DNA from: Enorma massiliensis phI | GTDB lineage: Bacteria > Actinomycetota > Coriobacteriia > Coriobacteriales > Coriobacteriaceae | Assembly (NCBI RefSeq): GCF_000311845.1 | Contig: NZ_HE978575.1 | Coordinates: 591,321-655,320 of the forward strand | Reading direction: 5' to 3' | DNA: 64,000 nt | In this document: positions 1-64,000 of the stretch, in pieces | How positions within the stretch are numbered: the first letter of the stretch is position 1 | Layout of the letters: the number at the start of each line of letters is the position of its first letter | The notes under the pieces: model-generated | The model's input: only the letters and a program-made list of their open reading frames with translations | Told to the model about the DNA's origin: nothing | Databases searched by the model: none | Program-made: the position numbers and the translations under genes

Positions 1-58
1 CTATGCGGGTGGTTCTGATTGCATGCGCGTCGCCATGTGAGTGTTGTCGCCTGCTTGG

Positions 59-410
59 CGCGCGTCGCACACCTTTGGGCGAGATTTGGACGTTCGGAGC
101 GTTGTCAGGCGAGATTCGGGCGCCCGGGGAAATTTGACGCCTAGGGCGTTGTCGGGCGAGATTCGGACATCTGGGGCGTTTCGGGGCGATATTTCGCCGC
201 ACAGGACCCGCGCTATGACGGAATCTCGCCCAACGATGCCTCGAACATCCGAAAACTGCCCAACAATCACGAAGGTCGAGGCGCGCTTGATTTGGGTGCC
301 TTGATAAAGGCTCGCCAAATTAATGGCCACTTGAATAATGGTCTGCCCAATTACTTGAATAATGGCCTGCTCGGTTGAAAGGTAACGGCCTACCTTATTG
401 AAAGTCCGTC
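59..410. repeat. Palindromic array with 30-bp period (PAL30, locus 1)
   Basis: Left arm: units ending in GGGC or AGGC at about 80, 110, 157 and 187, most followed by a GAGATTYGGAC-like block. Right arm: the reverse complement, with GCCCAAC at 228 and 258, exactly 30 bp apart. The centre is near 190-215 and holds TTTCGCCG. One unit between 110 and 157 is shortened. Further decayed right-arm-like units (CTTGAATAATGGYCTGC twice, near 332 and 357) run to about 400. A second array with the same unit plan lies at 30603-30900. Two opposed ORFs that cross this stretch are a by-product of the repeats and are not called as genes. Function is unknown. Confidence 0.75.
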
Positions 411-486
411 TGGATAAAGATTGTTAGATTCGGTGGGCGAAAACCCGTCATGCAGCGTTCTGACAAGGTCTTATTTTTTTGGCGAC

Positions 487-999
487 CTATGCTTTAGGTT
501 GGCGCTGCTTACCGGTGAAGCGCGCGACGTCGATACGCCACACCGCCGTGCGGTCGAGCACGCCCGGGCCGAGCGCTTGCGGTGCGCCGTGAGCCATGTG
601 CTCCATGATGCGCGTGAGGCCGTAGACCTTGTCTTCGCCGCTAGCGATGGGGTAGATGCGCCCCGTCCCCATGATGCTCCGGTACGCAAAGGAGTACGAG
701 CACGCGTACGGCCCGGTGATGACGCCATCTTCGCAGTCCATCTCGATCGCGACGTCGACCCCGGCGTTTCCGTTTGCCCCAAATGCCGCGGCCTTGCGTC
801 CCGCGCCAGCTGAATGCAGCCAAAGCGTTAGGCGGGGAGTGCCGGATTCGTCCAGTTCCCAGTCGTAGCCAAAGCTCATGGGAACGATGAACATTCCCTC
901 TTCGTCAACGGCGCCGACGCGAACGGTTTGGCAGCTATCGACGATTGCCCGCAGCTCACTCGTTTCGCGTACCTCGCGTTTTGCCAGTCTCATGTTCAA
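487..999 (-). CDS. Nim/PNPOx-like flavin-binding protein
   Basis: A 170-residue protein of the pyridoxamine-5'-phosphate-oxidase-like split-barrel superfamily, most like the 5-nitroimidazole-resistance (NimA-type) group. The N-terminal half has the pattern RLAKREV..., then RVGAVDEEGMFIVPMSFGY, then a strand ending in LWLHSAGAGRKAAA, which is the usual arrangement for binding the flavin phosphate. A short helix near the C-terminus (YGLTRIMEHMAHG) fits family members. Proteins of this group bind FMN or heme; the substrate is unknown and nitroimidazole reduction is only a family association. It is a single leftward gene. The region just upstream on its strand (1000-1060) is AT-richer and probably holds its promoter. 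Confidence 0.8.
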   Translation of the reverse strand: MNMRLAKREVRETSELRAIVDSCQTVRVGAVDEEGMFIVPMSFGYDWELDESGTPRLTLWLHSAGAGRKAAAFGANGNAGVDVAIEMDCEDGVITGPYACSYSFAYRSIMGTGRIYPIASGEDKVYGLTRIMEHMAHGAPQALGPGVLDRTAVWRIDVARFTGKQRQPKA

Positions 1000-1605
1000 C
1001 GTGAGCCCCCTAGCATGGTTGACGTAATTACTTTACGCAACCAATCATATAGCGAGGCTTGTATGGGCATTCGTTCGGCTGCGATTTTATAAATTCTCGC
1101 CCTCATGGCCAATTTAGTACGGTTAGTGGTGCTTGGGAGCACCTAGCGCTGCTGAAGAGCGTTGTGGAGTGGTCCAGGCAGGGTGCCTTTTGCCCGATTA
1201 TCGATGGCAATCATGAATAAGCCCCCAAAATGAGGTTTAGCTGGGCGTGCGCCGCTTCTTAACTACCACCAATCATATTAAATTGACCATGAGAGTAAAC
1301 TGCTGTGCTTCCTAACGGCGCGGGCACGTTCGTCGCGAAGCCGCTGCCTGCTCGTTGTCGATATGCGTATTCTCTGCTTGCAAGATGTGCGTGCGAGTCG
1401 GAGCTGCCCGAGTTGCAGGCAAGCAGCCGAGACATGGCCCCGGGAGCCCATTCACCGTGGTTTCTCCGTGGGATGCGCGCGCCGTGTGTATCGTCCGTGC
1501 GCCAAAGGGATAGAGTTAAGCAGTCTGAGTATGTCCATCGGGGGCGGTTCTGGGGCGCGACGGGTGTCGCGCGGCGCGAACTACCTCCTGTGAAAAGGGA
1601 ACCAC
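1000..1605. other. Gene-poor stretch upstream of secA
   Basis: About 600 bases with no ORF I can support. Short ORFs on both strands (1305-1646, 1363-1593, 1259-1633) lack a convincing ribosome binding site and resemble no family I recognise. Upstream parts are AT-richer (1020-1110, 1250-1300) and probably hold divergent promoters for the Nim-like gene and for secA. The last bases before secA carry a GAAAAGGGAACC ribosome binding site. A long untranslated secA leader is possible, but I saw no SecM-like reading frame. Confidence 0.5.
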
Positions 1606-4431
1606 ATGGGATTCGTCTCAAAACTCCTTTCAATCGGCTCCGATAAGGAGCTCAAGCGCTATCAGAAGGTTGTCGAGAAGATCAACGGTCTCGAGCCCAC
1701 CTACGAGAAGATGGACGACGAGGAGCTCGCCCACCAGACCGAGCTCTTCCGCGAGCGCTATGCGAACGGCGAGTCGCTCGACAGCATGCTACCCGAGGCG
1801 TTTGCCGTGGTTCGCGAGGCGTCCAAGCGCACCACCGGCCTCCGCCACTTCGATGTGCAGCTCATCGGCGGCATGACGCTCCATGACGGCCAGATTGCAG
1901 AGATGAAGACCGGTGAAGGCAAGACGCTCGTCTCAACGCTCGCCGGCTACCTCAACGCGATTTCCGGCAAGGGCGTGCACATCGTCACCGTGAACGATTA
2001 CCTCGCCAAACGCGACTCTGAGTGGATGGGCCAGATCTACCGCTTCCTCGGCATGAAGGTCGGCCTTTTGCAGAACGGCATGCCGCTCATGCAGAAGCGT
2101 CCTGCCTACGAGGCAGATGTCACGTACGGCACCAACTCGGAGTTCGGCTTCGATTACCTTCGTGACAACATGGTGCTTCGCGCTTCGCAGCGCGTGCAGC
2201 GCGGCCATGCCTTTGCCATCGTGGACGAGGTCGACTCGATTCTTATCGACGAGGCGCGCACCCCGCTCATCATCTCCGGCGCCGGCACCAAGTCGGCGAG
2301 CACCTACAAGGACTTCGCCCGCGCGGTCCGCGGTCTTAAGCGCGCCCCCGAGGTCGAGCGCGATCCGCTCTCTCCCGAGCCCGCCCCCGAGCCCGACGGC
2401 GATTTCGTGATGGACGAGGCCAAGCACACCATCGCAGCAACCGAGCAGGGCTTGAAGAAGATCGAGAAGCGCCTCGGCATCGACGACATCTACGCCGACC
2501 TTTCCGGCCAACTCGTGAACCACCTGCAGCAGGCGCTCAAGGCCCAGTACATGTTCCACCGCGACAAGCAGTACGTGGTCACGAACGGCGAGGTCAAGAT
2601 CGTCGACGAGTTCACGGGCCGCATCATGGAAGGCCGTCGCTATTCCGATGGCCTCCACCAGGCCATCGAGGCCAAAGAAGGCGTGCTCGTGCGCGAGGAG
2701 AACCAGACGCTCGCCACGATCACCCTGCAGAATTACTTCCGCCTCTACGATAAGCTTGCCGGCATGACCGGTACCGCCATCACCGAGGATGCCGAGTTCC
2801 GCGAGATCTACAACCTGCCCGTGCAGGTCATTCCGCCCAACAAGCCGGTGGTCCGTAAAGACCATGACGACCTCGTGTACCGCACGATCGATGCCAAGTA
2901 TCGCGCCGTCGCCGATGAGGTTGCCGAGCGCCACGCCGAGGGCCAGCCCGTGCTCGTGGGCACCGTCTCCATCGAGAGCTCCGAGCGCTTGTCGCGCCTG
3001 CTCAACAAGCGCGGGATCAAGCACGAGGTCCTGAACGCAAAGTTCCACGAGCGCGAGGCGCACATCGTTGCGCAGGCCGGCCGCTTGGGCGCTGTGACCA
3101 TCGCAACGAACATGGCAGGCCGTGGTACGGACATCCTGCTCGGCGGCAACCCCGAGGAGCTCGCGAACGAGATGGTCGAGGCAAAGGGGCTCGACCCCGA
3201 GGCCGAGGGCTACGAGGAGCTTCGGGCGGCAGCCTATGAGGAGGCGCTCAAGCAGGCCCGCGAGACGTGCGCCCGCGAGCGCGAGCAAGTGCTTGCGGCG
3301 GGCGGCCTCACCGTGATCGGCACCGAGCGGCACGAGAGCCGCCGTATCGATAACCAGCTCCGCGGCCGTGCCGGCCGTCAGGGAGATCCCGGTGAGACGC
3401 AGTTCTACCTCTCGCTCGAGGACGACCTCATGCGGCTCTTTGGCGGCGACAAGATGGACCGCATCTCGAACCTCATGTCGTCGGCCGATATGGACGACCT
3501 GCCCATCCAGCATAAATTCATCTCCAAGGCCGTCGAGGGCGCGCAGCGCAAGGTCGAGAACATCAACTTCTCCATGCGTAAGAACGTGCTCGAGTACGAC
3601 GACGTCATGAACAAGCAGCGCCAGGTCATCTACGCCGAGCGTAACAAGGTGCTCGACGGCAAAGACCTCGCCGGGCACATCACCGACGTCATGGCCGATA
3701 CCGTGGAGCGTTGCGTCGCCGAGTTCTGCCCCAAGGACTCCAAGAAGGGCGAGCGCGATTTCGAGGGCCTGCATAAGTGGATCGTCGAGCTCACCGGCCG
3801 CACGGATGCGCCGCAGATCGATGACGAGGACGCGAGCTTCAGCGCGATCAACGAGCAGGTGCTCGCCTATGTCAAGGATTGCTACGACCAGAAGGCCGAG
3901 CGTGTGGGCGAGGAGCTCATGCGCGAGCTCAACACGCAGGTCATGCTCCGCGTGATCGATACGCGCTGGATGAGCTACCTGCAGGAGATGGACTACCTCA
4001 AGCAGGGCATCGGGCTCCGCGGCTTCGGCCAGCGCGACCCGCTCGTGGAGTACAAGAGCGAGGCGTTCCGCGCGTTCCAGATGCTCGTGGACACCATGTA
4101 CGAGGACTACCTGCGCACCATCCTGCGCATCGAGGTCAAGCAGGCCCCGCGCGCCGCGCAGCAGGCGGCCGAGGAGCCCGCGGAGCTCTCGGGCGCGACG
4201 TACTCCGGCCCGGCCGATGTCGATGGCGAGGGAGGCTCCTCGACCATTCGTCGCGAGGCCGCCGCGCAGGCTGCCAACGCTGCTGGCCGCGCGCCGGCAC
4301 CCGCACGGGGTACGGTCAAGACCTACGTCAAGGCCGAGAGCGGCGACCCGTACGCCAATGTGGGGCGCAACGACCCCTGCCCCTGCGGTAGCGGCAAGAA
4401 ATTCAAGAACTGCCACGGTAGGAACCGCTAA
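1606..4431 (+). CDS. secA: Preprotein translocase ATPase SecA
   Basis: The 941-residue motor ATPase of the Sec pathway; it drives unfolded preproteins through SecYEG at the membrane. Visible features are the Walker A motif MKTGEGKT at residues 100-107, the DEVD Walker B box at 207-210, a preprotein-crosslinking region after about 225, the motif TNMAGRGTDILLGGNPEE in the second helicase domain, and QLRGRAGRQGDPG. The C-terminus carries the zinc/SecB-binding tail NDPCPCGSGKKFKNCHG. Length is typical of actinobacterial SecA1. The start is set by the family N-terminus MGFVSKLLSIGSDKELKRYQ and a ribosome binding site just upstream. The stop codon TAA overlaps the prfB ATG by one base (TAATG), implying translational coupling. 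Confidence 0.98.
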   Translation: MGFVSKLLSIGSDKELKRYQKVVEKINGLEPTYEKMDDEELAHQTELFRERYANGESLDSMLPEAFAVVREASKRTTGLRHFDVQLIGGMTLHDGQIAEMKTGEGKTLVSTLAGYLNAISGKGVHIVTVNDYLAKRDSEWMGQIYRFLGMKVGLLQNGMPLMQKRPAYEADVTYGTNSEFGFDYLRDNMVLRASQRVQRGHAFAIVDEVDSILIDEARTPLIISGAGTKSASTYKDFARAVRGLKRAPEVERDPLSPEPAPEPDGDFVMDEAKHTIAATEQGLKKIEKRLGIDDIYADLSGQLVNHLQQALKAQYMFHRDKQYVVTNGEVKIVDEFTGRIMEGRRYSDGLHQAIEAKEGVLVREENQTLATITLQNYFRLYDKLAGMTGTAITEDAEFREIYNLPVQVIPPNKPVVRKDHDDLVYRTIDAKYRAVADEVAERHAEGQPVLVGTVSIESSERLSRLLNKRGIKHEVLNAKFHEREAHIVAQAGRLGAVTIATNMAGRGTDILLGGNPEELANEMVEAKGLDPEAEGYEELRAAAYEEALKQARETCAREREQVLAAGGLTVIGTERHESRRIDNQLRGRAGRQGDPGETQFYLSLEDDLMRLFGGDKMDRISNLMSSADMDDLPIQHKFISKAVEGAQRKVENINFSMRKNVLEYDDVMNKQRQVIYAERNKVLDGKDLAGHITDVMADTVERCVAEFCPKDSKKGERDFEGLHKWIVELTGRTDAPQIDDEDASFSAINEQVLAYVKDCYDQKAERVGEELMRELNTQVMLRVIDTRWMSYLQEMDYLKQGIGLRGFGQRDPLVEYKSEAFRAFQMLVDTMYEDYLRTILRIEVKQAPRAAQQAAEEPAELSGATYSGPADVDGEGGSSTIRREAAAQAANAAGRAPAPARGTVKTYVKAESGDPYANVGRNDPCPCGSGKKFKNCHGRNR

Positions 4432-5555
4432 TGGCCGAGGAGAGCATCACGGCCGAGGCGCTCGACGCCTTGGCGGCGCGCCTCGATGAGGTTGAGGTCT
4501 ATCTGCATCTGGACGAGAAACGCGAGCGCGCGGCGGAGCTCGAGCGCCAGAGCGCCCAGCCGGGCTTCTGGGATGATGCCGAGCATGCGCGCGCAGTCAT
4601 GGCAGAGCTCTCGGCGGCGCGCGATGATGTGAAGGCCGTCGAGGATGCCCGCTCGGAGCTTGCCGACGCGCGCGCCGCGCTTGAGCTCGCCGGCGAGATG
4701 GGGGACGACCCCGAGGCGGCCGGCTTGGTGGCCGAGGCCGCGTCCACGGCCGAGGCTTTGGGCCGCTCCATTGATCAGCTGGAGCTGACGAGTTGGTTTA
4801 CCGGAGAGTTCGACCACGGCGATGCCATCGTGACCATCAAGCCCGGCCAGGGTGGCTTGGAGGCCCAGGACTGGACCTTCATGCTGTTCAAGATGTATAT
4901 GAAGTACTGTGCGCGCCACGGCTGGAAGGTCACGGTCAACGACTGCCCGGCGGCCGAGCAGATTGGCATCGACCGTGCGACCTTCACCGTGGAGGGCAAG
5001 GACGCGTTCGGGATGCTCCGCGCCGAGGCCGGCGTGCACCGCTTGGTGCGCATCAGCCCCACGGATGCTAAGAAGCGCCGCCAGACCACGTTCGCGGGCG
5101 TGGAGGTCATCCCCGTGCTGCCCGACGACATCGACATCGAGATTGCGCCCGACGATATCCGTGTGGATGTGTACCACGCGAGCGGCCCCGGCGGCCAGGG
5201 CGTGAACACGACGGACTCCGCCGTGCGCGTGACGCACCTGCCTACAGGCATCGTCGTGACCTGCCAGAACGAGCGCTCGCAGATCCAGAACAAGGCCGCG
5301 TGCATGCAGATCTTGAAGGCGCGCCTGTACGAGCTGGAACTGCAGAAGCGTGAGGACAAGCTCGATGAGATCCGCGGTCCCAAGACCGAGATCGGCTTCG
5401 GCAACCAAATCCGCAGCTACGTGCTCTATCCGTACCAGATGGTCAAGGATCTCCGTACCGGCGTGGAGACCGGCAACGTCGACGCCGTTCTGGAGGAGGG
5501 CGACCTGGATCCGTTCATCATCGGCTACCACCGTTGGGCCACGAGCGCCGAATGA
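4431..5555 (+). CDS. prfB: Peptide chain release factor 2 (RF2)
   Basis: A 374-residue class I release factor that recognises UGA/UAA and triggers peptidyl-tRNA hydrolysis. The catalytic GGQ is at residues 254-256 in HASGPGGQGVNTTDSAVR. The whole protein is in one frame from ATG 4431, so the programmed +1 frameshift (in-frame UGA near codon 26) that autoregulates many prfB genes is absent; expression is instead coupled to secA by the TAATG overlap. The stop-codon-reading tripeptide, normally SPF in RF2, reads S209-P210-T211 here (VHRLVRISPTDAKKRR). The neighbouring RF2 signatures DIDIEI and the QIRSYVL region are intact, so the RF2 call is firm. The TGA stop is also the first three bases of a TGAGACAAAGGTGCCAGG repeat. 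Confidence 0.97.
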   Translation: MAEESITAEALDALAARLDEVEVYLHLDEKRERAAELERQSAQPGFWDDAEHARAVMAELSAARDDVKAVEDARSELADARAALELAGEMGDDPEAAGLVAEAASTAEALGRSIDQLELTSWFTGEFDHGDAIVTIKPGQGGLEAQDWTFMLFKMYMKYCARHGWKVTVNDCPAAEQIGIDRATFTVEGKDAFGMLRAEAGVHRLVRISPTDAKKRRQTTFAGVEVIPVLPDDIDIEIAPDDIRVDVYHASGPGGQGVNTTDSAVRVTHLPTGIVVTCQNERSQIQNKAACMQILKARLYELELQKREDKLDEIRGPKTEIGFGNQIRSYVLYPYQMVKDLRTGVETGNVDAVLEEGDLDPFIIGYHRWATSAE

Positions 5556-5625
5556 GACAAAGGTGCCAGGTGAGACAAAGGTGCCAGGCACATTTGTCTC
5601 ATTGACCCATTTTGGGACGGGGTCA
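5553..5625. repeat. PAL31 palindrome with a duplicated half-unit, plus hairpin
   Basis: TGAGACAAAGGTGCCAGG occurs twice in tandem (5553-5570 and 5571-5588), followed by CACATTTGTCTCA, so the second copy forms a palindrome ending at 5601. Next comes a hairpin TGACCC...GGGTCA (5603-5625) followed by TTTTG, which could end the secA-prfB transcript. Related palindromes are at 38323, 44275 and 45905. The prfB stop codon lies inside the first half-unit. Confidence 0.75.
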
Positions 5626-5691
5626 TTTTGTCCTGCGCGTTTTGTGTTGCACTTCGTTTGACAGTGAAATCAACCCCGCAACAAAGAAGTG

Positions 5692-5720
5692 GCATCCGGA
5701 AATTTTCTTTCCGGATGCCG
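5692..5720. terminator. Perfect 12-bp-stem hairpin between convergent genes
   Basis: GGCATCCGGAAA and TTTCCGGATGCC pair perfectly around a five-base loop, between the rightward prfB and the leftward operon ending at 5765. There is no clear T-run on either side, so it could be a bidirectional terminator or only a structured boundary. Confidence 0.45.
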
Positions 5721-5764
5721 TGGCTCGACGCATCGGCTTATGCTGTGCAGAGGAACTTAATAAT

Positions 5765-6031
5765 CTACTCTGCTACAGAATAAAATAAGGACATAAAGTA
5801 CAGAATGAATAGAGCTGAAGCGGCTGCTGCAATAACGCGATGTCTCGTTCTATATGCTTGGTGGATAATTCCTCCGAAAAAGATCATGCTCGATAGTGAA
5901 AGAAGAATTCGTACCACACTACTAGGCAGGTCGAGGAAAATATCTAGCGTTGCGATTATCATGAGGCAAACTGATGAAACGACAACAATTGGGTCTAGGT
6001 CCCATTTTTGTTTCATTAAACGTCCCATCAT
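5765..6031 (-). CDS. Small membrane protein, immunity-like
   Basis: An 88-residue hydrophobic protein with three likely membrane segments (around IVVVSSVCLMIIATL, ILLSLSSMIFFGGII and AAAASALFILYFMSLF). I do not recognise a family. The start is taken at the ATG that overlaps the upstream stop codon as TAATG, which implies translational coupling to the secreted protein encoded just before it; an in-frame TTG at 6043 is less likely. A small basic membrane protein coupled to a secreted cysteine-containing protein is the usual arrangement for a bacteriocin immunity protein. That role is inference from context only. Base composition is AT-richer than the surrounding core genes. Confidence 0.6.
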   Translation of the reverse strand: MMGRLMKQKWDLDPIVVVSSVCLMIIATLDIFLDLPSSVVRILLSLSSMIFFGGIIHQAYRTRHRVIAAAASALFILYFMSLFYSVAE

Positions 6032-6438
6032 TAGAATAGGCAATTAAAGAGCCTATAGGCTGCTTGGGCCGTAGCGAATAAGGCCCCACCTGCGCCTGTT
6101 GAAATGTACCCAGCAATTACGCTTGCAGTCCCATTAACGTATAGTTCGTTCAGGCACTTCCTCTCCTTTGCGTTGAGCTGGACCTTATGGGGGACCGGCC
6201 TATTGTTTTTAAAGCCGTGCGAGTTACACCAAGCTTTTGAATATGAATCGGTGCAGCGACCGCGTTCAAAAGGAGTGATTTCGTAGCTCTCGTCGTACGA
6301 ATCGCCCACATACACTTGGCTGTCTTCTGACTGTATCGCGTCGTCTGCTTGAATCGCGTAGGCATTGGTAACGCACAACGAGCCAATAATAAGTTCGATG
6401 CAAATAATTGCAGTGAGACCTTTCGAAAGCTTGTTCAT
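6031..6438 (-). CDS. Secreted four-cysteine protein, bacteriocin-like
   Basis: A 135-residue protein with a classical Sec signal peptide (MNKLSKG, a hydrophobic core, then VTNAYA, probable cleavage after residue 28). The predicted mature part (about 107 residues) starts acidic, has four cysteines (in RCTDS, AWCNS, RKCLN and FNCLF), and ends in a glycine/alanine-rich hydrophobic stretch (ASVIAGYISTGAGGALFATA). Four cysteines could form two disulfides, fitting the thioredoxin-like gene just upstream. The ribosome binding site GGAAGGAG precedes the ATG. No family is recognised. A Sec-exported bacteriocin or toxin-like protein is my favoured reading, a general secreted protein the alternative. 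Confidence 0.65.
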   Translation of the reverse strand: MNKLSKGLTAIICIELIIGSLCVTNAYAIQADDAIQSEDSQVYVGDSYDESYEITPFERGRCTDSYSKAWCNSHGFKNNRPVPHKVQLNAKERKCLNELYVNGTASVIAGYISTGAGGALFATAQAAYRLFNCLF

Positions 6439-6505
6439 GCTGCTCCTTCCAAGATACGACGATGGTGTTCATCCGGGCTGTATTCACCTCCTCGCGGATG
6501 ACTTA

Positions 6506-7021
6506 TTAGCTGTTGTTGGATACATATTCTTTGATTAGGTCGAGTGATGCCTGTTCGCCTTCTGATGAACCTATGACGCGACCTTGGCCGTCAATAACGA
6601 GGACGGTCGGGACGTGCTCTAGGCCATATGCGTTATAGACACTTTTATCTTGGTCGAGATATATCGGGAATTCACCACGATGATTCTCTACATCAGAGAT
6701 GAGCGTATCTTCCGAAACGGTAAATAGGTTCTTGGCTATGGTCTCGTAGTCATCTGCCTTCACTATCTGATCAAGCAGCGATTCACAGTGCGGACACCAC
6801 GAGCCCCAGAATATCAGAAGGTTTTCTCCGTCTCGATTGAGCATATCGAAGTACCGCTGCCCACCTCCGAGATTAAAGTTAATTGCATTCTTGATTGGAA
6901 GTGATTGATGAGAATACGCCTTATGATGTTCGCTTGAAATGGGTTCCAATGTGGTTAAAACAAGAATGGCTAAGACGCCGAACAGAAGGAGGACCGATAA
7001 GAGAGCTTTCCTATGCTTCAT
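6506..7021 (-). CDS. Membrane-anchored thioredoxin-like thiol-disulfide oxidoreductase
   Basis: A 171-residue TlpA/ResA-like protein. It has an N-terminal signal anchor (basic MKHRKALLS, then LLLFGVLAILVLTTL), an extracytoplasmic thioredoxin fold with the redox motif WCPHC (C76, C79), and a later cis-proline segment HVPTVLVIDGQGRVIGSSEG. It probably exchanges disulfides outside the membrane. ATG at 7021 is chosen over the in-frame ATG at 7030 because AGGAG directly abuts the latter. It is first in a three-gene leftward operon with the secreted four-cysteine protein and a small membrane protein, so maturation or reduction of that protein is the likely job. Confidence 0.82.
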   Translation of the reverse strand: MKHRKALLSVLLLFGVLAILVLTTLEPISSEHHKAYSHQSLPIKNAINFNLGGGQRYFDMLNRDGENLLIFWGSWCPHCESLLDQIVKADDYETIAKNLFTVSEDTLISDVENHRGEFPIYLDQDKSVYNAYGLEHVPTVLVIDGQGRVIGSSEGEQASLDLIKEYVSNNS

Positions 7022-7238
7022 TTTCACCATCTCCTAGTCAAAGTATAAATTTAATAGTAAGAAAATAAAATAAGATATTAAAAAATATATGAAAACTTAT
7101 CTCTGAGTAATATGCATGATGCTTCATTTGGTGACGTGCGAAAACAGCGAGCGATTACAATTGGGATAAAGATAAGATTCACATCTATTTTGTATAAGAG
7201 ATACAATGTAATAGGCAAATTTATTTATAGGGGGCATT
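7022..7238. promoter_or_regulatory. AT-rich divergent promoter region with a palindrome
   Basis: This 217-base spacer separates the leftward thioredoxin operon from the rightward radical SAM gene and is the most AT-rich part of the window (runs such as TATTAAAAAATATATG). An inverted repeat TTGTAT-AAGAG-ATACAA at 7190-7206 lies about 30 bases before the radical SAM start and could be an operator or promoter element. Both transcription units probably start here, so co-regulation is possible. Confidence 0.5.
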
Positions 7239-8492
7239 ATGTCAATGAGGCTCTCAAAAAATGTCGTTCGCTTTCGTCTTGGGCAGGTGCCTGCGGTCGG
7301 GAACGTCGAAACGGGAGCCATTGTCGGTCTGAGCGGCAGCGGCGCAGCATTGTGCGATGCCATGGCGGCGCACGACGTTCCCGAGGAGGACGTGCCTGCA
7401 GATTGTGCCGAGCTCGTTGCCTACATGAAGCAGCACGGCTTCATTGAAGCTGGGACGGACGAGGGCGCAGTGCACCTCGGTCGGGCACGGCTTCGCTCGG
7501 CCTATCTCCACGTGACCAATCGGTGCAATCTTTCATGTGTTGGGTGCTACTCAAGGGATGAAGGACGCAACCGTGATGAGGATCCGACGTTTGACCAGCT
7601 GGCGCATGCCGTCGATGTGCTAGTTGAACTTGGTGTCGAGCAGTTGATTGTCTCGGGCGGTGAGCCGTTCCTACGAGAGGATCTTGCCGAGCTTGCTGCG
7701 CATGCCAAACAGGGCGGAATTGCCACGGTTATCATCCTTACCAACGGCATGCTTTGCACCGACGAACGTATCGCCCCGCTTGCAGGCAAGGTAGACACCA
7801 TTTCCGTCTCGTTTGATGGGCCGCCGTCGCAGAGCCCGTCCTATATTCGCGGCAAGCAGCTCTTTGACCGGCTGGTCGAGGTGATCAAACGCATCAAGGG
7901 TGCCGGCATTCAAGCGCATATTCTTCCAACGATTCATGCCAAGAACATAGACGACGTCCCGGCATACCTTGAGCTGGGTAAACAGCTCGGCGCTACCGTG
8001 GGCTTCAGCTTGCTGAGCGGACTTACCGGCACACTCGGCGACCTTGCACCGAGCGATGACGATTTCGTGCGCCTTGCCGAGGTCATGCAGGCGGCAGGGG
8101 CAACGGCGGGTGTTGACAGCGTCTTCCTTGATGGCGCGCAGCCAACCCTTCAAGCCTGTGCGTGCTGCGGAGCAGGCAAAACGGGTGTGAGCGTTGCCGC
8201 CGATGGCTCGGTGTATCCGTGTCACATGCTGCGCTATGCTCCATTTCTCTTGGGTAGTGCGTTTGAGGATTCAGCCGATACGTTGCGCGATTCGCTCGCT
8301 CGGTTTGCTTTGCCCACTGTCGACGAGCTCGACGGCTGCAAGGACTGTAACAAGCGCTATCTATGCGGAGGTGGTTGTAGAGCACGAGCTTATATGGAAT
8401 ATGGTCGCGCAGATTGCCGCGACCCATACTGTGCGTACAACAAGCGGTCGATTGAGGATGCCGTGAGCTTCGTGCTTGCGGCAATGGCGTGA
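7239..8492 (+). CDS. Radical SAM/SPASM protein, peptide-maturase type
   Basis: A 417-residue radical SAM enzyme. The first ~90 residues resemble a PqqD-like peptide-binding domain. The radical SAM core follows, with the cluster motif CNLSCVGC (CX3CX2C) after YLHVTNR and with VSGGEPFLRED. The C-terminal third has the SPASM cysteine pattern (CACCGAGKTGVSVAADGSVYPC in outline, later CKDC, YLCGGGCRARAY and DC...YC), binding auxiliary Fe-S clusters. Such proteins modify ribosomally made peptides or act as sulfatase maturases; no sulfatase gene is nearby. It starts at ATG 7239 (an in-frame ATG at 7245 is possible) after GGGGGC. A 23-codon ORF with a strong ribosome binding site follows 13 bases downstream and is a candidate substrate. 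Confidence 0.9.
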   Translation: MSMRLSKNVVRFRLGQVPAVGNVETGAIVGLSGSGAALCDAMAAHDVPEEDVPADCAELVAYMKQHGFIEAGTDEGAVHLGRARLRSAYLHVTNRCNLSCVGCYSRDEGRNRDEDPTFDQLAHAVDVLVELGVEQLIVSGGEPFLREDLAELAAHAKQGGIATVIILTNGMLCTDERIAPLAGKVDTISVSFDGPPSQSPSYIRGKQLFDRLVEVIKRIKGAGIQAHILPTIHAKNIDDVPAYLELGKQLGATVGFSLLSGLTGTLGDLAPSDDDFVRLAEVMQAAGATAGVDSVFLDGAQPTLQACACCGAGKTGVSVAADGSVYPCHMLRYAPFLLGSAFEDSADTLRDSLARFALPTVDELDGCKDCNKRYLCGGGCRARAYMEYGRADCRDPYCAYNKRSIEDAVSFVLAAMA

Positions 8493-8505
8493 AAGGAGTT
8501 TTCTA

Positions 8506-8577
8506 ATGCTGTTTGCGATTGAGGTGCAGAGCAAAAGGCCATGCAGAATAATCGGAGGTATCAGGATCGGCTTTTAG
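8506..8577 (+). CDS. 23-residue ORF downstream of the radical SAM gene
   Basis: ATG at 8506 is preceded by GAAAGGAGTTTTCTA, one of the best ribosome binding sites in the island, and TAG ends it at 8577. The peptide begins MLFAIEVQSKRPCR and ends GGIRIGF; it has a single cysteine and a basic middle. It is too short to judge by composition. It may be a precursor peptide for the upstream radical SAM/SPASM enzyme, a leader ORF coupled to the next gene (ATG 8612), or a decayed remnant. The call rests on position and the ribosome binding site only. Confidence 0.35.
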   Translation: MLFAIEVQSKRPCRIIGGIRIGF

Positions 8578-8611
8578 CTTCTTATTGGATGAAGCTACAT
8601 GAGGAGCAATT

Positions 8612-9109
8612 ATGCTGGACTTGGCGAAACAGGCATCGAAGCTAATTAGGCTGCTGATAGTGCTTTGTTGCGTGCTCACTTTTGGCTGTCTCATCAACTT
8701 AATCTTTGACGTGAGCGACATGTTGTCCATCGGCTTCCCATCTAATCTTGAAGCTTCTGGTAATGTGTGGTGCTATCTGATTATTACGTTTTGCAGCGAT
8801 GTTCTTGATGCCGTTGTCCTCGTCGTTTTCATTTCGTTTGCTCTGGTCGTGGCACGGAAGGGCGAGATCTTTAGCAAAGGACAAACCTATAGGCTTCTTG
8901 TCATTGCGATTCTCATGCTCGTGCAGGTAGCGCTTGGGCTGCTTGTCCCAAGCATCTCCCTGTCGAGCTTTCAAGGCTACGAAGCGGGAGCTGCGGTTGG
9001 TCCAACGCTCGACCTGCGCCAACTCTCCACGTCCATCATGTTCTTCATCTTTGCCGCCATTTCTGAATACGGCAGAATCTTACAGGAAGACTCGGATAAC
9101 ATTCTGTAA
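8612..9109 (+). CDS. DUF2975-type membrane protein
   Basis: A 165-residue protein with four likely transmembrane segments (near LIRLLIVLCCVLTFGCLINLI, YLIITFCSDVLDAVVLVVF, YRLLVIAILMLVQVALG and SIMFFIFAAISEYGRIL; each listed in outline only). The segment ARKGEIFSKGQTYRL matches the loop typical of DUF2975 proteins. A GAGGAG ribosome binding site precedes the ATG. It sits 42 bases upstream of a small XRE-type regulator, the usual pairing for this family, which suggests a membrane-linked regulatory module. Function is unknown. Confidence 0.8.
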   Translation: MLDLAKQASKLIRLLIVLCCVLTFGCLINLIFDVSDMLSIGFPSNLEASGNVWCYLIITFCSDVLDAVVLVVFISFALVVARKGEIFSKGQTYRLLVIAILMLVQVALGLLVPSISLSSFQGYEAGAAVGPTLDLRQLSTSIMFFIFAAISEYGRILQEDSDNIL

Positions 9110-9151
9110 AATGACGCTAACGTTTTATGACGTACTAGAAAGGGGGACATC

Positions 9152-9400
9152 ATGCCCATCGTTATGCGACTCGATCGCGTGATGGCGGACCGCAAGATGT
9201 CCTCCATCGAGCTGGCAGAGAAGGTTGGCATCTCTCCGGTGAATATCTCGCGTATCAAGACCGGTCGTCTCAAGGGCATCCGCTTCTCGACGCTTGAAGC
9301 CATGTGCAAGGCGCTCCGCTGCAAGCCTGGTGACATCATCGACTGGATGGACGAGGACGAGTACATCGCCGCGTTCGGCAAATTACCTGACGAGCCATAA
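9152..9400 (+). CDS. Small XRE-family transcriptional regulator
   Basis: An 82-residue, almost pure helix-turn-helix protein of the Cro/C1 type (YozG-like). It reads MVMRL-type N-terminus (PIVMRLDRVMADRKMSS), then ELAEKVGISPVNISRIKTGR (helix-turn-helix), then FSTLEAMCKALRCKPGDIID and a short acidic tail. It has no ligand domain. It is co-directional with the DUF2975 gene; such pairs are common and the regulator probably controls the pair. Its ribosome binding site is AAAGGGGG. Confidence 0.9.
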   Translation: MPIVMRLDRVMADRKMSSIELAEKVGISPVNISRIKTGRLKGIRFSTLEAMCKALRCKPGDIIDWMDEDEYIAAFGKLPDEP

Positions 9401-9811
9401 TCTCGCTCTTTGAATGCCGTTTTTTCCCAGTGAAATAGACGTTGCCAGCACAGGCGAGTCGATTTTGCCATCGTTAGTACGATGCTTGTTAGATTAATAA
9501 AGTGATAGTCGTGTCCTTTATGGGGTTTACCATCCGCATGCAAAATGCAGGTGGAGATGGGCTGTTGTTATGTCAAGTGAAAAGATGGCTTTTACGTACC
9601 CAGTAAAAGGGTGCTGAAATCCATGGTATTCCAGCGGATTCTTGTCTCAGGTGGCTTAGCTGCACCGTTGTCAATTGTTTTTAAAAACTAGAAAACAAAT
9701 GTAAAATAATGTGAAAGTAATATTTTATATTATCTAATAAATATGCTAGACCCTTTTTGTCAAGCATGGCCATGCAGGTTCATATGATGTTGTAACTAAG
9801 GAGGGTGTTTA
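9401..9811. other. Non-coding, AT-rich spacer
   Basis: About 410 bases without a supportable ORF. The second half (9660-9760) is strongly AT-rich and ends in AAGGAGGGTG, the ribosome binding site of the next gene, so it probably holds that promoter. No inverted-repeat ends or transposase remnants could be recognised with confidence. Confidence 0.5.
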
Positions 9812-10240
9812 ATGAGCAGGCTATTCACGCGCATAAAAGGATGCCCAAGGAAGTTGCTGTGCTCTGTCCTTGCCTGCCTAACGCTTTTTTCGGCATTAGC
9901 GGTGCCCGCTCAGGCAAAAGTACTATTTAGTTACGATGGTACAGGAATATGGAGCCGTCCATCAGTTCGCACTGCATACGTCAATAATAAGACCTGCAAG
10001 GTTAACCATACTCAAAAGCGTAAGATTACCGGCAATAATTACCAGCAGATGACGGTGTATATTCAGAGAGATGCGGGCTTTGGCAACTGGACAACGTTGG
10101 ATCAAAAACGTTTAAAAACGATGCCACTGGTTCATTTTCAACGTATTGCAGTACCGGTACGTACAGGTTGTATTTCTATTCAGGGAGTGGATACAACAAG
10201 TTCAATATCAAGGGCACGTTTAGTAGTAATTAGGCTTTGA
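9812..10240 (+). CDS. Secreted protein of unknown function
   Basis: A 142-residue protein with a Sec signal peptide (basic MSRLFTRIKGCPRK, hydrophobic LLCSVLACLTLFSALAV, cleavage site PAQA-K). The mature ~105 residues are basic, rich in Thr/Val/Arg and probably all-beta, with two cysteines (TCKVN, TGCIS) that could form one disulfide. No known family is recognised; a small secreted bacteriocin-like or adhesive protein is conceivable. The AAGGAGGG ribosome binding site is strong. It stands alone, with an AT-rich upstream region and a hairpin (10245-10271) directly after its stop. Confidence 0.6.
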   Translation: MSRLFTRIKGCPRKLLCSVLACLTLFSALAVPAQAKVLFSYDGTGIWSRPSVRTAYVNNKTCKVNHTQKRKITGNNYQQMTVYIQRDAGFGNWTTLDQKRLKTMPLVHFQRIAVPVRTGCISIQGVDTTSSISRARLVVIRL

Positions 10241-10244
10241 CGAA

Positions 10245-10271
10245 GGCCGCCTCGTATCGTGCGAGGCGGCC
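10245..10271. terminator. GC-rich hairpin after the secreted-protein gene
   Basis: GGCCGCCTCG and CGAGGCGGCC pair perfectly (10-bp stem, seven-base loop) just after the stop at 10240 and before the VanZ-type gene. There is no T-run, so termination may be partial. Confidence 0.5.
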
Positions 10272-10285
10272 GTATAGGTGACAAC

Positions 10286-11770
10286 ATGAACAATAAAACA
10301 AAGCGAGTCATTCGCCTCATCGTTGCGCTCACGGCGGGTGTCGCAGTGTTTTTCGGTGTGCTGCTGCTTCTGAACACGCAGGCGTATTCCGGCATGATTG
10401 GGCTGTTGGGCCCGGGCGTGCTCTCGAGTTCGATGCCGATGATGCTCGTGTCGCTCCTATTCGCGGTGTTCGCAGCGGCCCTTGTTTACCAGACGCTGAA
10501 TAACAGGGTGTATCTTGCGTTTACGCGCGTTGCGTTCGGTGTCTACCTCGCAGGTCTGCTCTTTGCGATTCTGGGCAAGAGCGTGGGCATCCGGGGCATT
10601 AATCTTAACCTCGCCGATGTTGTTGCCACGGTTCAGGTATATCCCGGTATGCTTCTGCTCAACATCGCGCTGTTCATGCCGCTGGGTTGGTATCTTTGCC
10701 GTCGCTTTGGGTCGATCGCGCGGGCTGCACTCGTGGCCCTTGCTGTCTCTTTTGTGCTCGAGGCGCTGCAGTACGTATTCGTGCTCGGGCTCACGGACAT
10801 CGTTGATGTGTGCGCCAACGCCTTGGGCGGGTGTATGGGCGGCCTTGCGTGGGCGTGTGCTGAGCCATTTTTGCATGTGGAAAGTGATGAGCGCTATGGT
10901 CAATGCTATGCCTTTAGCGTGCCGCAGGCGGTGGGCCGCCGGGCGAAGCGCTCTGCGGTAGGTTTGGGAGCAGTGGTTGTAGCGCTTACCGCGTTCTGCT
11001 CCCTTGCTGCTGCCGCGAGCCCGTCGGTCGACCAGTCCTCCAACAACCAGATACTTGTTGATGAAAACGCGGATCCGGCATTGGTTGCGCTTGCTCAAGA
11101 ACTCGACACCGGCACGGATTTATCGGCCTCAACACCGTTTGCCGTATCGGGCGTCTTGGTGCAAGACGAGCGTTGGGAAACCGAAGGCGGCATCACGTTT
11201 ACGACGTTGGTTGTGGTGAGCGAGCAGCCCGATGCGACGGTGCCGAGCGTTCGCGTTGGTACGAGCTATCCCATCATGGTGGGGCCATCGGCGACGCTTT
11301 CATTCGGCGGCGAGCAAGTTGACGAAGACGGGTTGTACAAGGCGTTCATGGACGGCGGCATGCTGAGCGTTTCCTGCGAGCTTGTGCCCTATGGCGGGTG
11401 CTTTGTTGCGACGAAGGTCGACGCCGCACCATGCGAGAATCCCGACCCCGACGCGCCACTCGCGTACTTCAACTTCAACATCTATTCCGACCTTTACTTG
11501 GGTGATATCGAGCGCCCAACGTTTATGACGTGGTCTGATGACCAAAAGCGCGTTGAACTGCATGGACATGTGGGTTCGACGATGGAGGCCGAAGGTTCAG
11601 AGTGCTATGCGACCATCTGCGGGCTCAACGAGGTGGACGGGGTGCCCGTTCTGCATGCCGTGAACGCGTCATACGACCTGCCGCCTTCGGAGGATGGCGA
11701 GCCGAACGATCCCGAGACATATCGCGCCGTGCTTGGAGATGACGGTGCATTACACCTTGTGGGCGAGTAG
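10286..11770 (+). CDS. VanZ-domain membrane protein with extracellular C-terminal half
   Basis: A 494-residue protein. The N-terminal ~210 residues hold about five transmembrane segments with a VanZ-type core (LNLADVVATVQVYPGMLLLNIALFMPLG in outline, then VSFVLEALQYVFVLGLTDIVDVCANALGG). After a further membrane helix near residue 240 comes an extracellular region of ~240 residues with no recognised domain. VanZ-like proteins are linked to low-level teicoplanin resistance and to cell-envelope proteins generally, so the role is open. ATG at 10286 is preferred over the upstream GTG at 10259, which lies in the preceding hairpin. Confidence 0.75.
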   Translation: MNNKTKRVIRLIVALTAGVAVFFGVLLLLNTQAYSGMIGLLGPGVLSSSMPMMLVSLLFAVFAAALVYQTLNNRVYLAFTRVAFGVYLAGLLFAILGKSVGIRGINLNLADVVATVQVYPGMLLLNIALFMPLGWYLCRRFGSIARAALVALAVSFVLEALQYVFVLGLTDIVDVCANALGGCMGGLAWACAEPFLHVESDERYGQCYAFSVPQAVGRRAKRSAVGLGAVVVALTAFCSLAAAASPSVDQSSNNQILVDENADPALVALAQELDTGTDLSASTPFAVSGVLVQDERWETEGGITFTTLVVVSEQPDATVPSVRVGTSYPIMVGPSATLSFGGEQVDEDGLYKAFMDGGMLSVSCELVPYGGCFVATKVDAAPCENPDPDAPLAYFNFNIYSDLYLGDIERPTFMTWSDDQKRVELHGHVGSTMEAEGSECYATICGLNEVDGVPVLHAVNASYDLPPSEDGEPNDPETYRAVLGDDGALHLVGE

Positions 11771-11802
11771 GGCGCGCCCTTTCTGCGCCGTTTGTGTTAG
11801 CT

Positions 11803-11946
11803 CGTTCCACTTTTGGGAATATCTTTCCGGCTTCATCCGGAAAGTTTGGTTTGCATTGAGGGAAACCGCAGGATTGCGGCGACTGCAAGGGTGCTATCTG
11901 ACGGCAAGCGAAATAGATGTTCCCAAAAGTGGAACGAATGCACGCT
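11803..11946. repeat. TIR element, variant copy
   Basis: A 144-base element bounded by perfect 17-bp inverted ends: CGTTCCACTTTTGGGAA at 11803-11819 and its complement at 11930-11946. The ends share the CACTTTTGGG core arrangement with three other copies whose ends read CAACTTTTGGGCACTT (22798, 34498, 44795). The inside holds a smaller hairpin (TTTCCGG...CCGGAAA) and no ORF. It lies between the VanZ-type gene and the YitT-type gene. Confidence 0.65.
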
Positions 11947-12108
11947 CTCGGCCCTTCTTGGTCCACGACATTGCGGCATCCGTGTGAACGAACGGTTGAC
12001 GTGCTACCATAGCCAGCGGAAAACTCAACGTCATGCGCCTGTTAGGGTACGGCGGTGCGAGGCGGCCCGGTTGGTCCGCGTGCGCCGTGCGCAGAAAGGA
12101 ACGGGCCC

Positions 12109-13020
12109 ATGGCCTCTCGGGTGAATATCTCGCGCGTCAACCTTACCGAACTCATCCGTTCGCGCTTCGTGCGCGACCTGCCCCTCGTCGTGGCGGGCTG
12201 CGCCATCGCTGCGCTCGCGGTAGACATCTTCATGGTGCCCAACGGCCTCGCTGCGGGCGGTCTCACCGGTCTTGCCACCATCCTCTCCGAGCTCGCCCGG
12301 CGCAACGGTTTCTATCTGCCGGTGGGCTTGCAGACGATCGTCTTCAATATCGTGTTGCTGCTTTTCGTGATGCGCACGGGCGGCGTACGTTATGCGGTGC
12401 GCACCATCACGGGTTTCGTGCTCTTCGGCTTCTTTACCGACCTCTTCGTGCCCCTGGCCGAGACCTTCGCCGACGCGGCGAACGACCTCATGCTCTCCGC
12501 GCTGTGGGGAGGCATCATCTCGGGGCTTGGCTATGGCCTCGTGTTCCGCGCCGGCACCAACACAGGCGGCTCGGATACCATCGCACAGATCATTTCGCGC
12601 AAGACATCGTTGCCCGTGGGCGCGACGGTCATGGTGATCGACGTGGCGGTGTGCGCGGCCTCGGCGCCGGTGTTTTCGCTCATCCAGGCGTTGTATGCAG
12701 CGCTTTCTATGGTGCTTTCCGGCTACGTGATCGATGCGGTGGTCGATGGCGGCAACCGCCAGCGTGCGGCCTTCATCGTGTCGGACGAGTGGGAGAACAT
12801 CAAGGGGGCGATTTTTACGACGATGGACCGCGGCTGCACCGAGCTCATGGCGCGCGGCGGGTATACCGGAACCGAGCGGCCGGTCATCTTGCTTATCATG
12901 AGCAAGAGCGAGATCCCCATCATCAAGACCATCGTGCATGAGTACGACCCCAACGCCATCATCATGATCACCGACGTGAGCGAAGCCATCGGTTACGGTT
13001 TCAAGGATTTTTCTGCGTAG
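12109..13020 (+). CDS. YitT-family membrane protein (YitT plus DUF2179)
   Basis: A 303-residue protein with five to six transmembrane segments in the first ~200 residues, including the family pattern VDIFMVPNGLAAGGLTGLA and FRAGTNTGGSDTIAQII, followed by a cytoplasmic DUF2179-like domain (ENIKGAIFTTMDRGCTELMA..., then NAIIMITDVSEAIGYGF). YitT-type proteins are widespread in Gram-positives and their substrate is not established; transport is suspected. ATG at 12109 is set by AAAGGA eight bases upstream. It is a single gene between a TIR element and the transketolase operon. Confidence 0.88.
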   Translation: MASRVNISRVNLTELIRSRFVRDLPLVVAGCAIAALAVDIFMVPNGLAAGGLTGLATILSELARRNGFYLPVGLQTIVFNIVLLLFVMRTGGVRYAVRTITGFVLFGFFTDLFVPLAETFADAANDLMLSALWGGIISGLGYGLVFRAGTNTGGSDTIAQIISRKTSLPVGATVMVIDVAVCAASAPVFSLIQALYAALSMVLSGYVIDAVVDGGNRQRAAFIVSDEWENIKGAIFTTMDRGCTELMARGGYTGTERPVILLIMSKSEIPIIKTIVHEYDPNAIIMITDVSEAIGYGFKDFSA

Positions 13021-13475
13021 CGCGGCTGGGTCCGGCGTCCGCTGAGCGTCCCGCCGCGTCGTCGATGGGGCGTAATATGCAATCTGGCGGCATTAATATG
13101 CATGGATTGGTTTCCTACTGACGCGGCTCATATTAATTCGATCCTTTGAGGCTAGTTTTTTCAAAAGAGAGAACGCAATCTACCTGCAGTAATAATGCAA
13201 TTCTGCAGGTAGATGATGCGAACAAAACTCGTGCCAAAGGATCGGATTTCGTCAGGCCCCCAAAGCAGATGGGTAAACCCCATGCATGCGAAGCTGCGTC
13301 TGGCCCGTCTGTGAGCCGGGCGTCCGGCGGGTTGCGGCCACATATGCGGGCACGGGTTCATTTCGCGTGCCACCGCTGGTGCAGTTTTCGCGACGGTGTT
13401 TGCAGCCTCCAGTTACCGCCTTCCACCTGTTATGATGAACGAGTCTTAGGGGGACTTCTCTTTGAAGGGACGGAC
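13021..13475. promoter_or_regulatory. 455-base leader/promoter region of the transketolase operon
   Basis: No gene is supported here. It contains two TAATATGCA copies (about 13072 and 13095), an AT-rich stretch and a perfect inverted repeat ATCTACCTGCAG...CTGCAGGTAGAT at 13178-13214 (12-bp arms, 13-base loop). An in-frame upward extension of the transketolase ORF through this region was rejected because ATG 13476 has its own ribosome binding site and matches the family N-terminus. The length suggests a regulated leader. Confidence 0.5.
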
Positions 13476-14375
13476 ATGGCAACAGAACAGTTGAGAAGCG
13501 CTTGCGCACACGACGACGCGCAGGTTGCCCTCATCGCCAACCGGATGCGGCGCGATGTCGTCGAGATGCTCGAGGCGGCGGGCTCCGGGCATCCGGGCGG
13601 GTCGCTTTCGGCGGCGGACATCGTGGCAACGCTCTTTTTCTCCGGCGTGATGGGCTACGACGCCCAGGATGCCGAGAATCCGGAGCGCGATCGCTTCGTG
13701 CTCTCGAAGGGTCATGCCGCCCCCATTCTGTACGCGGCGCTCGCCCAGATCGGGTATCTCGAGCATGACGAGCTCAAGACGCTCCGTCATATGGGGTCGC
13801 GCCTGCAGGGGCATCCCGACTGCCATGCATGCCCGGGCGTGGAGGTCTGCACTGGCTCGCTTGGCCAAGGCCTTTCCGTAGCATGCGGCATTGCGCTCGG
13901 CTTCCGGGCCGACGCCGCGCGCGACGGTGGAGACCCCAAGCGCGTGTTCGTGCTCACGGGCGATGGCGAGCTCCAGGAGGGTGAGAACTGGGAGGCGGCC
14001 ATGTTCGCCGCGCACCAGCACATCGACAACCTCGTGGCGATTCTCGACAGCAACAACCTGCAGATCGATGGCCATGTGAGCGACGTTAACGGCATCGAGC
14101 CCGTCGCGGATAAGTTTGCTGCCTTTGGCTGGGAGGTCATTGCGGCGGACGGTCATGATGTCGCCGACATGCACCGCGCGCTCAACGAGGCCATCGCGGT
14201 GACGGGCAAGCCGGCCATCATCATCGCCTCGACGGTAAAGGGCAAGGGCGTCTCCTTCATGGAAGACCAGGCCAGCTGGCACGGTGTGGCGCCCACGCAT
14301 GAGGAGGCCGCGCAGGCCATTGCAGAGATCGATGCCGCGTACGAGGAGCTCCTCGCCGCGCAGAAGGAGGCGTAG
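13476..14375 (+). CDS. Transketolase, N-terminal (thiamine-diphosphate-binding) subunit
   Basis: A 299-residue subunit of a split transketolase, transferring two-carbon units between sugar phosphates in the pentose phosphate pathway. It shows GSGHPGGSLSAADIV, SKGHAAPILYAAL, CPGVEVCTGSLGQGLSVACG and the thiamine-diphosphate/Mg motif TGDGELQEGENWEAAMFA followed by LDSNNLQIDG. It ends where full-length transketolase would continue into the pyrimidine-binding domain, which is supplied by the next gene three bases downstream. The start at ATG 13476 follows GAAGGGA. This two-gene arrangement is common in anaerobic Gram-positives and archaea. Confidence 0.95.
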   Translation: MATEQLRSACAHDDAQVALIANRMRRDVVEMLEAAGSGHPGGSLSAADIVATLFFSGVMGYDAQDAENPERDRFVLSKGHAAPILYAALAQIGYLEHDELKTLRHMGSRLQGHPDCHACPGVEVCTGSLGQGLSVACGIALGFRADAARDGGDPKRVFVLTGDGELQEGENWEAAMFAAHQHIDNLVAILDSNNLQIDGHVSDVNGIEPVADKFAAFGWEVIAADGHDVADMHRALNEAIAVTGKPAIIIASTVKGKGVSFMEDQASWHGVAPTHEEAAQAIAEIDAAYEELLAAQKEA

Positions 14376-14378
14376 GTC

Positions 14379-15305
14379 ATGGCGAAAGCGACGCGCGCCG
14401 CGTTCGGCGAGACGCTCATCAAGCTCGTCGACGAGGGCATGGACATCATGGCCGTGGACGCCGATCTCTGCGGCTCCACGACGACTGCTAAGTTCGGAGC
14501 GGCCTATCCCGACCGCCTCTTTGACGTGGGCATCGCCGAGCAGAACATGATCGGCGTGGCCTCGGGCCTGGCGCTCACCGGGCGCACGGTGTTTACCGGC
14601 TCGTTTGCGGTGTTCGGCACCGGACGTTGCTGGGAGCAGATCCGCAACACCGTGTGCGATTCGGGCTTGAACGTGAAGATCTGCCCCACGCACGCGGGCA
14701 TTACCGTGGGCGCGGACGGCGCGACCCACCAGGCGCTCGAGGACATCGCCCTCATGCGCGTGCTGCCGGGCATGCGTGTGCTCGTGCCGGCGGATTACGC
14801 GAGCGCCGTGGCTGCGATTCGCCTGGCTGCGGCAACGCCCGGCCCCTTCTATGTGCGCCTAGGGCGGGAGCCCTTGCCCGAGGTCTATGACGAGGGCTTC
14901 ACCTGCGACGTCGCCTTCGCCAACGTGCTGCGCGAGGGCTCGGACATCTCCATCATGGCGTGCGGCGTGGAGGTCGCGCAGGCGCTTGCGGCGGCTGACG
15001 TGCTGGCCGCTGAGGGCATCTCGGCCGAGGTCGTGGACGTCATGAGCGTGAAGCCGCTCGACGAGGAGACGATCATCGCCTCCGCGGCAAAGACCGGGCG
15101 CGTGCTGACGGTCGAGGAGCACAGCATCTATGGTGGCATGGGTTCCGCCGTGGCCGAGTTGCTCGGCGAGAAGCACCCCGTGCCGGTGACGCGCCTAGGG
15201 CTCACGACCTTCGGCCAGTCCGGCGATGCGGCCGAGCTTCTTGCCTACTATGGTCTTGATGCCGCAGGTATCGCCGCCCGTGTGTGCGAGGTGCTGGGTA
15301 AGTAA
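14379..15305 (+). CDS. Transketolase, C-terminal subunit
   Basis: The 308-residue partner of the preceding gene, carrying the pyrimidine-binding domain and the C-terminal transketolase domain. Key signs are DADLCGSTTT, FDVGIAEQNMIGVASGLALTG (containing the catalytic Glu that activates thiamine diphosphate), THAGITVGADGATHQALEDIALMR, and a C-terminal domain from about residue 180 (VDVMSVKPLDEETI, VEEHSIYGGMGSAVAELL). It starts three bases after the upstream stop, so the two subunits are co-translated. A GC-rich hairpin (15348-15380) follows the stop. Confidence 0.95.
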   Translation: MAKATRAAFGETLIKLVDEGMDIMAVDADLCGSTTTAKFGAAYPDRLFDVGIAEQNMIGVASGLALTGRTVFTGSFAVFGTGRCWEQIRNTVCDSGLNVKICPTHAGITVGADGATHQALEDIALMRVLPGMRVLVPADYASAVAAIRLAAATPGPFYVRLGREPLPEVYDEGFTCDVAFANVLREGSDISIMACGVEVAQALAAADVLAAEGISAEVVDVMSVKPLDEETIIASAAKTGRVLTVEEHSIYGGMGSAVAELLGEKHPVPVTRLGLTTFGQSGDAAELLAYYGLDAAGIAARVCEVLGK

Positions 15306-15347
15306 ACGGCTAGCGATATGCCGCCCGCCCGCGTGCGGGCGTGTGGG

Positions 15348-15380
15348 GCGGGGTGAGTGCCGGCTGTGCGCTCGCCCCGC
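15348..15380 (+). terminator. Candidate hairpin after the transketolase genes
   Basis: GCGGGGTGAG and CTCGCCCCGC pair over 10 bp with one G-U wobble around a 13-base loop. No T-run follows, so termination is uncertain. Confidence 0.35.
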
Positions 15381-15429
15381 TTAGCGTTGTACGCCACCGC
15401 CTCGCGGGGGCACAGCTCCTCTACGCCTT

Positions 15430-15460
15430 TTCTGTGTGCGGTGGCGCTTGCTGGTACAAT
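15430..15460 (+). promoter_or_regulatory. Putative ftsEX promoter
   Basis: TACAAT at 15455-15460 is a good -10 match. A weak -35-like TTCTGT lies near 15430. It is 44 bases upstream of the ftsE GTG start. Confidence 0.4.
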
Positions 15461-15503
15461 AAATCGCGCATGTAGATAAAACGCACGACTTGAAGGAGCA
15501 ACA

Positions 15504-16739
15504 GTGGGCAACCACTTCCGTAAACCCGATGAAGGGCAGGACGCTCCGCGCCAAACAGAGCCGCAGACGGCCTCCCATTTTGCGTATTCCACCTCGTACG
15601 AGGGGCAATCCGAGGGGCAGACCGGTTCGCGCTTTGCAGCAGGCGCCGATGCGAACGAGGACGCCCTGTTCGGCGCCGCGCCTGCCGAGCAGGCGTACGC
15701 GCAACCCGCGGCCTATGCCGCCCAGGACAGCGTCTCTGAACCAACCATTGACCCGTTTGGCTACCAACCGGCGAACAACGACTTCGCAGCCCCCGCTTCT
15801 GCGGATGCGCTTGCGGGCGTGCCGTCGCCTCTGGACGCACCTGCGCCGCAAGGCGATCTAAGCTCCCAGCTGCCTCAGATCCCGGATCCCATGGCGGCTC
15901 CCGAACCCGAGGTGACTGCCGACCAGGCCCATGAGGTCGCGACCCTCGACACCGCGCTTCAGAGCTCTGATTTCACGCAGGTGTTCGCGCCGGTGCAGGA
16001 ATCGCGCAAGAAGATGGCGCGCGAGGCGGGCGTCGACCCGGTGATCGCGATGGAGCACGTGACCAAGATCTACCCGGCGCAGCCCAACAAGCCCGCGCTC
16101 GAGGATGTCAACATCGAGATCTATCCGGGTGAGTTCGTCTTCTTGGTGGGCCACTCCGGCTCGGGTAAGTCCACCCTGCTGCGCACCATCATGCGCGAGG
16201 TCAAGCCCACCCAGGGCCGCGTCATGGTCGCCGGGCAGGACCTCACCCGCATCCGCAACCGCAAGGTGCCCTACCTGCGCCGCCAGATGGGCATCGTGTT
16301 CCAGGACTTCCGTCTCCTGCCCAACAAGACCGCGTACGAGAACGTGGCCTTCGCGCTCGAGTGCATCGGCAAGCCGCGCGGTGTCATCCGCGCGCAGGTG
16401 CCCGAGGTGCTGCGACTGGTGGGCTTGGCGGAGCAGATGAACTCCACGCCCGACCAGCTTTCCGGTGGCGAGCAGCAGCGCGTGAACGTTGCGCGCGCCA
16501 TGGTCAACCGCCCGCCGCTGCTCATCTGCGACGAGCCTACGGGCAATCTCGACCCGGCGATCTCGCTGGGCATCATGAAGCTCCTCGAGCGCATCAACCG
16601 CACGGGGACCACGGTAATCGTTGCGACGCACGACCGCGAGATGGTCGACTCCATGCACCGGCGCGTGATCGCGCTCGAGGCCGGCCACGTCGTGCGCGAC
16701 CAGGAGAGGGGAGGCTACGGCAACTATGGCGCCCTCTAA
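15504..16739 (+). CDS. ftsE: Cell-division ATPase FtsE with long N-terminal extension
   Basis: A 411-residue ABC ATPase of the FtsEX complex, which controls peptidoglycan hydrolases at the septum. The canonical FtsE part begins near residue 178 (PVIAMEHVTKIYPAQPNKPAL) and carries Walker A GHSGSGKST, Q-loop GIVFQDFRLLPNKT, signature LSGGEQQRVNVARAM and Walker B LLICDEPTGNLDP. The first ~175 residues are low-complexity, rich in Ala, Gln, Pro, Glu and Asp, and probably disordered; ordinary FtsE proteins of about 230 residues lack this. GTG 15504 is supported by AAGGAG five bases upstream, so the extension appears real. The gene overlaps ftsX by 14 bases. Confidence 0.93.
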   Translation: MGNHFRKPDEGQDAPRQTEPQTASHFAYSTSYEGQSEGQTGSRFAAGADANEDALFGAAPAEQAYAQPAAYAAQDSVSEPTIDPFGYQPANNDFAAPASADALAGVPSPLDAPAPQGDLSSQLPQIPDPMAAPEPEVTADQAHEVATLDTALQSSDFTQVFAPVQESRKKMAREAGVDPVIAMEHVTKIYPAQPNKPALEDVNIEIYPGEFVFLVGHSGSGKSTLLRTIMREVKPTQGRVMVAGQDLTRIRNRKVPYLRRQMGIVFQDFRLLPNKTAYENVAFALECIGKPRGVIRAQVPEVLRLVGLAEQMNSTPDQLSGGEQQRVNVARAMVNRPPLLICDEPTGNLDPAISLGIMKLLERINRTGTTVIVATHDREMVDSMHRRVIALEAGHVVRDQERGGYGNYGAL

Positions 16740-17643
16740 CATCGGCTACTCGCTCCGCGAGGCATTCAGCCACTTCTTCCGCAACTGGACCACGTCGTTC
16801 GGTGCGGTCATCACCATCTTCCTGTCGCTCTTTATCATCGGCCTCTTCATCGTGGGCTCGGCGCTCGTTACGTCTGCCATCGGCACCATCGAGGACACGG
16901 TGACCATCAACGTCTTCATTTCGGACGATGCATCCGACGACGAGGTACAGGCGTTCCAAGAGAAGCTTGAGAGCTGGCAGAACGTTCAGAGCGTCAACTT
17001 CAAGTCGAAGGACGACGCGCTGGAGGATTGGCGCAGCATGTCGTCGAGCGCCGATTCGACGATTGCCGCGCTCGACGGCGAGAACCCGCTGCCTCGCTCG
17101 TTCGAGGTCGTGATGGAGGATTCTTCGCAGGTTGAGGACATGGCCAACCGCATCAAGGAAGATACGGACTTCCAGGCCATGGCCGATAACGGCGATGTTG
17201 ACGAGAGCGTGCAGTACAGCCAGGAGATGGTGGGCCGTCTGTTCCAGGTGACGGGCTACATCCGCATCGCCTGCATCGTGCTCGTGGCGCTGCTTACCTT
17301 CATCGCGTTCATCTTCATCAACAACACGATTCGCCTCTCCATCACGGCGCGCCGGCGCGAGATCGCCATCATGCGCTTGGTGGGCGCCTCGAACGGCTTC
17401 ATTCGCGGGCCGTTCGTGACCGAGGGCGTGTTGCAGGCGCTCCTTGGCGCGCTGCTTTCCATTGGCGTGCTGGAGCTCGTCCGCAACTTCCTCATGCCGC
17501 GCGTCATGAACATGGTGAGCTGGTGGCAGTTCGAGATTCCGCTCGAGGTGTACCTCATGACCTACGGCGCGTTGATTCTGGTCGGCCTGGTCATCGGTCT
17601 CTTTGGTTCCGCCATCGCGATGCGGCGGTATCTCAAGGTGTAG
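16726..17643 (+). CDS. ftsX: Cell-division permease-like protein FtsX
   Basis: A 305-residue membrane partner of FtsE. It has a cytoplasmic start (NIGYSLREAFSHFFRNWTTS), a first transmembrane helix (ITIFLSLFIIGLFIVGSALV), an extracellular domain of ~140 residues, and three C-terminal helices with the FtsX signature ITARRREIAIMRLVGASNGFIRGPF. It starts inside ftsE, so the pair is translationally coupled. FtsEX transmits ATP hydrolysis to extracellular cell-wall amidases; the cognate hydrolase is not encoded next to it here. A large hairpin repeat follows the stop. Confidence 0.95.
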   Translation: MAPSNIGYSLREAFSHFFRNWTTSFGAVITIFLSLFIIGLFIVGSALVTSAIGTIEDTVTINVFISDDASDDEVQAFQEKLESWQNVQSVNFKSKDDALEDWRSMSSSADSTIAALDGENPLPRSFEVVMEDSSQVEDMANRIKEDTDFQAMADNGDVDESVQYSQEMVGRLFQVTGYIRIACIVLVALLTFIAFIFINNTIRLSITARRREIAIMRLVGASNGFIRGPFVTEGVLQALLGALLSIGVLELVRNFLMPRVMNMVSWWQFEIPLEVYLMTYGALILVGLVIGLFGSAIAMRRYLKV

Positions 17644-17662
17644 CTCAAGAATGGTCACGAGT

Positions 17663-17753
17663 GGAAGGCCGGTCTTTCCTCTCGCGCTGGTCCTCGGAGT
17701 TCAGCTTTTGCTGAACTCCTGCGGAATCGCGCGCGAGGAAAGGCCGGCCTTCC
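17663..17753. repeat. HP1 hairpin, copy A
   Basis: Outer stem: GGAAGGCCGG near 17663 pairs with CCGGCCTTCC at 17744-17753, extended inward by TTTCCTC/GAGGAAA. Inner stem: GAGTTCAGC-TTTT-GCTGAACTC. Between them lies the conserved internal motif, CGCTGGTCCTCG on the 5' side and TGCGGAATCGCG on the 3' side. The same plan recurs at 32618, 47439 (inverted) and 60662 with unrelated stem sequences. It sits between ftsX and rnr and may also end transcription. Confidence 0.8.
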
Positions 17754-17864
17754 CTGTAAAGGTTATGGGCTACACCTTGGGTACCTTGGGGCAGTGGGGT
17801 AGAAGTGTGTGAGAACATCAGCGGTGCTGATGTTCTCCTTTTGGATGGAGGTAGGTGAGGGGAT

Positions 17865-19955
17865 ATGGGCCGAAAGCGTTCGGGGCGCGGGCGGCGTTCG
17901 CCGGTGCGGCGCGAGCGGCGTCCGAGCCTGACGGGCACGGTTCGCCTTACCGAACGGCACGGGTTCGTCGAGACAGCCGAAGGGTCGCTCAAGCTGGCTG
18001 GTCGCGCGTTGCGCGAGGTCATGGACGGCGACGTTGTGGCCGTGAGCGTACAGCGCGGTGAGGGTGGCAAGCGCGTCACGGTGGAGAGCGTGATTGAGCG
18101 CGCGGCTGCTTCCATCGTGGGCACCTACGCCGAAGCGGGCCCGCTCGGCGCCGTTCATCCGCTCGATACGCGCATCAAAGCCGACTTCTTCATACTTCCG
18201 CACGACCGCTCCGCGCGCGATGCAGGGGTGCAGGTGGGCGACATCGTTCGCGCTCGCATCGTTTCCTATCCGTCGCGTTACGAGTCGGGTGTCGTGACCA
18301 TCGAGCGCCGCATCGGTGGCGAGGATGCTGCCGACCTGGGCATCCAGTGCGTTATGGCTCGTTTCGATCTTGAGGACGGCTATCCTGAGGAGCCCGAGCG
18401 CGCAGCGTCAGAGCTTGTCCAAGATATCGAGGGCGCGCTCGCCGATCCGCTTCGGCGCGATGTGCGAAACCGCTTCGCCTTCACCATCGATCCCGTCGAC
18501 GCGCGGGATTTCGACGACGCCATCTCGATTGAGCGCACGCCTGCGGGCGGTTTCGAGCTCGGCGTGCACATCGCGGACGTGTCGCACTACGTTGCGTGGG
18601 GAAGCTCCATCGATCTTGAAGCGCGGCGCCGCGGCACGTCGGTGTATCTCGCCGACCGCGTGCTGCCCATGCTTCCCGAGCGGCTGTGCAACGACCTCTG
18701 TTCGCTTCGGCCCGATGAGGACCGGCTTGCCATGACGGTCGATATCAGCCTCGATGCCCGCGGGCGCGTGCAGGGTGCGCGCATGTACCCGAGCGTCATT
18801 CGCTCCCGCGTGCGCCTGGCCTACGGCGAGGCGGATAGGCTTCTGGAGGCCGGGGAGGCCGCTGCGGCCGAGGGCGGCCCTGACAGCGCCCTTGCTCGGA
18901 AGCTTGCGCATGTGGCAGCTGAGGGAGCGGATCTTGTCGAGGTGCTGCGCGCGGCGGACGATCTTGCGCGGCTGCGCCGCACGGTTCGCGAACGACGGGG
19001 CGCGCTCGACTTCGATACCGTAGAAGTTCACGCGCTTCTCGACGAAGCGGGGAGGCCCTACGAGCTCACGTGCCGCAAACGGACCGCCGCGACGAGCCTT
19101 GTCGAGGAGGCGATGCTCCTTGCGAACGAGTGCGTTGCGGCATACCTGACGCGGTGCGGCGTTGCGAGCGCATTCCGCGTGCACGATGCTCCGGACCCCG
19201 ATCACCTTCAGGGCGCGGCATCTGCCCTCGTGGAGCTCGGCGTCATCGACAGGACGCTCGGCCTTGCCATCTCCGCAGGCAGCCAGGAAGCCATGCGCCG
19301 TGCCATCAACGAGGCGGCGGGAACATCGGTCTTTGAGCTGGTGAACGCTCTGCTGCTGCGTGCCATGCAGCGTGCGGTCTATCGGCCAGACAACGAGGGG
19401 CACAATGCGCTTGGAGCCGAGGCATACTGCCACTTTACGAGCCCCATCCGGCGCTATCCTGATCTGATTGTGCACCGCACGCTCAAGCTCGCCCTTGCCC
19501 GGGAGCGTCTGGGCGCACGCGAGGTCCGCGAGCGCGCTCCGCGTCTGGCGGGCGCTGGGCGGGAGGGGCTCGATGCCGTGCTCCCCGCGCTCTGCAGGGC
19601 GTGCAGCGAGCGCGAGCGCATCGCCGACGCTGCGGCTCATGCCTCGCAGAAGGTCGAGGTTGCGCGGTATTATGGCGAGCGCATCGGCGAGCAGTACCAT
19701 GCGGTCATCAGCTGGGTGAGCGAGATGGGCGCCTTCGCCCGCATAGACGATACGCAGGCCGAGGGGCTCATCCACCTTCGTGACCTGGGAGATGAGTGGT
19801 TTGATTTCGACGGGCGCCAGCTTGCGCTCGTGGGGTCGGTGAGCGGCCGCACCGTGCGCCCCGGCAACCGGGTGATCGTCGAGGTGGTCTCGGTCAATCC
19901 CGCGCGCGGCCATCTCGATCTGGCACTCGTCACCTCACCGCGTGCGCTACACTGA
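17865..19955 (+). CDS. rnr: Exoribonuclease R (RNase II/RNB family)
   Basis: A 696-residue 3'-5' exoribonuclease that degrades structured RNA and takes part in trans-translation with SmpB, encoded nearby. A basic N-terminus is followed by cold-shock-like RNA-binding domains (GTVRLTERHGFVE..., then DFFILPHDRSA) and the catalytic RNB domain from about residue 195 (NRFAFTIDPVDARDFDDAIS with its metal-binding aspartates). Further signs are YLADRVLPMLPERLCNDLCSL, YCHFTSPIRRYPDLIVHR and a C-terminal S1 domain (GEQYHAVISWVSEMGAFARI, then RPGNRVIVEVVSVNPARGHLDLAL). It is slightly shorter than the E. coli enzyme. ATG 17865 follows GGAGGTAGGTG. Confidence 0.95.
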   Translation: MGRKRSGRGRRSPVRRERRPSLTGTVRLTERHGFVETAEGSLKLAGRALREVMDGDVVAVSVQRGEGGKRVTVESVIERAAASIVGTYAEAGPLGAVHPLDTRIKADFFILPHDRSARDAGVQVGDIVRARIVSYPSRYESGVVTIERRIGGEDAADLGIQCVMARFDLEDGYPEEPERAASELVQDIEGALADPLRRDVRNRFAFTIDPVDARDFDDAISIERTPAGGFELGVHIADVSHYVAWGSSIDLEARRRGTSVYLADRVLPMLPERLCNDLCSLRPDEDRLAMTVDISLDARGRVQGARMYPSVIRSRVRLAYGEADRLLEAGEAAAAEGGPDSALARKLAHVAAEGADLVEVLRAADDLARLRRTVRERRGALDFDTVEVHALLDEAGRPYELTCRKRTAATSLVEEAMLLANECVAAYLTRCGVASAFRVHDAPDPDHLQGAASALVELGVIDRTLGLAISAGSQEAMRRAINEAAGTSVFELVNALLLRAMQRAVYRPDNEGHNALGAEAYCHFTSPIRRYPDLIVHRTLKLALARERLGAREVRERAPRLAGAGREGLDAVLPALCRACSERERIADAAAHASQKVEVARYYGERIGEQYHAVISWVSEMGAFARIDDTQAEGLIHLRDLGDEWFDFDGRQLALVGSVSGRTVRPGNRVIVEVVSVNPARGHLDLALVTSPRALH

Positions 19956-20019
19956 AGCGAAGCAGCGAGTACGCCGGGCGGCCGCATGCGCCGCTCGATG
20001 CAAGTTTTTTGGAGGACCA

Positions 20020-20985
20020 ATGGACCTGTCCGTAAGCCTGGAGGACATCCAGCACGTAGAGAACTTCCTCGGTCAGGGAGATGTTGAGAGCGCCTTGCCC
20101 GCGCTTTTGGAGATGCGCGACGCCATCGAGGACTATGCGGAGCGCGTGTGCCGTGCGACCGACCATATTCAGTACTTCACGTTTTCCGATTCATTCGAGC
20201 TTCTGGCATATCGCCGGGTTGAGAAAGACCCGCGCACCATCCAGCAGGCGCCGATTCCGTTCGACCGGGTGTACTCGGACCTCGCCTTCGTCTATATCCA
20301 GCAGCAGGAGTACGCGCTCGCCCGCGATGCCCTCAAGCAGGCGGTGCGCTGGAATCCGATGAACTGCGCCTACCGGCTCGACCTTGCCGAGCTGTACCGC
20401 GTGCTCGGCGATGCGCGCGAGTGGGCGGCGCTCAACTACTCCGTGCTCGCGCGTGCGGCAGATGCCAAGCTCTTCGGGCGCGCGTGCGCGGGTCTGGGAC
20501 TGTTCTTCCTCGATAAGGATGAGAAGATGCTCGCCTCGGGGTTCGCGCGCCGCGCGGCGGCGTATGCTCCCGGCGAGCGGCAGACGCTCTCCCTCATGCA
20601 GCGCCTCATGACCGAAGCTCCGGAGGAGGCAAATGCGAGCGAGGAAGAGGCGGCCCGCGCCCTCGAAGAGCAGGGCTTCGAAGCCGATCCGAACGCCGAG
20701 ATCGCTATCTGCCTGCTCATGTGCGCTACCGATGCCGCGCAGGAGGGCGACCGCAACGAGGCGACTCGATACACCCTGCGCGCCCGCGACCTGGTTGGCG
20801 AGGATGCGGCAAAGGCGCTCATCCAGCTGATTCGTGAAACGGACGCGGAGCTGGCGGCGGAGCATTCCGGTGACAACGCGCCGGCTAGCGAGGGCGAGGT
20901 CGTTGATGCCGTGATGGCGGCGAGCGCGCAGGCGGGCCCTGCGGCAGCGGAAAACGAGGATGGAGGCCCCGATGCCGAGTCGTAG
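20020..20985 (+). CDS. TPR-like helical-repeat protein
   Basis: A 322-residue soluble protein. The middle (about residues 60-190) shows alpha-helical repeats resembling tetratricopeptides (AFVYIQQQEYALARDALKQA, then AYRLDLAELYRVLGDAREW and ARACAGLGLFFLDKDEKML in outline). The last ~110 residues are acidic and Ala/Glu-rich and probably flexible. No enzymatic motif is seen. ATG 20020 is chosen because GGAGG stands five bases upstream; a longer in-frame start at 19942 overlaps rnr. It lies between rnr and smpB and overlaps smpB by 14 bases, so it may be linked to RNA quality control, but that is only context. Confidence 0.8.
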   Translation: MDLSVSLEDIQHVENFLGQGDVESALPALLEMRDAIEDYAERVCRATDHIQYFTFSDSFELLAYRRVEKDPRTIQQAPIPFDRVYSDLAFVYIQQQEYALARDALKQAVRWNPMNCAYRLDLAELYRVLGDAREWAALNYSVLARAADAKLFGRACAGLGLFFLDKDEKMLASGFARRAAAYAPGERQTLSLMQRLMTEAPEEANASEEEAARALEEQGFEADPNAEIAICLLMCATDAAQEGDRNEATRYTLRARDLVGEDAAKALIQLIRETDAELAAEHSGDNAPASEGEVVDAVMAASAQAGPAAAENEDGGPDAES

Positions 20986-21442
20986 GGAGCGGAAGCTCAT
21001 CGCGAAGAACCGTTCCGCGCACCATGAGTATTTCATCGAGGAAACCTATGAATGCGGCGTGGAGCTCTCGGGCACCGAGGTCAAAAGCCTGCGCGAGCGA
21101 GGCTGCCAGATCAGCGACACCTTCGCGCTCATTCGAGGTGGCGAATGCTGGCTCATGGGCGCTCACATCCACCCGTACAGCCATGGCTCGATTTTCAACC
21201 GCGACCCCGATCGCCGACGCAAGCTCTTGCTGCATCGCAAGGAGATCGACCATCTTGACCAGAAGCTGCGCACGCGCGGTTACGCGCTCGTCCCCCTCGA
21301 GCTCTACTTCAACGACCAGGGGCGCGTGAAACTCATGCTGGGGCTCGGCCGCGGCAAGAAGCTCTATGACAAGCGCGAGGACATGGCAAAGCGCGACATG
21401 CAACGCGAGATCGAGCGCGCCCTCAAGGAGCGTAGCCGCTAG
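20972..21442 (+). CDS. smpB: tmRNA-binding protein SmpB
   Basis: A 156-residue protein that delivers alanyl-tmRNA to stalled ribosomes. Family signatures are IAKNRSAHHEYFIEETYECG, VELSGTEVKSLRERGCQI, DTFALIRGGECWLMGAHI, PDRRRKLLLHRKEID and a basic tail GRGKKLYDKREDMAKRDMQRE. ATG 20972 is preferred (TGGAGG five bases upstream); an ATG four codons earlier is also in frame. It is translationally coupled to the TPR-like gene and close to rnr, the usual partner. The tmRNA gene itself was not found in the flanking spacers. Confidence 0.97.
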   Translation: MPSRRERKLIAKNRSAHHEYFIEETYECGVELSGTEVKSLRERGCQISDTFALIRGGECWLMGAHIHPYSHGSIFNRDPDRRRKLLLHRKEIDHLDQKLRTRGYALVPLELYFNDQGRVKLMLGLGRGKKLYDKREDMAKRDMQREIERALKERSR

Positions 21443-21650
21443 CGGGCCTTGGACGCGCCGCGTTGTGGGTACGGTGTGGGCCGCCTGCTGCGCTCGGAAA
21501 AAGCGCGTGCGCAGGCTGCGCGCGGGCAAAGTGTGCGCGCCTCCTGCGCGCAGGCCGCTGGCCGAATCATCCCTCCACGGTTGTGCTGCGGGCCTTAGAC
21601 TGGTGCGAAGGGGCACGTTGTCCGTGCCCCGTTACACGAGAGGGGCATGT

Positions 21651-22154
21651 ATGGATTTGACCGCTTTCTTCACGATGACGTCCGGGCTCTATGTGGTGTC
21701 CGCCGAGGCAGATGGCCAGAAGGCGGGATGCGTGATCAATACGGCCGTGCAGGTCACGGCAACGCCGCCGAGGATTTCGGTGGCGGTCAACAAGGAAAAC
21801 GTCACCGCCGGCGTGATTGCCAAGGCGGGTGCGTTCACGGTGACGGCTATCGATCAAACGGCCGACATGCCCTACATCGGGAACTTCGGGTTCCGCACGA
21901 GCGCAGATTACGACAAGTTTGAGAAGTACGGCTGCGAGACCTCTGCGGTGGGGAGCCCGTATTCCCCGCAGCACGCCTGCGCGCTTTTCGCGTGCAACCT
22001 TGTTGAGACGGTGGATGTTGGCACGCACTTCTTGTTCATCGGTGACGTGGTGGATGCCGAGCGCCTTTCGAGTGAAGAGCCGCTTACCTATGGTTACTAC
22101 CATGCCGTGCTCAAGGGCAAGACGCCGCCCAAGGCTTCGTCATATCAGGGATAG
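21651..22154 (+). CDS. Flavin reductase-like FMN-binding protein
   Basis: A 167-residue split-barrel protein of the flavin-reductase/HpaC-like family. The N-terminal pattern (MTSGLYVVSAEADGQKAGCVINTAVQVTATPPRI in outline, then VAVNKENVTAGVI) matches the flavin-reductase domain of anaerobes, which is often joined to a rubredoxin domain in one high-molecular-weight rubredoxin. Here a free rubredoxin-like gene lies 276 bases downstream, so the two may act as a split version. It probably transfers electrons from NAD(P)H through FMN in oxygen or NO defence; the partner is not proven. ATG 21651 follows GAGAGGGG. Confidence 0.85.
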   Translation: MDLTAFFTMTSGLYVVSAEADGQKAGCVINTAVQVTATPPRISVAVNKENVTAGVIAKAGAFTVTAIDQTADMPYIGNFGFRTSADYDKFEKYGCETSAVGSPYSPQHACALFACNLVETVDVGTHFLFIGDVVDAERLSSEEPLTYGYYHAVLKGKTPPKASSYQG

Positions 22155-22311
22155 GCGGATACGAGGAGTTTCATAGGCTTTTGGGCGAGATTGCGCCAAG
22201 CGGTGCGCGGTCCTTGCTCCGCGTGATCGGCTGCTGGCACATCCCGCCGCCGGCGTGCTTGCGTGCCCGCTTGCTCATGCGCCTGTGCCGGACCATCGGT
22301 ATGCCATCAAT

Positions 22312-22380
22312 CGAATAACATTTTGGTATTCGGATGAGTTCTCAAAAACGGGTATGCAGATGGGCCCTGCGGGTTATACT
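22312..22380 (+). promoter_or_regulatory. Inverted repeat and -10 element upstream of the rubredoxin gene
   Basis: CGAATA...TATTCG (22312-22332) forms a small palindrome, and TATACT at 22375-22380 is a good -10 box 50 bases before the rubredoxin ATG. No clear -35 box is seen at the right spacing. Confidence 0.4.
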
Positions 22381-22430
22381 CGCAATACGCCGGCACGAAG
22401 TACACCGGCCCGATGAAAGGATGGATTCAC

Positions 22431-22574
22431 ATGAGCGACGAGAAGAAGACCTATAAGTTCGTGTGTGTTGTGTGCGGTTACGAGGTCGAGGTCGATACCC
22501 CCGAGCTCCCCGAGGACTACGTCTGCCCCGTGTGCGGCGTCGGTCCGGATCAGTTTGAGCTGGTCGAGGAGTAG
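22431..22574 (+). CDS. Rubredoxin
   Basis: A 47-residue protein with two CX2C knuckles ([10 protein letters not shown]12/C15, and [11 protein letters not shown]32/C35) that bind one iron. The intervening ELPEDY and the ending FELVEE are typical of rubredoxins and of rubredoxin domains in rubrerythrins. It is an electron carrier, probably reduced by a flavoprotein such as the flavin-reductase-like protein upstream. The start is placed at ATG 22431 (GAAAGGA about ten bases upstream); in-frame ATG 22413 would add six residues. A clear terminator follows 29 bases after the stop. Confidence 0.92.
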
Positions 22575-22602
22575 CAGCTCGCAACAGCTTGCATGCGAAT
22601 GG

Positions 22603-22633
22603 GAGGCCGGGGCCAAGCTCCGGCCTCTTTTCT
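22603..22633 (+). terminator. Rho-independent terminator after rubredoxin
   Basis: GAGGCCGGGGC pairs with GCTCCGGCCTC (11 bp with one G-U) around CAA, followed by TTTTCT. Confidence 0.85.
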
Positions 22634-22797
22634 GTTGGGGGCCTCTATTTATGAAGTGCGAGGCACCTCCCGCGCCGAGGCGCGGGTCGTTGCCTGTTCC
22701 GCTGTTGCCCACTGCGCGGATGGCACCACAACCGGCTCGCTGTACGGGCGTACGGGCGGGATACACGGTGCGAGGAGCCCGCTGGGCAGCTTGGTTT

Positions 22798-22925
22798 CAA
22801 CTTTTGGGCACTTCTTGAGGGGGACGCTGAGTAGCGACTCACTGAGCACCCCTTGTTTCCTGGGCTTTTGTTCGTTCTATTGTCCGTGCTACTCAGCTTC
22901 ATGCGCTCGAAGTGCCCAAAAGTTG
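22798..22925. repeat. TIR element, copy 1
   Basis: A 128-base element with 17-bp inverted ends (CAACTTTTGGGCACTTC and complement). Inside is a second inverted pair, GCTGAGTAGC (22826) and GCTACTCAGC (22888). There is no ORF. Copies 2 and 3 are at 34498 and 44795, with a variant at 11803. The rest of the 22634-23213 spacer holds no supportable gene. Confidence 0.8.
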
Positions 22926-23213
22926 CTTTCGCCTGAGCGTGTTGTCCCAAAATCGCCCGTCAAAACCCGAGTGACCCTCGGTGGCCCTCTCTTTGCGTCC
23001 GGCAACCACGAGCCGGAGTTGGCTGCCCTCCCCTTGCGTCCTGCGAAGCGTGCTCTTCCGCTGGTGCCTCGCCCGTCGATGATGCATAATTGACATATTG
23101 TCAAATCAGGCCGTCCTGGTTGCGGGACGAAGTCGCTCGCCGCCATGGTTCCCGACGGCATAGGGCGAAATCCTGCCGCCATATCCCATGAGGCGATTGT
23201 AAGGAGTGCGGAC

Positions 23214-24620
23214 ATGTGGGCATATGAGAGCACGTTCTACCAGATTTACCCGCTCGGATTCTGCGGTGCGCCGCGCGAGAACGATGGCGTCTGCGTTTCG
23301 CGCATCGGGCGCGTGGCCAGCTGGGCGAGCTATCTTGAGGAGCTCGGTGTTGGCGCAGTGCTCCTGAACCCGGTTTTCGAGTCCTCTGCGCACGGCTACG
23401 ACACGCGCGACCTCACGACGGTCGACTGCCGCCTTGGTACGAACGACGATCTCGCTGCGGTGGTCGCAGAGCTCCATGCCCACGGCATCCGTGTGGTGCT
23501 CGACGCCGTGTTCAACCATGTGGGGCGCGAGTTCTGGGCGTTTCGAGACGTGCGCGAGCATGGGTGGGATTCCGCCTATCGCGATTGGTTCATTACGAAC
23601 TTCGATGGCGACTCCGCCTATGGAGATGGCTTCTGGTACGAGGGCTGGGAGGGTCATTTCGAGCTGGTGAAGCTCAACCTCCGCAATCCCCAGGTGGTCG
23701 ACCACCTCATCCAGTGCGTGCGCACCTGGCGTGAGGAGTTCGGCATCGACGGGCTGCGTCTCGATGTGGCCTACTCGCTCGATCACGATTTCATTCGGAG
23801 GCTGCGCGAGGTCGCGAACGAGCTTTCGGCAACGCCCGTAGCCGGCGGCGTTCCAGGCGATGCGTCGTTCGTGCTCATCGGCGAGACACTCCACGGCGAC
23901 TACAGCCAGATCGTGAACGATTCCATGCTGCATTCCTGCACCAACTACGAGTGCTACAAAGGGCTGTATTCGAGCTTTAACTCCCACAACATGTTCGAGA
24001 TTGCCCATTCGCTGCACCGTCAGTTCGGCGGGGACCCGTGGTGCATCTACCGAGGGCTGCACCTGCTGTCGTTCGCCGACAACCACGACGTTTCGCGCCT
24101 GGCAAGCATCTTGAGCGATCCGGGCTGCATTCGGCCAGCATACGGGCTGCTGTTTGGCATGCCGGGCATCCCATGCGTGTATTACGGGAGCGAGTGGGGC
24201 CAAGAAGGGCAGAAGGGCGGCGGTGACGATTGGGCCCTGCGCCCCGCCTTCGACGAGCCCGCGCCCAACGAGCTTACGGCGTGGGTCGGCCGCCTTATCG
24301 GCGCGCGCACCGGCCGTGACGAGCGGGGCGCGCTCGCGCCCGGTGCCCGTGCGCTCTGCTACGGAAGCTATCGCAACGTGCAGATTGCAAGCGAGCAGCT
24401 GCTGTTCGAGCGCGTGGCGGAGGGCTGGGACGGTCAGCCCGGCGAGCGCGTGCTCGTTGCCGTGAACGCTTCCGGGCAGCCGGCTTCGGTGCAAGCCGGT
24501 GAGCTTAACGGCAGCTTCCGCGACCTCTTAGCGGACGGCGCCTCGGCGGCCGGCGCGGTTGCGCTGAGCGGTGTACTCGAGCTCGTTCCGTACGAGACGC
24601 GCTATCTGCTCGCATGCTGA
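23214..24620 (+). CDS. GH13 alpha-amylase-family glycoside hydrolase
   Basis: A 468-residue (beta/alpha)8-barrel enzyme of glycoside hydrolase family 13. Conserved regions are I (VVLDAVFNHVG), II (GIDGLRLDVAYSL, with the nucleophile Asp), III (VLIGETLHGD, acid/base Glu) and IV (SFADNHDVSRL). A small beta domain closes the C-terminus. There is no signal peptide, so it acts on imported alpha-glucans or maltodextrins in the cytoplasm; exact specificity (amylase, neopullulanase or alpha-glucosidase) cannot be read from sequence. ATG 23214 has AAGGAG eight bases upstream; the upstream in-frame start at 23145 lacks one. It is a single gene. Confidence 0.93.
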   Translation: MWAYESTFYQIYPLGFCGAPRENDGVCVSRIGRVASWASYLEELGVGAVLLNPVFESSAHGYDTRDLTTVDCRLGTNDDLAAVVAELHAHGIRVVLDAVFNHVGREFWAFRDVREHGWDSAYRDWFITNFDGDSAYGDGFWYEGWEGHFELVKLNLRNPQVVDHLIQCVRTWREEFGIDGLRLDVAYSLDHDFIRRLREVANELSATPVAGGVPGDASFVLIGETLHGDYSQIVNDSMLHSCTNYECYKGLYSSFNSHNMFEIAHSLHRQFGGDPWCIYRGLHLLSFADNHDVSRLASILSDPGCIRPAYGLLFGMPGIPCVYYGSEWGQEGQKGGGDDWALRPAFDEPAPNELTAWVGRLIGARTGRDERGALAPGARALCYGSYRNVQIASEQLLFERVAEGWDGQPGERVLVAVNASGQPASVQAGELNGSFRDLLADGASAAGAVALSGVLELVPYETRYLLAC

Positions 24621-24696
24621 GCATGGTACATCCTGCCGGCTAGGTTCCATCGTTTCGGGCACTGCGCTTCTCGCGCGAGCATGTCCGCACGGCGCG

Positions 24697-24702
24697 TATA
24701 AT
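24697..24702 (+). promoter_or_regulatory. -10 element (TATAAT) upstream of recJ
   Basis: A perfect TATAAT stands about 60 bases before a short Arg-rich ORF and 168 bases before the recJ-type gene. No good -35 box was seen. Confidence 0.45.
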
Positions 24703-24760
24703 GATGGGCGAACAGCAGCTCGGCCTGCCGCAGCGGGCCACTTCCATAAGGACGTTCGCC

Positions 24761-24886
24761 ATGAACCGCATAGCACACGTGCGGCGGTCGCTCTATAGCG
24801 GCCCTCGCGCCCTTCATCTTCATCCGCTTCGCCGCTTGCCCCAGCGCATCGTTGCCCGGGCGGCATGCGATGTTTGGACGAGGTGA
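24761..24886 (+). CDS. Arg-rich 41-residue upstream ORF
   Basis: ATG 24761 is preceded by AAGGA eight bases upstream and the ORF ends with TGA at 24886, overlapping the ATG 24865 start of the next gene and six bases before its alternative GTG start at 24892. The peptide has eleven Arg and no recognised motif. It may be a leader ORF that couples translation into the recJ-type gene, or it may be chance in a GC-rich sequence. Confidence 0.25.
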   Translation: MNRIAHVRRSLYSGPRALHLHPLRRLPQRIVARAACDVWTR

Positions 24887-27800
24887 TCGCTGTGGCATCG
24901 CTTACCACCACGCATCGCTGGGTCGTCGCCCACCAGGATCCGCGCCTCGCCGACGAGCTCTCCTGCGGGCTCGGTATCGCCCCGCTCGTGGCGCGCATCA
25001 TGGTCGCGCACGGCATCTCGTCGGTCGAAGAGGGCCGGCGCTTCCTCACGCCTTCTCTTGAGCGCGACTGGGCGGATCCCCTCGTTATTCCCGGCATGGC
25101 CGAGGTGGCCGACCGCGTCGAGCGCGCCATCCGGGAAGAGGAGGTCATCGCGGTCTTCGGTGATTTCGATGTCGACGGCATTACCTCGACGTGCCTGCTC
25201 ACCGAGGCGCTCCGTGCGCTCGGGGCGAAGGTTCATCCCTTCATCCCGCACCGCTTCGACGAGGGGTATGGCTTGAGCGAGGTGGCCCTTGAGCGCGTGA
25301 TCGATGCCTGCCATCCATCGCTTGTCGTGACGGTGGATAACGGCATCGCCGCGAAGAACGAGGTCGCCTTCTTGCAGGAGCGCGGCATAGACCTCGTGGT
25401 GACCGACCATCATGAGCCCTCGGACATGGTGCCCGAGGGTGTGCCGCTCACCGACCCCAAACTCGATTCCTACGGTCCCTCGCATGAGCTTGCGGGCGCC
25501 GGCGTCGCGCTCAAGCTCGTGCAGGTGCTGGGCGGCCGCTTGGGCCGGCCAGACCTGTGGCACGGCCTGCTCGAGGTGGCCGCGCTCGGAACTGTTTCTG
25601 ACATGATGACGCTCACCCCCGAGAACCGCGCGCTCGTGGCCGCGGGCATCGACCAGATGCGCAACACGACGCGCCCGGGGTATGTGGCGCTCGCCAGCAT
25701 GAGCAAGACGGACCTCTCCACGGTCACCGCCGACTCGCTCTCGTTCTCTCTCATACCGCGTCTTAACGCCGCCGGGCGCATGGCGGACCCCACGCTCGCG
25801 CTCGACTTGCTGCTCGCGCGCGATCCCATCGAGGCCGGGCGCCTCGCAGCCGAGCTCGAAGAGATCAACCAGGAACGGCGGTCCATCGAGGCAGCCCTTG
25901 CCGACGAGGCATTCGAGCGCGTTGAGAGCACCTATGCCGGCGGCCGCGTGGTGGTCGTGGGGGGAGAGGGCTGGCACGAGGGCGTGAAGGGCATCGTGGC
26001 GAGCCGTATCGTCAACCGCTACCATGTGCCGGCGCTCCTCTTCTCGATCGAGGACGGCGTTGCGCGCGGGTCTGGCCGCTCGGTGGGCACGGTCAACCTC
26101 TTCGAGGCCGTTGAGCGCTGCTCCGATTTGCTCACCCGCTTTGGCGGGCATGCGGGCGCCGTGGGCGTGACGCTTCCCGCCGACCGGCTGGACGATCTCC
26201 GCGACCGGCTCGACGCTGTGCTCTCGGAGCTCCCGTCCGAGGCCTTCGAGGACACGGGCGAGATCGCCACGACGGTGCGCCTTTCGGAGCTCGATATCGA
26301 GACGATCGAGCAAGTTTCGCTTCTCGAGCCCTTCGGCCAGGGCAACAAGGTGCCGCTCCTTGCAGCAACGGGTGTGACCATGGCCGATCGCTTCTGCGTG
26401 GGAAAAACCGGCGACCATATGCGCTTCACGGCGACAGATGGTGCTGCGAGCGTGGCGGCGATCATGTTCCGCGTCCCCGAGATCGATACCGTGTGCGCCT
26501 GCGATTCGGTGGTCGACCTCGTGTTCGAGGCGGTTGCCGAGCATTGGCAGGGTCGGGTGAAGCCCAAGCTCATGGTGAAGGATATTCTCTGCCACGCGCC
26601 GGGCGATGCCGATGCACGGGCCCAGGCGAGCACGGATCCAGCCCGCGATTCTTCGTCGGAGGCAACGCCGAAGAAGGAACCATCCGGCATGGAGGCCTCT
26701 ACCGCCCGGCAAGGCGCCGCGCGCCGCGCCCTTCTTGCACAGCTGCCCTATGATGAGCTCACGCGCTCGCTCCTGCACGCCTTTATCGGGGCCTCTGCGC
26801 CGCACCGCGCCCAGAGCGATGCGCTTGAGGCGCTCGGGCAAGGCATGAACACGCTCGCTGTCATGGGCACGGGACGGGGGAAGTCGCTCATCTTCCAGGT
26901 GCATGCCGTCCGCGAGGCGGTGGTCAACCGCCGTGCAAGCGTGCTCGTGTACCCGCTTCGCGCGCTCGTGGCCGATCAAGCCTTCCACCTCATCGCAGCC
27001 TGCACCGCCCTCGGCGTTCGCGCGGCGGTGCTCACGGGAGAGTCGCTCCAGCCCGCGCGCGACCGAGCGTTCGCCGAGCTCGCGGCTGGATCGCTCGACA
27101 TCGTGCTCACCACGCCGGAGTTTCTCGCCATCCACGCGGAGCGTTTCGCCCAGTCTGGGCGCGTGGGCTTCGTCGTGGTGGACGAAGCGCATCATGCCGC
27201 CCGGGCTAGGTCGGGCGAGCGGAGCGTATACCTTGAGCTTCCGCATGTGCTCGAGCGTCTGGGCAGCCCGACGGTCCTTGCCGTGACCGCGACGGCCGAT
27301 GCTCGCGCAGCGGACGAGATTTGCCGGCTTTTTGATACCAGTCGTGTGGTCGTTGATAAGACCATCCGTGAGAACCTCGAGCTCGAGGACGACCGCGACC
27401 TCTCGGCCCGCGAGAACCGCCTCGTTTCCATCGTGGCGGCGGGGGAGAAGACCGTGGTCTATGTCAACTCGCGTGACCAAGCGGCCCAGCTCGCGCGCAC
27501 GCTTCGCAAACGCGTGCCCGAGCTCGCCCATGCCATCGCGTTCTACCATGCGGGCCTCTCGCGCGAGGACCGCACCCGCATCGAGGAGGCATTCCGCGCC
27601 GGCACGCTTGAGTGCATCGTGTCTACCTCGGCGTTCGGCGAGGGCGTGAACCTGCCCGACATCCGGCACGTGGTGCTCTACCACATGCCGTTCTCCGCTA
27701 CCGAGTTCAACCAGATGAGCGGCCGCGCAGGCCGTGACGGCGAGCCGGCTACCGTGCACCTGCTGTATTCCGCGCGCGACGCGCGCATCAACGAGCGCAT

Positions 27801-28209
27801 GCTCGATGCCGCGGCGCCCGAGCGCGAGGAGCTCGTGACCATCTACCGAGCGCTTCAGACCATGTGGCGGTCGCATCGCGGAAAGACGGGCGAGGAGAGC
27901 TTCTCGGCCACAGACCTCGACATCTCGAGCATGTGCCTCGCCATCGACGCGCGCACCCCGGTTGATGAGCGGGCCGTCAAGAGCGGCATCGCAATTTTCG
28001 AGGAGCTGGGTTTCGCCCGAGTCGAGGGCTTCGACGACGCGCGCCGCATCGAGATGAGCGAGAGGCCCGGGCACATGTCGCTCACGAGCTCGACGCGATA
28101 TCTCGAGGGGCTCCGCACGCGTCTCGCGTTTACAACATTCCGCGGCTGGGCGCTCGATGCCCCGGCTCATGATATGCTTGCACGAGTGAACCGTCCTATC
28201 ACGCCATAG
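24865..28209 (+). CDS. recJ: RecJ single-strand exonuclease fused to a RecQ-like helicase
   Basis: A 1114-residue two-part DNA repair enzyme. Residues ~1-580 are RecJ: DHH motifs DFDVDG (100-105), VVTVDNGIA, VVTDHHEP (D181-H183), then DHHA1 with RLNAAGRMADP, GWHEGVKGIVASR and RFGGHAGAVG, and an OB-type domain. Residues ~625-1000 are a superfamily 2 helicase of RecQ type: Walker A MGTGRGKS (~666), DEAHH (773-777), AVTATADARAADEICRLF, and motif VI MSGRAGRDGEP. Bacterial RecJ is usually ~570-800 residues and works with a separate RecQ; here 5'-3' nuclease and unwinding are in one chain. The start is ATG 24865 or GTG 24892. Confidence 0.93.
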   Translation: MRCLDEVIAVASLTTTHRWVVAHQDPRLADELSCGLGIAPLVARIMVAHGISSVEEGRRFLTPSLERDWADPLVIPGMAEVADRVERAIREEEVIAVFGDFDVDGITSTCLLTEALRALGAKVHPFIPHRFDEGYGLSEVALERVIDACHPSLVVTVDNGIAAKNEVAFLQERGIDLVVTDHHEPSDMVPEGVPLTDPKLDSYGPSHELAGAGVALKLVQVLGGRLGRPDLWHGLLEVAALGTVSDMMTLTPENRALVAAGIDQMRNTTRPGYVALASMSKTDLSTVTADSLSFSLIPRLNAAGRMADPTLALDLLLARDPIEAGRLAAELEEINQERRSIEAALADEAFERVESTYAGGRVVVVGGEGWHEGVKGIVASRIVNRYHVPALLFSIEDGVARGSGRSVGTVNLFEAVERCSDLLTRFGGHAGAVGVTLPADRLDDLRDRLDAVLSELPSEAFEDTGEIATTVRLSELDIETIEQVSLLEPFGQGNKVPLLAATGVTMADRFCVGKTGDHMRFTATDGAASVAAIMFRVPEIDTVCACDSVVDLVFEAVAEHWQGRVKPKLMVKDILCHAPGDADARAQASTDPARDSSSEATPKKEPSGMEASTARQGAARRALLAQLPYDELTRSLLHAFIGASAPHRAQSDALEALGQGMNTLAVMGTGRGKSLIFQVHAVREAVVNRRASVLVYPLRALVADQAFHLIAACTALGVRAAVLTGESLQPARDRAFAELAAGSLDIVLTTPEFLAIHAERFAQSGRVGFVVVDEAHHAARARSGERSVYLELPHVLERLGSPTVLAVTATADARAADEICRLFDTSRVVVDKTIRENLELEDDRDLSARENRLVSIVAAGEKTVVYVNSRDQAAQLARTLRKRVPELAHAIAFYHAGLSREDRTRIEEAFRAGTLECIVSTSAFGEGVNLPDIRHVVLYHMPFSATEFNQMSGRAGRDGEPATVHLLYSARDARINERMLDAAAPEREELVTIYRALQTMWRSHRGKTGEESFSATDLDISSMCLAIDARTPVDERAVKSGIAIFEELGFARVEGFDDARRIEMSERPGHMSLTSSTRYLEGLRTRLAFTTFRGWALDAPAHDMLARVNRPITP

Positions 28210-28235
28210 GGCTGGAGCTGAGGTTAGGGGTCGAT

Positions 28236-30590
28236 ATGGATGCTGCAACCCGCGCGGCGCACGACGCGTCGCTCACATCGTTCTCGCAGATGGTGCACTA
28301 CACCAAGGCGGACGACCTTCCGCAGGAGATCTGTGCCGACAACTACGACCGCTTAGCGCAGCTCTCCAGCAAGTACATGAGCCCCGAGGATTGCGCGAAG
28401 GTCGAGCACGCATACTGCTTCGCTGCGGAGAAGCATTCTGCCCAGAAGCGTCGCTCGGGAGAGCTCTATATCAACCATCCCGTTGAGGTCGCCATCATTC
28501 TGGCCGAGCTCAACATGGATTGCGACGTGGTCTGTGCGGCGCTCCTGCATGACACGGTCGAGGACACCGAGGTCTCGCTCGCCGACGTGACGAGCCTGTT
28601 CGGCGAGACGGTTGCCGGGCTCGTGGACGGCGTGACGAAGCTCACCAACATCGAGGTGAGCAGCATGGACGAGAAGCAGGCGCTCAACCTCCGCAAGATG
28701 TTCCTCGCCATGTCGCGCGACATCCGCGTCATCATCGTGAAGCTCGCCGACCGCCTGCACAACATGCGCACGCTTGCGGCGCTGCGCGAGGACCGCAGGC
28801 TCTTCAAGGCGCGCGAGACGATGGACGTGTATGCGCCGCTCGCCGACCGCCTGGGCATGAGCTCCATCAAGTGGGAGCTCGAGGACCTCTCCTTCTTCTA
28901 CCTCGAGCCCGAGGCGTATCAGCGTATCGCGCGCATGGTGGCCGAGAGCCGCGAGGTGCGCGAGCGCTACCTGGCGGAGACCATCAAGACGCTCACGGAC
29001 GAGCTCAAGCGCGTGGGGCTCCAGGGCTTCCAGATCAACGGGCGCTCCAAGCACTACTGGTCCATCTACCAGAAGATGAAGCGCAAGGGCAAGGAGTTCA
29101 GCGAGATCTACGACCTCGTGGCGCTGCGCGTGATCTGCCAGTCGGTGGGCGATTGCTACTCTGCGCTCGGTGCGGTCCACTCGCTCTGGCACCCCATGCC
29201 GGGGCGCTTCAAGGACTACATCGCCATGCCCAAGCTCAATAACTACCAGAGCCTGCATACGACGGTCATCGGCCCCACGGCGCGCCCGCTCGAGATCCAG
29301 ATCCGCACGTTCGAGATGCATGAGCAGGCGGAGTACGGCATCGCGGCGCACTGGCTCTACAAGAAGTCGGGCGGCTCGAGCGCGGCGAAGACGGCGGAGG
29401 CCCAGCGCCTGGACGACCAGATCAACATGCTCAAGCATTCGCTCGATTGGGCTGCTTCCGACGAGATCGAAGATCCCAAGGAGTTCTTGGATACCCTCAA
29501 GGTCGATCTTTTCGACCAGGAGATTTACGTCTTCACGCCCAAGGGCGACGTCATGAGCCTACGTGCCGGGGCAACCCCGCTCGATTTTGCCTACTCCGTT
29601 CACACCGAGGTAGGCAATCATTGCGTGGGTGCCAAGGTGAATGGCGTGGTGACGCCGCTCGCCCACGAGCTCGTCATGGGCGATCGGGTGGAGATCCTCA
29701 CCAACAAGAACGCGAAGCCTTCGCGCGACTGGCTGAACATCGTGAAGACGCCCTCGGCGCGTTCGAAGATCAAGCGTTACTTCACCGCCGTGACCAAAGA
29801 CGACGATGCTGCGGCCGGCCGCGACATCCTTTCCAAGGAGCTTCGCAAGCGCGGTTACGGCATCTCTACGGCCCGCTCTACCCGGGCGCTCCATACCGTG
29901 TGCGAGCAGCTCAACTATCGCCAGCTCGAAGACCTGTTTGCCGCCATCGGCTCGGGCAAGGTGGCCTGTCGCATGGTGGGGAACCGCGTGGAGCAGATTC
30001 TCGATCCCAAGCCGGAGGCCCCCGCAAAGACCGAAGCGGAGCAGCAGGCGGCGGCGCAGCCCGCGCGCGGTTCGAACCGCCGGCCGCGCGGCCCCAGGCG
30101 CGTTAGCTCGGGCGTCATCGTGAAGGGCGAATCGAGCGACGGCCTCCTCGTGCGCCTGGCCCATTGCTGCAACCCTGTGGCGGGCGACGACATCGTGGGC
30201 TTCATCACCCGCGGTCGCGGCGTCTCGGTGCACCGGGCGAATTGCCCCAACGTGAAGGGGCTCATGGAGCACCCGGAGCGCATGATCGAAGTTGGCTGGG
30301 ATACCCAGGCGGACGCGCTCTTCCAGGTGGAGATCGTGGTCGAGTGCCTCGACCGCATGGGGCTCTTGAAGGACGTGACGATCGCGATCGGCGATGCGGG
30401 GGCGAATATCCTTTCGGCGAGCACCTCGACTTCGCGCGATGGCATGGCGGTGCTGCGTTTCTTGGTCGAGATTTCCGATGCGAGCGGCCTTGATCCGTTG
30501 CTCGCGGCGATCAGCCAGGTCGAAAGCGTCTACGATGCGCGCCGTCTCATGCCTGGCGAGGGCGGCGCCACCATGAAACGCAGGAGCTGA
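28236..30590 (+). CDS. Bifunctional (p)ppGpp synthase/hydrolase RelA/SpoT
   Basis: A 784-residue stringent-response enzyme. The hydrolase HD domain is intact (HPVEVAIILAELNMDCDVVCAALLHDTVEDTE in outline; the HD dyad is HDTVEDTE), followed by the synthetase domain (QINGRSKHYWSIYQKMKRKGKEFSEIYDLVALRVI in outline, and FKDYIAMPKLNNYQSLHTTVIGP). Next come a TGS domain (VFTPKGDVMSLRAGATPLDFAY) and, after a low-complexity linker (~600-630), a zinc-finger/RIS segment (LAHCCNPVAGDDIVGFITRGRGVSVHR) and a C-terminal ACT domain. With both catalytic halves present it should make and degrade (p)ppGpp. It follows recJ directly, as in many Gram-positives. Confidence 0.96.
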   Translation: MDAATRAAHDASLTSFSQMVHYTKADDLPQEICADNYDRLAQLSSKYMSPEDCAKVEHAYCFAAEKHSAQKRRSGELYINHPVEVAIILAELNMDCDVVCAALLHDTVEDTEVSLADVTSLFGETVAGLVDGVTKLTNIEVSSMDEKQALNLRKMFLAMSRDIRVIIVKLADRLHNMRTLAALREDRRLFKARETMDVYAPLADRLGMSSIKWELEDLSFFYLEPEAYQRIARMVAESREVRERYLAETIKTLTDELKRVGLQGFQINGRSKHYWSIYQKMKRKGKEFSEIYDLVALRVICQSVGDCYSALGAVHSLWHPMPGRFKDYIAMPKLNNYQSLHTTVIGPTARPLEIQIRTFEMHEQAEYGIAAHWLYKKSGGSSAAKTAEAQRLDDQINMLKHSLDWAASDEIEDPKEFLDTLKVDLFDQEIYVFTPKGDVMSLRAGATPLDFAYSVHTEVGNHCVGAKVNGVVTPLAHELVMGDRVEILTNKNAKPSRDWLNIVKTPSARSKIKRYFTAVTKDDDAAAGRDILSKELRKRGYGISTARSTRALHTVCEQLNYRQLEDLFAAIGSGKVACRMVGNRVEQILDPKPEAPAKTEAEQQAAAQPARGSNRRPRGPRRVSSGVIVKGESSDGLLVRLAHCCNPVAGDDIVGFITRGRGVSVHRANCPNVKGLMEHPERMIEVGWDTQADALFQVEIVVECLDRMGLLKDVTIAIGDAGANILSASTSTSRDGMAVLRFLVEISDASGLDPLLAAISQVESVYDARRLMPGEGGATMKRRS

Positions 30591-30602
30591 TGAGTGGCTA
30601 AC

Positions 30603-30900
30603 GAGCCGTACGGGCTTGGTCGGATGCCGGCCCAGCGGTGGGCGCTTGGATGAGCATCCGCGCCGGGCGGGATTCGGACATGGCCGGCGTTCTCGGGCGG
30701 GATTTGGACACGCGTGTACGTTTCCGGGCGACATCCGGACACGTCGGGCATTCTCGGGCCGTTTTTCGCCATAATTGAGGCTCTGAGCGTACCGATTCCG
30801 CCCGAGAACGCGGTGATTGTCCAAAAGCTGCCCGAGAACGCGACGGCTGTCCGGAAGTGGCCCAAGAACGCGGCGAGCGTCCGATTCTTGCCCGAGAACT
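30603..30900. repeat. Palindromic array with 30-bp period (PAL30, locus 2)
   Basis: Right arm: CCCGAGAACG starts at 30801, 30831, 30861 and 30891, exactly every 30 bases, with variable sequence between and a GTCC or similar block in each unit. Left arm: the complementary GTTCTCGGGC-like block at about 30659, 30689, 30720 and 30750, each followed by a TYSGGACA block. Older, decayed units extend left to about 30605. The centre (30760-30790) reads GTTTTTCGCCATAATTGAGG; the TTTCGCC core is shared with locus 1. It fills the spacer between relA and the hydrolase gene. Confidence 0.85.
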
Positions 30901-30934
30901 CGGGGAATCGCGAAAGAGAACGGAGCTGGTTCAT

Positions 30935-31606
30935 ATGCACCTGGAATGCGTGGTCAATGGACCCATCGAAACGAATACGTATTTTGTTGTCGCGGGCGAC
31001 GAGGCTCTCGTGATCGACCCCGCCTGGGAGGGCGAGAAGCTGGCGCGCGATTTTGCGGAACGTCACGAAGGCGTCCGCATCGCGGGCATCGTGTGCACCC
31101 ATGGACATGCCGACCATGTGGGCGGAGTCGCGGGTATGCGTCGCGTGCTGGGTGGCGAATGCCCCTTCATGCTCCCTGCCGACGACGTGGATATGGTGGC
31201 CGAGAGCATTGAGCGCCAGCGCGCGTGGGGCATTGAGACGGAACATCCTGGCGTTCCGACCCGGTTACTGCATGAGGGCGATACGGTCGCGGTCGGCGAC
31301 GTCGCGTTCACGGTCATCGCGACGCCCGGCCATACGCCTGGCGGTATCGTGCTCTATGCGGAGCATCCCGGCGCAACGGAGGACGACGAGCGGGGAGTGG
31401 GCGCCCCTATAGCATTCGTGGGCGATACGCTCTTTCCGGGGAGCCATGGCCGCACCGATCTTGCCGGTGGAAGCGAAGAGACCATCCTTGCTTCCCTTGC
31501 CAAGATGGCGCGCATGCTCCCGCCCGAAACGACCTGCTTCATCGGCCACGGCCCGTCGACCACCATCGCCCGCGAGCTCGCAGTGAATCCATTCATGCAG
31601 GGATAG
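30935..31606 (+). CDS. Metallo-beta-lactamase-fold hydrolase (glyoxalase II-like)
   Basis: A 223-residue metal-dependent hydrolase of the YcbL/glyoxalase II-like group. The metal motif is THGHADHVGG (HXHXDH), with further ligands in ATPGHTPGG, FVGDTLFPGSHGRTDLAGG and CFIGHGPSTTI. It probably hydrolyses a thioester such as S-lactoylglutathione-like compounds; the substrate is not defined. ATG 30935 has GGAG ten bases upstream and a typical N-terminus (MHLECVVNGPIETNTYFVV); the longer in-frame start at 30857 runs into the repeat array and is rejected. The position after relA is common in Gram-positive genomes. Confidence 0.9.
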   Translation: MHLECVVNGPIETNTYFVVAGDEALVIDPAWEGEKLARDFAERHEGVRIAGIVCTHGHADHVGGVAGMRRVLGGECPFMLPADDVDMVAESIERQRAWGIETEHPGVPTRLLHEGDTVAVGDVAFTVIATPGHTPGGIVLYAEHPGATEDDERGVGAPIAFVGDTLFPGSHGRTDLAGGSEETILASLAKMARMLPPETTCFIGHGPSTTIARELAVNPFMQG

Positions 31607-31683
31607 CCACAAAGGGCTCGCGAGGGCGTTCGGCGCGACGTCTTTCATGTGTCGATGAGCGCCACGGATTAATCGGTGAGTGG

Positions 31684-31689
31684 TATCCT
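31684..31689 (+). promoter_or_regulatory. Extended -10 element upstream of fba
   Basis: TGGTATCCT (TGN plus TATCCT) stands 38 bases before the aldolase ATG. The -35 region is not clear. Confidence 0.4.
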
Positions 31690-31726
31690 ATGTGTGTCTT
31701 AGACCAGTCCATTTTTGGAGGTTCAT

Positions 31727-32593
31727 ATGCTCGTCAATGCAGCTGACATGCTCAAGAAGGCTGAGGCCGGACATTATGCTCTCGGTGCCTTCAACACCAA
31801 CAACCTGGAGTGGACGCTCGCTCTTCTCCAGGCTGCTGAAGAGGCCAAGAGCCCGCTGATCATTCAGTGCACCGCTGGTGCTGCCAAGTGGATGGGCGGC
31901 TTCAAGGTCTGCGCCGATATGGTGAAGGCTGCCGTCGAGGCTACCGGCGTGACCGTTCCTGTGGCGCTCCACCTCGATCACGGTTCCTATGAGGACTGCT
32001 TCAAGGCTATCGAGGCCGGCTTCACCTCCATCATGTATGACGGCTCCCACGAGGAGACCTTCCAGCTCAACCTCGACCGCACCAAGGAGCTCGTGGAGCT
32101 CGCCCACTCCAAGGGCATCTCCATCGAGGCTGAGGTCGGCGGCATCGGCGGCACCGAGGACGGCGTGACCTCCAACGGCGAGCTCGCTGATCCCAACGAG
32201 TGCAAGCAGATCGCCGAGCTCGGCGTCGATTTCCTTGCCTGCGGCATCGGCAACATCCACGGCGTGTATCCCGAGGATTGGGCCGGCCTCTCCTTCGAGC
32301 GCCTGTCCGAGATCAAGGCCGAGGTGGGCGATCTTCCGCTCGTGCTCCACGGTGGTTCCGGCATCCCGGAGGACCAGATCAAGAAGGCCATCTCCATGGG
32401 CGTCTCCAAGATCAACGTGAACACCGACCTGCAGCTCGTCTTTGCTGCTGCCACGCGCAAGTACGTCGAGGCCGGCAAGGACCTCGAGGGCAAGGGCTTC
32501 GACCCGCGCAAGCTGCTCAAGCCCGGCCGTGACGCCATCGTCGAGAAGACCAAGGCCCTCATGGAGGAGTTCGGCTCGGTGAATCAGGCGTAA
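31727..32593 (+). CDS. fba: Class II fructose-bisphosphate aldolase (housekeeping)
   Basis: A 288-residue zinc-dependent aldolase splitting fructose-1,6-bisphosphate into DHAP and glyceraldehyde-3-phosphate. It shows GAFNTNNLEWT, the zinc/catalytic motif ALHLDHGSYED, EAEVGGIGGTEDG, FLACGIGNIHGVYP, the phosphate-binding LVLHGGSGIPEDQIKKA and SKINVNTDLQ. Length and motifs fit the shorter (FbaA/GatY-like) class II group. ATG 31727 follows GGAG. Its codon use is strongly biased (highly expressed type), marking it as the main glycolytic aldolase, distinct from the longer paralogue at 54017. Confidence 0.95.
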   Translation: MLVNAADMLKKAEAGHYALGAFNTNNLEWTLALLQAAEEAKSPLIIQCTAGAAKWMGGFKVCADMVKAAVEATGVTVPVALHLDHGSYEDCFKAIEAGFTSIMYDGSHEETFQLNLDRTKELVELAHSKGISIEAEVGGIGGTEDGVTSNGELADPNECKQIAELGVDFLACGIGNIHGVYPEDWAGLSFERLSEIKAEVGDLPLVLHGGSGIPEDQIKKAISMGVSKINVNTDLQLVFAAATRKYVEAGKDLEGKGFDPRKLLKPGRDAIVEKTKALMEEFGSVNQA

Positions 32594-32617
32594 GCCAACA
32601 AGGGGTGCACTCCCTAC

Positions 32618-32705
32618 GGAAGCCCCGGCTTCCTCCTTCGCTGGTCCTCGCAGCTCGGCAAAGCCGAGCTGCTGCGGAAGCGCTCAGGAGGAAGCCGGGG
32701 CTTCC
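32618..32705. repeat. HP1 hairpin, copy B
   Basis: The outer stem GGAAGCCCCGGCTTCCTCCT pairs perfectly with its complement ending at 32705. The internal motif is CGCTGGTCCTCG opposite TGCGGAAGCGCTC. The inner stem is CAGCTCGGC-AAA-GCCGAGCTG. It directly follows fba and may double as its terminator. Confidence 0.85.
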
Positions 32706-32908
32706 TGCGTTTACTCGCTTGTGGGCGGGGGTGTGGGGACGCAAGGGGCTTGGGCCCTCGGCGCTGCGCGCCATCGGGAGTGCGTGGGGCCGGGCGCATC
32801 GCTGCACTCGCGTGTGCAGGGGGCGATGAGCGCGTCGCTGCGCTCGCGCGTGCGCGTGATACCATGGGGAGCGATTCGCAAGGGTTTTCTGGCAGAAAGG
32901 GTGTCGCT

Positions 32909-34393
32909 ATGGACCGGGTGCTTGCGTCGATGAAGGACGAGGGCGTGTTCGCCGCGCGCGCTGCGTGGAGTGACTGCCTTGGCGAGCAGGCGCTGAGCGC
33001 GGATGCCGAGTGCCTGGATATACCGCTTCCTTCTGACGTGGTTCGGCTTAAGGAGGCAGGGCGGCTTCGTGATGCGGCTCGCGCCTGCCGCGCGGCCCTC
33101 GACCGCGCCGAGGTGCCCGAGATGGCGGCCCGCTTGCGCCTAGAGCTCTACCGCCTCGCGCGACTCGGTTCGCAGTACTGCGTGACCGAAGAGGAGGCGC
33201 TGAAGCAGCTCTCTAAGGAATGCCCCGGCATCTCATACGACGATCTTGAGCGCTTGAAGGCCGCGGGGCGCATCGATTGGCGCATCATCGAGGGAGAGGT
33301 GCGCTACCTGCCTTCTGTCATCGATGGCTTGCGTGCATATGCCGCGGAGGTGCCCGGACTTGCCCCTGCGGTGCGCGACCAGGCTCCGCGCCGGGCTTTG
33401 CGTGCCGAGATGGCACGGGTGGGCGGCGCCTCGCGTCGCATTACCGTTCGCGCATCGATGGAGGTCACGGATGCCGCGCCGGAAGAGACGGTGCGCATCT
33501 GGCTTCCCCTTGCCGTAGATGCCGCCCAACAGCGTTCGGTCGAGGTGCTCGAGGTGAGCCCGGGTGCCCGCATTTCGGCTTCGGATGCGCAAGTGCGAAC
33601 CGCATATTGGGAATTCGCAGGTCCCGGTGTGCGCTCTATCACATACCGCTATCGCATCGATGCGCCCTATATCGATCTTTGGAGTGCCGAGGGCATCGAG
33701 GCCGCGCGTGCAGCATACGAATCGGGTGTCGCCGCTCCGTTGCCCGCCCCGACCGAGAACGACCTCGTCGAGTTGCCGCCGCACGTGCGCTTTTCGCCGA
33801 TCGTCGATGCCGTGGCCCGCCATATTCGCCAGCAAGCCTCGAGCGATGACCCGCTTGAGGTGGCGCGTGCCGTCTACCTCTGGGTGACGGGCAACGTCGA
33901 CTACCGCTATCAGCCTGCGTATCTCTATCTTGATGGCATCGTGGACTACGCGCTCTCCGGTTTGCGCGGCGACTGCGGTGTGATGGCCCTTGTGTTTGTC
34001 ACGCTCTGCCGAAGGCTAGGCATTCCGGCGCGGTGGCAGAGCGGTCTGTATAGCGCCCCCGACGATATCGGCCCTCACGATTGGGCGCTTTTCTATACAC
34101 CTTCCACCGGCTGGGCCTGGGCGGATTGCTCGTTCGGCTCTTCTTCCCGTCGCATGGGCGATGAGGAGCGTCGCCGGTTCTTCTTCGGTAACCTTGACCC
34201 ATGGCGCACGGTCCTTTGCCAGCGCTACCAGGCCGTCTTCGATCCCGTTGGCCCTGGAGTTCGCATCGACCCATACGACAACCAGATCGGCGAGGCGACC
34301 GTGGGTGGGCGGAGCGTCGACGCCGGCTCGTACGTGCGCTCGGTCGAGTTGCTCGGCATGGAAGAGCTGCCCTGGGAAGATAGCGCGGTGTAA
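32909..34393 (+). CDS. Transglutaminase-like cysteine-protease-fold protein
   Basis: A 494-residue protein with no signal peptide. The N-terminal ~180 residues are helical and unrecognised. A beta-rich segment (residues ~185-290, ITVRASMEVTD..., EETVRIWLPLAVD) is followed by a transglutaminase core with the catalytic Cys in LRGDCGVMALVFVTLCRRLGIPARW, the His in HDWALFYTPSTGW and the Asp in AWADCSFGS. Bacterial members act as proteases, peptidases or ligases; the substrate is unknown. ATG 32909 follows AGAAAGG; a longer in-frame start at 32750 lacks a ribosome binding site. It is a single gene between two repeat elements. Confidence 0.82.
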   Translation: MDRVLASMKDEGVFAARAAWSDCLGEQALSADAECLDIPLPSDVVRLKEAGRLRDAARACRAALDRAEVPEMAARLRLELYRLARLGSQYCVTEEEALKQLSKECPGISYDDLERLKAAGRIDWRIIEGEVRYLPSVIDGLRAYAAEVPGLAPAVRDQAPRRALRAEMARVGGASRRITVRASMEVTDAAPEETVRIWLPLAVDAAQQRSVEVLEVSPGARISASDAQVRTAYWEFAGPGVRSITYRYRIDAPYIDLWSAEGIEAARAAYESGVAAPLPAPTENDLVELPPHVRFSPIVDAVARHIRQQASSDDPLEVARAVYLWVTGNVDYRYQPAYLYLDGIVDYALSGLRGDCGVMALVFVTLCRRLGIPARWQSGLYSAPDDIGPHDWALFYTPSTGWAWADCSFGSSSRRMGDEERRRFFFGNLDPWRTVLCQRYQAVFDPVGPGVRIDPYDNQIGEATVGGRSVDAGSYVRSVELLGMEELPWEDSAV

Positions 34394-34497
34394 CGCCTGG
34401 TTCCCTTGGCACGGGGGGTTCTGCATGGTTTTGGGCGGCTCGGAGCTCTCATCCAGGCGTTGTGCGCGCTTTTCTCAAGCTATGTTTGCCCTCGTTG

Positions 34498-34624
34498 CAA
34501 CTTTTGGGCACTTTGGGACGGTGTTGCCAAGTAGCCAAGGGAATCGTATCGACAAAATGCCTGGTAGCGGCCTTCTGCTTCGTTGGTCTACTCGGCGGTC
34601 TTGCGTCGAAGTGCCCAAAAGTTG
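34498..34624. repeat. TIR element, copy 2
   Basis: A 127-base element with inverted ends CAACTTTTGGGCACTT and complement, and internal GTAGC/TCTACTC segments similar in position to copy 1. It lies between the transglutaminase-like gene and the his promoter and holds no ORF. Confidence 0.8.
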
Positions 34625-34736
34625 AAATGGCATGCCGCCGGTTGGAACAATCGCAGTGTCGAAGCCGCTCTAGCTCGATTCCGAGCGCGCGGGCGTGAGA
34701 TAGCCGGCTGGGTCGTTACGTTCACGTGCCCCCGTG

Positions 34737-34764
34737 TTGACCTTTTGTTTTCCAAGCGGATACT
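34737..34764 (+). promoter_or_regulatory. Promoter of hisZG
   Basis: TTGACC (34737-34742), 16 bases, then GATACT (34759-34764). This is the best -35/-10 pair in the window. The leader behind it contains a hairpin GTGCGGC-GTGAAG-GCCGCAC just before the ribosome binding site, but no His-rich leader peptide. Confidence 0.65.
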
Positions 34765-34861
34765 CCAGTGTGGTAAAGTACAGCGACTGGTGATACACAT
34801 GGACGATGCGCGAGTGCGGCGTGAAGGCCGCACGCGAGCACGATGAGAGGGGCTTGAGCTC

Positions 34862-36751
34862 ATGAAGACGACACCGTGGGGATTCCGGGACATCTTGCCG
34901 GAGGAGGCCCAGGCGCGCGAGGAGATCGCGCAGACGGTTGCCGGGTGCTTCAAATCCCATGGATATCTGCCGGTCGAGACACCGCTGCTCGAAGACAAGA
35001 GCTCGCTCGATCGCGGCGGCCGCATCACCGATACCCCGTTCAAGCTGTTTGACGACGACGGGCGCCTGCTCGTGGTGCGCCCCGATAACACGCTTCCCAT
35101 CGTGCGCTTGGTCTCAACGCGCTTGCGGGATGCCGCGCTGCCGCTTCGTCTGCGTTACGAGGCTCCGCTCGTGCGCGCGCAGCCGCGCAACTCCGGTGCG
35201 GCACGCCAGTTCACGCAGTTGGGCTTCGAGCTCATCGGAGAGGGCGGCGATGCGGGCGATGTTGAGATGGTCTCGCTGGTGATCGAATCCCTGCAGGCCC
35301 TGGGTCTTACCTCGTGGCGTATCGTGTTCGGGAGCGTTCGCCCGTTCATGGAGCTTCTCGCCCGCTGCGGGGATGCGTCGCTCTCGAGCGACGTGCTTTC
35401 GCTCGTGCACGCGAACAACCTTGTCGACCTTGATACGCGTCTTGCCCAGAGCTCCATCGGCGAGCCGCTTCGCAGGGCCATCTCCGAACTTCCGCGGCTG
35501 CACGGGGGCATCGAGGCGCTCGACCGCGTTGACGAGCTTGCTGTGCTGGCGGGAATCGAGGAGCCTTTGACTGGAGAGCTCAGAGCGCTTGTGCAACGCT
35601 TGGAACAGCGCTTCACCAAGGCTGGAGAGGGTGCTGGCGCGGCACCTGATGCCGTGGGTGCGCAGGCGGGCAAAGCCGGCTCAACGCTGTCTAGCTCGGA
35701 GGCCCCATTCGGCTTGGACGGCGCGCTTTCCTTCGATTTCTCGATCATGAATTCCTTCGATTACTACACGGGCCTCGTGCTCAAGGTCTATGCCGGCAAC
35801 CTGCCCGATCCCGTTGGTACGGGCGGTCGCTACGACTCGGCGTTTGATGGAGTGTTTCCCGAGCTCGACCGCGTGCCGGCAGCGGGCTTCGCCTTCTCGC
35901 TCGAGCGGCTGGAGGGTGCGTGCACGGCAAGCGAGGACGCGCGAGACGCAAGCGCCGACCACGCCGTGGCCCGCGCCATGGAGGAGCCCTTGCGCATCGC
36001 GGTCCCCAAGGGATCGCTCAATGCCGGAACCATCGCCGCGCTTGAGGCCGTAGGGCTCGACGTATCGGGCCTGCGCGATCCGGGGCGCCATCTCATCATC
36101 CATGCTCGCGATCTGCGTGGCGAGGTGGCGGGCGGCGAGATCCCCGAGGGAGGCAGGACGGCCGGTTCGGAACCCGAAGGCGAGGGTGCCAGCGCGTCCG
36201 CGCGGCTGGCGGGGCCGTCTATAGGCGATGTGGAGTTCATCATCGTGCGCGCTACAGATGCCCCCGCTTTCGTGGCGGGCGGCGGGGCCGATTGCGGCTT
36301 CTGCGGCCGCGATTCCCTTATCGAGGCGGACCTCGGCCTTCTCGAGCTCGTCGACATGCACTACGGCGCCTGCCGCTTCATCGAGGCCGAGCCTGCAGAC
36401 CGAACGGGCGCGGCCGACCGCGCCTATGCGCGCCGCGGGTGCCTTCGCGTGGCCACCAAGTACCCGCGCATCGCGAGCGCGTGGTACGAGAGCCGGGGCA
36501 TCGCGGCAGACATCGTGACGCTTCACGGAAACATCGAGCTCGGGCCCATTGTGGGCATGACCGACCGCATCGTGGACATCACGGCCACGGGCACCACGCT
36601 TCGCGAGAACAATCTCGTTATCACAGGCGAGCTCATGGAGTGCACGGCACGGTTCTTCGTGAATCCCGGCCGTGCTCGCCTGGATGCACGCGTGCGCATG
36701 CTCGCTGATCGGCTTGCAGCGTATGCAGCTGCCCGCGGGCGGCGCGGGTAA
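34862..36751 (+). CDS. hisZG: HisZ-HisG fusion: ATP phosphoribosyltransferase, regulatory plus catalytic parts
   Basis: A 629-residue protein that joins two subunits normally made separately. Residues 1-~355 are HisZ, a class II aminoacyl-tRNA-synthetase paralogue: TPWGFRDILPEEAQ, VRPDNTLPIVRLVSTRL, RQFTQLGFELIGEGG, FDYYTGLVLKVYAGN, VGTGGRYD. From about residue 375 it is short-form HisG (LRIAVPKGSLNAGTIAALEAVGLD, then FIIVRATDAPAFVAGGGADCGFCGRDSL, then GMTDRIVDITATGTTLRENNL), making phosphoribosyl-ATP in step one of histidine synthesis. HisG carries an insertion of ~35 Gly/Glu-rich residues after HARDLRG. Short HisG needs HisZ for activity, so the fusion should be self-sufficient. It starts at ATG 34862 behind a clear promoter. 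Confidence 0.93.
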   Translation: MKTTPWGFRDILPEEAQAREEIAQTVAGCFKSHGYLPVETPLLEDKSSLDRGGRITDTPFKLFDDDGRLLVVRPDNTLPIVRLVSTRLRDAALPLRLRYEAPLVRAQPRNSGAARQFTQLGFELIGEGGDAGDVEMVSLVIESLQALGLTSWRIVFGSVRPFMELLARCGDASLSSDVLSLVHANNLVDLDTRLAQSSIGEPLRRAISELPRLHGGIEALDRVDELAVLAGIEEPLTGELRALVQRLEQRFTKAGEGAGAAPDAVGAQAGKAGSTLSSSEAPFGLDGALSFDFSIMNSFDYYTGLVLKVYAGNLPDPVGTGGRYDSAFDGVFPELDRVPAAGFAFSLERLEGACTASEDARDASADHAVARAMEEPLRIAVPKGSLNAGTIAALEAVGLDVSGLRDPGRHLIIHARDLRGEVAGGEIPEGGRTAGSEPEGEGASASARLAGPSIGDVEFIIVRATDAPAFVAGGGADCGFCGRDSLIEADLGLLELVDMHYGACRFIEAEPADRTGAADRAYARRGCLRVATKYPRIASAWYESRGIAADIVTLHGNIELGPIVGMTDRIVDITATGTTLRENNLVITGELMECTARFFVNPGRARLDARVRMLADRLAAYAAARGRRG

Positions 36752-36796
36752 CACGTTGCCCGCGGGCGGGGCGTTGAACCCCTGTGTTGAGCTGCC

Positions 36797-37942
36797 CTAT
36801 CCTTCGGGGGCGAAGGTGTACTGGAAGAGGGTTTCGCCCTCGGGTGAGACCACGTAGGCGCGGTCGCCGACGTTGATGAGCAGGCGGCTGTCGAAACCGT
36901 AGAACTGGAATGACGAGTTATGGGTGTTGTAGGGCTCAGGATAATCGAACGGCACCTCTTCGTTCGTCGCGAGGTCGATGCGCGTGAAGGTATAGTTCAC
37001 ATCCAGGCTTCTCTCCCCCGGGGAACCATAGGCGTAGAGGTAGCCACCTGCCGCGCCCAGGAGATGGTTTGAACTCACGTGCACGGGCTCCCCGCCTGCT
37101 TCGAGCTTGAAGATGCCGGGCTGTCCGTTCAGCCCGGCGTCGAAATAGATCGCGTCGTCGATGGCGACGATGCGGTTGACGCTCGTCAGGCCGGAGCTGC
37201 TGTCGAGGAGCGTCTCCGCGGCTAGCGAGGCGAGGTCGAAACGTTCGATCGCGGGGTCGTCAGCGCCGCCCGCGGCGCACCAGATGGCGTCCTCAGTGAA
37301 TGCGTACGTTGGAAGCGAGCGCACGGTGCTCCAGAGCTCGCGCTCGTCGCTGCCGTCCAGGGCGGTCGAGAAAACCGTGGCACCGTTGTCGTCGTAGTGG
37401 CTATCGGCGAAAAAGACGCGCCCGCCGATGACGGCGAGCACGAGGTCGAGGCCCGATGCGGAGTCTTCGGGGAAGGAACGGATGCCCTCGGTATCGAGGC
37501 TGTCGGTATCCATGCGAAATATGGTATCGGCATTCCGCCCGTCGACATTGCACCCGGCGAAATAGAGGGCGCCGCCGGTGGCGCAGAGGTCATTGGCCGT
37601 ATGGAAGTCGTCGCCCTCCCATACCCGCTCGAGTTTGGAGCCGTCGGGGCGCAGGCGATAGATGCCCGCCCCGCCGCAGATGTAGTCCCAGTACCCGTCG
37701 GTGGTCGCAAAGCCCTGGGAGAGTGCGCAGTTGGCGCTGATTGCCGCCTCGCTCAGCGGCTCACCATCTTCCATGATAGCGAGTTGCTCGGGCGTGAGCT
37801 CGCTCTCTTGAGGCTCGGGCTCTTCGATGCTCTCGGTATCCTCTTCGACGGGCTCCGGCGGCTGCGAACCGCAGCCTGCAAGCGCTGTCATGCCCATAAA
37901 CATCCCGGCACCCACAAGACCTCGACGCGTGATGGCTTCCAT
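36797..37942 (-). CDS. Lipoprotein, predicted beta-propeller type
   Basis: A 381-residue surface lipoprotein. Its signal peptide holds a twin-arginine-like ITRRGLVGAGM and a lipobox TALAGC (lipidated C24), followed by a Glu/Pro-rich linker to about residue 55. The body has repeated short beta motifs (IYRLRPDGSKLERVWEGDD, TIFRMDTDSLDTEGI, GIFKLEAGGEP) that suggest a DUF5050-like propeller. The ligand is unknown. It is transcribed against the his genes on both sides and, with the adjacent kinase remnant, separates hisZG from hisD. Confidence 0.8.
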   Translation of the reverse strand: MEAITRRGLVGAGMFMGMTALAGCGSQPPEPVEEDTESIEEPEPQESELTPEQLAIMEDGEPLSEAAISANCALSQGFATTDGYWDYICGGAGIYRLRPDGSKLERVWEGDDFHTANDLCATGGALYFAGCNVDGRNADTIFRMDTDSLDTEGIRSFPEDSASGLDLVLAVIGGRVFFADSHYDDNGATVFSTALDGSDERELWSTVRSLPTYAFTEDAIWCAAGGADDPAIERFDLASLAAETLLDSSSGLTSVNRIVAIDDAIYFDAGLNGQPGIFKLEAGGEPVHVSSNHLLGAAGGYLYAYGSPGERSLDVNYTFTRIDLATNEEVPFDYPEPYNTHNSSFQFYGFDSRLLINVGDRAYVVSPEGETLFQYTFAPEG

Positions 37943-38026
37943 AATGACCCCCTAACCCTCGAGCTGAGATCGGGGCGTGCGGCCCAATCTGCCCTGAGTA
38001 TACGATAGCTGGGATACAAAAAAGCT

Positions 38027-38300
38027 CTAGCGCGGCACTGGGGTGCCGAACGTCGCCTCAGCGTCCGCCAGCGTGGGGATGGAGGCCTGGGCACCTGCTG
38101 TCTGCACGGCGAGAGCGGCAGCTCCGGTTGCCCAGCGTTCCGCATCGATGGGGCTGGCGCGCCACGTGTCGCTGCAGGGGCGCCCCTATAGGTGTCGCCG
38201 GCAGCGGTGGTGTTCGCCTCCTCGGTGACGTCGATAGAGTAGGCGAGCATGTCGGAGAGGCAGGCGCTCGCGACGGTGCCGTTCGCGGCGCGGTCCCCTT
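38027..38300 (-). pseudogene. Remnant of a PfkB/ribokinase-family sugar kinase (C-terminal part)
   Basis: Reading leftward, the sequence encodes ASACLSDMLAYSIDV, then VTEEANTTAAGDTY, which resembles the catalytic GAGD region of ribokinase-family enzymes (TTAAGDTY-type anion hole). A frame change follows, and in another frame comes PIDAERWATGAAALAVQTAG and ASIPTLADAEATFG ending at a stop at 38027, the normal C-terminus of these kinases. At least two frame changes and loss of the N-terminal two thirds make it non-functional. A PAL31 palindrome lies just beyond its broken end (38323). Confidence 0.7.
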
Positions 38301-38322
38301 TATCGGCGTGCCCGCTTGGTAA

Positions 38323-38353
38323 TGAGACAGTTGTGCCGGGTCAAACTGTCTCA
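38323..38353. repeat. PAL31 palindrome
   Basis: A 31-base palindrome: TGAGACAGTT, GTGCCGGGTCA, AACTGTCTCA (10-bp arms). The first half is identical to the copy at 44275 and is inverted at 45905. Confidence 0.85.
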
Positions 38354-38412
38354 CCTGCCGATGTGCAGATTGTTTCCATTCAGCACCCGCAACGTCCCGT
38401 TTTGTGGATGAA

Positions 38413-38430
38413 ACTTTACCATGCTAAAGT
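38413..38430. promoter_or_regulatory. Candidate operator before hisD
   Basis: ACTTTA-CCATGC-TAAAGT is a perfect 6+6 palindrome 60 bases before the hisD ATG. The hisZG leader carries only the half-site TAAAGT (about 34775). The regulator is unknown. Confidence 0.35.
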
Positions 38431-38490
38431 GTACGGGAATATTCACGGCGCACGCGGGGGCGGGCGCCTTTTGCGCTGATTGGAAGTAGC

Positions 38491-40020
38491 ATGAAGACTA
38501 TCACCCTGGCACCCGGCGAGTGCCTTCGCGCGGGGCAGCTCATTCGCAAGGGCGTGTTGCCCGACGCTGTCGTTGCCTCGGCGCGCTCCATCGTGGAGGA
38601 TGTGCGCCAGCGCGGCGACGATGCCCTGCGTGGCTATTCGAAGCAGTTCGATGGCGTCGAGCTCGAGGGGCTGCGCCTGCCCCAGGAGGCGCTGGAGCGT
38701 GCGCTCGAGCTCGTGAGTCCAAGCTTCCGCGCCGCGCTCGAGAAGGCGGCGGCGCAGATCCGCGCGTTTCACGAGCGCGAGGTCGAGCAATCGTGGTTCA
38801 CGACGCGCGCCGACGGCACGATGCTGGGCGTCAAGGTGACGCCCATGGCTGCTGCCGGTGTCTACGTGCCGGGCGGCCGTGCGCAGTACCCCTCCACGGT
38901 GCTCATGAACATCATTCCGGCCAAGGTCGCCGGCGTGGAGCGCATCGTGATGGTGACGCCCCCGCAGAACGACCCGCAGATGAGCGAGACCGGGGGCATC
39001 TCGCCCCAGACGCTCGCTGCAGCGCGCATCGCAGGCGTGGACGAGATCTATACCGTGGGAGGCGCCCAGGCCATCGCCGCGCTCGCCTACGGCACCGAGA
39101 GCATCGAAAAAGTCGATGTCATCACTGGTCCCGGTAACGCCTACGTGGCCGCGGCCAAGCAGCTCGTCTCGGGCGATGTGGGAATCGATATGGTCGCTGG
39201 TCCATCCGAGGTCTGCGTGCTCGCCGATGCCACCGCCGAGCCTGCCGTGGTCGCAGCCGATCTCATGGCTCAGGCAGAGCACGATCCGCTTGCCGCCTGC
39301 TATCTCATCACCTGCGACGCCGCTTTTGCGGCAGAGGTCGAGCGCGCCATCGAGCTCTTCGTGGCGCAGAGCCCTCGCGAGGAGATCACGCGCGCTTCGC
39401 TCGACAACGAGGGGACCATCGTCATCGCCCCGAACATAGCCACGGCGGTCGACGCGGTGAACACGGTGGCGCCGGAGCACCTTGAGCTTCACTGCGAGGA
39501 TGCTCTCGGGCTTCTGGGCGGTATCCGTAACGCGGGCGCGATCTTCGTGGGGGCCTGGAGTTCCGAGCCGCTTGGCGACTATGTGGCCGGTCCTAATCAC
39601 ACGCTGCCTACGGGCGGTACCGCCCTCTTCTCGAGCCCGCTTTCGGTCGACGATTTCGTCAAGCGCTCGTCGGTCGTATGCTATACGCCCGCTGGTCTGC
39701 TCAGCGACGCACCTGCGACGCAGACGCTCGCCGAGGGTGAGGGCCTCTGGGCGCATGCCCTTTCCGTGGGGCTTCGTCGCCGCAAGCTGGAATGCGGCGT
39801 GGCATCCGTGGGGCTCGATGCGCTTGCCGCTGTGGACCTCACGCAGGTTGCCTGGCCCGAGGACGATGCCCGGACCGTTGCCGCCGGGCTGGCCGATGCG
39901 GCCACGGTTGCCGATGCGGCCGCGGGCGCGGTTGCCGGCGCGGGCGATGACGCCAGCGCCGCCACCAGCGCTTCCGCGACGAGCTCCGGGGCTTCCGATT
40001 TCGCTCGGGAAGGGGAGTAG
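38491..40020 (+). CDS. hisD: Histidinol dehydrogenase
   Basis: A 509-residue enzyme catalysing the last two oxidations to histidine with zinc and NAD. Family blocks are IVEDVRQRGDDALRGYSKQFDGV, AAGVYVPGGRAQYPSTVLMNIIPAKVAG in outline, IYTVGGAQAIAALAYGTESI, GPGNAYVAAAKQLV, GIDMVAGPSEVCVLAD, LMAQAEHDPLAAC, and APEHLELHCEDA with the catalytic pair. The usual length is ~430; here the last ~55 residues after VAWPEDDARTV are a low-complexity Ala/Gly/Ser/Asp tail (ADAAAGAVAGAGDDASAATS), probably disordered. It starts the hisDCBHAFIE run, with hisC beginning two bases after its stop. Confidence 0.96.
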   Translation: MKTITLAPGECLRAGQLIRKGVLPDAVVASARSIVEDVRQRGDDALRGYSKQFDGVELEGLRLPQEALERALELVSPSFRAALEKAAAQIRAFHEREVEQSWFTTRADGTMLGVKVTPMAAAGVYVPGGRAQYPSTVLMNIIPAKVAGVERIVMVTPPQNDPQMSETGGISPQTLAAARIAGVDEIYTVGGAQAIAALAYGTESIEKVDVITGPGNAYVAAAKQLVSGDVGIDMVAGPSEVCVLADATAEPAVVAADLMAQAEHDPLAACYLITCDAAFAAEVERAIELFVAQSPREEITRASLDNEGTIVIAPNIATAVDAVNTVAPEHLELHCEDALGLLGGIRNAGAIFVGAWSSEPLGDYVAGPNHTLPTGGTALFSSPLSVDDFVKRSSVVCYTPAGLLSDAPATQTLAEGEGLWAHALSVGLRRRKLECGVASVGLDALAAVDLTQVAWPEDDARTVAAGLADAATVADAAAGAVAGAGDDASAATSASATSSGASDFAREGE

Positions 40021-40022
40021 CC

Positions 40023-41138
40023 ATGGCCCAGCTCTCTCCCGCCATGCGGGCACTCGTCCAGCCGCATCTCGTGGATATCGAGCCGTACGACCCCAAGTTC
40101 ACGCCCACGAGCATCAACCTTTCGGCTAACGAAAACACCTATCCGCTGCCTGCGGGCGTGCGCGATGCCATCGACGCCGCCCTCGCCTCGACACCGCTCA
40201 ACCGCTACCCAGATCCGCTTTCCGGCGAGCTCCGTGCCGAGCTTGCTCGCTGGCATGGCCTGGATCCCGAGCAGGTCTGCGTGGGCAACGGGGGCGACGA
40301 GCTGCTCTTCAACGTGCTGCTCGCCTTCGGGGGGCGCAGGAGCGCACTCGTTACCTGCCCGCCCGATTTTAGCGAGTACGCGTTCTTTGCCTCGCTCGTC
40401 GAGACCGAAACGCTATCCGTCGCTCGTGATCCCGAGTCTTTCGCGCCCCGGGTAGATGACCTCGTGCGCGCGGCGCAGACGGCGAACCTCGTTATCGTGA
40501 CTTCGCCGAACAACCCTACTGGCGACCTCTTCCCGCTCGATGCGGTGGAGCGCCTCTGCGATGCCTGCCCGGGCATCGTGCTCGTTGACGAGGCATATGG
40601 GGAGTTCGCAGACGAGGGCACCTCGGCAGTGCCGCTTCTCGCGCGCCATGGGAATCTCGTCGTGCTCAAAACGCTGTCGAAGGCGTTCGGCGCGGCGGGC
40701 ATTCGCTGCGGCTACGTGCTCGCGGCTCCCGACGTCATCGAGGTGTTCTCGGCGGTGCGTCAGATTTATTCGGTGAACGTGCTCACGCAGGCGACTGCGC
40801 TGGCGGCGGTGCGAGCTCGCGACGTCTACGCGCCCGTGGTGGCCCAGATCCGCGCCGAGCGCGAGCGGCTGCGCGCGGCGCTTTCCAGCCTGCTCGCCCG
40901 AACCGCGCCCGAGCCGCTCGGGCGCGTCTGGCCGAGCCAAGGGAATTTCCTCCTCGTTCGCGTGCCAGAGGCGGGAAACGTGCGCGAGCGGCTGCGGGAC
41001 GAGTATTCTATTCTGGTGCGTGACTTCAGCTACGCCCCCGGGCTCTCGAATTGCCTGCGCATCACCGTGGGTACTCCCGAGGAAAACGATGCGGTTCTTG
41101 CCGCGCTCACCGAGCTCTTGGAGGAGGATGCCTCATGA
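40023..41138 (+). CDS. hisC: Histidinol-phosphate aminotransferase
   Basis: A 371-residue PLP-dependent aminotransferase (fold type I) forming histidinol phosphate from imidazole-acetol phosphate. It shows INLSANENTYPLP, NRYPDPLSGELRAELARWHGL, VGNGGDELLFNVLLAF, VTSPNNPTGDLFP, VLVDEAYGEFAD and the PLP lysine in LKTLSKAFGAAGIRCGYVLA. The end includes NFLLVRVPEAGNVRERL. The stop overlaps the hisB ATG (ATGA), so translation is coupled. It is a normal family member. Confidence 0.95.
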   Translation: MAQLSPAMRALVQPHLVDIEPYDPKFTPTSINLSANENTYPLPAGVRDAIDAALASTPLNRYPDPLSGELRAELARWHGLDPEQVCVGNGGDELLFNVLLAFGGRRSALVTCPPDFSEYAFFASLVETETLSVARDPESFAPRVDDLVRAAQTANLVIVTSPNNPTGDLFPLDAVERLCDACPGIVLVDEAYGEFADEGTSAVPLLARHGNLVVLKTLSKAFGAAGIRCGYVLAAPDVIEVFSAVRQIYSVNVLTQATALAAVRARDVYAPVVAQIRAERERLRAALSSLLARTAPEPLGRVWPSQGNFLLVRVPEAGNVRERLRDEYSILVRDFSYAPGLSNCLRITVGTPEENDAVLAALTELLEEDAS

Positions 41139-41830
41139 CCATCTACAAGAAGCAGCCGCGCGACCTCAAAACGACCTCCACTGCCACGGCCGCCGAAAGC
41201 GCGGCGCGTACGAGCGCCGGTCTCGACGAGCTCTTCTCGGCGAGCGCGCGCACGGCAACGGTCCAGCGCGTGACGGGCGAGACGGATATCACGCTCACGC
41301 TCACGCTCGATGGTACCGGTTCTTGCGATATCAATACGGGGGTGCCGTTCTTCGACCATATGCTGAACGCGTTTGGCCGTCACGGGCTCTTCGATCTTAA
41401 GGTTGAGGCTCTGGGCGATACCGAGGTCGATGCGCACCATACCGTCGAAGACACGGGCATCGTGCTCGGTCGTGCCTTCGCCCAGGCACTCGGCGACAAG
41501 GCGCGCATCACGCGCTTCGCCGATGTTGCCATCCCGATGGACGAGACGCTCGTCATGGCGGCAGTCGATATCTCTGGCCGTGGCCAGGCGTATTGCGACC
41601 TTCCGCTTCCCACCGAGCGCGTGGGCACGTTTGACACCGAGCTGGCGGTGGAGTTCTTCTACGCCTTTGCGCGCGATGCCGGTGTGACGCTTCATGTGCG
41701 CGAGCTTGCGGGCGCGAACTCGCATCACATCATAGAGGCCGCCTTCAAGGCCGTCGGGCGCGCTATGCGCCATGCCTGCGAGTACGACGCGCGCGTGCGC
41801 GGCATCCCTTCCACCAAGGGCTCGCTGTAG
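41135..41830 (+). CDS. hisB: Imidazoleglycerol-phosphate dehydratase
   Basis: A 231-residue manganese-dependent dehydratase, monofunctional (no phosphatase domain). Signatures are GTGSCDINTGVPFFDHMLNAFGRHG in outline, DAHHTVEDTGIVLGRAF, ETLVMAAVDISGRGQAY, and GANSHHIIEAAFKAVGRAMRHA. The first ~50 residues (MTIYKKQPRDLKTTSTATA...) are an unconserved Ala/Ser/Thr-rich extension before the usual start TATVQRVTGETDI. ATG 41135 overlaps the hisC stop; a longer in-frame start at 41051 lies inside hisC and is rejected. Histidinol-phosphatase is therefore expected elsewhere. Confidence 0.95.
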   Translation: MTIYKKQPRDLKTTSTATAAESAARTSAGLDELFSASARTATVQRVTGETDITLTLTLDGTGSCDINTGVPFFDHMLNAFGRHGLFDLKVEALGDTEVDAHHTVEDTGIVLGRAFAQALGDKARITRFADVAIPMDETLVMAAVDISGRGQAYCDLPLPTERVGTFDTELAVEFFYAFARDAGVTLHVRELAGANSHHIIEAAFKAVGRAMRHACEYDARVRGIPSTKGSL

Positions 41831-41847
41831 AGGCTGCGCGTGATTCG

Positions 41848-41913
41848 CACATGAAGCGCCGACACCCGGTGTTCACGTTTCACATGAAACGCCAACACCC
41901 GGTGTCTACGTTT
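41848..41913. repeat. Tandem 33-bp repeat with nested palindromes
   Basis: Two copies (41848-41880 and 41881-41913) differ at four positions. Each contains the palindrome ACACCCGGTGT flanked by AARCG...CGTTT, so each can form a nested hairpin. They lie in the hisB-hisH spacer, the first non-coupled junction in the run. Confidence 0.8.
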
Positions 41914-41946
41914 CATCTCTACGTTTGATCGTTTGAAGGAGAAGTC

Positions 41947-42693
41947 ATGGCGAACGCCCCCACGATAGCCGTTATCGATTACCACAAGGGAAACCTGTCG
42001 TCCGTGGCACGCGGATTGGCACGCGCGGGCGCCGAGGCGCTCGTGACCGACGATCCCGCGCAGATCCGTACGGCAGATGCCCTCGTGCTACCGGGCGTCG
42101 GCTCGTTTTACGATGCGATTGCGTTCATGCACGAGTCGGGCCAGGACGAGGCGGTGCTCGATGCGGTTCGCGGCGGAGCGGGCGTGCCGTTTTTGGGAAT
42201 CTGCCTCGGGCTCCAGCTGCTCTTCGAGCGCGGAGGCGAAGGCGTTCCCACGGATGGCGCCGCAGTTGAATCAGCCGATCCGTACGGGGCGGGCCTTGCC
42301 CCGGGCACGGTCTTCGAGGCCGAGGGCCGCCGTTGGGTGCGGGGGCTGGGACTGGTGCACGGCTCGTGCACCGTTTTGCCCTCGCGGCGCCTCAAGGTGC
42401 CGCACGTGGGCTGGGACCAGGTCCATCTGACGCATTCCGGGTCGAGGCATCCGCTGCTCCAGGGTTTCGCCGAGGGCACGAACGTCTACTTCACCCACTC
42501 CTATGCGGTGGAAACCGATATCGATTCCTCCGATGCCGTCGCGCTGACGCACTACGCCCGGAACTTCGCTTCCGTCGTGTGCCGCGGCAACCTTTACGGC
42601 TGCCAGTTTCATCCTGAGAAATCGTCGGCGCACGGGCATCAGATTCTCGAGAACTTCGTCGAGCTGGCGAGGTTATCAAAGGGGCTGGAGTAA
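41947..42693 (+). CDS. hisH: Imidazole glycerol phosphate synthase, glutaminase subunit
   Basis: A 248-residue class I glutamine amidotransferase that passes ammonia to HisF. The start AVIDYHKGNLSSVARGLARAG and the triad are visible: nucleophile Cys in VPFLGICLGLQLLFERG, and His/Glu in YGCQFHPEKSSAHG. It is slightly longer than usual because of an insertion (PTDGAAVESADPYGAGLAPGTVF in outline). The ribosome binding site GAAGGAGAAG precedes the ATG. HisA and HisF follow. Confidence 0.95.
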   Translation: MANAPTIAVIDYHKGNLSSVARGLARAGAEALVTDDPAQIRTADALVLPGVGSFYDAIAFMHESGQDEAVLDAVRGGAGVPFLGICLGLQLLFERGGEGVPTDGAAVESADPYGAGLAPGTVFEAEGRRWVRGLGLVHGSCTVLPSRRLKVPHVGWDQVHLTHSGSRHPLLQGFAEGTNVYFTHSYAVETDIDSSDAVALTHYARNFASVVCRGNLYGCQFHPEKSSAHGHQILENFVELARLSKGLE

Positions 42694-42725
42694 TCCAACA
42701 ATCCGTTTTACCTGCGGAGGTGAAC

Positions 42726-43472
42726 ATGATTCTCTTTCCTGCAATCGACCTTATCGCCGGCAAGGTGGTGCGCCTTGAGCGCGGCGACCGGGAGCATATG
42801 AAGGTGTACAGCGACGATCCCGCTACCGTGGCGCGCTCGTTTGCGGAGCAGGGCGCAACATGGGCGCACGTCGTCGATCTTTCCGCTGCGCTCGAGGAGG
42901 ACGAAGAGGCGCGCGAGGCTAATACCCGTGCCATCGAGGCGATCTGCGCGGTCGAGGGCCTCTCGGTGGATATCGGTGGCGGCGTTCGCTCGCTTGCGCG
43001 CATCGATGAGCTCGCGGCGCTCGGCTGCAAGCGTATCGCGCTCGGTACGGTCCTGGTGCGCGAGCCGGGGTTTGCCGAGGTGGCGGCTCGTGCGTTCGGA
43101 GGCCTGCTGGTTGCCGATGTGGCCGCGCGCGATGGAGAGGTGAAGGTGAACGGCTGGCGCGAGGGCGTGTCGCGCAGCGTCGAAGACGTGGTGGGAGAGC
43201 TTTCGAGCCTTGGATTCAAGCATCTCGTATTCACTGATATCGCGCGCGATGGCATGCAGACGGGCATCGATGCCGAAGCGTACCGGCGCGTGGCGCAGGT
43301 CGCCGGGTTTCCCGTCGTGGCGTCGGGAGGCATCTCGTCGCTCGACGATATCCGCGCGCTCGCGGCGGCGGGTCCAGAGGCAATAGAGGGCGCTATCACG
43401 GGGCGGGCGTTGTATGAGGGGGCCTTCAGCCTGGCCGAGGCCCTCGTTGCCGCCGAGGGAGGGGAGGCTTGA
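42726..43472 (+). CDS. hisA: ProFAR isomerase (phosphoribosylformimino-AICAR-P isomerase)
   Basis: A 248-residue (beta/alpha)8 isomerase. Catalytic Asp residues lie in [18 protein letters not shown] and in [20 protein letters not shown]. Phosphate-binding loops are [16 protein letters not shown] and [19 protein letters not shown] 42726 is chosen with GGAGG six bases upstream. The stop overlaps the hisF ATG (TGATG), as expected for coupled subunits of one pathway. In some actinobacteria HisA (PriA) also serves tryptophan synthesis, but the sequence alone does not settle that here. Confidence 0.95.
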
Positions 43473-44254
43473 TGCTTACCAAACGCGTCATACCCTGTTT
43501 GGATGTGAAAAACGGACGCGTGGTGAAGGGCGTGAACTTCGTAGCGCTTCGCGATGCCGGAGACCCAGTAGAGCTCGCTGCGGCATACGACCGCGAGGGC
43601 GCCGACGAGGTGATTTTCCTCGATATCACGGCGACGAGCGATAACCGCGCGACTACGATCGACATGGCGGCCCATGCGGCGGAGGAGCTCTCCATACCGT
43701 ATACGGTGGGCGGCGGTTTTCGTGACCTCGCTGGCATGCGCCAGATGGTCGCGGCCGGTGCCGACAAGGTGTCGCTCAACTCGGCGGCGGTGAAGGATCC
43801 TTCGCTTCTCACCCAAGCTGCCGCTGCGTTCGGCAGTCAAGCCGTCATCTGTGCTATCGATGCGAAGCGCGTGGGCGAGCCGGGCGCACCGGGAGCGGAT
43901 CGCTGGGAGGTTTACACCGCAGGCGGGCGCACGCCGACGGGCATCGATGCCGTGGCGTGGGCGGAGGAGGCGGCGCGCCGCGGCGCCGGAGAGATCCTGC
44001 TCACCAGCATGGATCGAGACGGCACCAAGGAGGGGTTCGACCTCGCGCTCACGCGGGCTGTGGCACGTGCGGTGCCCATTCCCGTGATCGCGTCCGGCGG
44101 TGTGGGAACGCTCGAGCACTTCGCGGAGGGAATCATCGAAGGGGAGGCCGACGCGGTCCTCGCGGCGAGCGTGTTCCATTTCGGTACGTTCAGCATCCGT
44201 GAGGTGAAAGAGTACATGGCGGCTCAGGGCATCCCCGTGCGGCTCGATTTCTAG
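43472..44254 (+). CDS. hisF: Imidazole glycerol phosphate synthase, cyclase subunit
   Basis: A 260-residue (beta/alpha)8 cyclase, partner of HisH. Catalytic Asp residues are in [20 protein letters not shown] and [18 protein letters not shown]. Other blocks are [47 protein letters not shown] in outline, and [16 protein letters not shown]. It carries an extra loop after AIDAKRVG ([10 protein letters not shown]) before [11 protein letters not shown] 43472 overlaps the hisA stop. A PAL31 palindrome and a terminator-like hairpin follow. Confidence 0.96.
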
Positions 44255-44274
44255 CGCCACGGGGCATGCAGGCG

Positions 44275-44303
44275 TGACAGTTGTGCCGGGTCAAACTGTC
44301 TCA
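44275..44303. repeat. PAL31 palindrome
   Basis: TGACAGTTGTGCCGGGTC then AAACTGTCTCA; the core is identical to the copy at 38323 except that the first TGAGACAG is shortened. It directly follows hisF. Confidence 0.8.
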
Positions 44304-44307
44304 TTTT

Positions 44308-44345
44308 TGAGTCAAAACGGGACGGGTTCGTTTTGACTCATTTTT
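44308..44345 (+). terminator. Terminator-like hairpin after hisF
   Basis: TGAGTCAAAACG pairs perfectly with CGTTTTGACTCA (12 bp, nine-base loop GGACGGGTT) and is followed by TTTTT. hisI is 116 bases further on, so transcription of hisI may depend on read-through or its own promoter. Confidence 0.65.
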
Positions 44346-44461
44346 GACTCATGTGCGGAACAGCGTGCTAGATTCCCCCGGCACCGCTGCCGCGCGGTCT
44401 CACTGATCGCACATACCCCGTCCCATTTCGACCATCTTGACTCGCGCAAAAGGAGCTCAAA

Positions 44462-44788
44462 ATGACCATCGATGATCTGACCTTCGACGACCGCGGACTC
44501 ATTCCGGCAGTGGTGCAGCAGTACGACACCGGCGAGGTGCTCATGGTGGCGTGGATGAATGCCGAATCGCTGCGCCTCACGCAGGAGACGGGGACCACGT
44601 GGTTCTGGAGTCGCAGCCGCCAGGAGCTCTGGAACAAGGGTGCCACGAGCGGCAACATGCAGCAGGTCAAGGAAATTCTCGCGGACTGCGACGCGGACAC
44701 CCTCCTCGTCAAGGTCGACTCGCCCGGTCCCGCCTGTCACACCGGCAACCGCACCTGTTTTTTCCAGCATCTCGGTAGCGCAGAATAG
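44462..44788 (+). CDS. hisI: Phosphoribosyl-AMP cyclohydrolase
   Basis: A 108-residue zinc enzyme, monofunctional (the HisE activity is a separate gene). The family core is [63 protein letters not shown] and NRTCFF. Zinc ligands are the three cysteines in DCDAD, ACHTG and RTCFF. AAAAGGAG precedes the ATG. A TIR element separates it from hisE. Confidence 0.95.
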
Positions 44789-44794
44789 CGTTTT

Positions 44795-44920
44795 CAACTT
44801 TTGGGCACTTTATTGGGGACGATGCGAGTAGCGGGCAATCTGGTTGCGCAAGCGCGCAGGTAATCGAGGCGGTCAGTTCAAGGCTATATGAGTGACTCGT
44901 GTTCGAGTGCCCAAAAGTTG
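44795..44920. repeat. TIR element, copy 3
   Basis: A 126-base element with inverted ends CAACTTTTGGGCACTT / AGTGCCCAAAAGTTG, starting seven bases after the hisI stop and lying between hisI and hisE. The interior includes GCGAGTAGC and no ORF. Confidence 0.8.
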
Positions 44921-45020
44921 AAATCTGTTCTGCGGATCAATGGATTTGCCGACGTTTGCGCGCGGGAAGAACGGGCTTAGCGGGGCGCGCAGGTGTTCAA
45001 CGCGGATTTGGAGGATAAAC

Positions 45021-45338
45021 ATGGGAGAGAGAACGGCAAATGTCGTGCCTGGAGATATCGGCGTCACGATGAAGGGCTTGGCCGAGGTCATTCACGGCCG
45101 TCGCGAGGCATCGCCCGAGACGAGCTATACCGCGCGTCTCCTCACGGGGCCGGAGGACAAGCTGCTGAAGAAGGTCGCAGAGGAAGCGACCGAAGTCGTT
45201 ATGGCGTGCAAGGACGACGACCACGACCATATTCGCTACGAGGCAGCGGATCTCGTCTACCATCTGCTGGTCACGCTCGAGCGCTACGGTGTCACCATCG
45301 AGGAACTCGCTGGCGAGCTCGACGCACGCCATCGGTAG
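45021..45338 (+). CDS. hisE: Phosphoribosyl-ATP pyrophosphatase
   Basis: A 105-residue all-alpha NTP-pyrophosphohydrolase of the MazG-like superfamily. It shows SYTARLLTGPEDKLLKKVAEEATEVVMACKD (outline; Glu residues bind Mg) and IRYEAADLVYHLLVTLERYGV. ATG 45021 follows GGAGG; an in-frame ATG at 44940 is too far upstream. It completes steps two and three of histidine synthesis with hisI. Confidence 0.94.
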   Translation: MGERTANVVPGDIGVTMKGLAEVIHGRREASPETSYTARLLTGPEDKLLKKVAEEATEVVMACKDDDHDHIRYEAADLVYHLLVTLERYGVTIEELAGELDARHR

Positions 45339-45505
45339 GAGCGCTGTCCGCTCTGCATGCGCGACACGCAAGCGCATCGCTTGCTTTCCTGGCACGTGCT
45401 CGCCTCCGCCCATCCGTATGACATCATTTGCATGCTCCGGGGTACAATCGGGCTGGAACATCGGGCGGCCGATGGATGTCGGCGCGATTAGGAGGAGCGG
45501 TGCTC

Positions 45506-45871
45506 ATGGCAACCGAGGTGCTTTTTATTGAATATCCCAAGTGCTCGACGTGCAGGAAGGCCAAGAAGTGGCTGGACGATCATGGCATGAGCTACATCGA
45601 TCGCCATATCGTGGAGGACAATCCGCAGGCAGCCGAGATAGCCGATTGGCAGGAGCGGTCCGGCCTACCGCTGCGGCGCTTTTTCAACACGAGCGGCATG
45701 AAGTATCGCGAGCTCGGTGTGAAGGCCAAGCTCGATGCGGGAATGTCCGATGAGGACGCCCGCGCCTTGTTGGCAACGGATGGCATGTTGGTCAAGCGTC
45801 CGATCGTTGTAGCGGGCGATACCGTGCTCGTGGGATTTCGCGAGGCCGCATGGGAAGCGGCGCTCCTGTAG
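45506..45871 (+). CDS. ArsC/Spx-family thioredoxin-fold protein
   Basis: A 121-residue protein of the ArsC/Spx/YffB group. It has the N-terminal redox motif YPKCSTCRKAKKWLDDHG (CXXC) and RHIVEDNPQAAEIADWQERSG. Further signs are FFNTSGMKYRELGV and a cis-proline segment GMLVKRPIVVAGDTVLVGFRE. Members are arsenate reductases, Spx-type transcription effectors or YffB-like proteins; it lacks ars genes nearby, so arsenate reduction is not supported. ATG 45506 follows AGGAGGAG. It is a single gene. Confidence 0.88.
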   Translation: MATEVLFIEYPKCSTCRKAKKWLDDHGMSYIDRHIVEDNPQAAEIADWQERSGLPLRRFFNTSGMKYRELGVKAKLDAGMSDEDARALLATDGMLVKRPIVVAGDTVLVGFREAAWEAALL

Positions 45872-45904
45872 CCTGCGGCCGAGCGTGTTCACACGTCTGC
45901 GCCA

Positions 45905-45935
45905 TGAGACAGTTTCTCCTGGCACAACTGTCTCA
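45905..45935. repeat. PAL31 palindrome (inverted orientation)
   Basis: TGAGACAGTT, TCTCCTGGCAC, AACTGTCTCA. Read on the other strand it matches the TGAGACAGTTGTGCC core of the copies at 38323 and 44275. It lies between convergent genes. Confidence 0.85.
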
Positions 45936-45937
45936 TG

Positions 45938-46264
45938 TTAGGAGAGCAGGCTATTCATCTGCTGCATCTGATACATCACGATGCTGACCACGACGACGCA
46001 GACGACCAAGCAGAGTGCGCTGATGATGATGCCGACCGTTGCGGCCCAGCGATACGGGGCACGACGCTTGCGCGCGAGAACCCCGCATACGATGCTCGTG
46101 ATGACGAGCACGACGCCGACCGGCCAATTGATGTAATAGCCGATTGCCGCGCCCGCAATGCTGGCAACGAGCGAGATGATGGGGAGGGCTGGGCCGGGCG
46201 TGCGATGGAACTGCTCGGAGTCTTTCGCCTCGTCGATTTGATTCGCATCGAAGTGCTCGCTCAT
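45938..46264 (-). CDS. Small DUF4190-like membrane protein
   Basis: A 108-residue protein. A polar N-terminus (MSEHFDANQIDEAKDSEQFH) is followed by three hydrophobic segments (LPIISLVASIAGAAIGYYI, VGVVLVITSIVCGVLA, AATVGIIISALCLVVCVVVVS in outline) with the basic turn RKRRAPYRWA between helices 2 and 3. This layout is typical of DUF4190-type proteins of unknown function. It is a single leftward gene. Confidence 0.7.
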   Translation of the reverse strand: MSEHFDANQIDEAKDSEQFHRTPGPALPIISLVASIAGAAIGYYINWPVGVVLVITSIVCGVLARKRRAPYRWAATVGIIISALCLVVCVVVVSIVMYQMQQMNSLLS

Positions 46265-46392
46265 ATCATGCTCCCAACTGGTTGTTCGTTGCCGCTGCAG
46301 GTCGCAGGCGGTTCGGTGCCCTCTCTGCGCGCTGATACCCGATTATACGGCAGCTGCTACCATAGATGAAAAGGTTACAGAGGAGGAACGCA

Positions 46393-47154
46393 ATGGACGC
46401 ATCGGATCTGGAATCGCTGGCGCGGGCCGTCGCGGCGGGGGAGCTTTCCCCGAGCGAGCTGGTGGAGCGCGTCCGCGTGGGCACCGTCGCAGATTTGGGC
46501 TATGCGCAAGTAGACACCGAGCGCGGCGTGCGCACGGGCGTTTCCGAGGTGATCTATGGCGCAGGGAAGAGCGCCGCGCAGATTGCGGGAATCGTCGACG
46601 CCATGCGAGGGACGGGGCAGGAGCGCATTCTCATCACGCGCATGGATGAACGGAAGGCTGCCGAGCTTGCCGAGATGGGCTGCTCGTTCGCCTATCACGC
46701 CGAAGCCCATGCGGGCGTGGTGGGAGAGCTCCCCGAGCCGGATGGAAACGGCGAGATTCTGGTGCTAACGGCCGGCACGAGCGATATCGCCGTTGCCGAG
46801 GAAGCGGTGCTGACAGCGCGTTTCTTGGGCAACAGCGTGACTTGCGTGAACGATGCGGGCGTTGCGGGCATACACCGCTTGCTTCGTCATGGCGAGGAGA
46901 TCGCCCGTGCACAGGTGATCATCGCGATTGCGGGCATGGAGGGCGCGCTGCCGAGCGTGGTGGGAGGTCTTGCCGCTTGCCCGGTCATCGCCGTGCCCAC
47001 GAGTGTGGGTTACGGGGCGAACCTCGGCGGGCTCACGGCGTTGCTCGCTATGGTGAATAGCTGCGCGAGCGGCGTCTCCGTCGTCAACATAGACAATGGC
47101 TTCGGCGCGGCGTATCAGGCTTCGCTGATCAACCATTTGCCGGGGAAGGGGTAA
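46393..47154 (+). CDS. larB: LarB: pyridinium-3,5-biscarboxylic acid mononucleotide synthase
   Basis: A 253-residue enzyme that carboxylates and hydrolyses nicotinic acid adenine dinucleotide, the first step to the nickel-pincer nucleotide cofactor. It has an N-terminal helical region with DTERGVRTGVSEVIYGAGKS and a C-terminal PurE-like domain (LTAGTSDIAVAEEAVLTARFLGN in outline, VIIAIAGMEGALPSVVGGLA, PVIAVPTSVGYGANLGGLTALLAM). ATG 46393 follows AGGAGG. It is separate from larC (60952) and from the larA-type gene (57260) but probably serves the same enzyme. LarE, the sulfur transferase step, is not in the window. Confidence 0.93.
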   Translation: MDASDLESLARAVAAGELSPSELVERVRVGTVADLGYAQVDTERGVRTGVSEVIYGAGKSAAQIAGIVDAMRGTGQERILITRMDERKAAELAEMGCSFAYHAEAHAGVVGELPEPDGNGEILVLTAGTSDIAVAEEAVLTARFLGNSVTCVNDAGVAGIHRLLRHGEEIARAQVIIAIAGMEGALPSVVGGLAACPVIAVPTSVGYGANLGGLTALLAMVNSCASGVSVVNIDNGFGAAYQASLINHLPGKG

Positions 47155-47157
47155 CGG

Positions 47158-47266
47158 CAGGAGCCCCCGCCCCCTATCCTCTGTGCTCAGACAGTCCTCG
47201 CAAGAAAGCCCTCGCGGGCTTTTTTGCTGCGGAACTGCGCCAGAGGATAGGGGGCGGGGGCTCCTG
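47158..47266. repeat. HP2 hairpin, copy E, with embedded terminator
   Basis: Perfect 26-bp outer arms (47158-47183 and 47241-47266). The internal conserved motif is TGCTCAGACAGTCCTCGC opposite GCTGCGGAACTGCGCC. The inner stem AAAGCCC-TCGC-GGGCTTT is followed by TTT (47205-47226) and is a good rho-independent terminator for larB. It lies between convergent larB and nagA. Confidence 0.85.
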
Positions 47267-47408
47267 ACGGCTCGGACTTTGCCGGAAAATGGTTGAACCT
47301 GCGAGGAGATACGCCGCGTCGATGGGGGAACCGGGGAGATAACCTGGCGGGTTGCTTGGATTTGCGGGCCCGAACAACAATACATTCAAATACTAATTCA
47401 AGGCCGAT

Positions 47409-47526
47409 GGTTGCGAGCGCAGCTCGCAACCGAGCAAAGGGGGTCACGGCCTGCTTCTGAGCGCTTCCGCAGCGATTCAGCTTTGCTGAATCGCGAGGAC
47501 CAGCGAAGAAGCAACCCGGGACCCCC
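47409..47526. repeat. Hairpin plus HP1 copy C (inverted)
   Basis: First a perfect hairpin GGTTGCGAGC-GCA-GCTCGCAACC (47409-47431). Then HP1 on the minus strand (47439-47526): the internal motif reads CGCTGGTCCTCG opposite TGCGGAAGCGCTCAG, with inner stem CGATTCAGC-AAA-GCTGAATCG. It is downstream of nagA and may end that operon. Confidence 0.8.
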
Positions 47527-47542
47527 GGTCAGGTGGAAAGCC

Positions 47543-48703
47543 TTAGCGCTCGTACACCGTTCGGCCGCCCACGATGGTGCGCGCGACCTCCAGGTCGGAG
47601 TCGACGATCGTGAGGTCTGCGTCATAGCCGCAGGCGATCTGGCCCTTGGTGGCAAAGCCGATGAGCGTTGCCGGATTCTTCGTCATGAGGCGCGCGGCAT
47701 GCTCGACGTCTGTATCGGCGAACTTCACGATGTTGCGCAGCGCCTGAGCGAGCGTGAGCGTGGAGCCCGCGCGCACACCGGTGGAGGCGAGCTTGGCGTC
47801 GCCGTCTTCAACCACGACATCGTTCACCCCGAGCTTGTAGTTGCCGTCCGGGAGGCCTGCAGCCATGATGGAGTCGGTGATGGCCACCACGCGGTCCCAT
47901 CCCTTCGACTTCAGATACAGTCGCACGCTGCCGGGATGCAGGTGGCGTCCGTCGCAGATGGCCTCGACGTACAGGTCGCTCTCGATGGCGACGCCCCAGA
48001 TCGCGGGGTCATGCTGATGGAAGAGGCGCATGGCGTTGCCCAGATGGGTCGCGCTCGCCGCACCGGCGCGCACGCAGGCCATGGACTGGTCGTACCCGGC
48101 GCCGCTGTGCCCGATCGCGCAGGTGATGCCCAGGGCGTTGAGTTCGGGGATGAGCTCCTCGACGCCGGGAATCTCGGGGGCGAGGGTCGTGTAGCGCACG
48201 TGCCCGCCCGACGCGTCCTGGTACTCACGGAACAGATCGATGCTCGCGGTGTGCATCAGCAGGTGCTCGGGCATGGCGCCCTTGTATTCGCTCGAGAGAC
48301 AGGGTCCCTCGAGATGGATGCCCAGAAGCGCGGCGCCATCATAGGGGCCGCCCTCGATGACGCGCTTCGCCTGCTCCATGCACCAGAGCGTTTGCTCGGG
48401 CGTATCGGTGAGCACCGAGCAGAGCCAGCCGGTCACGCCCTGGCTGGCGAAGAACCGGCCGATGGTTCGTAGGCCCTCTTCATCGGCGGCGTTCACGTCG
48501 ACGTTGGCAGCGCCGTGCGTGTGAATGTCGATGAAGCCGGGCAGTACAGTCATGCCCTCGGCGTCGAGCTCGGGCAATTCGCGGAGATTCGCATATGAAC
48601 GGGGTAGGCCGGTGATGCGGCCGTTCTCCACGACGACATCGCAGCGCGTGCTGCCGGTCGGCAGGACCACCGTTGCGCCCTTAATGTAGAGCGAAGAGTC
48701 CAT
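47543..48703 (-). CDS. nagA: N-acetylglucosamine-6-phosphate deacetylase
   Basis: A 386-residue amidohydrolase removing acetate from GlcNAc-6-phosphate. Metal-binding motifs are GFIDIHTHGAANVDVN and HLEGPCLSSEYKGAMP, followed by AIGHSGAGYDQSMA, ATHLGNAMRLFHQHDPAI and the catalytic Asp in VVAITDSIMAAGLPDG. AGGGAG precedes the ATG. nagB lies directly upstream on the same strand, so the pair converts GlcNAc-6-P to fructose-6-P plus ammonia and acetate. No dedicated GlcNAc transporter is adjacent. Confidence 0.95.
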   Translation of the reverse strand: MDSSLYIKGATVVLPTGSTRCDVVVENGRITGLPRSYANLRELPELDAEGMTVLPGFIDIHTHGAANVDVNAADEEGLRTIGRFFASQGVTGWLCSVLTDTPEQTLWCMEQAKRVIEGGPYDGAALLGIHLEGPCLSSEYKGAMPEHLLMHTASIDLFREYQDASGGHVRYTTLAPEIPGVEELIPELNALGITCAIGHSGAGYDQSMACVRAGAASATHLGNAMRLFHQHDPAIWGVAIESDLYVEAICDGRHLHPGSVRLYLKSKGWDRVVAITDSIMAAGLPDGNYKLGVNDVVVEDGDAKLASTGVRAGSTLTLAQALRNIVKFADTDVEHAARLMTKNPATLIGFATKGQIACGYDADLTIVDSDLEVARTIVGGRTVYER

Positions 48704-48765
48704 AAGGTCTCCCTTCTCGCAGATAGCGGGCCTCGGGATGGCCCCGGGCCCGCTATGTTAGACGG

Positions 48766-49587
48766 TTAGTATGCCCGCTGCGCCGCGTTCGCGTTCACAT
48801 AGATGAGCGCATCGGGATGGTTCTGCAGCAGCGTCGCGGGGAACCCGGCGGTGACCGCTCCGTATGCGGCCCGGCGCACCACGGCGCGGTGCCAGTCGCG
48901 GAACACGCCCAGGCGCACCTTGCGGGCGCCCAGGATCTCGTGCATGCCGATGGTCACGCAGCGACGCGGGAAGTCCTCGAGGGAGCCGCCCATGTCTGCG
49001 ATGCAGTTCGTGGCACGCGTCTCGGGGTGAATATCGAGCGTGCGCGTGCGGAGGGCAGCGAACTCGTCGGGCGTGAGGCTTTCGTCGGGCTCGTTGAAGG
49101 CAAGGTGCCCGGTGATGCCGATGCCGCCGAAGGCGATGTCGACGCCTCCCAGCTCCTCGATGAGCGCGGGGATACGCTCCAGGTCCGTGGGATCGGGGAA
49201 CACTCGCTGCTCAGCAGGCATAAGGAGCTCTGGATCGATCTTGCCGTACACCTCACGGTTCATGAAGCCGCGGAACGACAACGGGTCGGACTCGTCGATC
49301 CATGCGCCATCGTCGGTGAGATACTCGTCCATGTTGATGAACCAGCAAGACTTGAGCGAGAGCTGGCGCTCGTTGACGAGGCGCACGAAGATGGGGTACT
49401 GCCCCACGGGGCCAACCGGGCAGATGAAGACGGTCTTCTCGCCAAGAGCGTTCTTGCGCTCGATCTCGGTCACCATCTCGAGGGCCATCTGGTAGAACAC
49501 CTCGCCGGAGTCGCCCAGCTTGAGAAGGGGCACGCGTGCCCCCTGGCCAAGCTCCTCGGCCGAGATGCGGTAGTAATCGTGCTTCAT
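48766..49587 (-). CDS. nagB: Glucosamine-6-phosphate deaminase
   Basis: A 273-residue sugar-phosphate isomerase/deaminase. Family blocks are MVTEIERKNALGEKTVFICP (substrate-loop region, variant), CWFINMDEYLTDDG (catalytic Asp), DIAFGGIGITGHLAFNEP, and TRATNCIADMGGSL. The variant phosphate-binding region suggests a diverged NagB-like enzyme, but the nagA neighbour supports the role. ATG 49587 follows AAAGGA; the longer in-frame start at 49695 has no ribosome binding site. Confidence 0.9.
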   Translation of the reverse strand: MKHDYYRISAEELGQGARVPLLKLGDSGEVFYQMALEMVTEIERKNALGEKTVFICPVGPVGQYPIFVRLVNERQLSLKSCWFINMDEYLTDDGAWIDESDPLSFRGFMNREVYGKIDPELLMPAEQRVFPDPTDLERIPALIEELGGVDIAFGGIGITGHLAFNEPDESLTPDEFAALRTRTLDIHPETRATNCIADMGGSLEDFPRRCVTIGMHEILGARKVRLGVFRDWHRAVVRRAAYGAVTAGFPATLLQNHPDALIYVNANAAQRAY

Positions 49588-49791
49588 GTTTCGTCCTTTC
49601 ACGTCGCGACGAACGATTCGCGTGAGTTGCCGGAAACGTGGCGAGGAGGATGCCCGGGTGAAGATGCCCATGGCCGTTTCTCGCATGCCTTCCATTCGCC
49701 GCAGGTATTCCCATAATGCTAGACAGCCGGACGCTGCTCGCGCAGGGCCCGGCTGCTCGTTAGACTACACAGGTTGATCCTGCGGGAGAGG

Positions 49792-50865
49792 CTACTTGAT
49801 CTCCTCGAAGATGGTGTTGGCCTCGTCCATGATGTCGGTCTTCACGTAGTTCTCTACCGGAACCTCCTCGGTGACGGTGCCGGCGTCGAGGAAGACCTGC
49901 TGCTGGGCCTGGTAGTAGCCCAAGATGGTGTCGGTGTCGCCCTGGCAGTCGACGGCGCCCTGCCAGTCGCCCTCGCCCGTGGACTGCAGGAGGGTCTCCT
50001 CGGGAAGGTCGAGCTCGGAAGCGAGGAGCTTGGCGACGTCCTCGATGTGCTCAGCGCGATACACATGGCCCTTGGCGATGGCGGCGCCGAAGCGAGCGAG
50101 CACCTCGGCGTTCTCGTCGGCGTACTCGGGCAGGCACACGTAGCTGCCGGGGAAGGCGACCTCGTCGGAGTAGTCGGTGTTGGTGCCGAGGACGAGGTAG
50201 TTGTCGCCCAGCTGCTCCTGGATGGTCACGGTGTTGGGCGACCAGGTGGCGGCGGCGTCGATCTGGCCGGAGATGAGGGCCGTGGTCATGCCGGAGACGT
50301 CCATCTCAACCTTGGTGATGTCGTCTTCGGTGAGGCCGGCGTCACGCAGAACGAGGCCGAGGATGATCTCGGAGGAGGTGCCGGTGGAGACGCCTACGGT
50401 CTTGCCCTTGAGGTCAGCGGCCGTGGGGACCTTGGTCTTGTCGACCACGACGGCGTCAGCCTGGGAGAGCTGGTCGAAGGCGAAGACAACGGCGTCGCCG
50501 GAGATGCACAGCGTGTGCGCGCCGTGCCCGATCTGGGCGATGTCGATGTCGCCGGACTGCATGGCCGTGATCTCGGCCGGGCCGCCCTGGAACTGAGCGG
50601 TCTCGACGGTGATGCCTACCTCATCGAAATAGCCCTGGTCGATGGCGGCGAAGAGCGTGCCGGCGGAGCCGAGGTTGGGCATGAAGGCAACGCGGAGCGT
50701 CACGGGATCGTAGGACGAGCCGCTGGTGGCGGCGCTGCCCTGGGTGCTGCCAGCGGGCGTGTTGCTGCCGCTGCAGCCGGCGAGGCCGGCGGCCATAAGG
50801 CCGAGTCCGCCGAGACCGGCGAGCATGCTGCGACGGCTGATGTTGATATCGTTCAGGTTGGACAT
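49792..50865 (-). CDS. ABC importer substrate-binding lipoprotein (SsuA/TauA/NMT1-like)
   Basis: A 357-residue periplasmic-binding-protein-like lipoprotein. Its signal peptide is SRRSMLAGLGGLGLMAAG with lipobox LAGC (C31) and a twin-arginine-like start, followed by a Gly/Ser-rich linker. The body is type II (RVAFMPNLGSAGTLFAAIDQGYFDEVG in outline, then EITAMQSGDIDIAQIGHG, then LKGKTVGVSTGTSSEIIL), as in sulfonate, taurine, nitrate and thiamine-precursor binders. Specificity cannot be read. It is last in a three-gene leftward operon after the permease and ATPase. Confidence 0.9.
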   Translation of the reverse strand: MSNLNDINISRRSMLAGLGGLGLMAAGLAGCSGSNTPAGSTQGSAATSGSSYDPVTLRVAFMPNLGSAGTLFAAIDQGYFDEVGITVETAQFQGGPAEITAMQSGDIDIAQIGHGAHTLCISGDAVVFAFDQLSQADAVVVDKTKVPTAADLKGKTVGVSTGTSSEIILGLVLRDAGLTEDDITKVEMDVSGMTTALISGQIDAAATWSPNTVTIQEQLGDNYLVLGTNTDYSDEVAFPGSYVCLPEYADENAEVLARFGAAIAKGHVYRAEHIEDVAKLLASELDLPEETLLQSTGEGDWQGAVDCQGDTDTILGYYQAQQQVFLDAGTVTEEVPVENYVKTDIMDEANTIFEEIK

Positions 50866-50964
50866 GATCTTCTCCTTCTCTTGTTCAACCTCGCACCGTG
50901 CGGGACGGTGCGCTTTTCCCACTCGAGAGCTGGGCGGCGCCTCAGGCGGCCGCTCGTGCGCCCG

Positions 50965-51756
50965 TTATTTACGAACCGACAGGTACTCCTGGTAGACCTG
51001 GCTCCAGATCTCGTTCTTGAGCTCGAGGAAGCGGGGCGTCATCTTCGTGGCCTGGTCGCGCGGATAGGGGATATCGATGTCGATGATGTCCTTCACGCGG
51101 CCCGGGCGCGCGCTCATGATCACGCAGCGCTGACCCAAGATGATGGCCTCTTCCACGTCGTGGGTGATGAAGAAGCAGGTCTTGCGCTCCTTCTCCCAGG
51201 TCTCGATGAGCTCCTGCTGAAGCTGGGTGCGCGTCTGCGCGTCGAGTGCGCCGAAGGGCTCGTCCATAAGGAGCACCTGGGGGTTGGTGGCATAGGCGCG
51301 CGCGATGGCCACGCGCTGCTTCATGCCGCCCGAGAGCTCCTTCGGATAGTGGTTGGCGAAGTCCTCAAGGTCGACCATCTTGAGATAGCGGTGGGCGATC
51401 TCTTCGGCTTCTTCCTTCGATTTCCCCTGAAGCTTCAGGCCGAACATGACGTTCTTGATAACCGTGAGCCACGGGAAGAGCGCGTACTGCTGGAAGACGA
51501 TGCCGCGCTCCGGGCTCGGCCCATCCACCGGCTTGCCGTCGACCGTAACCTGGCCCTCGGTGGGCGTCTCGAGGCCGCCGATGATGTTCAAGAGCGTGGA
51601 CTTGCCGCAGCCGGAGGGACCCACGACGGTGATGAACTCATTCTCGTGGATGTCGAGGTCGACGCCATTCAGGGCCACCATCTCACCCTTGCGAGTCTGG
51701 AACTTCTTCACCACATGGTCGATGTGGACCTTTACTGCTGAACCGTTTCCTGCCAT
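50965..51756 (-). CDS. ABC importer ATPase (SsuB/TauB-like)
   Basis: A 263-residue nucleotide-binding subunit. It has Walker A VGPSGCGKST, Q-loop GIVFQQYALFPWLTV, signature LSGGMKQRVAIARA, Walker B VLLMDEPFGALDAQTR and H-loop FFITHDVEEAI. The overall pattern is that of the nitrate/sulfonate/taurine importer ATPases. Its start overlaps the end of the permease gene by 25 bases. Confidence 0.94.
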   Translation of the reverse strand: MAGNGSAVKVHIDHVVKKFQTRKGEMVALNGVDLDIHENEFITVVGPSGCGKSTLLNIIGGLETPTEGQVTVDGKPVDGPSPERGIVFQQYALFPWLTVIKNVMFGLKLQGKSKEEAEEIAHRYLKMVDLEDFANHYPKELSGGMKQRVAIARAYATNPQVLLMDEPFGALDAQTRTQLQQELIETWEKERKTCFFITHDVEEAIILGQRCVIMSARPGRVKDIIDIDIPYPRDQATKMTPRFLELKNEIWSQVYQEYLSVRK

Positions 51757-52511
51757 CCGGTGAACCTCCTTTCGAGGAATCGAACGATCTTCTCAAAGCA
51801 GATGCCGATGATGCCGAGCATGATGATGCCGAGCAGCACCGTATCCATCTGGTAGTAACCGCTGGCCTGCTGGATCATCATGCCGAGGCCGCGGTCGCCG
51901 CCGACGATTTCGGAGGCCATGAGCGTGGTGAGCGAGGTGGACAGGCCGAGGCGCGCCGCCACGAGGATGAAGGGCGTGGTGGCGGGGATGGTCACCTTGA
52001 AGAAGATGTCGGTCTGCTTGGCGCCGAGCACGCGGGCAGCCTTGATGAGCGTGGTGTCGACGCCCTTGATGCCCTGGTAGATGGTTACCACCTGAACGAG
52101 GAAGGACGCGATGAAGATGACCGCGATCTTGCTCTCGTTGCCAATGCCGAGCCAAGCGATGAGCAGGAAGACGTAGGCCAGGGGCGGGATGTTGCGCACG
52201 AACTGAATCCACGGTTCAACGATGTGGCGGATCGGGTCGTACCATGCCATGAGGAAGGCGACGGGGATGGACGTGATGAACGCGAGCCCGAAGCCGATGA
52301 GCACGCGCGACAGCGATGCCCAGACGTGCTCGAGCAAGATGCCGCTCTCGAGCTTGCTCACAAACGCGGCCCCCACCTCGGCCGGCGGCGCGAAGACGGC
52401 GGGCAGCTGGCTCGAGGCGACGAGCCATAACGCGATCGCGCAGGCGAATGAGATGAGCACCCAAACGGCGTTGGGTATCTTCGCCCAGATCGGTTTCTTC
52501 TTTTCCTGCAT
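51732..52511 (-). CDS. ABC importer permease (SsuC/TauC-like)
   Basis: A 259-residue protein with about six transmembrane helices and the EAA-type loop KAARVLGAKQTDIFFKVTIP, typical of BPD_transp_1 permeases of the sulfonate/nitrate group (also SLSRVLIGFGLAFITSIPVAFLMA in outline, and TSLTTLMASEIVGGDRGLGMM). ATG 52511 (MQEKKKPIWAKIP) follows AAAGGAG; the longer ORF start at 52598 lies over an operator-like palindrome. It is the first gene of the leftward importer operon. Confidence 0.92.
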   Translation of the reverse strand: MQEKKKPIWAKIPNAVWVLISFACAIALWLVASSQLPAVFAPPAEVGAAFVSKLESGILLEHVWASLSRVLIGFGLAFITSIPVAFLMAWYDPIRHIVEPWIQFVRNIPPLAYVFLLIAWLGIGNESKIAVIFIASFLVQVVTIYQGIKGVDTTLIKAARVLGAKQTDIFFKVTIPATTPFILVAARLGLSTSLTTLMASEIVGGDRGLGMMIQQASGYYQMDTVLLGIIMLGIIGICFEKIVRFLERRFTGWQETVQQ

Positions 52512-52562
52512 GTCGAAGGGCTCCTTTCTCAGCGTGGTAAGGCGTGGTTGCTCATGACCACA

Positions 52563-52578
52563 ACTTAAACGTATAAGT
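52563..52578. promoter_or_regulatory. LacI-type operator, copy 1 (ABC importer side)
   Basis: ACTTAAACGTATAAGT is a near-perfect palindrome centred on ACGT, as usual for LacI-family operators. It lies 52 bases upstream of the permease ATG. An identical 16-mer occurs at 52817-52832. Confidence 0.75.
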
Positions 52579-52816
52579 AGAGCAATGACCGAACACACCT
52601 AGAATATTAGTCATGATGCGATGGGAAAAACAGGAAAAGATTGGCGCTCAAATCCCGCAAAAGAACGTTTCAGACACATTAAACAGCAGGTAGATATGCT
52701 TAAAATGAACCTTAAATCATGCGAGGGGATATTCTATAAACGGTCGGTTTACGCCGCTCAGCGGTATATTGGAAAGAAAGGTGTGATTCTCGCGTGTGGC
52801 CTGCGCTTTTGTGTTA

Positions 52817-52832
52817 ACTTAAACGTATAAGT
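52817..52832. promoter_or_regulatory. LacI-type operator, copy 2 (lacI side)
   Basis: The same 16-mer ACTTAAACGTATAAGT, 70 bases upstream of the LacI ATG. The spacing between the two centres is 254 bases, which would allow looping. The intervening AT-richer 52579-52816 holds a 69-residue ORF (52621-52830) that I do not accept as a gene. Confidence 0.75.
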
Positions 52833-52901
52833 TGAACGATACCGCGATAATGCTGCTCGTTCGCTCGTTTTATACGTCGGCCACGAGATACGGGAGGGTG
52901 C

Positions 52902-53972
52902 ATGGGCAAGCGCGTTACGCTCAAGGACATCGCCACCGCCGCCGGTGTCACCACGGCGACGGTCTCGTATGTTCTCAACGACACCCCAGGCCAAAAGATT
53001 GCTCCCGAGACGCGCGAGCGCGTGCTCAAGGCCGCGCGCGAGCTGAGTTATGTGCCCAATAGCGCGGCGCGCACCCTGCGCGCCCGTCGCTCGCAGTGCG
53101 TGGGCGTGGTGGCCAAGAAGAACCTCGCCGTCCCGCGCTTCTCGCAGACCATCCGCGGTATCCAGAGCAGGCTCGAGGATATCGGCTATAACTTGCTGCT
53201 GTGCACTAATAAGGTCAAGAAGGGCGGATTGAGCGACTATCTCATCGCCTATCTTGAGGGCCGTGTCGATGGAATCATCTTCCTCGGCAAGGATAACGTT
53301 GGGCCTAGCGCGGAGAGCGTCGAGGTGATCGAGCGCGAGCGCGTTCCGTTCGTTGCCTACGACTGTGTCGAGCGTGCGAGCGCGTATAGCACGGTCGATT
53401 TCGACTACCGGGGCGGTGCCCGGCTCCTTGCCGAGCGCGTGCTCGCGTCGGCGCCGCGCCGGCTCCTCTACATCGCGCCCGATATCGACGCTCCCCAGGA
53501 GCGCCAGCGCGTCGAGGGCCTTTCCGTTGCCCTGAAGAACAGCCCCGAGACCGAGCTTATTGAGCTTACGGTTCCCATCACGCTGGATAACCTCGATACA
53601 TGGGACCTCCGCTACTCGATAGGCGCTACGCCCGAGGGCGACGAGCTCACGGCTTCCTTCGCCCGGGCGCTCCGCGAGGCTGTCGGCGGGCTCGAGCGAG
53701 GCGACGCGGTCATCGCGAGCTGGTCGGGATGGACCGAGCCCATCCGCTACCGTTGCCGCGAGCGGGGAATCGTGACGGCGGAGCTCGCGAACAACGGCGA
53801 GAGCAATTTCTACCCCGATCTCTGCGTTCGTCTGCCCAACTTCGACGCCGGTGTGGCGTGCGCCGATGAGCTTCTCTCGCTTATCGACGGCAAGCCCTCG
53901 AGCGCCCGCCTCCTGCACCTCACGAACGTGCTCGATGGCACGCGAGGTGCCTATGGGGAGGATATCTACTGA
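52902..53972 (+). CDS. LacI-family transcriptional regulator
   Basis: A 356-residue regulator. The DNA-binding domain is VTLKDIATAAGVTTATVSYV plus hinge PNSAARTLRARRS, followed by a periplasmic-binding-protein-type effector domain (RGIQSRLEDIGYNLLLCTN, GRVDGIIFLGKDNV). The ligand is unknown, probably a sugar or sugar phosphate. Its ribosome binding site is GGGAGGG. It heads the operon with aldolase, kinase and isomerases, and two identical LacI-type palindromes flank its promoter region, so it most likely controls both this operon and the divergent ABC importer. Confidence 0.94.
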   Translation: MGKRVTLKDIATAAGVTTATVSYVLNDTPGQKIAPETRERVLKAARELSYVPNSAARTLRARRSQCVGVVAKKNLAVPRFSQTIRGIQSRLEDIGYNLLLCTNKVKKGGLSDYLIAYLEGRVDGIIFLGKDNVGPSAESVEVIERERVPFVAYDCVERASAYSTVDFDYRGGARLLAERVLASAPRRLLYIAPDIDAPQERQRVEGLSVALKNSPETELIELTVPITLDNLDTWDLRYSIGATPEGDELTASFARALREAVGGLERGDAVIASWSGWTEPIRYRCRERGIVTAELANNGESNFYPDLCVRLPNFDAGVACADELLSLIDGKPSSARLLHLTNVLDGTRGAYGEDIY

Positions 53973-54016
53973 AACGCGCCGGCGCCGCCGGCTGGATGCA
54001 AAGGAGCCTGATTTCT

Positions 54017-55171
54017 ATGCCACTCGTTCCGCTCAAACCCGTTCTCGACGCCGCCCGGCGCCACGGCTACGCGCAGGGGGCGTTCAACGTCAACGCGGTG
54101 TGTCAGGCCAAGGCTGCCATCGAGGTGCACGAGATGTTCCGCAGCCCCGTGATCTTGCAGGGGGCGGACCTCGCCAACGCCTTCATGGGGGGCCGGGCCG
54201 ACTTCGCGAACGGCACCGTCGAGGACAAGATCCGGGGCGCGAAGAACATCGGTGATGCCGTCAAGCTCTATGGCGAGCATTCGCCCGTTCCCGTGGTGCT
54301 CCACCTCGACCACGGGCGCGACATGGAGAGCGTGAAGGCTGCCATCGCGGGCGGCTATACGTCGGTCATGATCGACGGCTCTTCGCTGCCGTTTGAAGAG
54401 AACAAGGAGCTCACGCGCGAGGTCGTGAAGTACGCGCACGCCCGTGGCGTCTCGGTCGAGGGCGAGCTCGGCGTGCTCGCCGGCGTGGAGGATCACGTGT
54501 TCGCGGCGTCGTCCACCTATACCAACCCGCTCTCGGCAGTGGAGTTCGTGCGCGACACCGGCGTTGACGCGCTCGCCATCTCCTATGGCACCATGCACGG
54601 CGCTTCCAAGGGCAAGAACGTCAAGCTGCGCCGCGAGATCCCCATCGCCATCCGCGAGTGCCTGGCGCACGAGGACCTCGGTTGCGCGCTCGTGAGCCAC
54701 GGCTCCTCAACGGTGCCGCAGTACATCGTGCGCGAGATCAACGAGCTGGGAGGCCAGATCGGCGAGGCGCACGGCATCCCCGTCGCCGAGCTTCTGGAGG
54801 CCATCCCCGCCGGTATCAACAAGATCAACGTCGATACGGACATCCGTCTCGCCGTGACGCGCAACATGCGCGAGCTCTTTGAGCGCGAACCCGAGCTCAA
54901 GGAGAGCTCGCTTGCAGGTGTGTGGCAGCTGCTCGATGAGAAGCGCGAGCAGTTCGACCCGCGCGCCTTCCTGCCGCCGGTGTACGACCTCGTCATGTAC
55001 GGCACCGTTGCCGACGAGGCGCAGGAGAAGCTCGTCGCCGCCATCGAGGCGGGCGTCAAGGAGGCTGTTGGAACGCTCATCGTGCAATTCGGCAGCTACG
55101 GCAAGGCGCCGTTGGTCAAGATCGCCACGCTCGACGAGATGGCGGAGCGCTACGCGAAGGAAGGTCGATAG
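54017..55171 (+). CDS. Class II aldolase, long paralogue
   Basis: A 384-residue zinc aldolase, second in the window. Motifs are GAFNVNAVCQAKAAIEVHE, VVLHLDHGRDMESVKAAI (zinc His and catalytic Asp), EGELGVLAGVEDHV, LAISYGTMHGASKGKN, ALVSHGSSTVPQYIV and NKINVDTDIRLAVTRNMREL. It is closer to the long class II aldolases than to the 288-residue housekeeping enzyme at 31727. A variant HGSST replaces the usual HGGSG, at the phosphate-binding loop, hinting at a different phosphorylated substrate. ATG 54017 follows AAAGGAG; it starts 44 bases after lacI and ends three bases before the kinase. Confidence 0.93.
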   Translation: MPLVPLKPVLDAARRHGYAQGAFNVNAVCQAKAAIEVHEMFRSPVILQGADLANAFMGGRADFANGTVEDKIRGAKNIGDAVKLYGEHSPVPVVLHLDHGRDMESVKAAIAGGYTSVMIDGSSLPFEENKELTREVVKYAHARGVSVEGELGVLAGVEDHVFAASSTYTNPLSAVEFVRDTGVDALAISYGTMHGASKGKNVKLRREIPIAIRECLAHEDLGCALVSHGSSTVPQYIVREINELGGQIGEAHGIPVAELLEAIPAGINKINVDTDIRLAVTRNMRELFEREPELKESSLAGVWQLLDEKREQFDPRAFLPPVYDLVMYGTVADEAQEKLVAAIEAGVKEAVGTLIVQFGSYGKAPLVKIATLDEMAERYAKEGR

Positions 55172-55174
55172 CTT

Positions 55175-56335
55175 ATGGCAGGCAAGAACATCCTCGTCAT
55201 GCACGGCGGAGGCCCGACCGCGGTCATCAACGCCTCGCTCTATGGCATCGTGGCAGAAGGCAAGCTCCATGGCGAGATCGCGCACATCTACGGCGCGCAC
55301 GGCGGCCCCTCTGGCCTCGTGAACGGCACCCTCATCGACCTGAGCGCCATGCCCGATAGCGAGCTCGTGCGCCTGCGCGACGCGCCAGGCTCTGCCATCG
55401 GCACGGGCCGCGACGCGCTCGCCGGCCACTATCCGGCCATGGTGGAGCTCCTCATCAAGAACGGTATCGATATCGTCATGCCCACGGGCGGCAACGGCAC
55501 CATGAACACGTGTGCGCTGCTCCAGGAGGCCATCGACGAGGCGGGAGCCGACATTCAGGTGATTGGCGTGCCCAAGACCATGGACAACGACATCGCAGAG
55601 ATCGACCACGCGCCCGGTTACGGCAGCGCCGCCCGCTATGTGGCGCAAAGCGTGGGCGAGGTGTGCGCGGACGTACACAGCATGCCCATCCACCTCGTGG
55701 TGGTTGAGGTCATGGGCCGGTCCGCCGGCTGGGTTGCGGCAGCGAGCTCGCTCGCCGATGCTTGCGGTCAGGGCGGCCCCGACCTCATCTACATGCCGGA
55801 GCGCGCATTTGACGAGGAGGCGTTCCTCGCGGACTGCCAGCGCTTGATCGACACCAAGCGCGGCGGCGTCATCGTGGCGAGCGAGGGCCTGCATGACGCG
55901 GCGGGCAGTCCCATCGTCGACCCCATCATGGAAGTCGAGCGCGAGACGTACTTCGGCGACGTGTCGTCGCACCTTGCGAACCTTATCGTGGCGAAGCTCG
56001 GCTACAAGGCCCGCTCGGAGAAGCCGGGCCTGCTCGGCCGCGCATCGGTTGCGCTTCGCAGCCAAGTTGACGTTGACGAGGCGGAGGAAGTCGGTCGTGC
56101 CGCCGTGCGCGCCGCGCTTTCCGGCGAGACGGCCAAGATGGTCGGTATCCAGCGCGTGCCGGGCGACGCATACGCCATCGAGACGAACCTCATCGACGTG
56201 GAGCGTGTGCGCCTCATCGAGCGCTGCCTGCCCGACGCCTTCATCAACGAAGCGGGCAACGGCGTCACCCCGGCATTCAAGGAGTGGGCGGCCCCGCTCG
56301 TGGGCGAATTGCCGAGCTTTGTAAGCTTCCTGTAG
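55175..56335 (+). CDS. PfkA-superfamily phosphofructokinase (PPi-type features)
   Basis: A 386-residue kinase of the PFK-A fold. It begins NILVMHGGGPTAVINASLYG, with GTGRDAL after it. The nucleotide/Mg loop reads MPTGGNGTMNT (residues 102-112) where ATP enzymes have GGDGS and PPi enzymes GGDDT. The following loop is PKTMDND (133-139); Lys at this place (Gly124 in E. coli) is typical of pyrophosphate-dependent or group III enzymes. Later blocks are VEVMGRSAGWVAAAS, IYMPERAFDE and RVPGDAYAIE. The acceptor and phosphoryl donor cannot be fixed: fructose-6-P or another ketose phosphate, ATP or PPi. It is coupled closely to the aldolase (three-base gap). Confidence 0.9.
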   Translation: MAGKNILVMHGGGPTAVINASLYGIVAEGKLHGEIAHIYGAHGGPSGLVNGTLIDLSAMPDSELVRLRDAPGSAIGTGRDALAGHYPAMVELLIKNGIDIVMPTGGNGTMNTCALLQEAIDEAGADIQVIGVPKTMDNDIAEIDHAPGYGSAARYVAQSVGEVCADVHSMPIHLVVVEVMGRSAGWVAAASSLADACGQGGPDLIYMPERAFDEEAFLADCQRLIDTKRGGVIVASEGLHDAAGSPIVDPIMEVERETYFGDVSSHLANLIVAKLGYKARSEKPGLLGRASVALRSQVDVDEAEEVGRAAVRAALSGETAKMVGIQRVPGDAYAIETNLIDVERVRLIERCLPDAFINEAGNGVTPAFKEWAAPLVGELPSFVSFL

Positions 56336-56389
56336 CAAGACCGGTGGGGGCGGACCCTGGTCTTTGCCCCCGCGTCTGAAGGAGTGTGC

Positions 56390-57226
56390 ATGAAACACAT
56401 CTTTTTGAATCTCAAGCGCTTCGATATCACGCCCGAGCACGGTGGCGTGAACCGTTTGGCGGAGCCCGCCGCATGGGGCGAAGCGGTGACATCCTCCATC
56501 AAAGACGTCGCTCTTCGCTATGCCGATGCGGAGCTCGCCGCCTTCCTGCCCGAGGCGCACCTCATCGGTGCCGTCGCCGGCGCTGCCGGAAGCCCGCTCG
56601 GCGTGGGCTGCCAGGGCGTCCATACGGCGGACACGGCGCCGGGCGGAAACTTCGGCGCCTTCACGACCCTGCGCACGGGCAATGCCGTGGCACAGCTCGG
56701 CTGCACCTGGGTGCTTATCGGCCACTGTGAGGAGCGCATGAACCTGCGCGCCATCATGGGTGAGGCAGGTGCTGCTCCCGATGCCGTGGAAGCGGCGGTG
56801 AATCGCGTGCTCGCGCGCGAGGTGGCTGCGGCTCAGGCAGCGGGCCTCACGGTGCTCTTCTGCATGGGGGAGCGCGAAGAGGAAGTCGATTCGTGGGAAG
56901 AGGTACTCACCGCCCAGCTCACGGGCGGCCTCGAGGGCGCCGATCTCTCTCGCGTGCGCGTTGCGTACGAGCCGGTGTGGAGCATCGGGCCGGGTAAGAC
57001 GCCCGCCGATGCACCGTATATCCAGAAGGTGGCCCGTCTCATCAAGGCGACGCTTCTCGGTGTGGACGTAGTCTACGGCGGCGGTCTCAAGGCCGATAAC
57101 GCTCAGATGCTCGCCGGCATCCCCGAGATCGACGGCGGCCTCATCGCACTCACCCGTTTCACCGGCGAGATCGGCTTCTACCCGGAGGAATATGCGGAAA
57201 TCGTCAAGCTGTATCTAGAGGCCTAG
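56390..57226 (+). CDS. Divergent triosephosphate isomerase
   Basis: A 278-residue (beta/alpha)8 isomerase with the TIM catalytic pattern: Asn/Lys in FLNLKRFD, the electrophilic His in LIGHCEER (usually GHSERR), the base Glu in AYEPVWSIGPGKTP with loop 6, and the phosphate loop YGGGLKADN. It is longer than a normal TpiA (~250) and the N-terminal strand lacks the classical NWKMN. This suggests a paralogue with changed role, such as an isomerase for another 3- or 4-carbon sugar phosphate, as known for erythrulose-phosphate isomerases of the same fold. ATG 56390 follows AAGGAG. Confidence 0.88.
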   Translation: MKHIFLNLKRFDITPEHGGVNRLAEPAAWGEAVTSSIKDVALRYADAELAAFLPEAHLIGAVAGAAGSPLGVGCQGVHTADTAPGGNFGAFTTLRTGNAVAQLGCTWVLIGHCEERMNLRAIMGEAGAAPDAVEAAVNRVLAREVAAAQAAGLTVLFCMGEREEEVDSWEEVLTAQLTGGLEGADLSRVRVAYEPVWSIGPGKTPADAPYIQKVARLIKATLLGVDVVYGGGLKADNAQMLAGIPEIDGGLIALTRFTGEIGFYPEEYAEIVKLYLEA

Positions 57227-57259
57227 CTCATTGGACGCATGAATAAGAAAGGAATGACC

Positions 57260-58756
57260 ATGCATCTGGACTTTGAATGGGGTACCGGCATGATTGGGGC
57301 CGAGCTCCCCGATACAACCGACGTCTTCGTCACCGGCGAGACCGTCAAGGACCCCGAGTGCCTGCCCCAGGATTGGGACAGCCTCTACGCGGCAACGCTC
57401 GAGAGCATCCGCAACCCCATCGGCATGGAGCCGCTCGCTTCCTATGCGGGGCCGGGCAAGAAGGTCGTCATCGTGATCCCCGATATCGTGAAGGGCGGCA
57501 CCCAGCCCACCGCGCACCGTAAGGTTGCCATCCGCGCGTGCCTCGATGAGCTCTTCGCGAACGGCGTGAAGCACGACGACGTGTTGCTCCTCTTCTCGAA
57601 CGGCCTGCACCCCCGCACCTCCACTGCCGAGGCCAAGCAGATTCTGGGCGACGACCTCTACAACGAGTTCGAGGCAACCGGCCAGATCACGAGCCACGAT
57701 TCCGAGGACTACGACCACCTGGTCGATCTGGGCTACACCGCTCAGGGCGACCACGTGATCATGAACAAGTACGTTTACGATGCCGACATCGCCATTCTTA
57801 TCGGCCATACCCAGGGCAACCCCTATGGCGGCTACTCGGGCGGTTACAAGCATTGCGCCACGGGCATCACCCACTGGCGCTCCATCGGTGCCCACCACGT
57901 GCCGCGCGTCATGAGCCGCCCCGACTTCGTGCCTGTGTCTACCCATAGCCTCATGCGTGACAAGTTCGACAGCCAGGGCATGTTCATGGAAGAGAAGATG
58001 GGCAAGAAGTTCTTCTGCGTGGACGCGGTGCTCGACACCTGGAGCCGCCAGATCGCCATCTTCTCGGGGTACGCTGCCGAGATGCAGCCCGTGAGCTGGA
58101 AGGTTGCCGATAAGCGCACCTATGTGCACTGGGCCGAGAAGAAATACGACATCGTGGTCATGGGCATGCCCACCAACTTCCACTACGGCGACGGCATGGG
58201 CACGAACCCCATCCAGATGATGCAGGCCGTCTCCGCCCAGGTCATTCGCCACAAGCGCATCCTCTCCGACCACTGCGTCTTCGTGATCGCGAGCTACTGC
58301 AACGGCTGGTTCCACGACGAGCGCTGGCCGTACCTGCGCGAGCAGTGGGAGCTGTGGCAGTCCGATAAGATGAACACGCTCGACGACATGATCAAGTACG
58401 GTGAGTACTTCGCCACCAACGAGGAGTACATCCGCAAGTACCGCTTTGCCGGTGCGTTCCATCCGTTCCATGGCTTCAGCATGATGACCTGCGGAAACCT
58501 CGCCGAGAAGTATCTCTCTGCTACGTATATCGTGGGCGCGCAGAAGCCGGGCATCGCCCGTACCATGGGCCTCAAGACCCGTCCGACCTTCGAGGAGGCC
58601 ATCGCCGACGCCACGCGCAAGTACACCGATGGCAACCCCAACATCCTGGCGCTCCCGCACGCGTACAACCGCGCCGTGCCGCACCTGTGCATGAAGGATC
58701 CGTCGCAGAACAGCCACTTCCGCGACGATGCCCCCGCGCATCCCTGCGGTTGCTAA
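57260..58756 (+). CDS. LarA-superfamily (nickel-pincer nucleotide) racemase/epimerase-like enzyme
   Basis: A 498-residue protein of the LarA (DUF2088) family, which racemise or epimerise 2-hydroxy acids with a nickel-pincer nucleotide. By eye against L. plantarum LarA, the cofactor-binding Lys is K197 in GGYSGGYKHC, the nickel His is H213 in SIGAHHVPR and the first catalytic His is H117 in SNGLHPRTS. The second catalytic His, ten residues before the Lys, is N187 in GHTQGNPYGGYS, although H183 is near. It is longer than typical LarA (~425). The substrate is therefore unlikely to be simply lactate. Start ATG 57260 fits AGAAAGGA; ATG 57254 and 57239 are also in frame. It sits inside a sugar-phosphate operon. 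Confidence 0.88.
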   Translation: MHLDFEWGTGMIGAELPDTTDVFVTGETVKDPECLPQDWDSLYAATLESIRNPIGMEPLASYAGPGKKVVIVIPDIVKGGTQPTAHRKVAIRACLDELFANGVKHDDVLLLFSNGLHPRTSTAEAKQILGDDLYNEFEATGQITSHDSEDYDHLVDLGYTAQGDHVIMNKYVYDADIAILIGHTQGNPYGGYSGGYKHCATGITHWRSIGAHHVPRVMSRPDFVPVSTHSLMRDKFDSQGMFMEEKMGKKFFCVDAVLDTWSRQIAIFSGYAAEMQPVSWKVADKRTYVHWAEKKYDIVVMGMPTNFHYGDGMGTNPIQMMQAVSAQVIRHKRILSDHCVFVIASYCNGWFHDERWPYLREQWELWQSDKMNTLDDMIKYGEYFATNEEYIRKYRFAGAFHPFHGFSMMTCGNLAEKYLSATYIVGAQKPGIARTMGLKTRPTFEEAIADATRKYTDGNPNILALPHAYNRAVPHLCMKDPSQNSHFRDDAPAHPCGC

Positions 58757-58827
58757 ATCCACTCGGTACTGAGGGCACGGGGATACGGGTGCAACCTCGC
58801 ATCCCCGGCTACTTCCTTGTCGTAAGA

Positions 58828-58912
58828 CCGCCTGCGCGGGCATATCGTCCCGTGCTCAAACAGTCTCACTGCGTTCGAAACTGCGCGTGGGACGATATGC
58901 CCGCGCAGGCGG
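58828..58912. repeat. HP2-like hairpin, copy F
   Basis: Perfect 24-bp outer arms (58828-58851 and 58889-58912) around TGCTCAAACAGTC...GAAACTGCGC, a shortened version of the HP2 internal motif. It lies between the larA-type and PGI-type genes. Confidence 0.8.
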
Positions 58913-58949
58913 CTGACGCGCCAGAATGGCTTCAGCCCATGTATGCCTA

Positions 58950-59044
58950 GCCCGGCCTCCGGGCATGTGCTCTGGCGCAGTTCCGCAGCAAGCGTAGCGA
59001 GCGAGGACTGTTTGAGCACAGAGGACATGCCCGGAGGGCCGGGC
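58950..59044. repeat. HP2 hairpin, copy G (inverted)
   Basis: Outer arms GCCCGGCC-TCCGGGCATGT and its complement pair with one bulge. Read on the minus strand the internal motif is TGCTCAAACAGTCCTCGC opposite GCTGCGGAACTGCGCC, nearly identical to copy E, with inner stem TCGCTACGC. It ends 26 bases before the PGI-type ATG. Confidence 0.8.
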
Positions 59045-59069
59045 GGATAGGGTGAGCGGAGGAGCTGCA

Positions 59070-60332
59070 ATGTTGAAGTTGAACAGAAGCTTTGCCTCGG
59101 CATTCGTTGCTGAGGACGAGCTTGTTAGCTATATGGATGAACATGCCGACGTGTTGGCGCGCTGCCAGGCGGGCGAGGACCGCTATGCGGATTCGCTCGG
59201 CTGGCTCTCCGTCGACGAATGGGCGAGTGACGCCATCCTTGACCGTACCTGCGCGCTTGCGGAGCAGATTCGCTCCATGGCCGACACCTTCGTTGTGATC
59301 GGCGTAGGCGGCTCGAATAACGGGTCGCGTTCCGTGCAGGCTGCGCTTGCCCCCGAGGGAGCACGGCTTGTGTGGGCGGGGAATACGCTTTCGGCTTGGG
59401 AGCTCAACCGTGTGCTCGATGAGCTTGAGGGCCATGATGTGGTGATCGATTGCATCGCCAAGAATTTCGAGACGCTCGAGCCGGGCTCATCGTTCCGTCT
59501 GCTCCGCCAGTGCCTCGTCGAACGCTATGGCCGCGAGGAGGCCGCGCGCCGCATCGTCTGCACGGGTACGATCGGCTCGCCGCTCGAGGACCTCTGCCGT
59601 GCCGAGGGGTACACCTTCGTGCCCTTCGCCACCAACGTGGGAGGCCGCTATACCGCACTTACCGAGGTGCACTTGCTGCCCATGGCGGTTGCGGGCGTGG
59701 ACATTCGCGCGCTCGTTGCGGGCGCCCGCACCATGGAGCGACTCCTTCGTACGGCGCCAGCGGGGGAGAACTCAGCGTTTGCCTATGCATCGGCTCGCAA
59801 CATGCTGTGGGACCGCGGGTATCGCGTCGAACTTCTGAGTTTTTTCGAGCCTCGTTTCCGGTGGTTCTCAAAGTGGTGGGAGCAGCTCTTTGCCGAGAGC
59901 GAGGGAAAGGATGGCAGAGGCATATTCCCCGCTGCCGCAGAGTGCTCCGAGGAGCTCCATAGTCTGGGACAGTTTGTGCAGGACGGCACGCACATCCTTT
60001 TCGAGACCTTCCTTGATGTCTTGGAACCGGGAGCGGGCGACAGCCTCGTGTTGGGCGGCACCGACGTGGCGGATGCCTTTGGCTACCTGGACGGCAAAGA
60101 TTTCTGGGATATCAATAAGGCGAGCTTCACGGCGACCCGCGAGGCGCATGCCGGAATGCTGCCATGCTTTACGCTCGAGCTCGATCGTCTTGATGAGGAG
60201 CATATGGGCATGCTCTTCTACTGGTTCGCGTTCGCGTGCTATGCTTCTGGGGAGCTTTTGGGTGTAAACCCCTTTGACCAGCCAGGCGTAGAGGCGTACA
60301 AGCGCCTCATGTTCGATGCGCTCGGAAAATAG
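59070..60332 (+). CDS. Glucose-6-phosphate isomerase-family protein
   Basis: A 420-residue SIS-fold isomerase of the PGI family. It has VVIGVGGSNNGSRSVQAAL (phosphate loop), the family signature VGGRYTALTEVHLLPMAVAG, and PFDQPGVEAYKRLM with the C-terminal Lys. Several positions differ from ordinary PGI (GGSNNGS for GGSxLG, TEVHLLP for SPVGLLP), and it is shorter than typical bacterial PGI (~450), so it may isomerise another aldose phosphate. It lies after the larA-type gene behind two hairpin repeats. ATG 59070 follows GGAGGAG. Confidence 0.88.
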   Translation: MLKLNRSFASAFVAEDELVSYMDEHADVLARCQAGEDRYADSLGWLSVDEWASDAILDRTCALAEQIRSMADTFVVIGVGGSNNGSRSVQAALAPEGARLVWAGNTLSAWELNRVLDELEGHDVVIDCIAKNFETLEPGSSFRLLRQCLVERYGREEAARRIVCTGTIGSPLEDLCRAEGYTFVPFATNVGGRYTALTEVHLLPMAVAGVDIRALVAGARTMERLLRTAPAGENSAFAYASARNMLWDRGYRVELLSFFEPRFRWFSKWWEQLFAESEGKDGRGIFPAAAECSEELHSLGQFVQDGTHILFETFLDVLEPGAGDSLVLGGTDVADAFGYLDGKDFWDINKASFTATREAHAGMLPCFTLELDRLDEEHMGMLFYWFAFACYASGELLGVNPFDQPGVEAYKRLMFDALGK

Positions 60333-60347
60333 AGAAAGGATCTCTTT

Positions 60348-60644
60348 ATGAAGACTGTCAAACTGCTTTGCGCTGCCGGTACGTCGACGCAGATTCTTGC
60401 CCAGAAGGTGCAGGAGACTGCCGACAACCTCGGTCTCGAGATGGATGTCAAGGCTGCGTCCATTTCTGGCTCCGATGATGCCTGCAAGGATGCCGACCTG
60501 CTGCTTCTTACGCCCCAGGTTGCTTTCAAGCTTGATGTCGTGAAGATGACGTTCCCCGATAAGAAGATCGACGTGATCGATGCGAACGCCTTTGCGACGC
60601 TCGATACCCAGGCGATCATCGCGCAGATCAACAAGGAGCTCTAA
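60348..60644 (+). CDS. PTS IIB protein, lactose/cellobiose-type
   Basis: A 98-residue IIB domain with the phosphorylated cysteine in KLLCAAGTSTQILAQKV (C8) and the ending of this fold (LLTPQVAFKLDVVK, then IDVIDANAFATLD). It would receive phosphate from a IIA protein and pass it to a sugar held by a IIC permease. Neither IIA nor IIC is in the window, so it is either a lone component whose partners lie elsewhere or has a regulatory role. It follows the PGI-type gene by 15 bases with AGAAAGGA as ribosome binding site, so it belongs to the operon. Confidence 0.9.
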   Translation: MKTVKLLCAAGTSTQILAQKVQETADNLGLEMDVKAASISGSDDACKDADLLLLTPQVAFKLDVVKMTFPDKKIDVIDANAFATLDTQAIIAQINKEL

Positions 60645-60661
60645 AGTCCTAGGCTCCCAGG

Positions 60662-60871
60662 GGGCGCCCGGGCCTCTTCTTCGCTAGTCCTCGGCCTTCG
60701 GCCTGAGGAATCGCTCAGAAGAGGCCCGGGCGCCCTTGCGTTACGGGCATAGATGCGGGCTGGGACCGGGCGGTGAGGCGCCCGGGGTCGATGCTGCATG
60801 CCCGTCCCAGGCCTGCGGAATCGCTCAGAAGAGGCCCGGGCGCCCTTGCGTTGCGGGCATAGATGCGGGCG
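60662..60871. repeat. HP1 hairpin, copy D, with duplicated right half
   Basis: Hairpin 60662-60735: outer stem GGGCGCCCGGGCCTCTTCT with complement, internal CGCTAGTCCTCG opposite GAGGAATCGCTCAG, short inner stem GGCC-TTC-GGCC. The segment 60700-60761 (right half plus flank) is repeated at 60810-60871 with only a few differences, so two alternative right arms exist. It lies between the IIB gene and larC. Confidence 0.85.
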
Positions 60872-60951
60872 GGGGCGGAGCGGGCGGTTGTCTTGGAGTT
60901 AGGTCTAGGTGATAAGGTGGCCGATGTTTGGCCGCGTGAAAAAGGAGAGAC

Positions 60952-62421
60952 ATGGGCAAGACGCTCTATCTAGATTGCACGAGCGGCATCAGCGGCGATA
61001 TGTTCGCGGCTGCGCTCCTAGACCTTGGTGCCAGCGAGGAGCGTCTGCGCGCGGCGCTCGCGTCGCTTCCGCTCGGTGGCTACGATCTGCGCGTGAGCCG
61101 CGTGAGCAAGGCGGGCCTCGATTGCTGCGATTTCGACGTAGCGCTCGATACCCTGCACGAAAACCATGACCACGATATGGCTTACCTGCACGGCCACGAT
61201 CATCTGCATGAGCTTGATGGCGAGGATGGCCATCACCATGAGCACGCCCACCATCATGAGGTGCACCATGCAGAAGAGCATGGGCATGACGCTGAGCATG
61301 GCCATAGCCATGAGCACGATCACGACCACCACGGTGAGCCCCACCATCATCACGGTCATCATCATGAGCACCGTGGGCCTGCCGATATCGATGCGATGAT
61401 CGATGCGGGCTCGCTTACCGAAGGCGCCAAAGCGCTTGCGCACCGCATCGTGGATGTTCTTGCGCATGCCGAGGCGAAAGCCCACGGCGTGTCGCTTGAC
61501 GAGGTCCATTTCCACGAGGTCGGCGCTGTCGACTCCATCGTAGACATCGTGTCCGCAGCGGTGCTCTTCGACGATTTGGGCATCGATCGCGCGCTCGTGC
61601 CGCAGCTGGTAGACGGGCGCGGCACCATTCGCTGCCAACACGGCATCATCCCGGTGCCGGTGCCTGCCACCCTGAACATCGTTCAGCAGCACGGCCTGCC
61701 GCTTTCTGTTTGCGGCGTCGAGGGGGAGCTTGTGACGCCCACGGGCGCTGCTATCGTTGCGGCAATTGCATCCGAGTTCGAGCTTCCTGCGCGGTTTCGC
61801 GTGGAGAGGGTGGGCATCGGCGCGGGCAAGCGCGCGTACGAGCGGCCGAGCATCCTGCGCGCCATGCTGATCGACGAACTTCCTCCCCTCGATGCGCCCG
61901 CCGCGCACGAAAAGGCTGCCTGTTCCACCCAGATGCCGCCTGTTTCTGAAGGGGAGCCTACGGTCGATGTTGCCTACGCCGGTTCCGTGGTGCGCCTGGA
62001 ATGCGATATCGACGACGCTCCAGGCGAGGTGCTCGCGTATGCGGCGGAACGGCTGCGCGAAGCGGGCGCCCGTGAGGTGCATTGGGTGCCTGTGTATGCC
62101 AAGAAGGGGCGCCCTGCATGGCAGCTGCAGGTTGTTGCCGCGCCCGATGACATCGAGCGCCTCGAGGGCATCATCTTCGCCGAGACCACCACGATCGGCA
62201 TTCGGCGTTGGGAGTGTGAGCGCACAGTGCTTGCACGTTCGGAGTCGTCCGTGACGACGCCGTGGGGCACGGTGCGCGTGAAGATCGTTGACCTTCCCGA
62301 TGGTTCGCGCCGCGTTTCCCCCGAATACGAGGATACCGCAGCGCTTGCGCGGGCTGCAGGCATCCCGCTCCAAAAGGTGATGGACGCTGTTCAGTTGGGT
62401 ATCATGGGGACAGATAGCTGA
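60952..62421 (+). CDS. larC: LarC: nickel-pincer cofactor nickel-insertion enzyme
   Basis: A 489-residue CTP-dependent nickel insertase, the last step of nickel-pincer nucleotide synthesis. The start LYLDCTSGISGDMFAAALLDLG is diagnostic. Residues ~70-140 form a His-rich stretch (about 33 His, e.g. HHHEHAHHH, GEPHHHHGHHHEH) likely to bind or store nickel. The core follows (VHFHEVGAVDSIVDIVSAAVL in outline, then IRCQHGIIPVPVPAT, then TPTGAAIVAAI), and the LarC2 part begins near residue 345 (VVRLECDIDDAPGEVLAYAA, then PVYAKKGRPAWQLQV). LarC1 and LarC2 are in one frame, so no ribosomal frameshift is needed as in L. plantarum. AAAGGAG precedes the ATG. Confidence 0.94.
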   Translation: MGKTLYLDCTSGISGDMFAAALLDLGASEERLRAALASLPLGGYDLRVSRVSKAGLDCCDFDVALDTLHENHDHDMAYLHGHDHLHELDGEDGHHHEHAHHHEVHHAEEHGHDAEHGHSHEHDHDHHGEPHHHHGHHHEHRGPADIDAMIDAGSLTEGAKALAHRIVDVLAHAEAKAHGVSLDEVHFHEVGAVDSIVDIVSAAVLFDDLGIDRALVPQLVDGRGTIRCQHGIIPVPVPATLNIVQQHGLPLSVCGVEGELVTPTGAAIVAAIASEFELPARFRVERVGIGAGKRAYERPSILRAMLIDELPPLDAPAAHEKAACSTQMPPVSEGEPTVDVAYAGSVVRLECDIDDAPGEVLAYAAERLREAGAREVHWVPVYAKKGRPAWQLQVVAAPDDIERLEGIIFAETTTIGIRRWECERTVLARSESSVTTPWGTVRVKIVDLPDGSRRVSPEYEDTAALARAAGIPLQKVMDAVQLGIMGTDS

Positions 62422-62460
62422 AGAAGCCTTTCGAGATAGCTCGAGCGAAGGGGGAGCACC

Positions 62461-62838
62461 ATGTCTCAGAACCAGAAAATCTTGAAGATCATGAGCTTCG
62501 TCGCGGTCTTAGCTGCGCTCGGCATGGCGTGGTGGTCGTCTATGGCCATTGCGTTCGCCAACACCTCGCCGGGGCTTCTGCTTGCCATCTGCTCGGTGGT
62601 GCCCTGCGTGCTCGACCTGTTCCTGGGCGTCTGGGGTATCGGGGCGGCCAACCGGCCTGCCCGTGCATACGCGACGACATACGTGGGGGTGACGCTGCTC
62701 GCGCTCGTGCTCAACGCGGTAGCGGTTGTGGTGTACGTGCTTCTGAACGGTTTCGTATGGCCGGCAATCGTCAATCTGGTCATCGTCGCGGTGTACTACT
62801 ACTTCTCGCGCGCCGTGCGCTTCGAAGCGCTCAAATAG
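62461..62838 (+). CDS. Small four-helix membrane protein
   Basis: A 125-residue protein with four predicted transmembrane helices (ILKIMSFVAVLAALGMAWW, LLLAICSVVPCVLDLFLGVWG in outline, TTYVGVTLLALVLNAVAVVVYVL in outline, IVNLVIVAVYYYFSRAV) and very short loops. No family is recognised with confidence. It follows larC by 39 bases and is closed by a strong terminator, so it is the last gene of that unit; a link to nickel uptake or storage would be speculation. Confidence 0.75.
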   Translation: MSQNQKILKIMSFVAVLAALGMAWWSSMAIAFANTSPGLLLAICSVVPCVLDLFLGVWGIGAANRPARAYATTYVGVTLLALVLNAVAVVVYVLLNGFVWPAIVNLVIVAVYYYFSRAVRFEALK

Positions 62839-62887
62839 CCGGTAAAGCCGGCCGGCGGCTTTCTTCCTCTTCTGGCATGCCAGCTTG

Positions 62888-62932
62888 CCTCCCGCATCCC
62901 CTGCGCAACGCTTGGGATGCGGGAGGTTTTTT
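62888..62932 (+). terminator. Rho-independent terminator
   Basis: CCTCCCGCATCCC and GGGATGCGGGAGG pair perfectly (13 bp) around a 13-base loop and are followed by TTTTTT. Confidence 0.93.
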
Positions 62933-63060
62933 ATGCGATGAGCAGGCTGCCGAGTGCGCTCTCGGTGCAGCATCGATTTTGCCGCACAGGGCGGCTCGCC
63001 GTCGCTTGCGTGGGGCCGGATTTGCTACCCTTGTGGGGTCACCGATGGAAAGGACGGCTC

Positions 63061-63630
63061 ATGAAGGTTCTCATCGCATCCGATATCCATGGTTCCGCGT
63101 ACTGGGCGGAGCGGCTGGTCCGCGCCGTCGAGGTGGAGCAGCCCGACCGGATCGTGCTGCTCGGCGACCTGCTCTACCATGGCCCTCGTAACGACCTCCC
63201 GCGCGAATACGATCCGAAGCGCGTCATCCCCCTGCTGAACGGCCTCGCGGATAGCGGCAGCCTTGTGGCAGTGCGGGGAAACTGCGATGCCGAGGTTGAC
63301 CAGATGGTGCTCTCGTTCCCCTGCATGGCCGACTATGCCGAGCTGGTGGATGACGGCGGCAGAACGCTCTTCCTCACGCACGGCCACGTGTTCGGAGCGG
63401 GCTTCCATAACAGCGTCGACAACATCCCGGCATTGGCAGAGGGTTCGGCGGTCGTCTATGGCCATACGCATGTCAAGGTCAACGAGGCCGTGGGCGCCCG
63501 GCCTGGCATCTGGGCGTTCAACCCGGGCAGCGTGTCTATCCCCAAGGATGGATCGCATAGCTACGGCATCTATGAAAGCGGCGAGGCGCTCGAGAGCGCT
63601 TTCCGCCACGTTGTGCTCGAGGAGGCGTAG
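63061..63630 (+). CDS. YfcE-type metallophosphoesterase
   Basis: A 189-residue phosphodiesterase of the YfcE/MJ0936 group. Metal motifs are IASDIHGSAYW (DXH), LLGDLLYHGPRND (GDXXXXG), VAVRGNCDAEVD (GNCD/H), FLTHGHVFG (HGH) and VVYGHTHVKVNE (GHTH). YfcE proteins hydrolyse phosphodiesters in vitro with divalent metal; the natural substrate is unknown. ATG 63061 follows AAAGGA; a longer in-frame start at 62917 lies over the terminator. mazG follows by three bases, suggesting co-transcription. Confidence 0.93.
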   Translation: MKVLIASDIHGSAYWAERLVRAVEVEQPDRIVLLGDLLYHGPRNDLPREYDPKRVIPLLNGLADSGSLVAVRGNCDAEVDQMVLSFPCMADYAELVDDGGRTLFLTHGHVFGAGFHNSVDNIPALAEGSAVVYGHTHVKVNEAVGARPGIWAFNPGSVSIPKDGSHSYGIYESGEALESAFRHVVLEEA

Positions 63631-63633
63631 GCG

Positions 63634-64000
63634 ATGCCGGAGCCTACGGATCTGCCGGAGCAGGGCAAGCGCGACCGCACGACCCGCGTTGACGCCCGCG
63701 ATGCCTTCGATGCCCTGACCGAGACCATCTGGCGTTTGCGACAGCCCGACGGCTGCCCATGGGACCGCGAGCAGACGCATGCCTCGATCGCAAAGAACAT
63801 GATCGAAGAGGCGTATGAAGCGGTTGACTGCATCGAGGAGGGCGATACCGCGCACCTTCGCGAGGAGCTGGGCGATGTGCTCATGCAGGTCATGCTTCAC
63901 GCGCAGATTGCGGCCGACGCCGATGAGTTCACGGTCGAGGATGTGGTGAACGAACTTAATGAGAAGCTGATTCGCCGGCATCCTCACGTGTTCGGCTCAG
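63634..64000 (+). CDS. mazG: MazG nucleoside triphosphate pyrophosphohydrolase (5' part, runs off the window)
   Basis: The first 122 codons of a MazG-family NTP pyrophosphohydrolase, cut by the window end. The family core is clear: IWRLRQPDGCPWDREQTHAS, then MIEEAYEAVDCIEEGD (Mg-binding EEXXE), then EELGDVLMQVMLHAQIA (EXXD), then NEKLIRRHPHVFG. It hydrolyses NTPs and abnormal nucleotides and can lower (p)ppGpp by limiting its precursors. The ribosome binding site GGAGG lies in the end of the preceding gene. Confidence 0.95.
   Translation, partial: MPEPTDLPEQGKRDRTTRVDARDAFDALTETIWRLRQPDGCPWDREQTHASIAKNMIEEAYEAVDCIEEGDTAHLREELGDVLMQVMLHAQIAADADEFTVEDVVNELNEKLIRRHPHVFGS

Follow-up and report, generated by a model that had tools for sequence, protein, structure and literature searches.

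In the window, a stretch of 64,000 nucleotides of the Enorma massiliensis phI genome (NZ_HE978575.1, positions 591,321 to 655,320), one gene joins a RecJ nuclease to a RecQ-like helicase core. The two enzymatic cores are each complete, have been conserved together and share a single reading frame. The reading we favour, with moderate confidence, is that this housekeeping RecJ, with its built-in RecQ-like motor, unites helicase and nuclease in a single chain that resects 5' strands at breaks or gaps, in the RecF-type pathway. A natural covalent RecJ-helicase makes coupling and geometry testable within one chain. Natural variants are at hand as controls: relatives with a HIRAN domain, relatives without it, and the helicase-less proteins of genomes G007 and G091 (G, L and f numbers are our labels for genomes, loci and families). 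The bare RecJ-helicase architecture is probably listed in domain databases. The initial annotation had regarded described fusions of the same type as evidence against its proposal. Among the titles and beginnings of abstracts listed from the open PMC library, no RecJ-RecQ fusion was found described; nor was a RecJ with HIRAN or a RecJ tail as a helicase remnant. Passages of PMC4846377, PMC4663267, PMC3307487 and PMC11237066 describe neither the fusion architecture nor a remnant.

The recJ gene and its product

The window protein, P0001, is read from a single uninterrupted frame of 1114 amino acids (24865..28209, forward strand, as are all features below). The actual product is probably 1105 amino acids long with GTG 24892 as start codon, because the start of relatives falls at residue 10 (methionine in at least 90%, n = 26 sequences) and the GTG of the window sits a few bases 3' of a GAGG. 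Pfam assigned, each over its cut-off, a DHH nuclease domain (residues 95-243, 25147..25593), a DHHA1 domain (361-455, 25945..26229) and a RecJ_OB domain (470-573, 26272..26583), followed by DEAD helicase lobe 1 (648-818, 26806..27318) and Helicase_C lobe 2 (853-959, 27421..27741). With all domains over cut-off in a single frame, the original claim of a complete RecJ plus a complete SF2 helicase core in one polypeptide was borne out. By NCBIfam TIGR00644 the protein is a RecJ (460.9 bits, cut-off 396.9); two further DHH matches exist in the genome, in frames of 337 and 479 amino acids. OB domain and lobe 1 are separated by a linker of 74 residues (26581..26802), which has no Pfam match to HIRAN and is predicted to be disordered at 581-610. 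The C-terminal helical and winged-helix-like part (984-1114, 27814..28206) is common to other RecJ tails and was not matched by RecQ. The full model had a mean pLDDT of 83 and a pTM of 0.52. Taken together with the predicted disorder of the linker this supports no fixed geometry.

Directly downstream of the fusion gene, and not part of it, lies a rel-family (p)ppGpp gene (28236..30590). The same gene follows directly in 26 of 27 related loci, and it also follows recJ in two Bacillota records. As this conserved neighbour shows, the fusion gene is the ordinary chromosomal recJ of Coriobacteriia. Locus L026 shows no rel-family gene; this piece ends inside the fusion gene.

Next to the domain matches, residue conservation was examined in 56 aligned relatives. 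In the nuclease half D100, D102, D104, D158, D181, H182, H183 and D246 of DHH and the GGH of DHHA1 (427-429) were identical in 56/56. The same applied to Q650, GKS 672-674 (with K673 and S674), D773, E774, H776, A809 and T810 in helicase lobe 1, and to T921, A923-G927 (including G925 and E926), Q950, G953, R954, G956 and R957 in lobe 2. Other helicase positions varied: A775 was kept in 51 relatives, T808 in 47, S922 in 55 and D958 in 54. Thus the core motor motifs are kept, and the careful alignment for which the initial annotation had called revealed no missing functional helicase motif. Compared with 25 relatives the RecJ core had a median dN/dS of 0.17, the helicase lobes had one of 0.22 and the C-terminal part one of 0.23; for the linker it was 0.48 (20 usable pairs). 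Purifying selection acts on both halves.

The helicase half and its proposed action

By sequence profile and predicted fold the helicase half is RecQ-like. It shares with RecQ the two-lobed SF2 core with all motifs, and differs in being fused to RecJ. The best-scoring NCBIfam helicase model for P0001 was RecQ, yet below cut-off (TIGR00614: 179.9 vs 219.8; TIGR01389: 185.2 vs 640.2). Alignment of the fused helicase with 17 stand-alone RecQs by hhalign gave 100% over both lobes with an E-value of 5e-58, which like all hhalign E-values here is pairwise, not database-wide. For the modelled helicase part (mean pLDDT 87) the nearest folds were RecQ, WRN, BLM and RECQL4. Pfam matched no Zn-binding, RQC or HRDC domain in P0001. 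The RecQ profile met the part behind lobe 2 with 0.8% (hhalign), so that its assignment as an RQC domain is unsupported. HRDC is absent from some RecQs. The loop after motif II, in RecQ aromatic-rich with a tryptophan, as is visible in L111, has no tryptophan at positions 777-792 in any of the 56 relatives; 8 of them have phenylalanine. Family cut-off, accessory domains and the tryptophan loop rule out plain RecQ membership. The earlier naming after RecQ thus holds for the core, by profile, fold and motifs, but not for the accessory domains or the family cut-off, and 'RecQ-like' is the fitting term. Lacking RQC, Zn-binding and HRDC domains and the tryptophan loop, duplex unwinding is therefore not to be presumed.

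A check for absence of recQ or addAB had been suggested. The window's genome contains a separate full-length RecQ with Zn-binding, RQC and HRDC domains. It also has an AddAB-like gene pair (L122; frames of 1100 and 1236 amino acids) with a PD-(D/E)XK match in both frames and a UvrD helicase in the second; the pair scores far below the AddA/AddB cut-offs and the name is descriptive only. As both are present, the fusion as a stand-in for lost recQ or addAB is ruled out for this genome, and the fusion is not its sole route to resection. In a sample of 149 genomes of the class, 86 had a RecQ-family match over cut-off; some of the other 63 are incomplete. The fused protein stayed below the RecQ cut-off throughout, among the matches listed (best 216.8 vs 219.8).

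RecQ unwinds with 3'-5' polarity, RecJ is an exonuclease of 5'-3' polarity, and RecJ resects 3'-overhang DNA when RecQ and SSB are supplied (PMC4846377). That both act together in 5' end resection, as previously stated, can be taken as established on this source. In the one-chain helicase-nuclease the motor, given the polarity of RecQ, would move 3' to 5' along the 3'-ended strand. The 5'-ended strand would be displaced to RecJ and digested 5' to 3'. With these two polarities both halves would, therefore, advance in the same way along the duplex. Coupled helicase-nuclease activity is inferred, and the C-terminal winged-helix-like part probably contacts DNA or a partner.

Alternatively, the helicase half could mainly be a translocase which clears SSB or other proteins off single-stranded DNA, or a tether which raises RecJ processivity at gaps, with little unwinding. 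We consider this fairly unlikely. The missing RQC domain, the absent tryptophan between motifs II and III and the presence of a full RecQ in the same genome speak for it, whereas all core motor motifs are kept in a core close to RecQ, a property which in fact fits a translocase and a helicase alike.

The linker between OB domain and lobe 1 holds a feature beyond what the initial annotation had seen: in many relatives it is a HIRAN domain. The linker measured 151-244 residues in 36 of the 56 relatives and 22-114 in the other 20. Pfam matched HIRAN in 33/56 linkers (E 0.01; best 8e-20), at least one of these matches (L123, 17 bits) falling below Pfam's own cut-off. An N..D..A pattern was present in 32 of 36 long linkers vs none of 20 short ones. 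P0001 had no match to PF08797 (HIRAN) at E 0.01; a separate HIRAN frame of 141 amino acids exists elsewhere in its genome. Counted by frame length alone, HIRAN occurred in a frame of at least 600 amino acids in 79 of 149 class genomes, 74 outside the window's order, 5 in the order and 0 in the window's family (group sizes 81, 43 and 25, respectively, if the sample is the same as in the RecQ count). On the tree described below the fused rows require six changes of the long-linker label, 'HIRAN' there meaning a linker above 140 residues (36 rows) and not a Pfam match. In human HLTF the HIRAN domain binds the 3'-OH end of single-stranded DNA and the protein translocates 3'-5' (PMC11237066). Like HLTF with its SNF2 translocase, the relatives of P0001 have HIRAN before an SF2 motor; however, the HLTF motor belongs to a different SF2 family and P0001 itself is without HIRAN. 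By analogy this suggests for the HIRAN-bearing relatives a chain which would hold the 3' end, move 3' to 5' and digest the 5' strand, HIRAN gripping the 3' end and loading the motor. In the window's lineage, without HIRAN, the motor would load in some other way.

RecBCD, AddAB and AdnAB appear alike in idea, with motor and nuclease in one entity. Of the proposed RecBCD/AddAB counterpart only this presumed functional likeness is left, as P0001 has no Pfam match at E 0.01 to a UvrD-type SF1 helicase or a PD-(D/E)XK nuclease. An exonuclease and an SF2 helicase also share one chain in WRN and in DinG proteins that bear an exonuclease domain (PDB names; PMC12345164); by name, though, these exonucleases are 3'-5', whereas RecJ is 5'-3'.

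Distribution of the fusion

The RecJ of Coriobacteriia usually carries its own helicase motor in the same protein. A match to P0001, to any part and irrespective of the fused state, was present in 396 of 396 Coriobacteriia genomes. Among 48 genomes chosen to span the families, which answers the call for its distribution in the class, 39 encoded both halves together in a frame of roughly 1000 amino acids or more. In the remaining nine the gene was split over contigs (G182, G293, G302, G087, G131), had frame breaks (G234, G297) or was not classifiable (G385, G392). In genome G007 (locus L156) RecJ ends after the OB domain and no helicase match lies nearby. The helicase is likewise missing in G091 of the same genus but present in two further members, G003 and G005. 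Two RecJs without helicase indicate that the motor can be lost.

Such losses with retention of RecJ would also fit a view in which both halves work independently and are merely made together, e.g. the motor in fork remodelling and RecJ in resection. This is rather improbable. The linker length of 22-244 residues, its predicted disorder in the window protein and the role of the HLTF HIRAN domain in fork remodelling (PMC11237066) are in line with it. Against it, the sampled Coriobacteriia families have retained the fusion, and it is known that RecJ works in partnership with RecQ (PMC4846377). One study found no direct interaction between the RecJ and RecQ proteins of Deinococcus (PMC4846377).

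Other genomes provided 27 related loci, of which 25 matched both halves at one place; L026 and L028, the two exceptions, come from a single genome and lie on separate contigs of it. In a scripted set of 108 loci, which includes the window's own and many preselected for having both halves, 106 had both within one open frame (exceptions L026 and L156). These independent genomes rule out an assembly or frame artefact, which in spite of the frame breaks in G234 and G297 has practically no probability.

Sampling for the fusion covered Actinomycetota. The phylum sample comprised 396 genomes, 38 in Coriobacteriia and 358 outside, and was searched at E 1e-45 with two places scored per genome. Among the matches listed at least 7 of the 358 outside genomes had the fused protein (G400, G493, G512, G532, G609, G675, G707; families f34, f87 and f96). 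A Parabacteroides record shows separate recJ and recQ genes 9 bp apart.

Related tails on other RecJs

RecJs from eight further Actinomycetota families (f32, f42, f48, f54, f56, f65, f74, f82; 38 sequences) carry 244-368 residues behind the OB domain. No significant Pfam domain was detected in the eight tails scanned, and in all 38 the patterns of motif VI and Walker A were missing. A profile of 37 tails (without L099 of f32) aligned with lobe 2 and the winged helix of the fused helicase at 98.9%, and still at 98.1% when f74 was left out. The controls, namely reversed copies, RecJ core and HIRAN, gave 0.1%. Lobe 2 by itself reached 95.9% with the tail region that precedes the winged helix (86.7% for tails without f74), whereas lobe 1 reached 1% or less. 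Genuine RecQ gave 0.7% or less; therefore, it is the fused protein in particular to which the tails are linked. The f69 tails of 66-69 residues (1.6%) did not match, and fetched f33 and f40 RecJs have hardly any tail. On these profiles we read the Actinomycetota tails as a decayed helicase, with lobe 1 gone and lobe 2 worn. That a helicase was inserted in front of an ancient winged helix is less probable in Actinomycetota, as lobe 2 is seen in the tails.

In Bacillota the situation may be different. PF10141 (ssDNA-exonuc_C), the tail of Bacilli RecJ, has no Pfam match in P0001 at E 0.01, yet the winged helix of three PF10141 sequences matches the fused C-terminus at 93%. Of seven Bacillota tails three have PF10141 (L197, L202, L206) and four are shorter (L199, L200, L203, L205). 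All seven matched the fused C-terminal part at 93-97% (reversed controls below 1%), and lobe 2 alone did not match (0.2-6.7%). There, the helicase may have been inserted before an old winged helix.

A RecJ-core tree was calculated from 113 rows by a quick method. In the free tree the tail-bearing RecJs of f74 group with the fused ones from outside the class (SH-aLRT 99), and three changes of the helicase state are needed. Constraining the 56 fused rows to a single group, however, gave a tree better by 9.4 log units (p-AU 0.584). The tree does not decide the direction of evolution. Tentatively, and with somewhat less than even confidence, we propose that an ancient RecJ-HIRAN-helicase chain was a one-protein 5' resector, with a sensor of 3' ends, a 3'-5' motor and a 5'-3' nuclease, which survives in Coriobacteriia and a few neighbouring lineages. 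The tails of other Actinomycetota, perhaps also PF10141, would then be a burnt-out lobe 2 with winged helix, kept for binding of DNA or a partner. If true, this would provide an origin for a RecJ domain without assigned role.

Against solved structures the Actinomycetota tail profile retrieved no RecJ; the best match, E 0.0052, was a ribosomal protein. The whole DHH-DHHA1-OB part of P0001 is like that of the solved RecJs (S. aureus 8y30, D. radiodurans 5f54-5f56, T. thermophilus 2zxo; Z 45-49). These are without a helicase, whereas P0001 has an intact helicase core after the OB domain. Structural alignment to the D. radiodurans and T. thermophilus enzymes stops at or just past the OB domain, so their C-terminal domains showed no relation to the fused protein, which does not speak for its absence. 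With S. aureus RecJ the alignment of the full model extended as far as residue 1082 of the model and residue 730 of the chain (Z 49.0, 633 residues). The rmsd of 20.5 indicates that domain placement differs.

RecJ proteins lacking the helicase

Helicase-less RecJ proteins were found in two genomes of one genus of the Coriobacteriia (G007, locus L156; G091, C20:23525-25201), and the fusion was present in the remaining sampled members of this genus. The RecJs of G007 and G091 represent a natural loss of the helicase module.

The HIRAN domain

In loci L091 (genome G675) and L093-L096 and in many class members, a HIRAN domain is located between OB and DEAD of the RecJ-helicase chain. In the window's lineage and in some others this domain was lost or has decayed. 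A separate HIRAN frame of 141 aa is located outside the window in the same genome (G000:C2:514716-514949).

RecJ tails and separate genes

The RecJs of loci L097-L108, L163 and L165-L189 carry an unannotated tail after the OB domain. These tails are kin of lobe 2 and the winged helix of the fused helicase. By eye, a cysteine cluster was seen at the start of several actinobacterial tails (L102-L106); it might bind metal.

In a Parabacteroides record recJ and recQ are two genes in the same orientation, 9 bp apart (L204:1947-5597). RecQ-family matches above the NCBIfam cut-off were further obtained in two class-sample genomes, in frames of 1195 aa (G013:C7:8034-9182) and 1173 aa (G010:C2:2097-3245).

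Follow-up and report, generated by a model that had tools for sequence, protein, structure and literature searches.

In the genome of the gut-type actinobacterium Enorma massiliensis phI, the spacer that separates a relA/spoT gene from an MBL-fold hydrolase gene contains an array of eight 22-bp cores that face away from a 16-bp dyad. From sequence comparison, we propose that this array and others like it form a lineage-restricted extragenic repeat, dispersed over the genome, in which the 22-bp core would be the working part and would be recognized by a protein, and we give this interpretation a probability of about one half.

Geometry of the arrays in the window and across the genome

The window is a stretch of 64,000 nucleotides (contig C2:591321-655320 of the source genome, G000). 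The main array occupies positions 30659-30899, with four minus-strand cores in the left arm and four plus-strand cores in the right arm. From the outside inwards, the left arm consists of core 4 (TGTCCGAATCCCGCCCGGCGCG, 30659-30680, profile score 16-18 bits), core 3 (TGTCCAAATCCCGCCCGAGAAC, 30689-30710, 31-32 bits), core 2 (TGTCCGGATGTCGCCCGGAAAC, 30720-30741, 30-31 bits), which follows a 31-bp step, and core 1 (TGGCGAAAAACGGCCCGAGAAT, 30750-30771, 15.5-16.8 bits), which belongs to a GGCG type enriched at the innermost rank. The dyad between the head-to-head cores lies at 30772-30787, where the family consensus is close to CTCAGAGG/CCTCTGAG. The right arm continues outwards with core 1 (CGTACCGATTCCGCCCGAGAAC, 30788-30809, 21 bits), core 2 (TGTCCAAAAGCTGCCCGAGAAC, 30818-30839, 28 bits), core 3 (TGTCCGGAAGTGGCCCAAGAAC, 30848-30869, 22-23 bits) and core 4 (CGTCCGATTCTTGCCCGAGAAC, 30878-30899, 27 bits). 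The original prediction had placed the array at 30603-30900; the array is indeed there, while positions 30603-30658 contain nothing array-like. Its description of the arms holds, in that the right-arm boxes follow a 30-bp period (starting at 30800, 30830, 30860 and 30890, each one base earlier than first given) and the left arm is their reverse complement, with steps of 30, 31 and 30 bp.

Upstream of the array is the RelA/SpoT family protein (784 aa, 28236-30590, plus strand; TIGR00691, 788 bits), and downstream is the MBL-fold hydrolase (30936-31606, plus strand), which is GloB-like with metallo-beta-lactamase core matches and whose ATG start we infer at 30936. Further upstream, a 1114-aa open reading frame (24865-28209) matches RecJ exonuclease (residues 39-574) and a RecQ-type helicase (residues 634-1004), an apparent fusion. 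A second array in the window, previously described at 59-410, exists and follows the same plan apart from one irregular 47-bp step; its actual span is 71-267, with left-arm cores at 71, 101, 148 and 178, a dyad at ∼200-215, and right-arm cores at 216 and 246. Using a core profile trained without both window arrays, we count 15 cores above 15 bits in the window, whereas 40 dinucleotide shuffles gave 0.18 on average and never more than 1. Two isolated cores that also exceed 15 bits, at 22177-22198 and 22943-22964, belong to no array.

The two loci first recognized turned out to be an undercount. A genome-wide census, combining a sequence profile of 20 centres with chaining of core matches, finds 33 centred arrays and two half arrays in the 2.28 Mb of G000, on contigs C1 and C2. 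All 35 are intergenic, and the flanking genes, oriented by simple codon-usage gene calls, are tandem at 21, convergent at nine and divergent at five. Units on the same strand follow one another at exactly 30 bp in 122 of the 144 steps, and 30 of 32 arrays have a core-to-core distance of 38 bp over the centre, so that both arms can be written as n repeats of an 8-bp spacer plus a 22-bp core (TGTCCGAATNTCGCCCGANAAC) extending from one dyad. The core consensus reads TGTCCGRAWNYCGCCCGRNAAC, with positions up to 98-100% conserved (GCCC, and GTCC at rank 2), whereas similarity between the spacers of different arrays is close to that expected by chance; the exceptions are their GC start and the conserved half of the centre at rank 1 (consensus near CCTCTGAG).

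Cores fall into two discrete types, GTCC and GGCG, and core positions 2 and 4 are strongly linked. The GGCG type is concentrated at rank 1 (18/62, versus 6/132 elsewhere), and it accounts for the TTTCGCC that had been taken for a common centre, which is a core variant with GGCG in place of GTCC. Cores starting with CGTCC are mostly at rank 1, and those starting with TGTCC mostly at rank 2. A polarity rule for the centre along the chromosome or with orientation, suspected by eye, was not upheld, and the GC skew of the sampled regions was too noisy.

Pairing tests and comparison with known repeats

A 246-nt RNA of the array folds at -127.7 kcal/mol (z = -4.96), as would be expected of any inverted repeat. 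Across the G000 arrays, mirror cores are no more identical than in shuffles (L1-R1, 15.4 vs. 15.6; L2-R2, 15.9 vs. 15.9), and the same is true of mirror spacers. Mirror positions are complementary to the degree that column composition predicts, and the covariation term of RNAalifold contributes only -0.46 of -21.7 kcal/mol. With no covariation at mirror positions, selected pairing of RNA or DNA is not supported, and pairing between the arms is rejected as the selected feature. The best internal pairing of the core, TNTCG-CC-CGANA, is a broken stem of 5 bp closed by a 2-nt loop, and covariation is absent from its potential pairs (p = 0.21-1.0), so that the internal palindrome is likewise rejected. 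Thus, the ladder-like hairpin of the original prediction can be folded on paper but finds no compensatory support. The class of intrinsic terminators does not fit either, since the array region contains one terminator-like site, within shuffle range (shuffle mean 0.5), and arrays also lie between divergent genes.

Dispersed repeats in bacteria are usually hairpin-forming REPs or MITEs. Rfam at the gathering threshold gives no match in the window, the exact core pattern has no match in IMG/VR or in GTDB r220 (a scan that possibly did not include the source genome), and we found nothing relevant in the literature on repeats of Coriobacteria, Collinsella or Olsenella; the element therefore remains unrecognized, as the first reading of the sequence had it. 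Like the arrays, REP and BIME elements with a RAYT are short, species-specific palindromic extragenic repeats that are often clustered (PMC2817692, PMC3116915), and the arrays share with them an extragenic, multi-copy and species-restricted distribution. BIMEs alternate in orientation and keep their stem pairing (PMC2817692, PMC3116915), whereas the array cores have neither a paired stem nor the GTAG tag, follow each other head-to-tail at a constant 30-bp period in each arm, and do not show stem pairing in the repeat unit kept by compensatory change. None of the three RAYTs in G000 has a core within 1.5 kb, each being flanked by other repeats, and no full array element lies beside the RAYTs of ten related genomes. 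Half-site matches beside the RAYTs of G001 and G079 are unrelated, falling in gpmI coding sequence where checked. An association with RAYTs is therefore rejected for G000, and none is seen in the relatives.

Other repeats accompany the arrays in this genome. A palindromic repeat, ATGAGACAGTTGTGCCGGGTCAAACTGTCTCAT, occurs in the window at 38321-38358, 44268-44305 and 45905-45936; its copies also flank a RAYT gene (264 aa, C1:1419510) and look like the cognate REPs of that RAYT, while the two other G000 RAYTs have flanking repeats of their own. A further palindromic family, whose arms read CAACTTTTGGGCACTT...GAGTAGC, is found at 22798-22925 and also at 34494 and 44791, and positions 60662-60883 contain two 74-bp direct repeats (92% identical) together with inverted arms around GGGCGCCCGGGCCTCTTCT.

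CGTC-tagged REPs, including Neisseria dRS3, resemble the arrays in their start (CGTC at rank 1, TGTC in outer cores), their head-to-head dimers and the lack of a dedicated transposase (PMC3733652). These REPs form an 8-9 bp stem with a 4-5 nt loop, in contrast to the core, which forms at most the broken stem described above; Actinobacteria go unmentioned in that work (PMC3733652). The BrickBuilt MITE of P. gingivalis also has intergenic copies (∼20) and a tandem unit with conserved and variable sites, in this case of 23 nt and differing in number between strains (PMC4596501), and the arrays have similar internal tandem units that vary in number. BrickBuilt is bounded by 12-nt terminal inverted repeats (PMC4596501), whereas in the arrays a pair of arms face each other across a constant dyad. 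No terminal inverted repeats or target-site duplications were found at the arrays, where the orthologous spacers are too diverged to place the ends. Overall, the arrays lack defining features of REP/BIME elements, CGTC-REPs, Rfam families and terminators, and are best filed as a new, lineage-restricted form of extragenic palindromic repeat.

Weak matches also led to an extragenic hairpin family in nine genomes of one genus of the Thermophilibacter/Olsenella group (Atopobiaceae), with the layout CGGGC-N6-CGGAC-N18-GTCCG-N6-GCCCG. These hairpins have the same box spacing as the G000 arrays and the same 18-bp GGAC-to-GTCC centre, which is exact in nearly all copies although 16-20 bp was allowed. 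They differ in that they are single (1+1) units or tandem hairpins, the outer AAC box is not common to both, and cores at the 30-bp outer positions are practically absent (1/104 positions above threshold). Their arms do covary, with 0/2000 shuffles reaching the observed value. Because these copies are mutual paralogs, and because a fixed-length model served to find them in the first place, the geometry they have in common with the arrays amounts to roughly one coincidence. Homology with the arrays is plausible, not proven; should the relationship be real, a hairpin may have been the working form of the ancestral element.

Array dynamics and distribution among relatives

Within each arm, adjacent units resemble each other more than shuffled units do (for L2-L3, p = 0.0005 for the spacer and p = 0.005 for the core), mainly at ranks 2-3; spacers at rank 1 do not. 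Identical tandem units occur in the arrays at C2:148k and C1:1280k, and at valS a single, exact 30-bp unit separates the G000 array from that of G079. Together, these observations show that the arms change by whole units, through duplication and deletion in each arm independently, with a centre that stays constant. At strong positions, outermost cores exceed interior ones by an average of 0.70 mismatches (n = 33, p = 0.002), as had been anticipated. The growth from the centre that the original prediction drew from this decay is only partly upheld: outer units are more degenerate and similar or identical neighbours occupy ranks 2-4, not the ends, but the centre (rank 1) takes no part in duplication. 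Symmetric growth of the two arms is ruled out, as their lengths are uncorrelated (rho = 0.18, p = 0.34). Larger rearrangements are also seen. At C1:705.9-709.1 kb of G000 (L118, 3450-6620), the right half of an array and ∼90 bp downstream are duplicated as direct repeats on either side of a 2.9-kb insert, which codes for a 621-aa ABC transporter/permease and for a small protein of 127 aa.

Among 397 genomes of the order, compared with one genome per species, only G000, G001 and G079 hold arrays, and there are none in the 99%-complete congeners G002 and G004. Congeners at ∼80% identity keep the flanking genes, and the syntenic spacers examined in them have no arrays. For the spacer of the main array, seven relatives keep both genes and none has an array; one weak core match at this locus in G001 appears to fall beyond the spacer. 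The same spacer of several relatives (L258-L264) contains unrelated palindromic repeats, as if it were a site that such elements prefer.

The few copies outside G000 lie in segments unusually similar to it. A 1+1 remnant on contig C18 of G001 has flanks 97% identical to G000, and the left flank of the C11 copy is 98.8% identical. In the latter, the array and the adjacent transporter gene are truncated together by a deletion that fuses the inside of the gene to the right arm of the array (L100, ∼1478). The valS copy of G079 is 91% identical to G000 over 3 kb, compared to ∼74% typically. These copies were thus probably transferred, apparently as parts of whole segments. The C2:491k locus is a 1+1 remnant in G001 and is 187 bp longer in G000, the additional sequence being bounded by GCGCCGGG/GTGCCGGG.

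Proposed protein recognition and alternative explanations

Conserved and oriented cores, rigid spacing, free spacers and the lack of covariation favour recognition by a protein over structure, and oriented, predicted protein-binding sites fit the arrays best. The repeated protein binding offered in the original prediction gains support from these features, and our confidence in it stays moderate because the protein itself is missing from the surveys of neighbours and RAYTs: the 115 neighbouring proteins are a housekeeping mixture with no family enriched, and an association with a gene family was dropped. Thirty bp is also a non-integral number of B-DNA turns, which counts against this interpretation. 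In the proposed mechanism, the founding palindrome (1+1) would be a head-to-head core pair 16 bp apart that may have spread as a REP/MITE-like non-autonomous element, its arms then growing by unit duplication as further cores were added to each arm in the same orientation at 30-bp steps. A DNA-binding protein would read the core as duplex DNA and occupy adjacent sites from the dyad outwards, and the cores would be kept alike by selection on binding, not by recent copying. Decay is severe in some of the cores, and a share of the arrays could therefore lack a function.

Alternatively, the arrays could be a passive repeat, a miniature mobile element whose internal minisatellite expanded in one lineage and is now decaying with no host function, comparable to the BrickBuilt MITEs of Porphyromonas gingivalis. 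Unit duplications and losses, outer-unit decay, lineage restriction with absence in congeners, and the lack of a site preference by gene type all agree with this explanation, which we nevertheless hold to be rather unlikely. Cores and spacing are kept while spacers are randomized between arrays, which is hard to reach by neutral decay from one source, as such decay would lose both alike, and the expected inverted ends, target-site duplication and transposase were not found. A role for the arms as a long ladder hairpin or cruciform, acting in RNA as a terminator, stabilizer or source of small RNA, or at the DNA level, appears improbable. The stable predicted fold, the conserved central palindrome, the covarying arms of the possible Atopobiaceae relatives and a tendency of tandem-gene arrays to lie nearer the upstream stop (15/21, p = 0.065) would suit it, while the unequal arm lengths, the missing covariation between arms and inside cores, and a lone terminator-like match at chance frequency do not.

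Tn7 and Tn402-like elements carry iterated subterminal transposase-binding sites, and the 22-bp iterated inverted sites could by analogy be remnants of transposon ends that fused after loss of their cargo. The ABC-transporter insert flanked by one array's right arm and downstream DNA recalls such cargo, yet it lies between direct repeats, not inverted ends, and is the sole case; the centre is exactly 16 bp, with cargo absent, at nearly every locus, and no transposase family adjoins the arrays. We regard this origin as very improbable.

Returning to recognition by a protein, the candidate benefits may include chromosome organization or transcript-end insulation, as opposed to selfish spread. 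A bolder version, in which a lineage-specific protein would nucleate at the 16-bp dyad and polymerize outwards in both directions on the head-to-tail 30-bp sites, making ∼33 chromosomal stations of a nucleoid-organizing system with no described counterpart, is a long shot. Exact gains and losses of units could serve as a marker for strain typing. Rigidly spaced, oriented sites with no base-pair covariation, at dozens of loci in one lineage and nearly absent elsewhere, point to a protein that reads them, and finding this protein would help reveal how the arrays arise and whether a repeat family can be recruited into chromosome organization.
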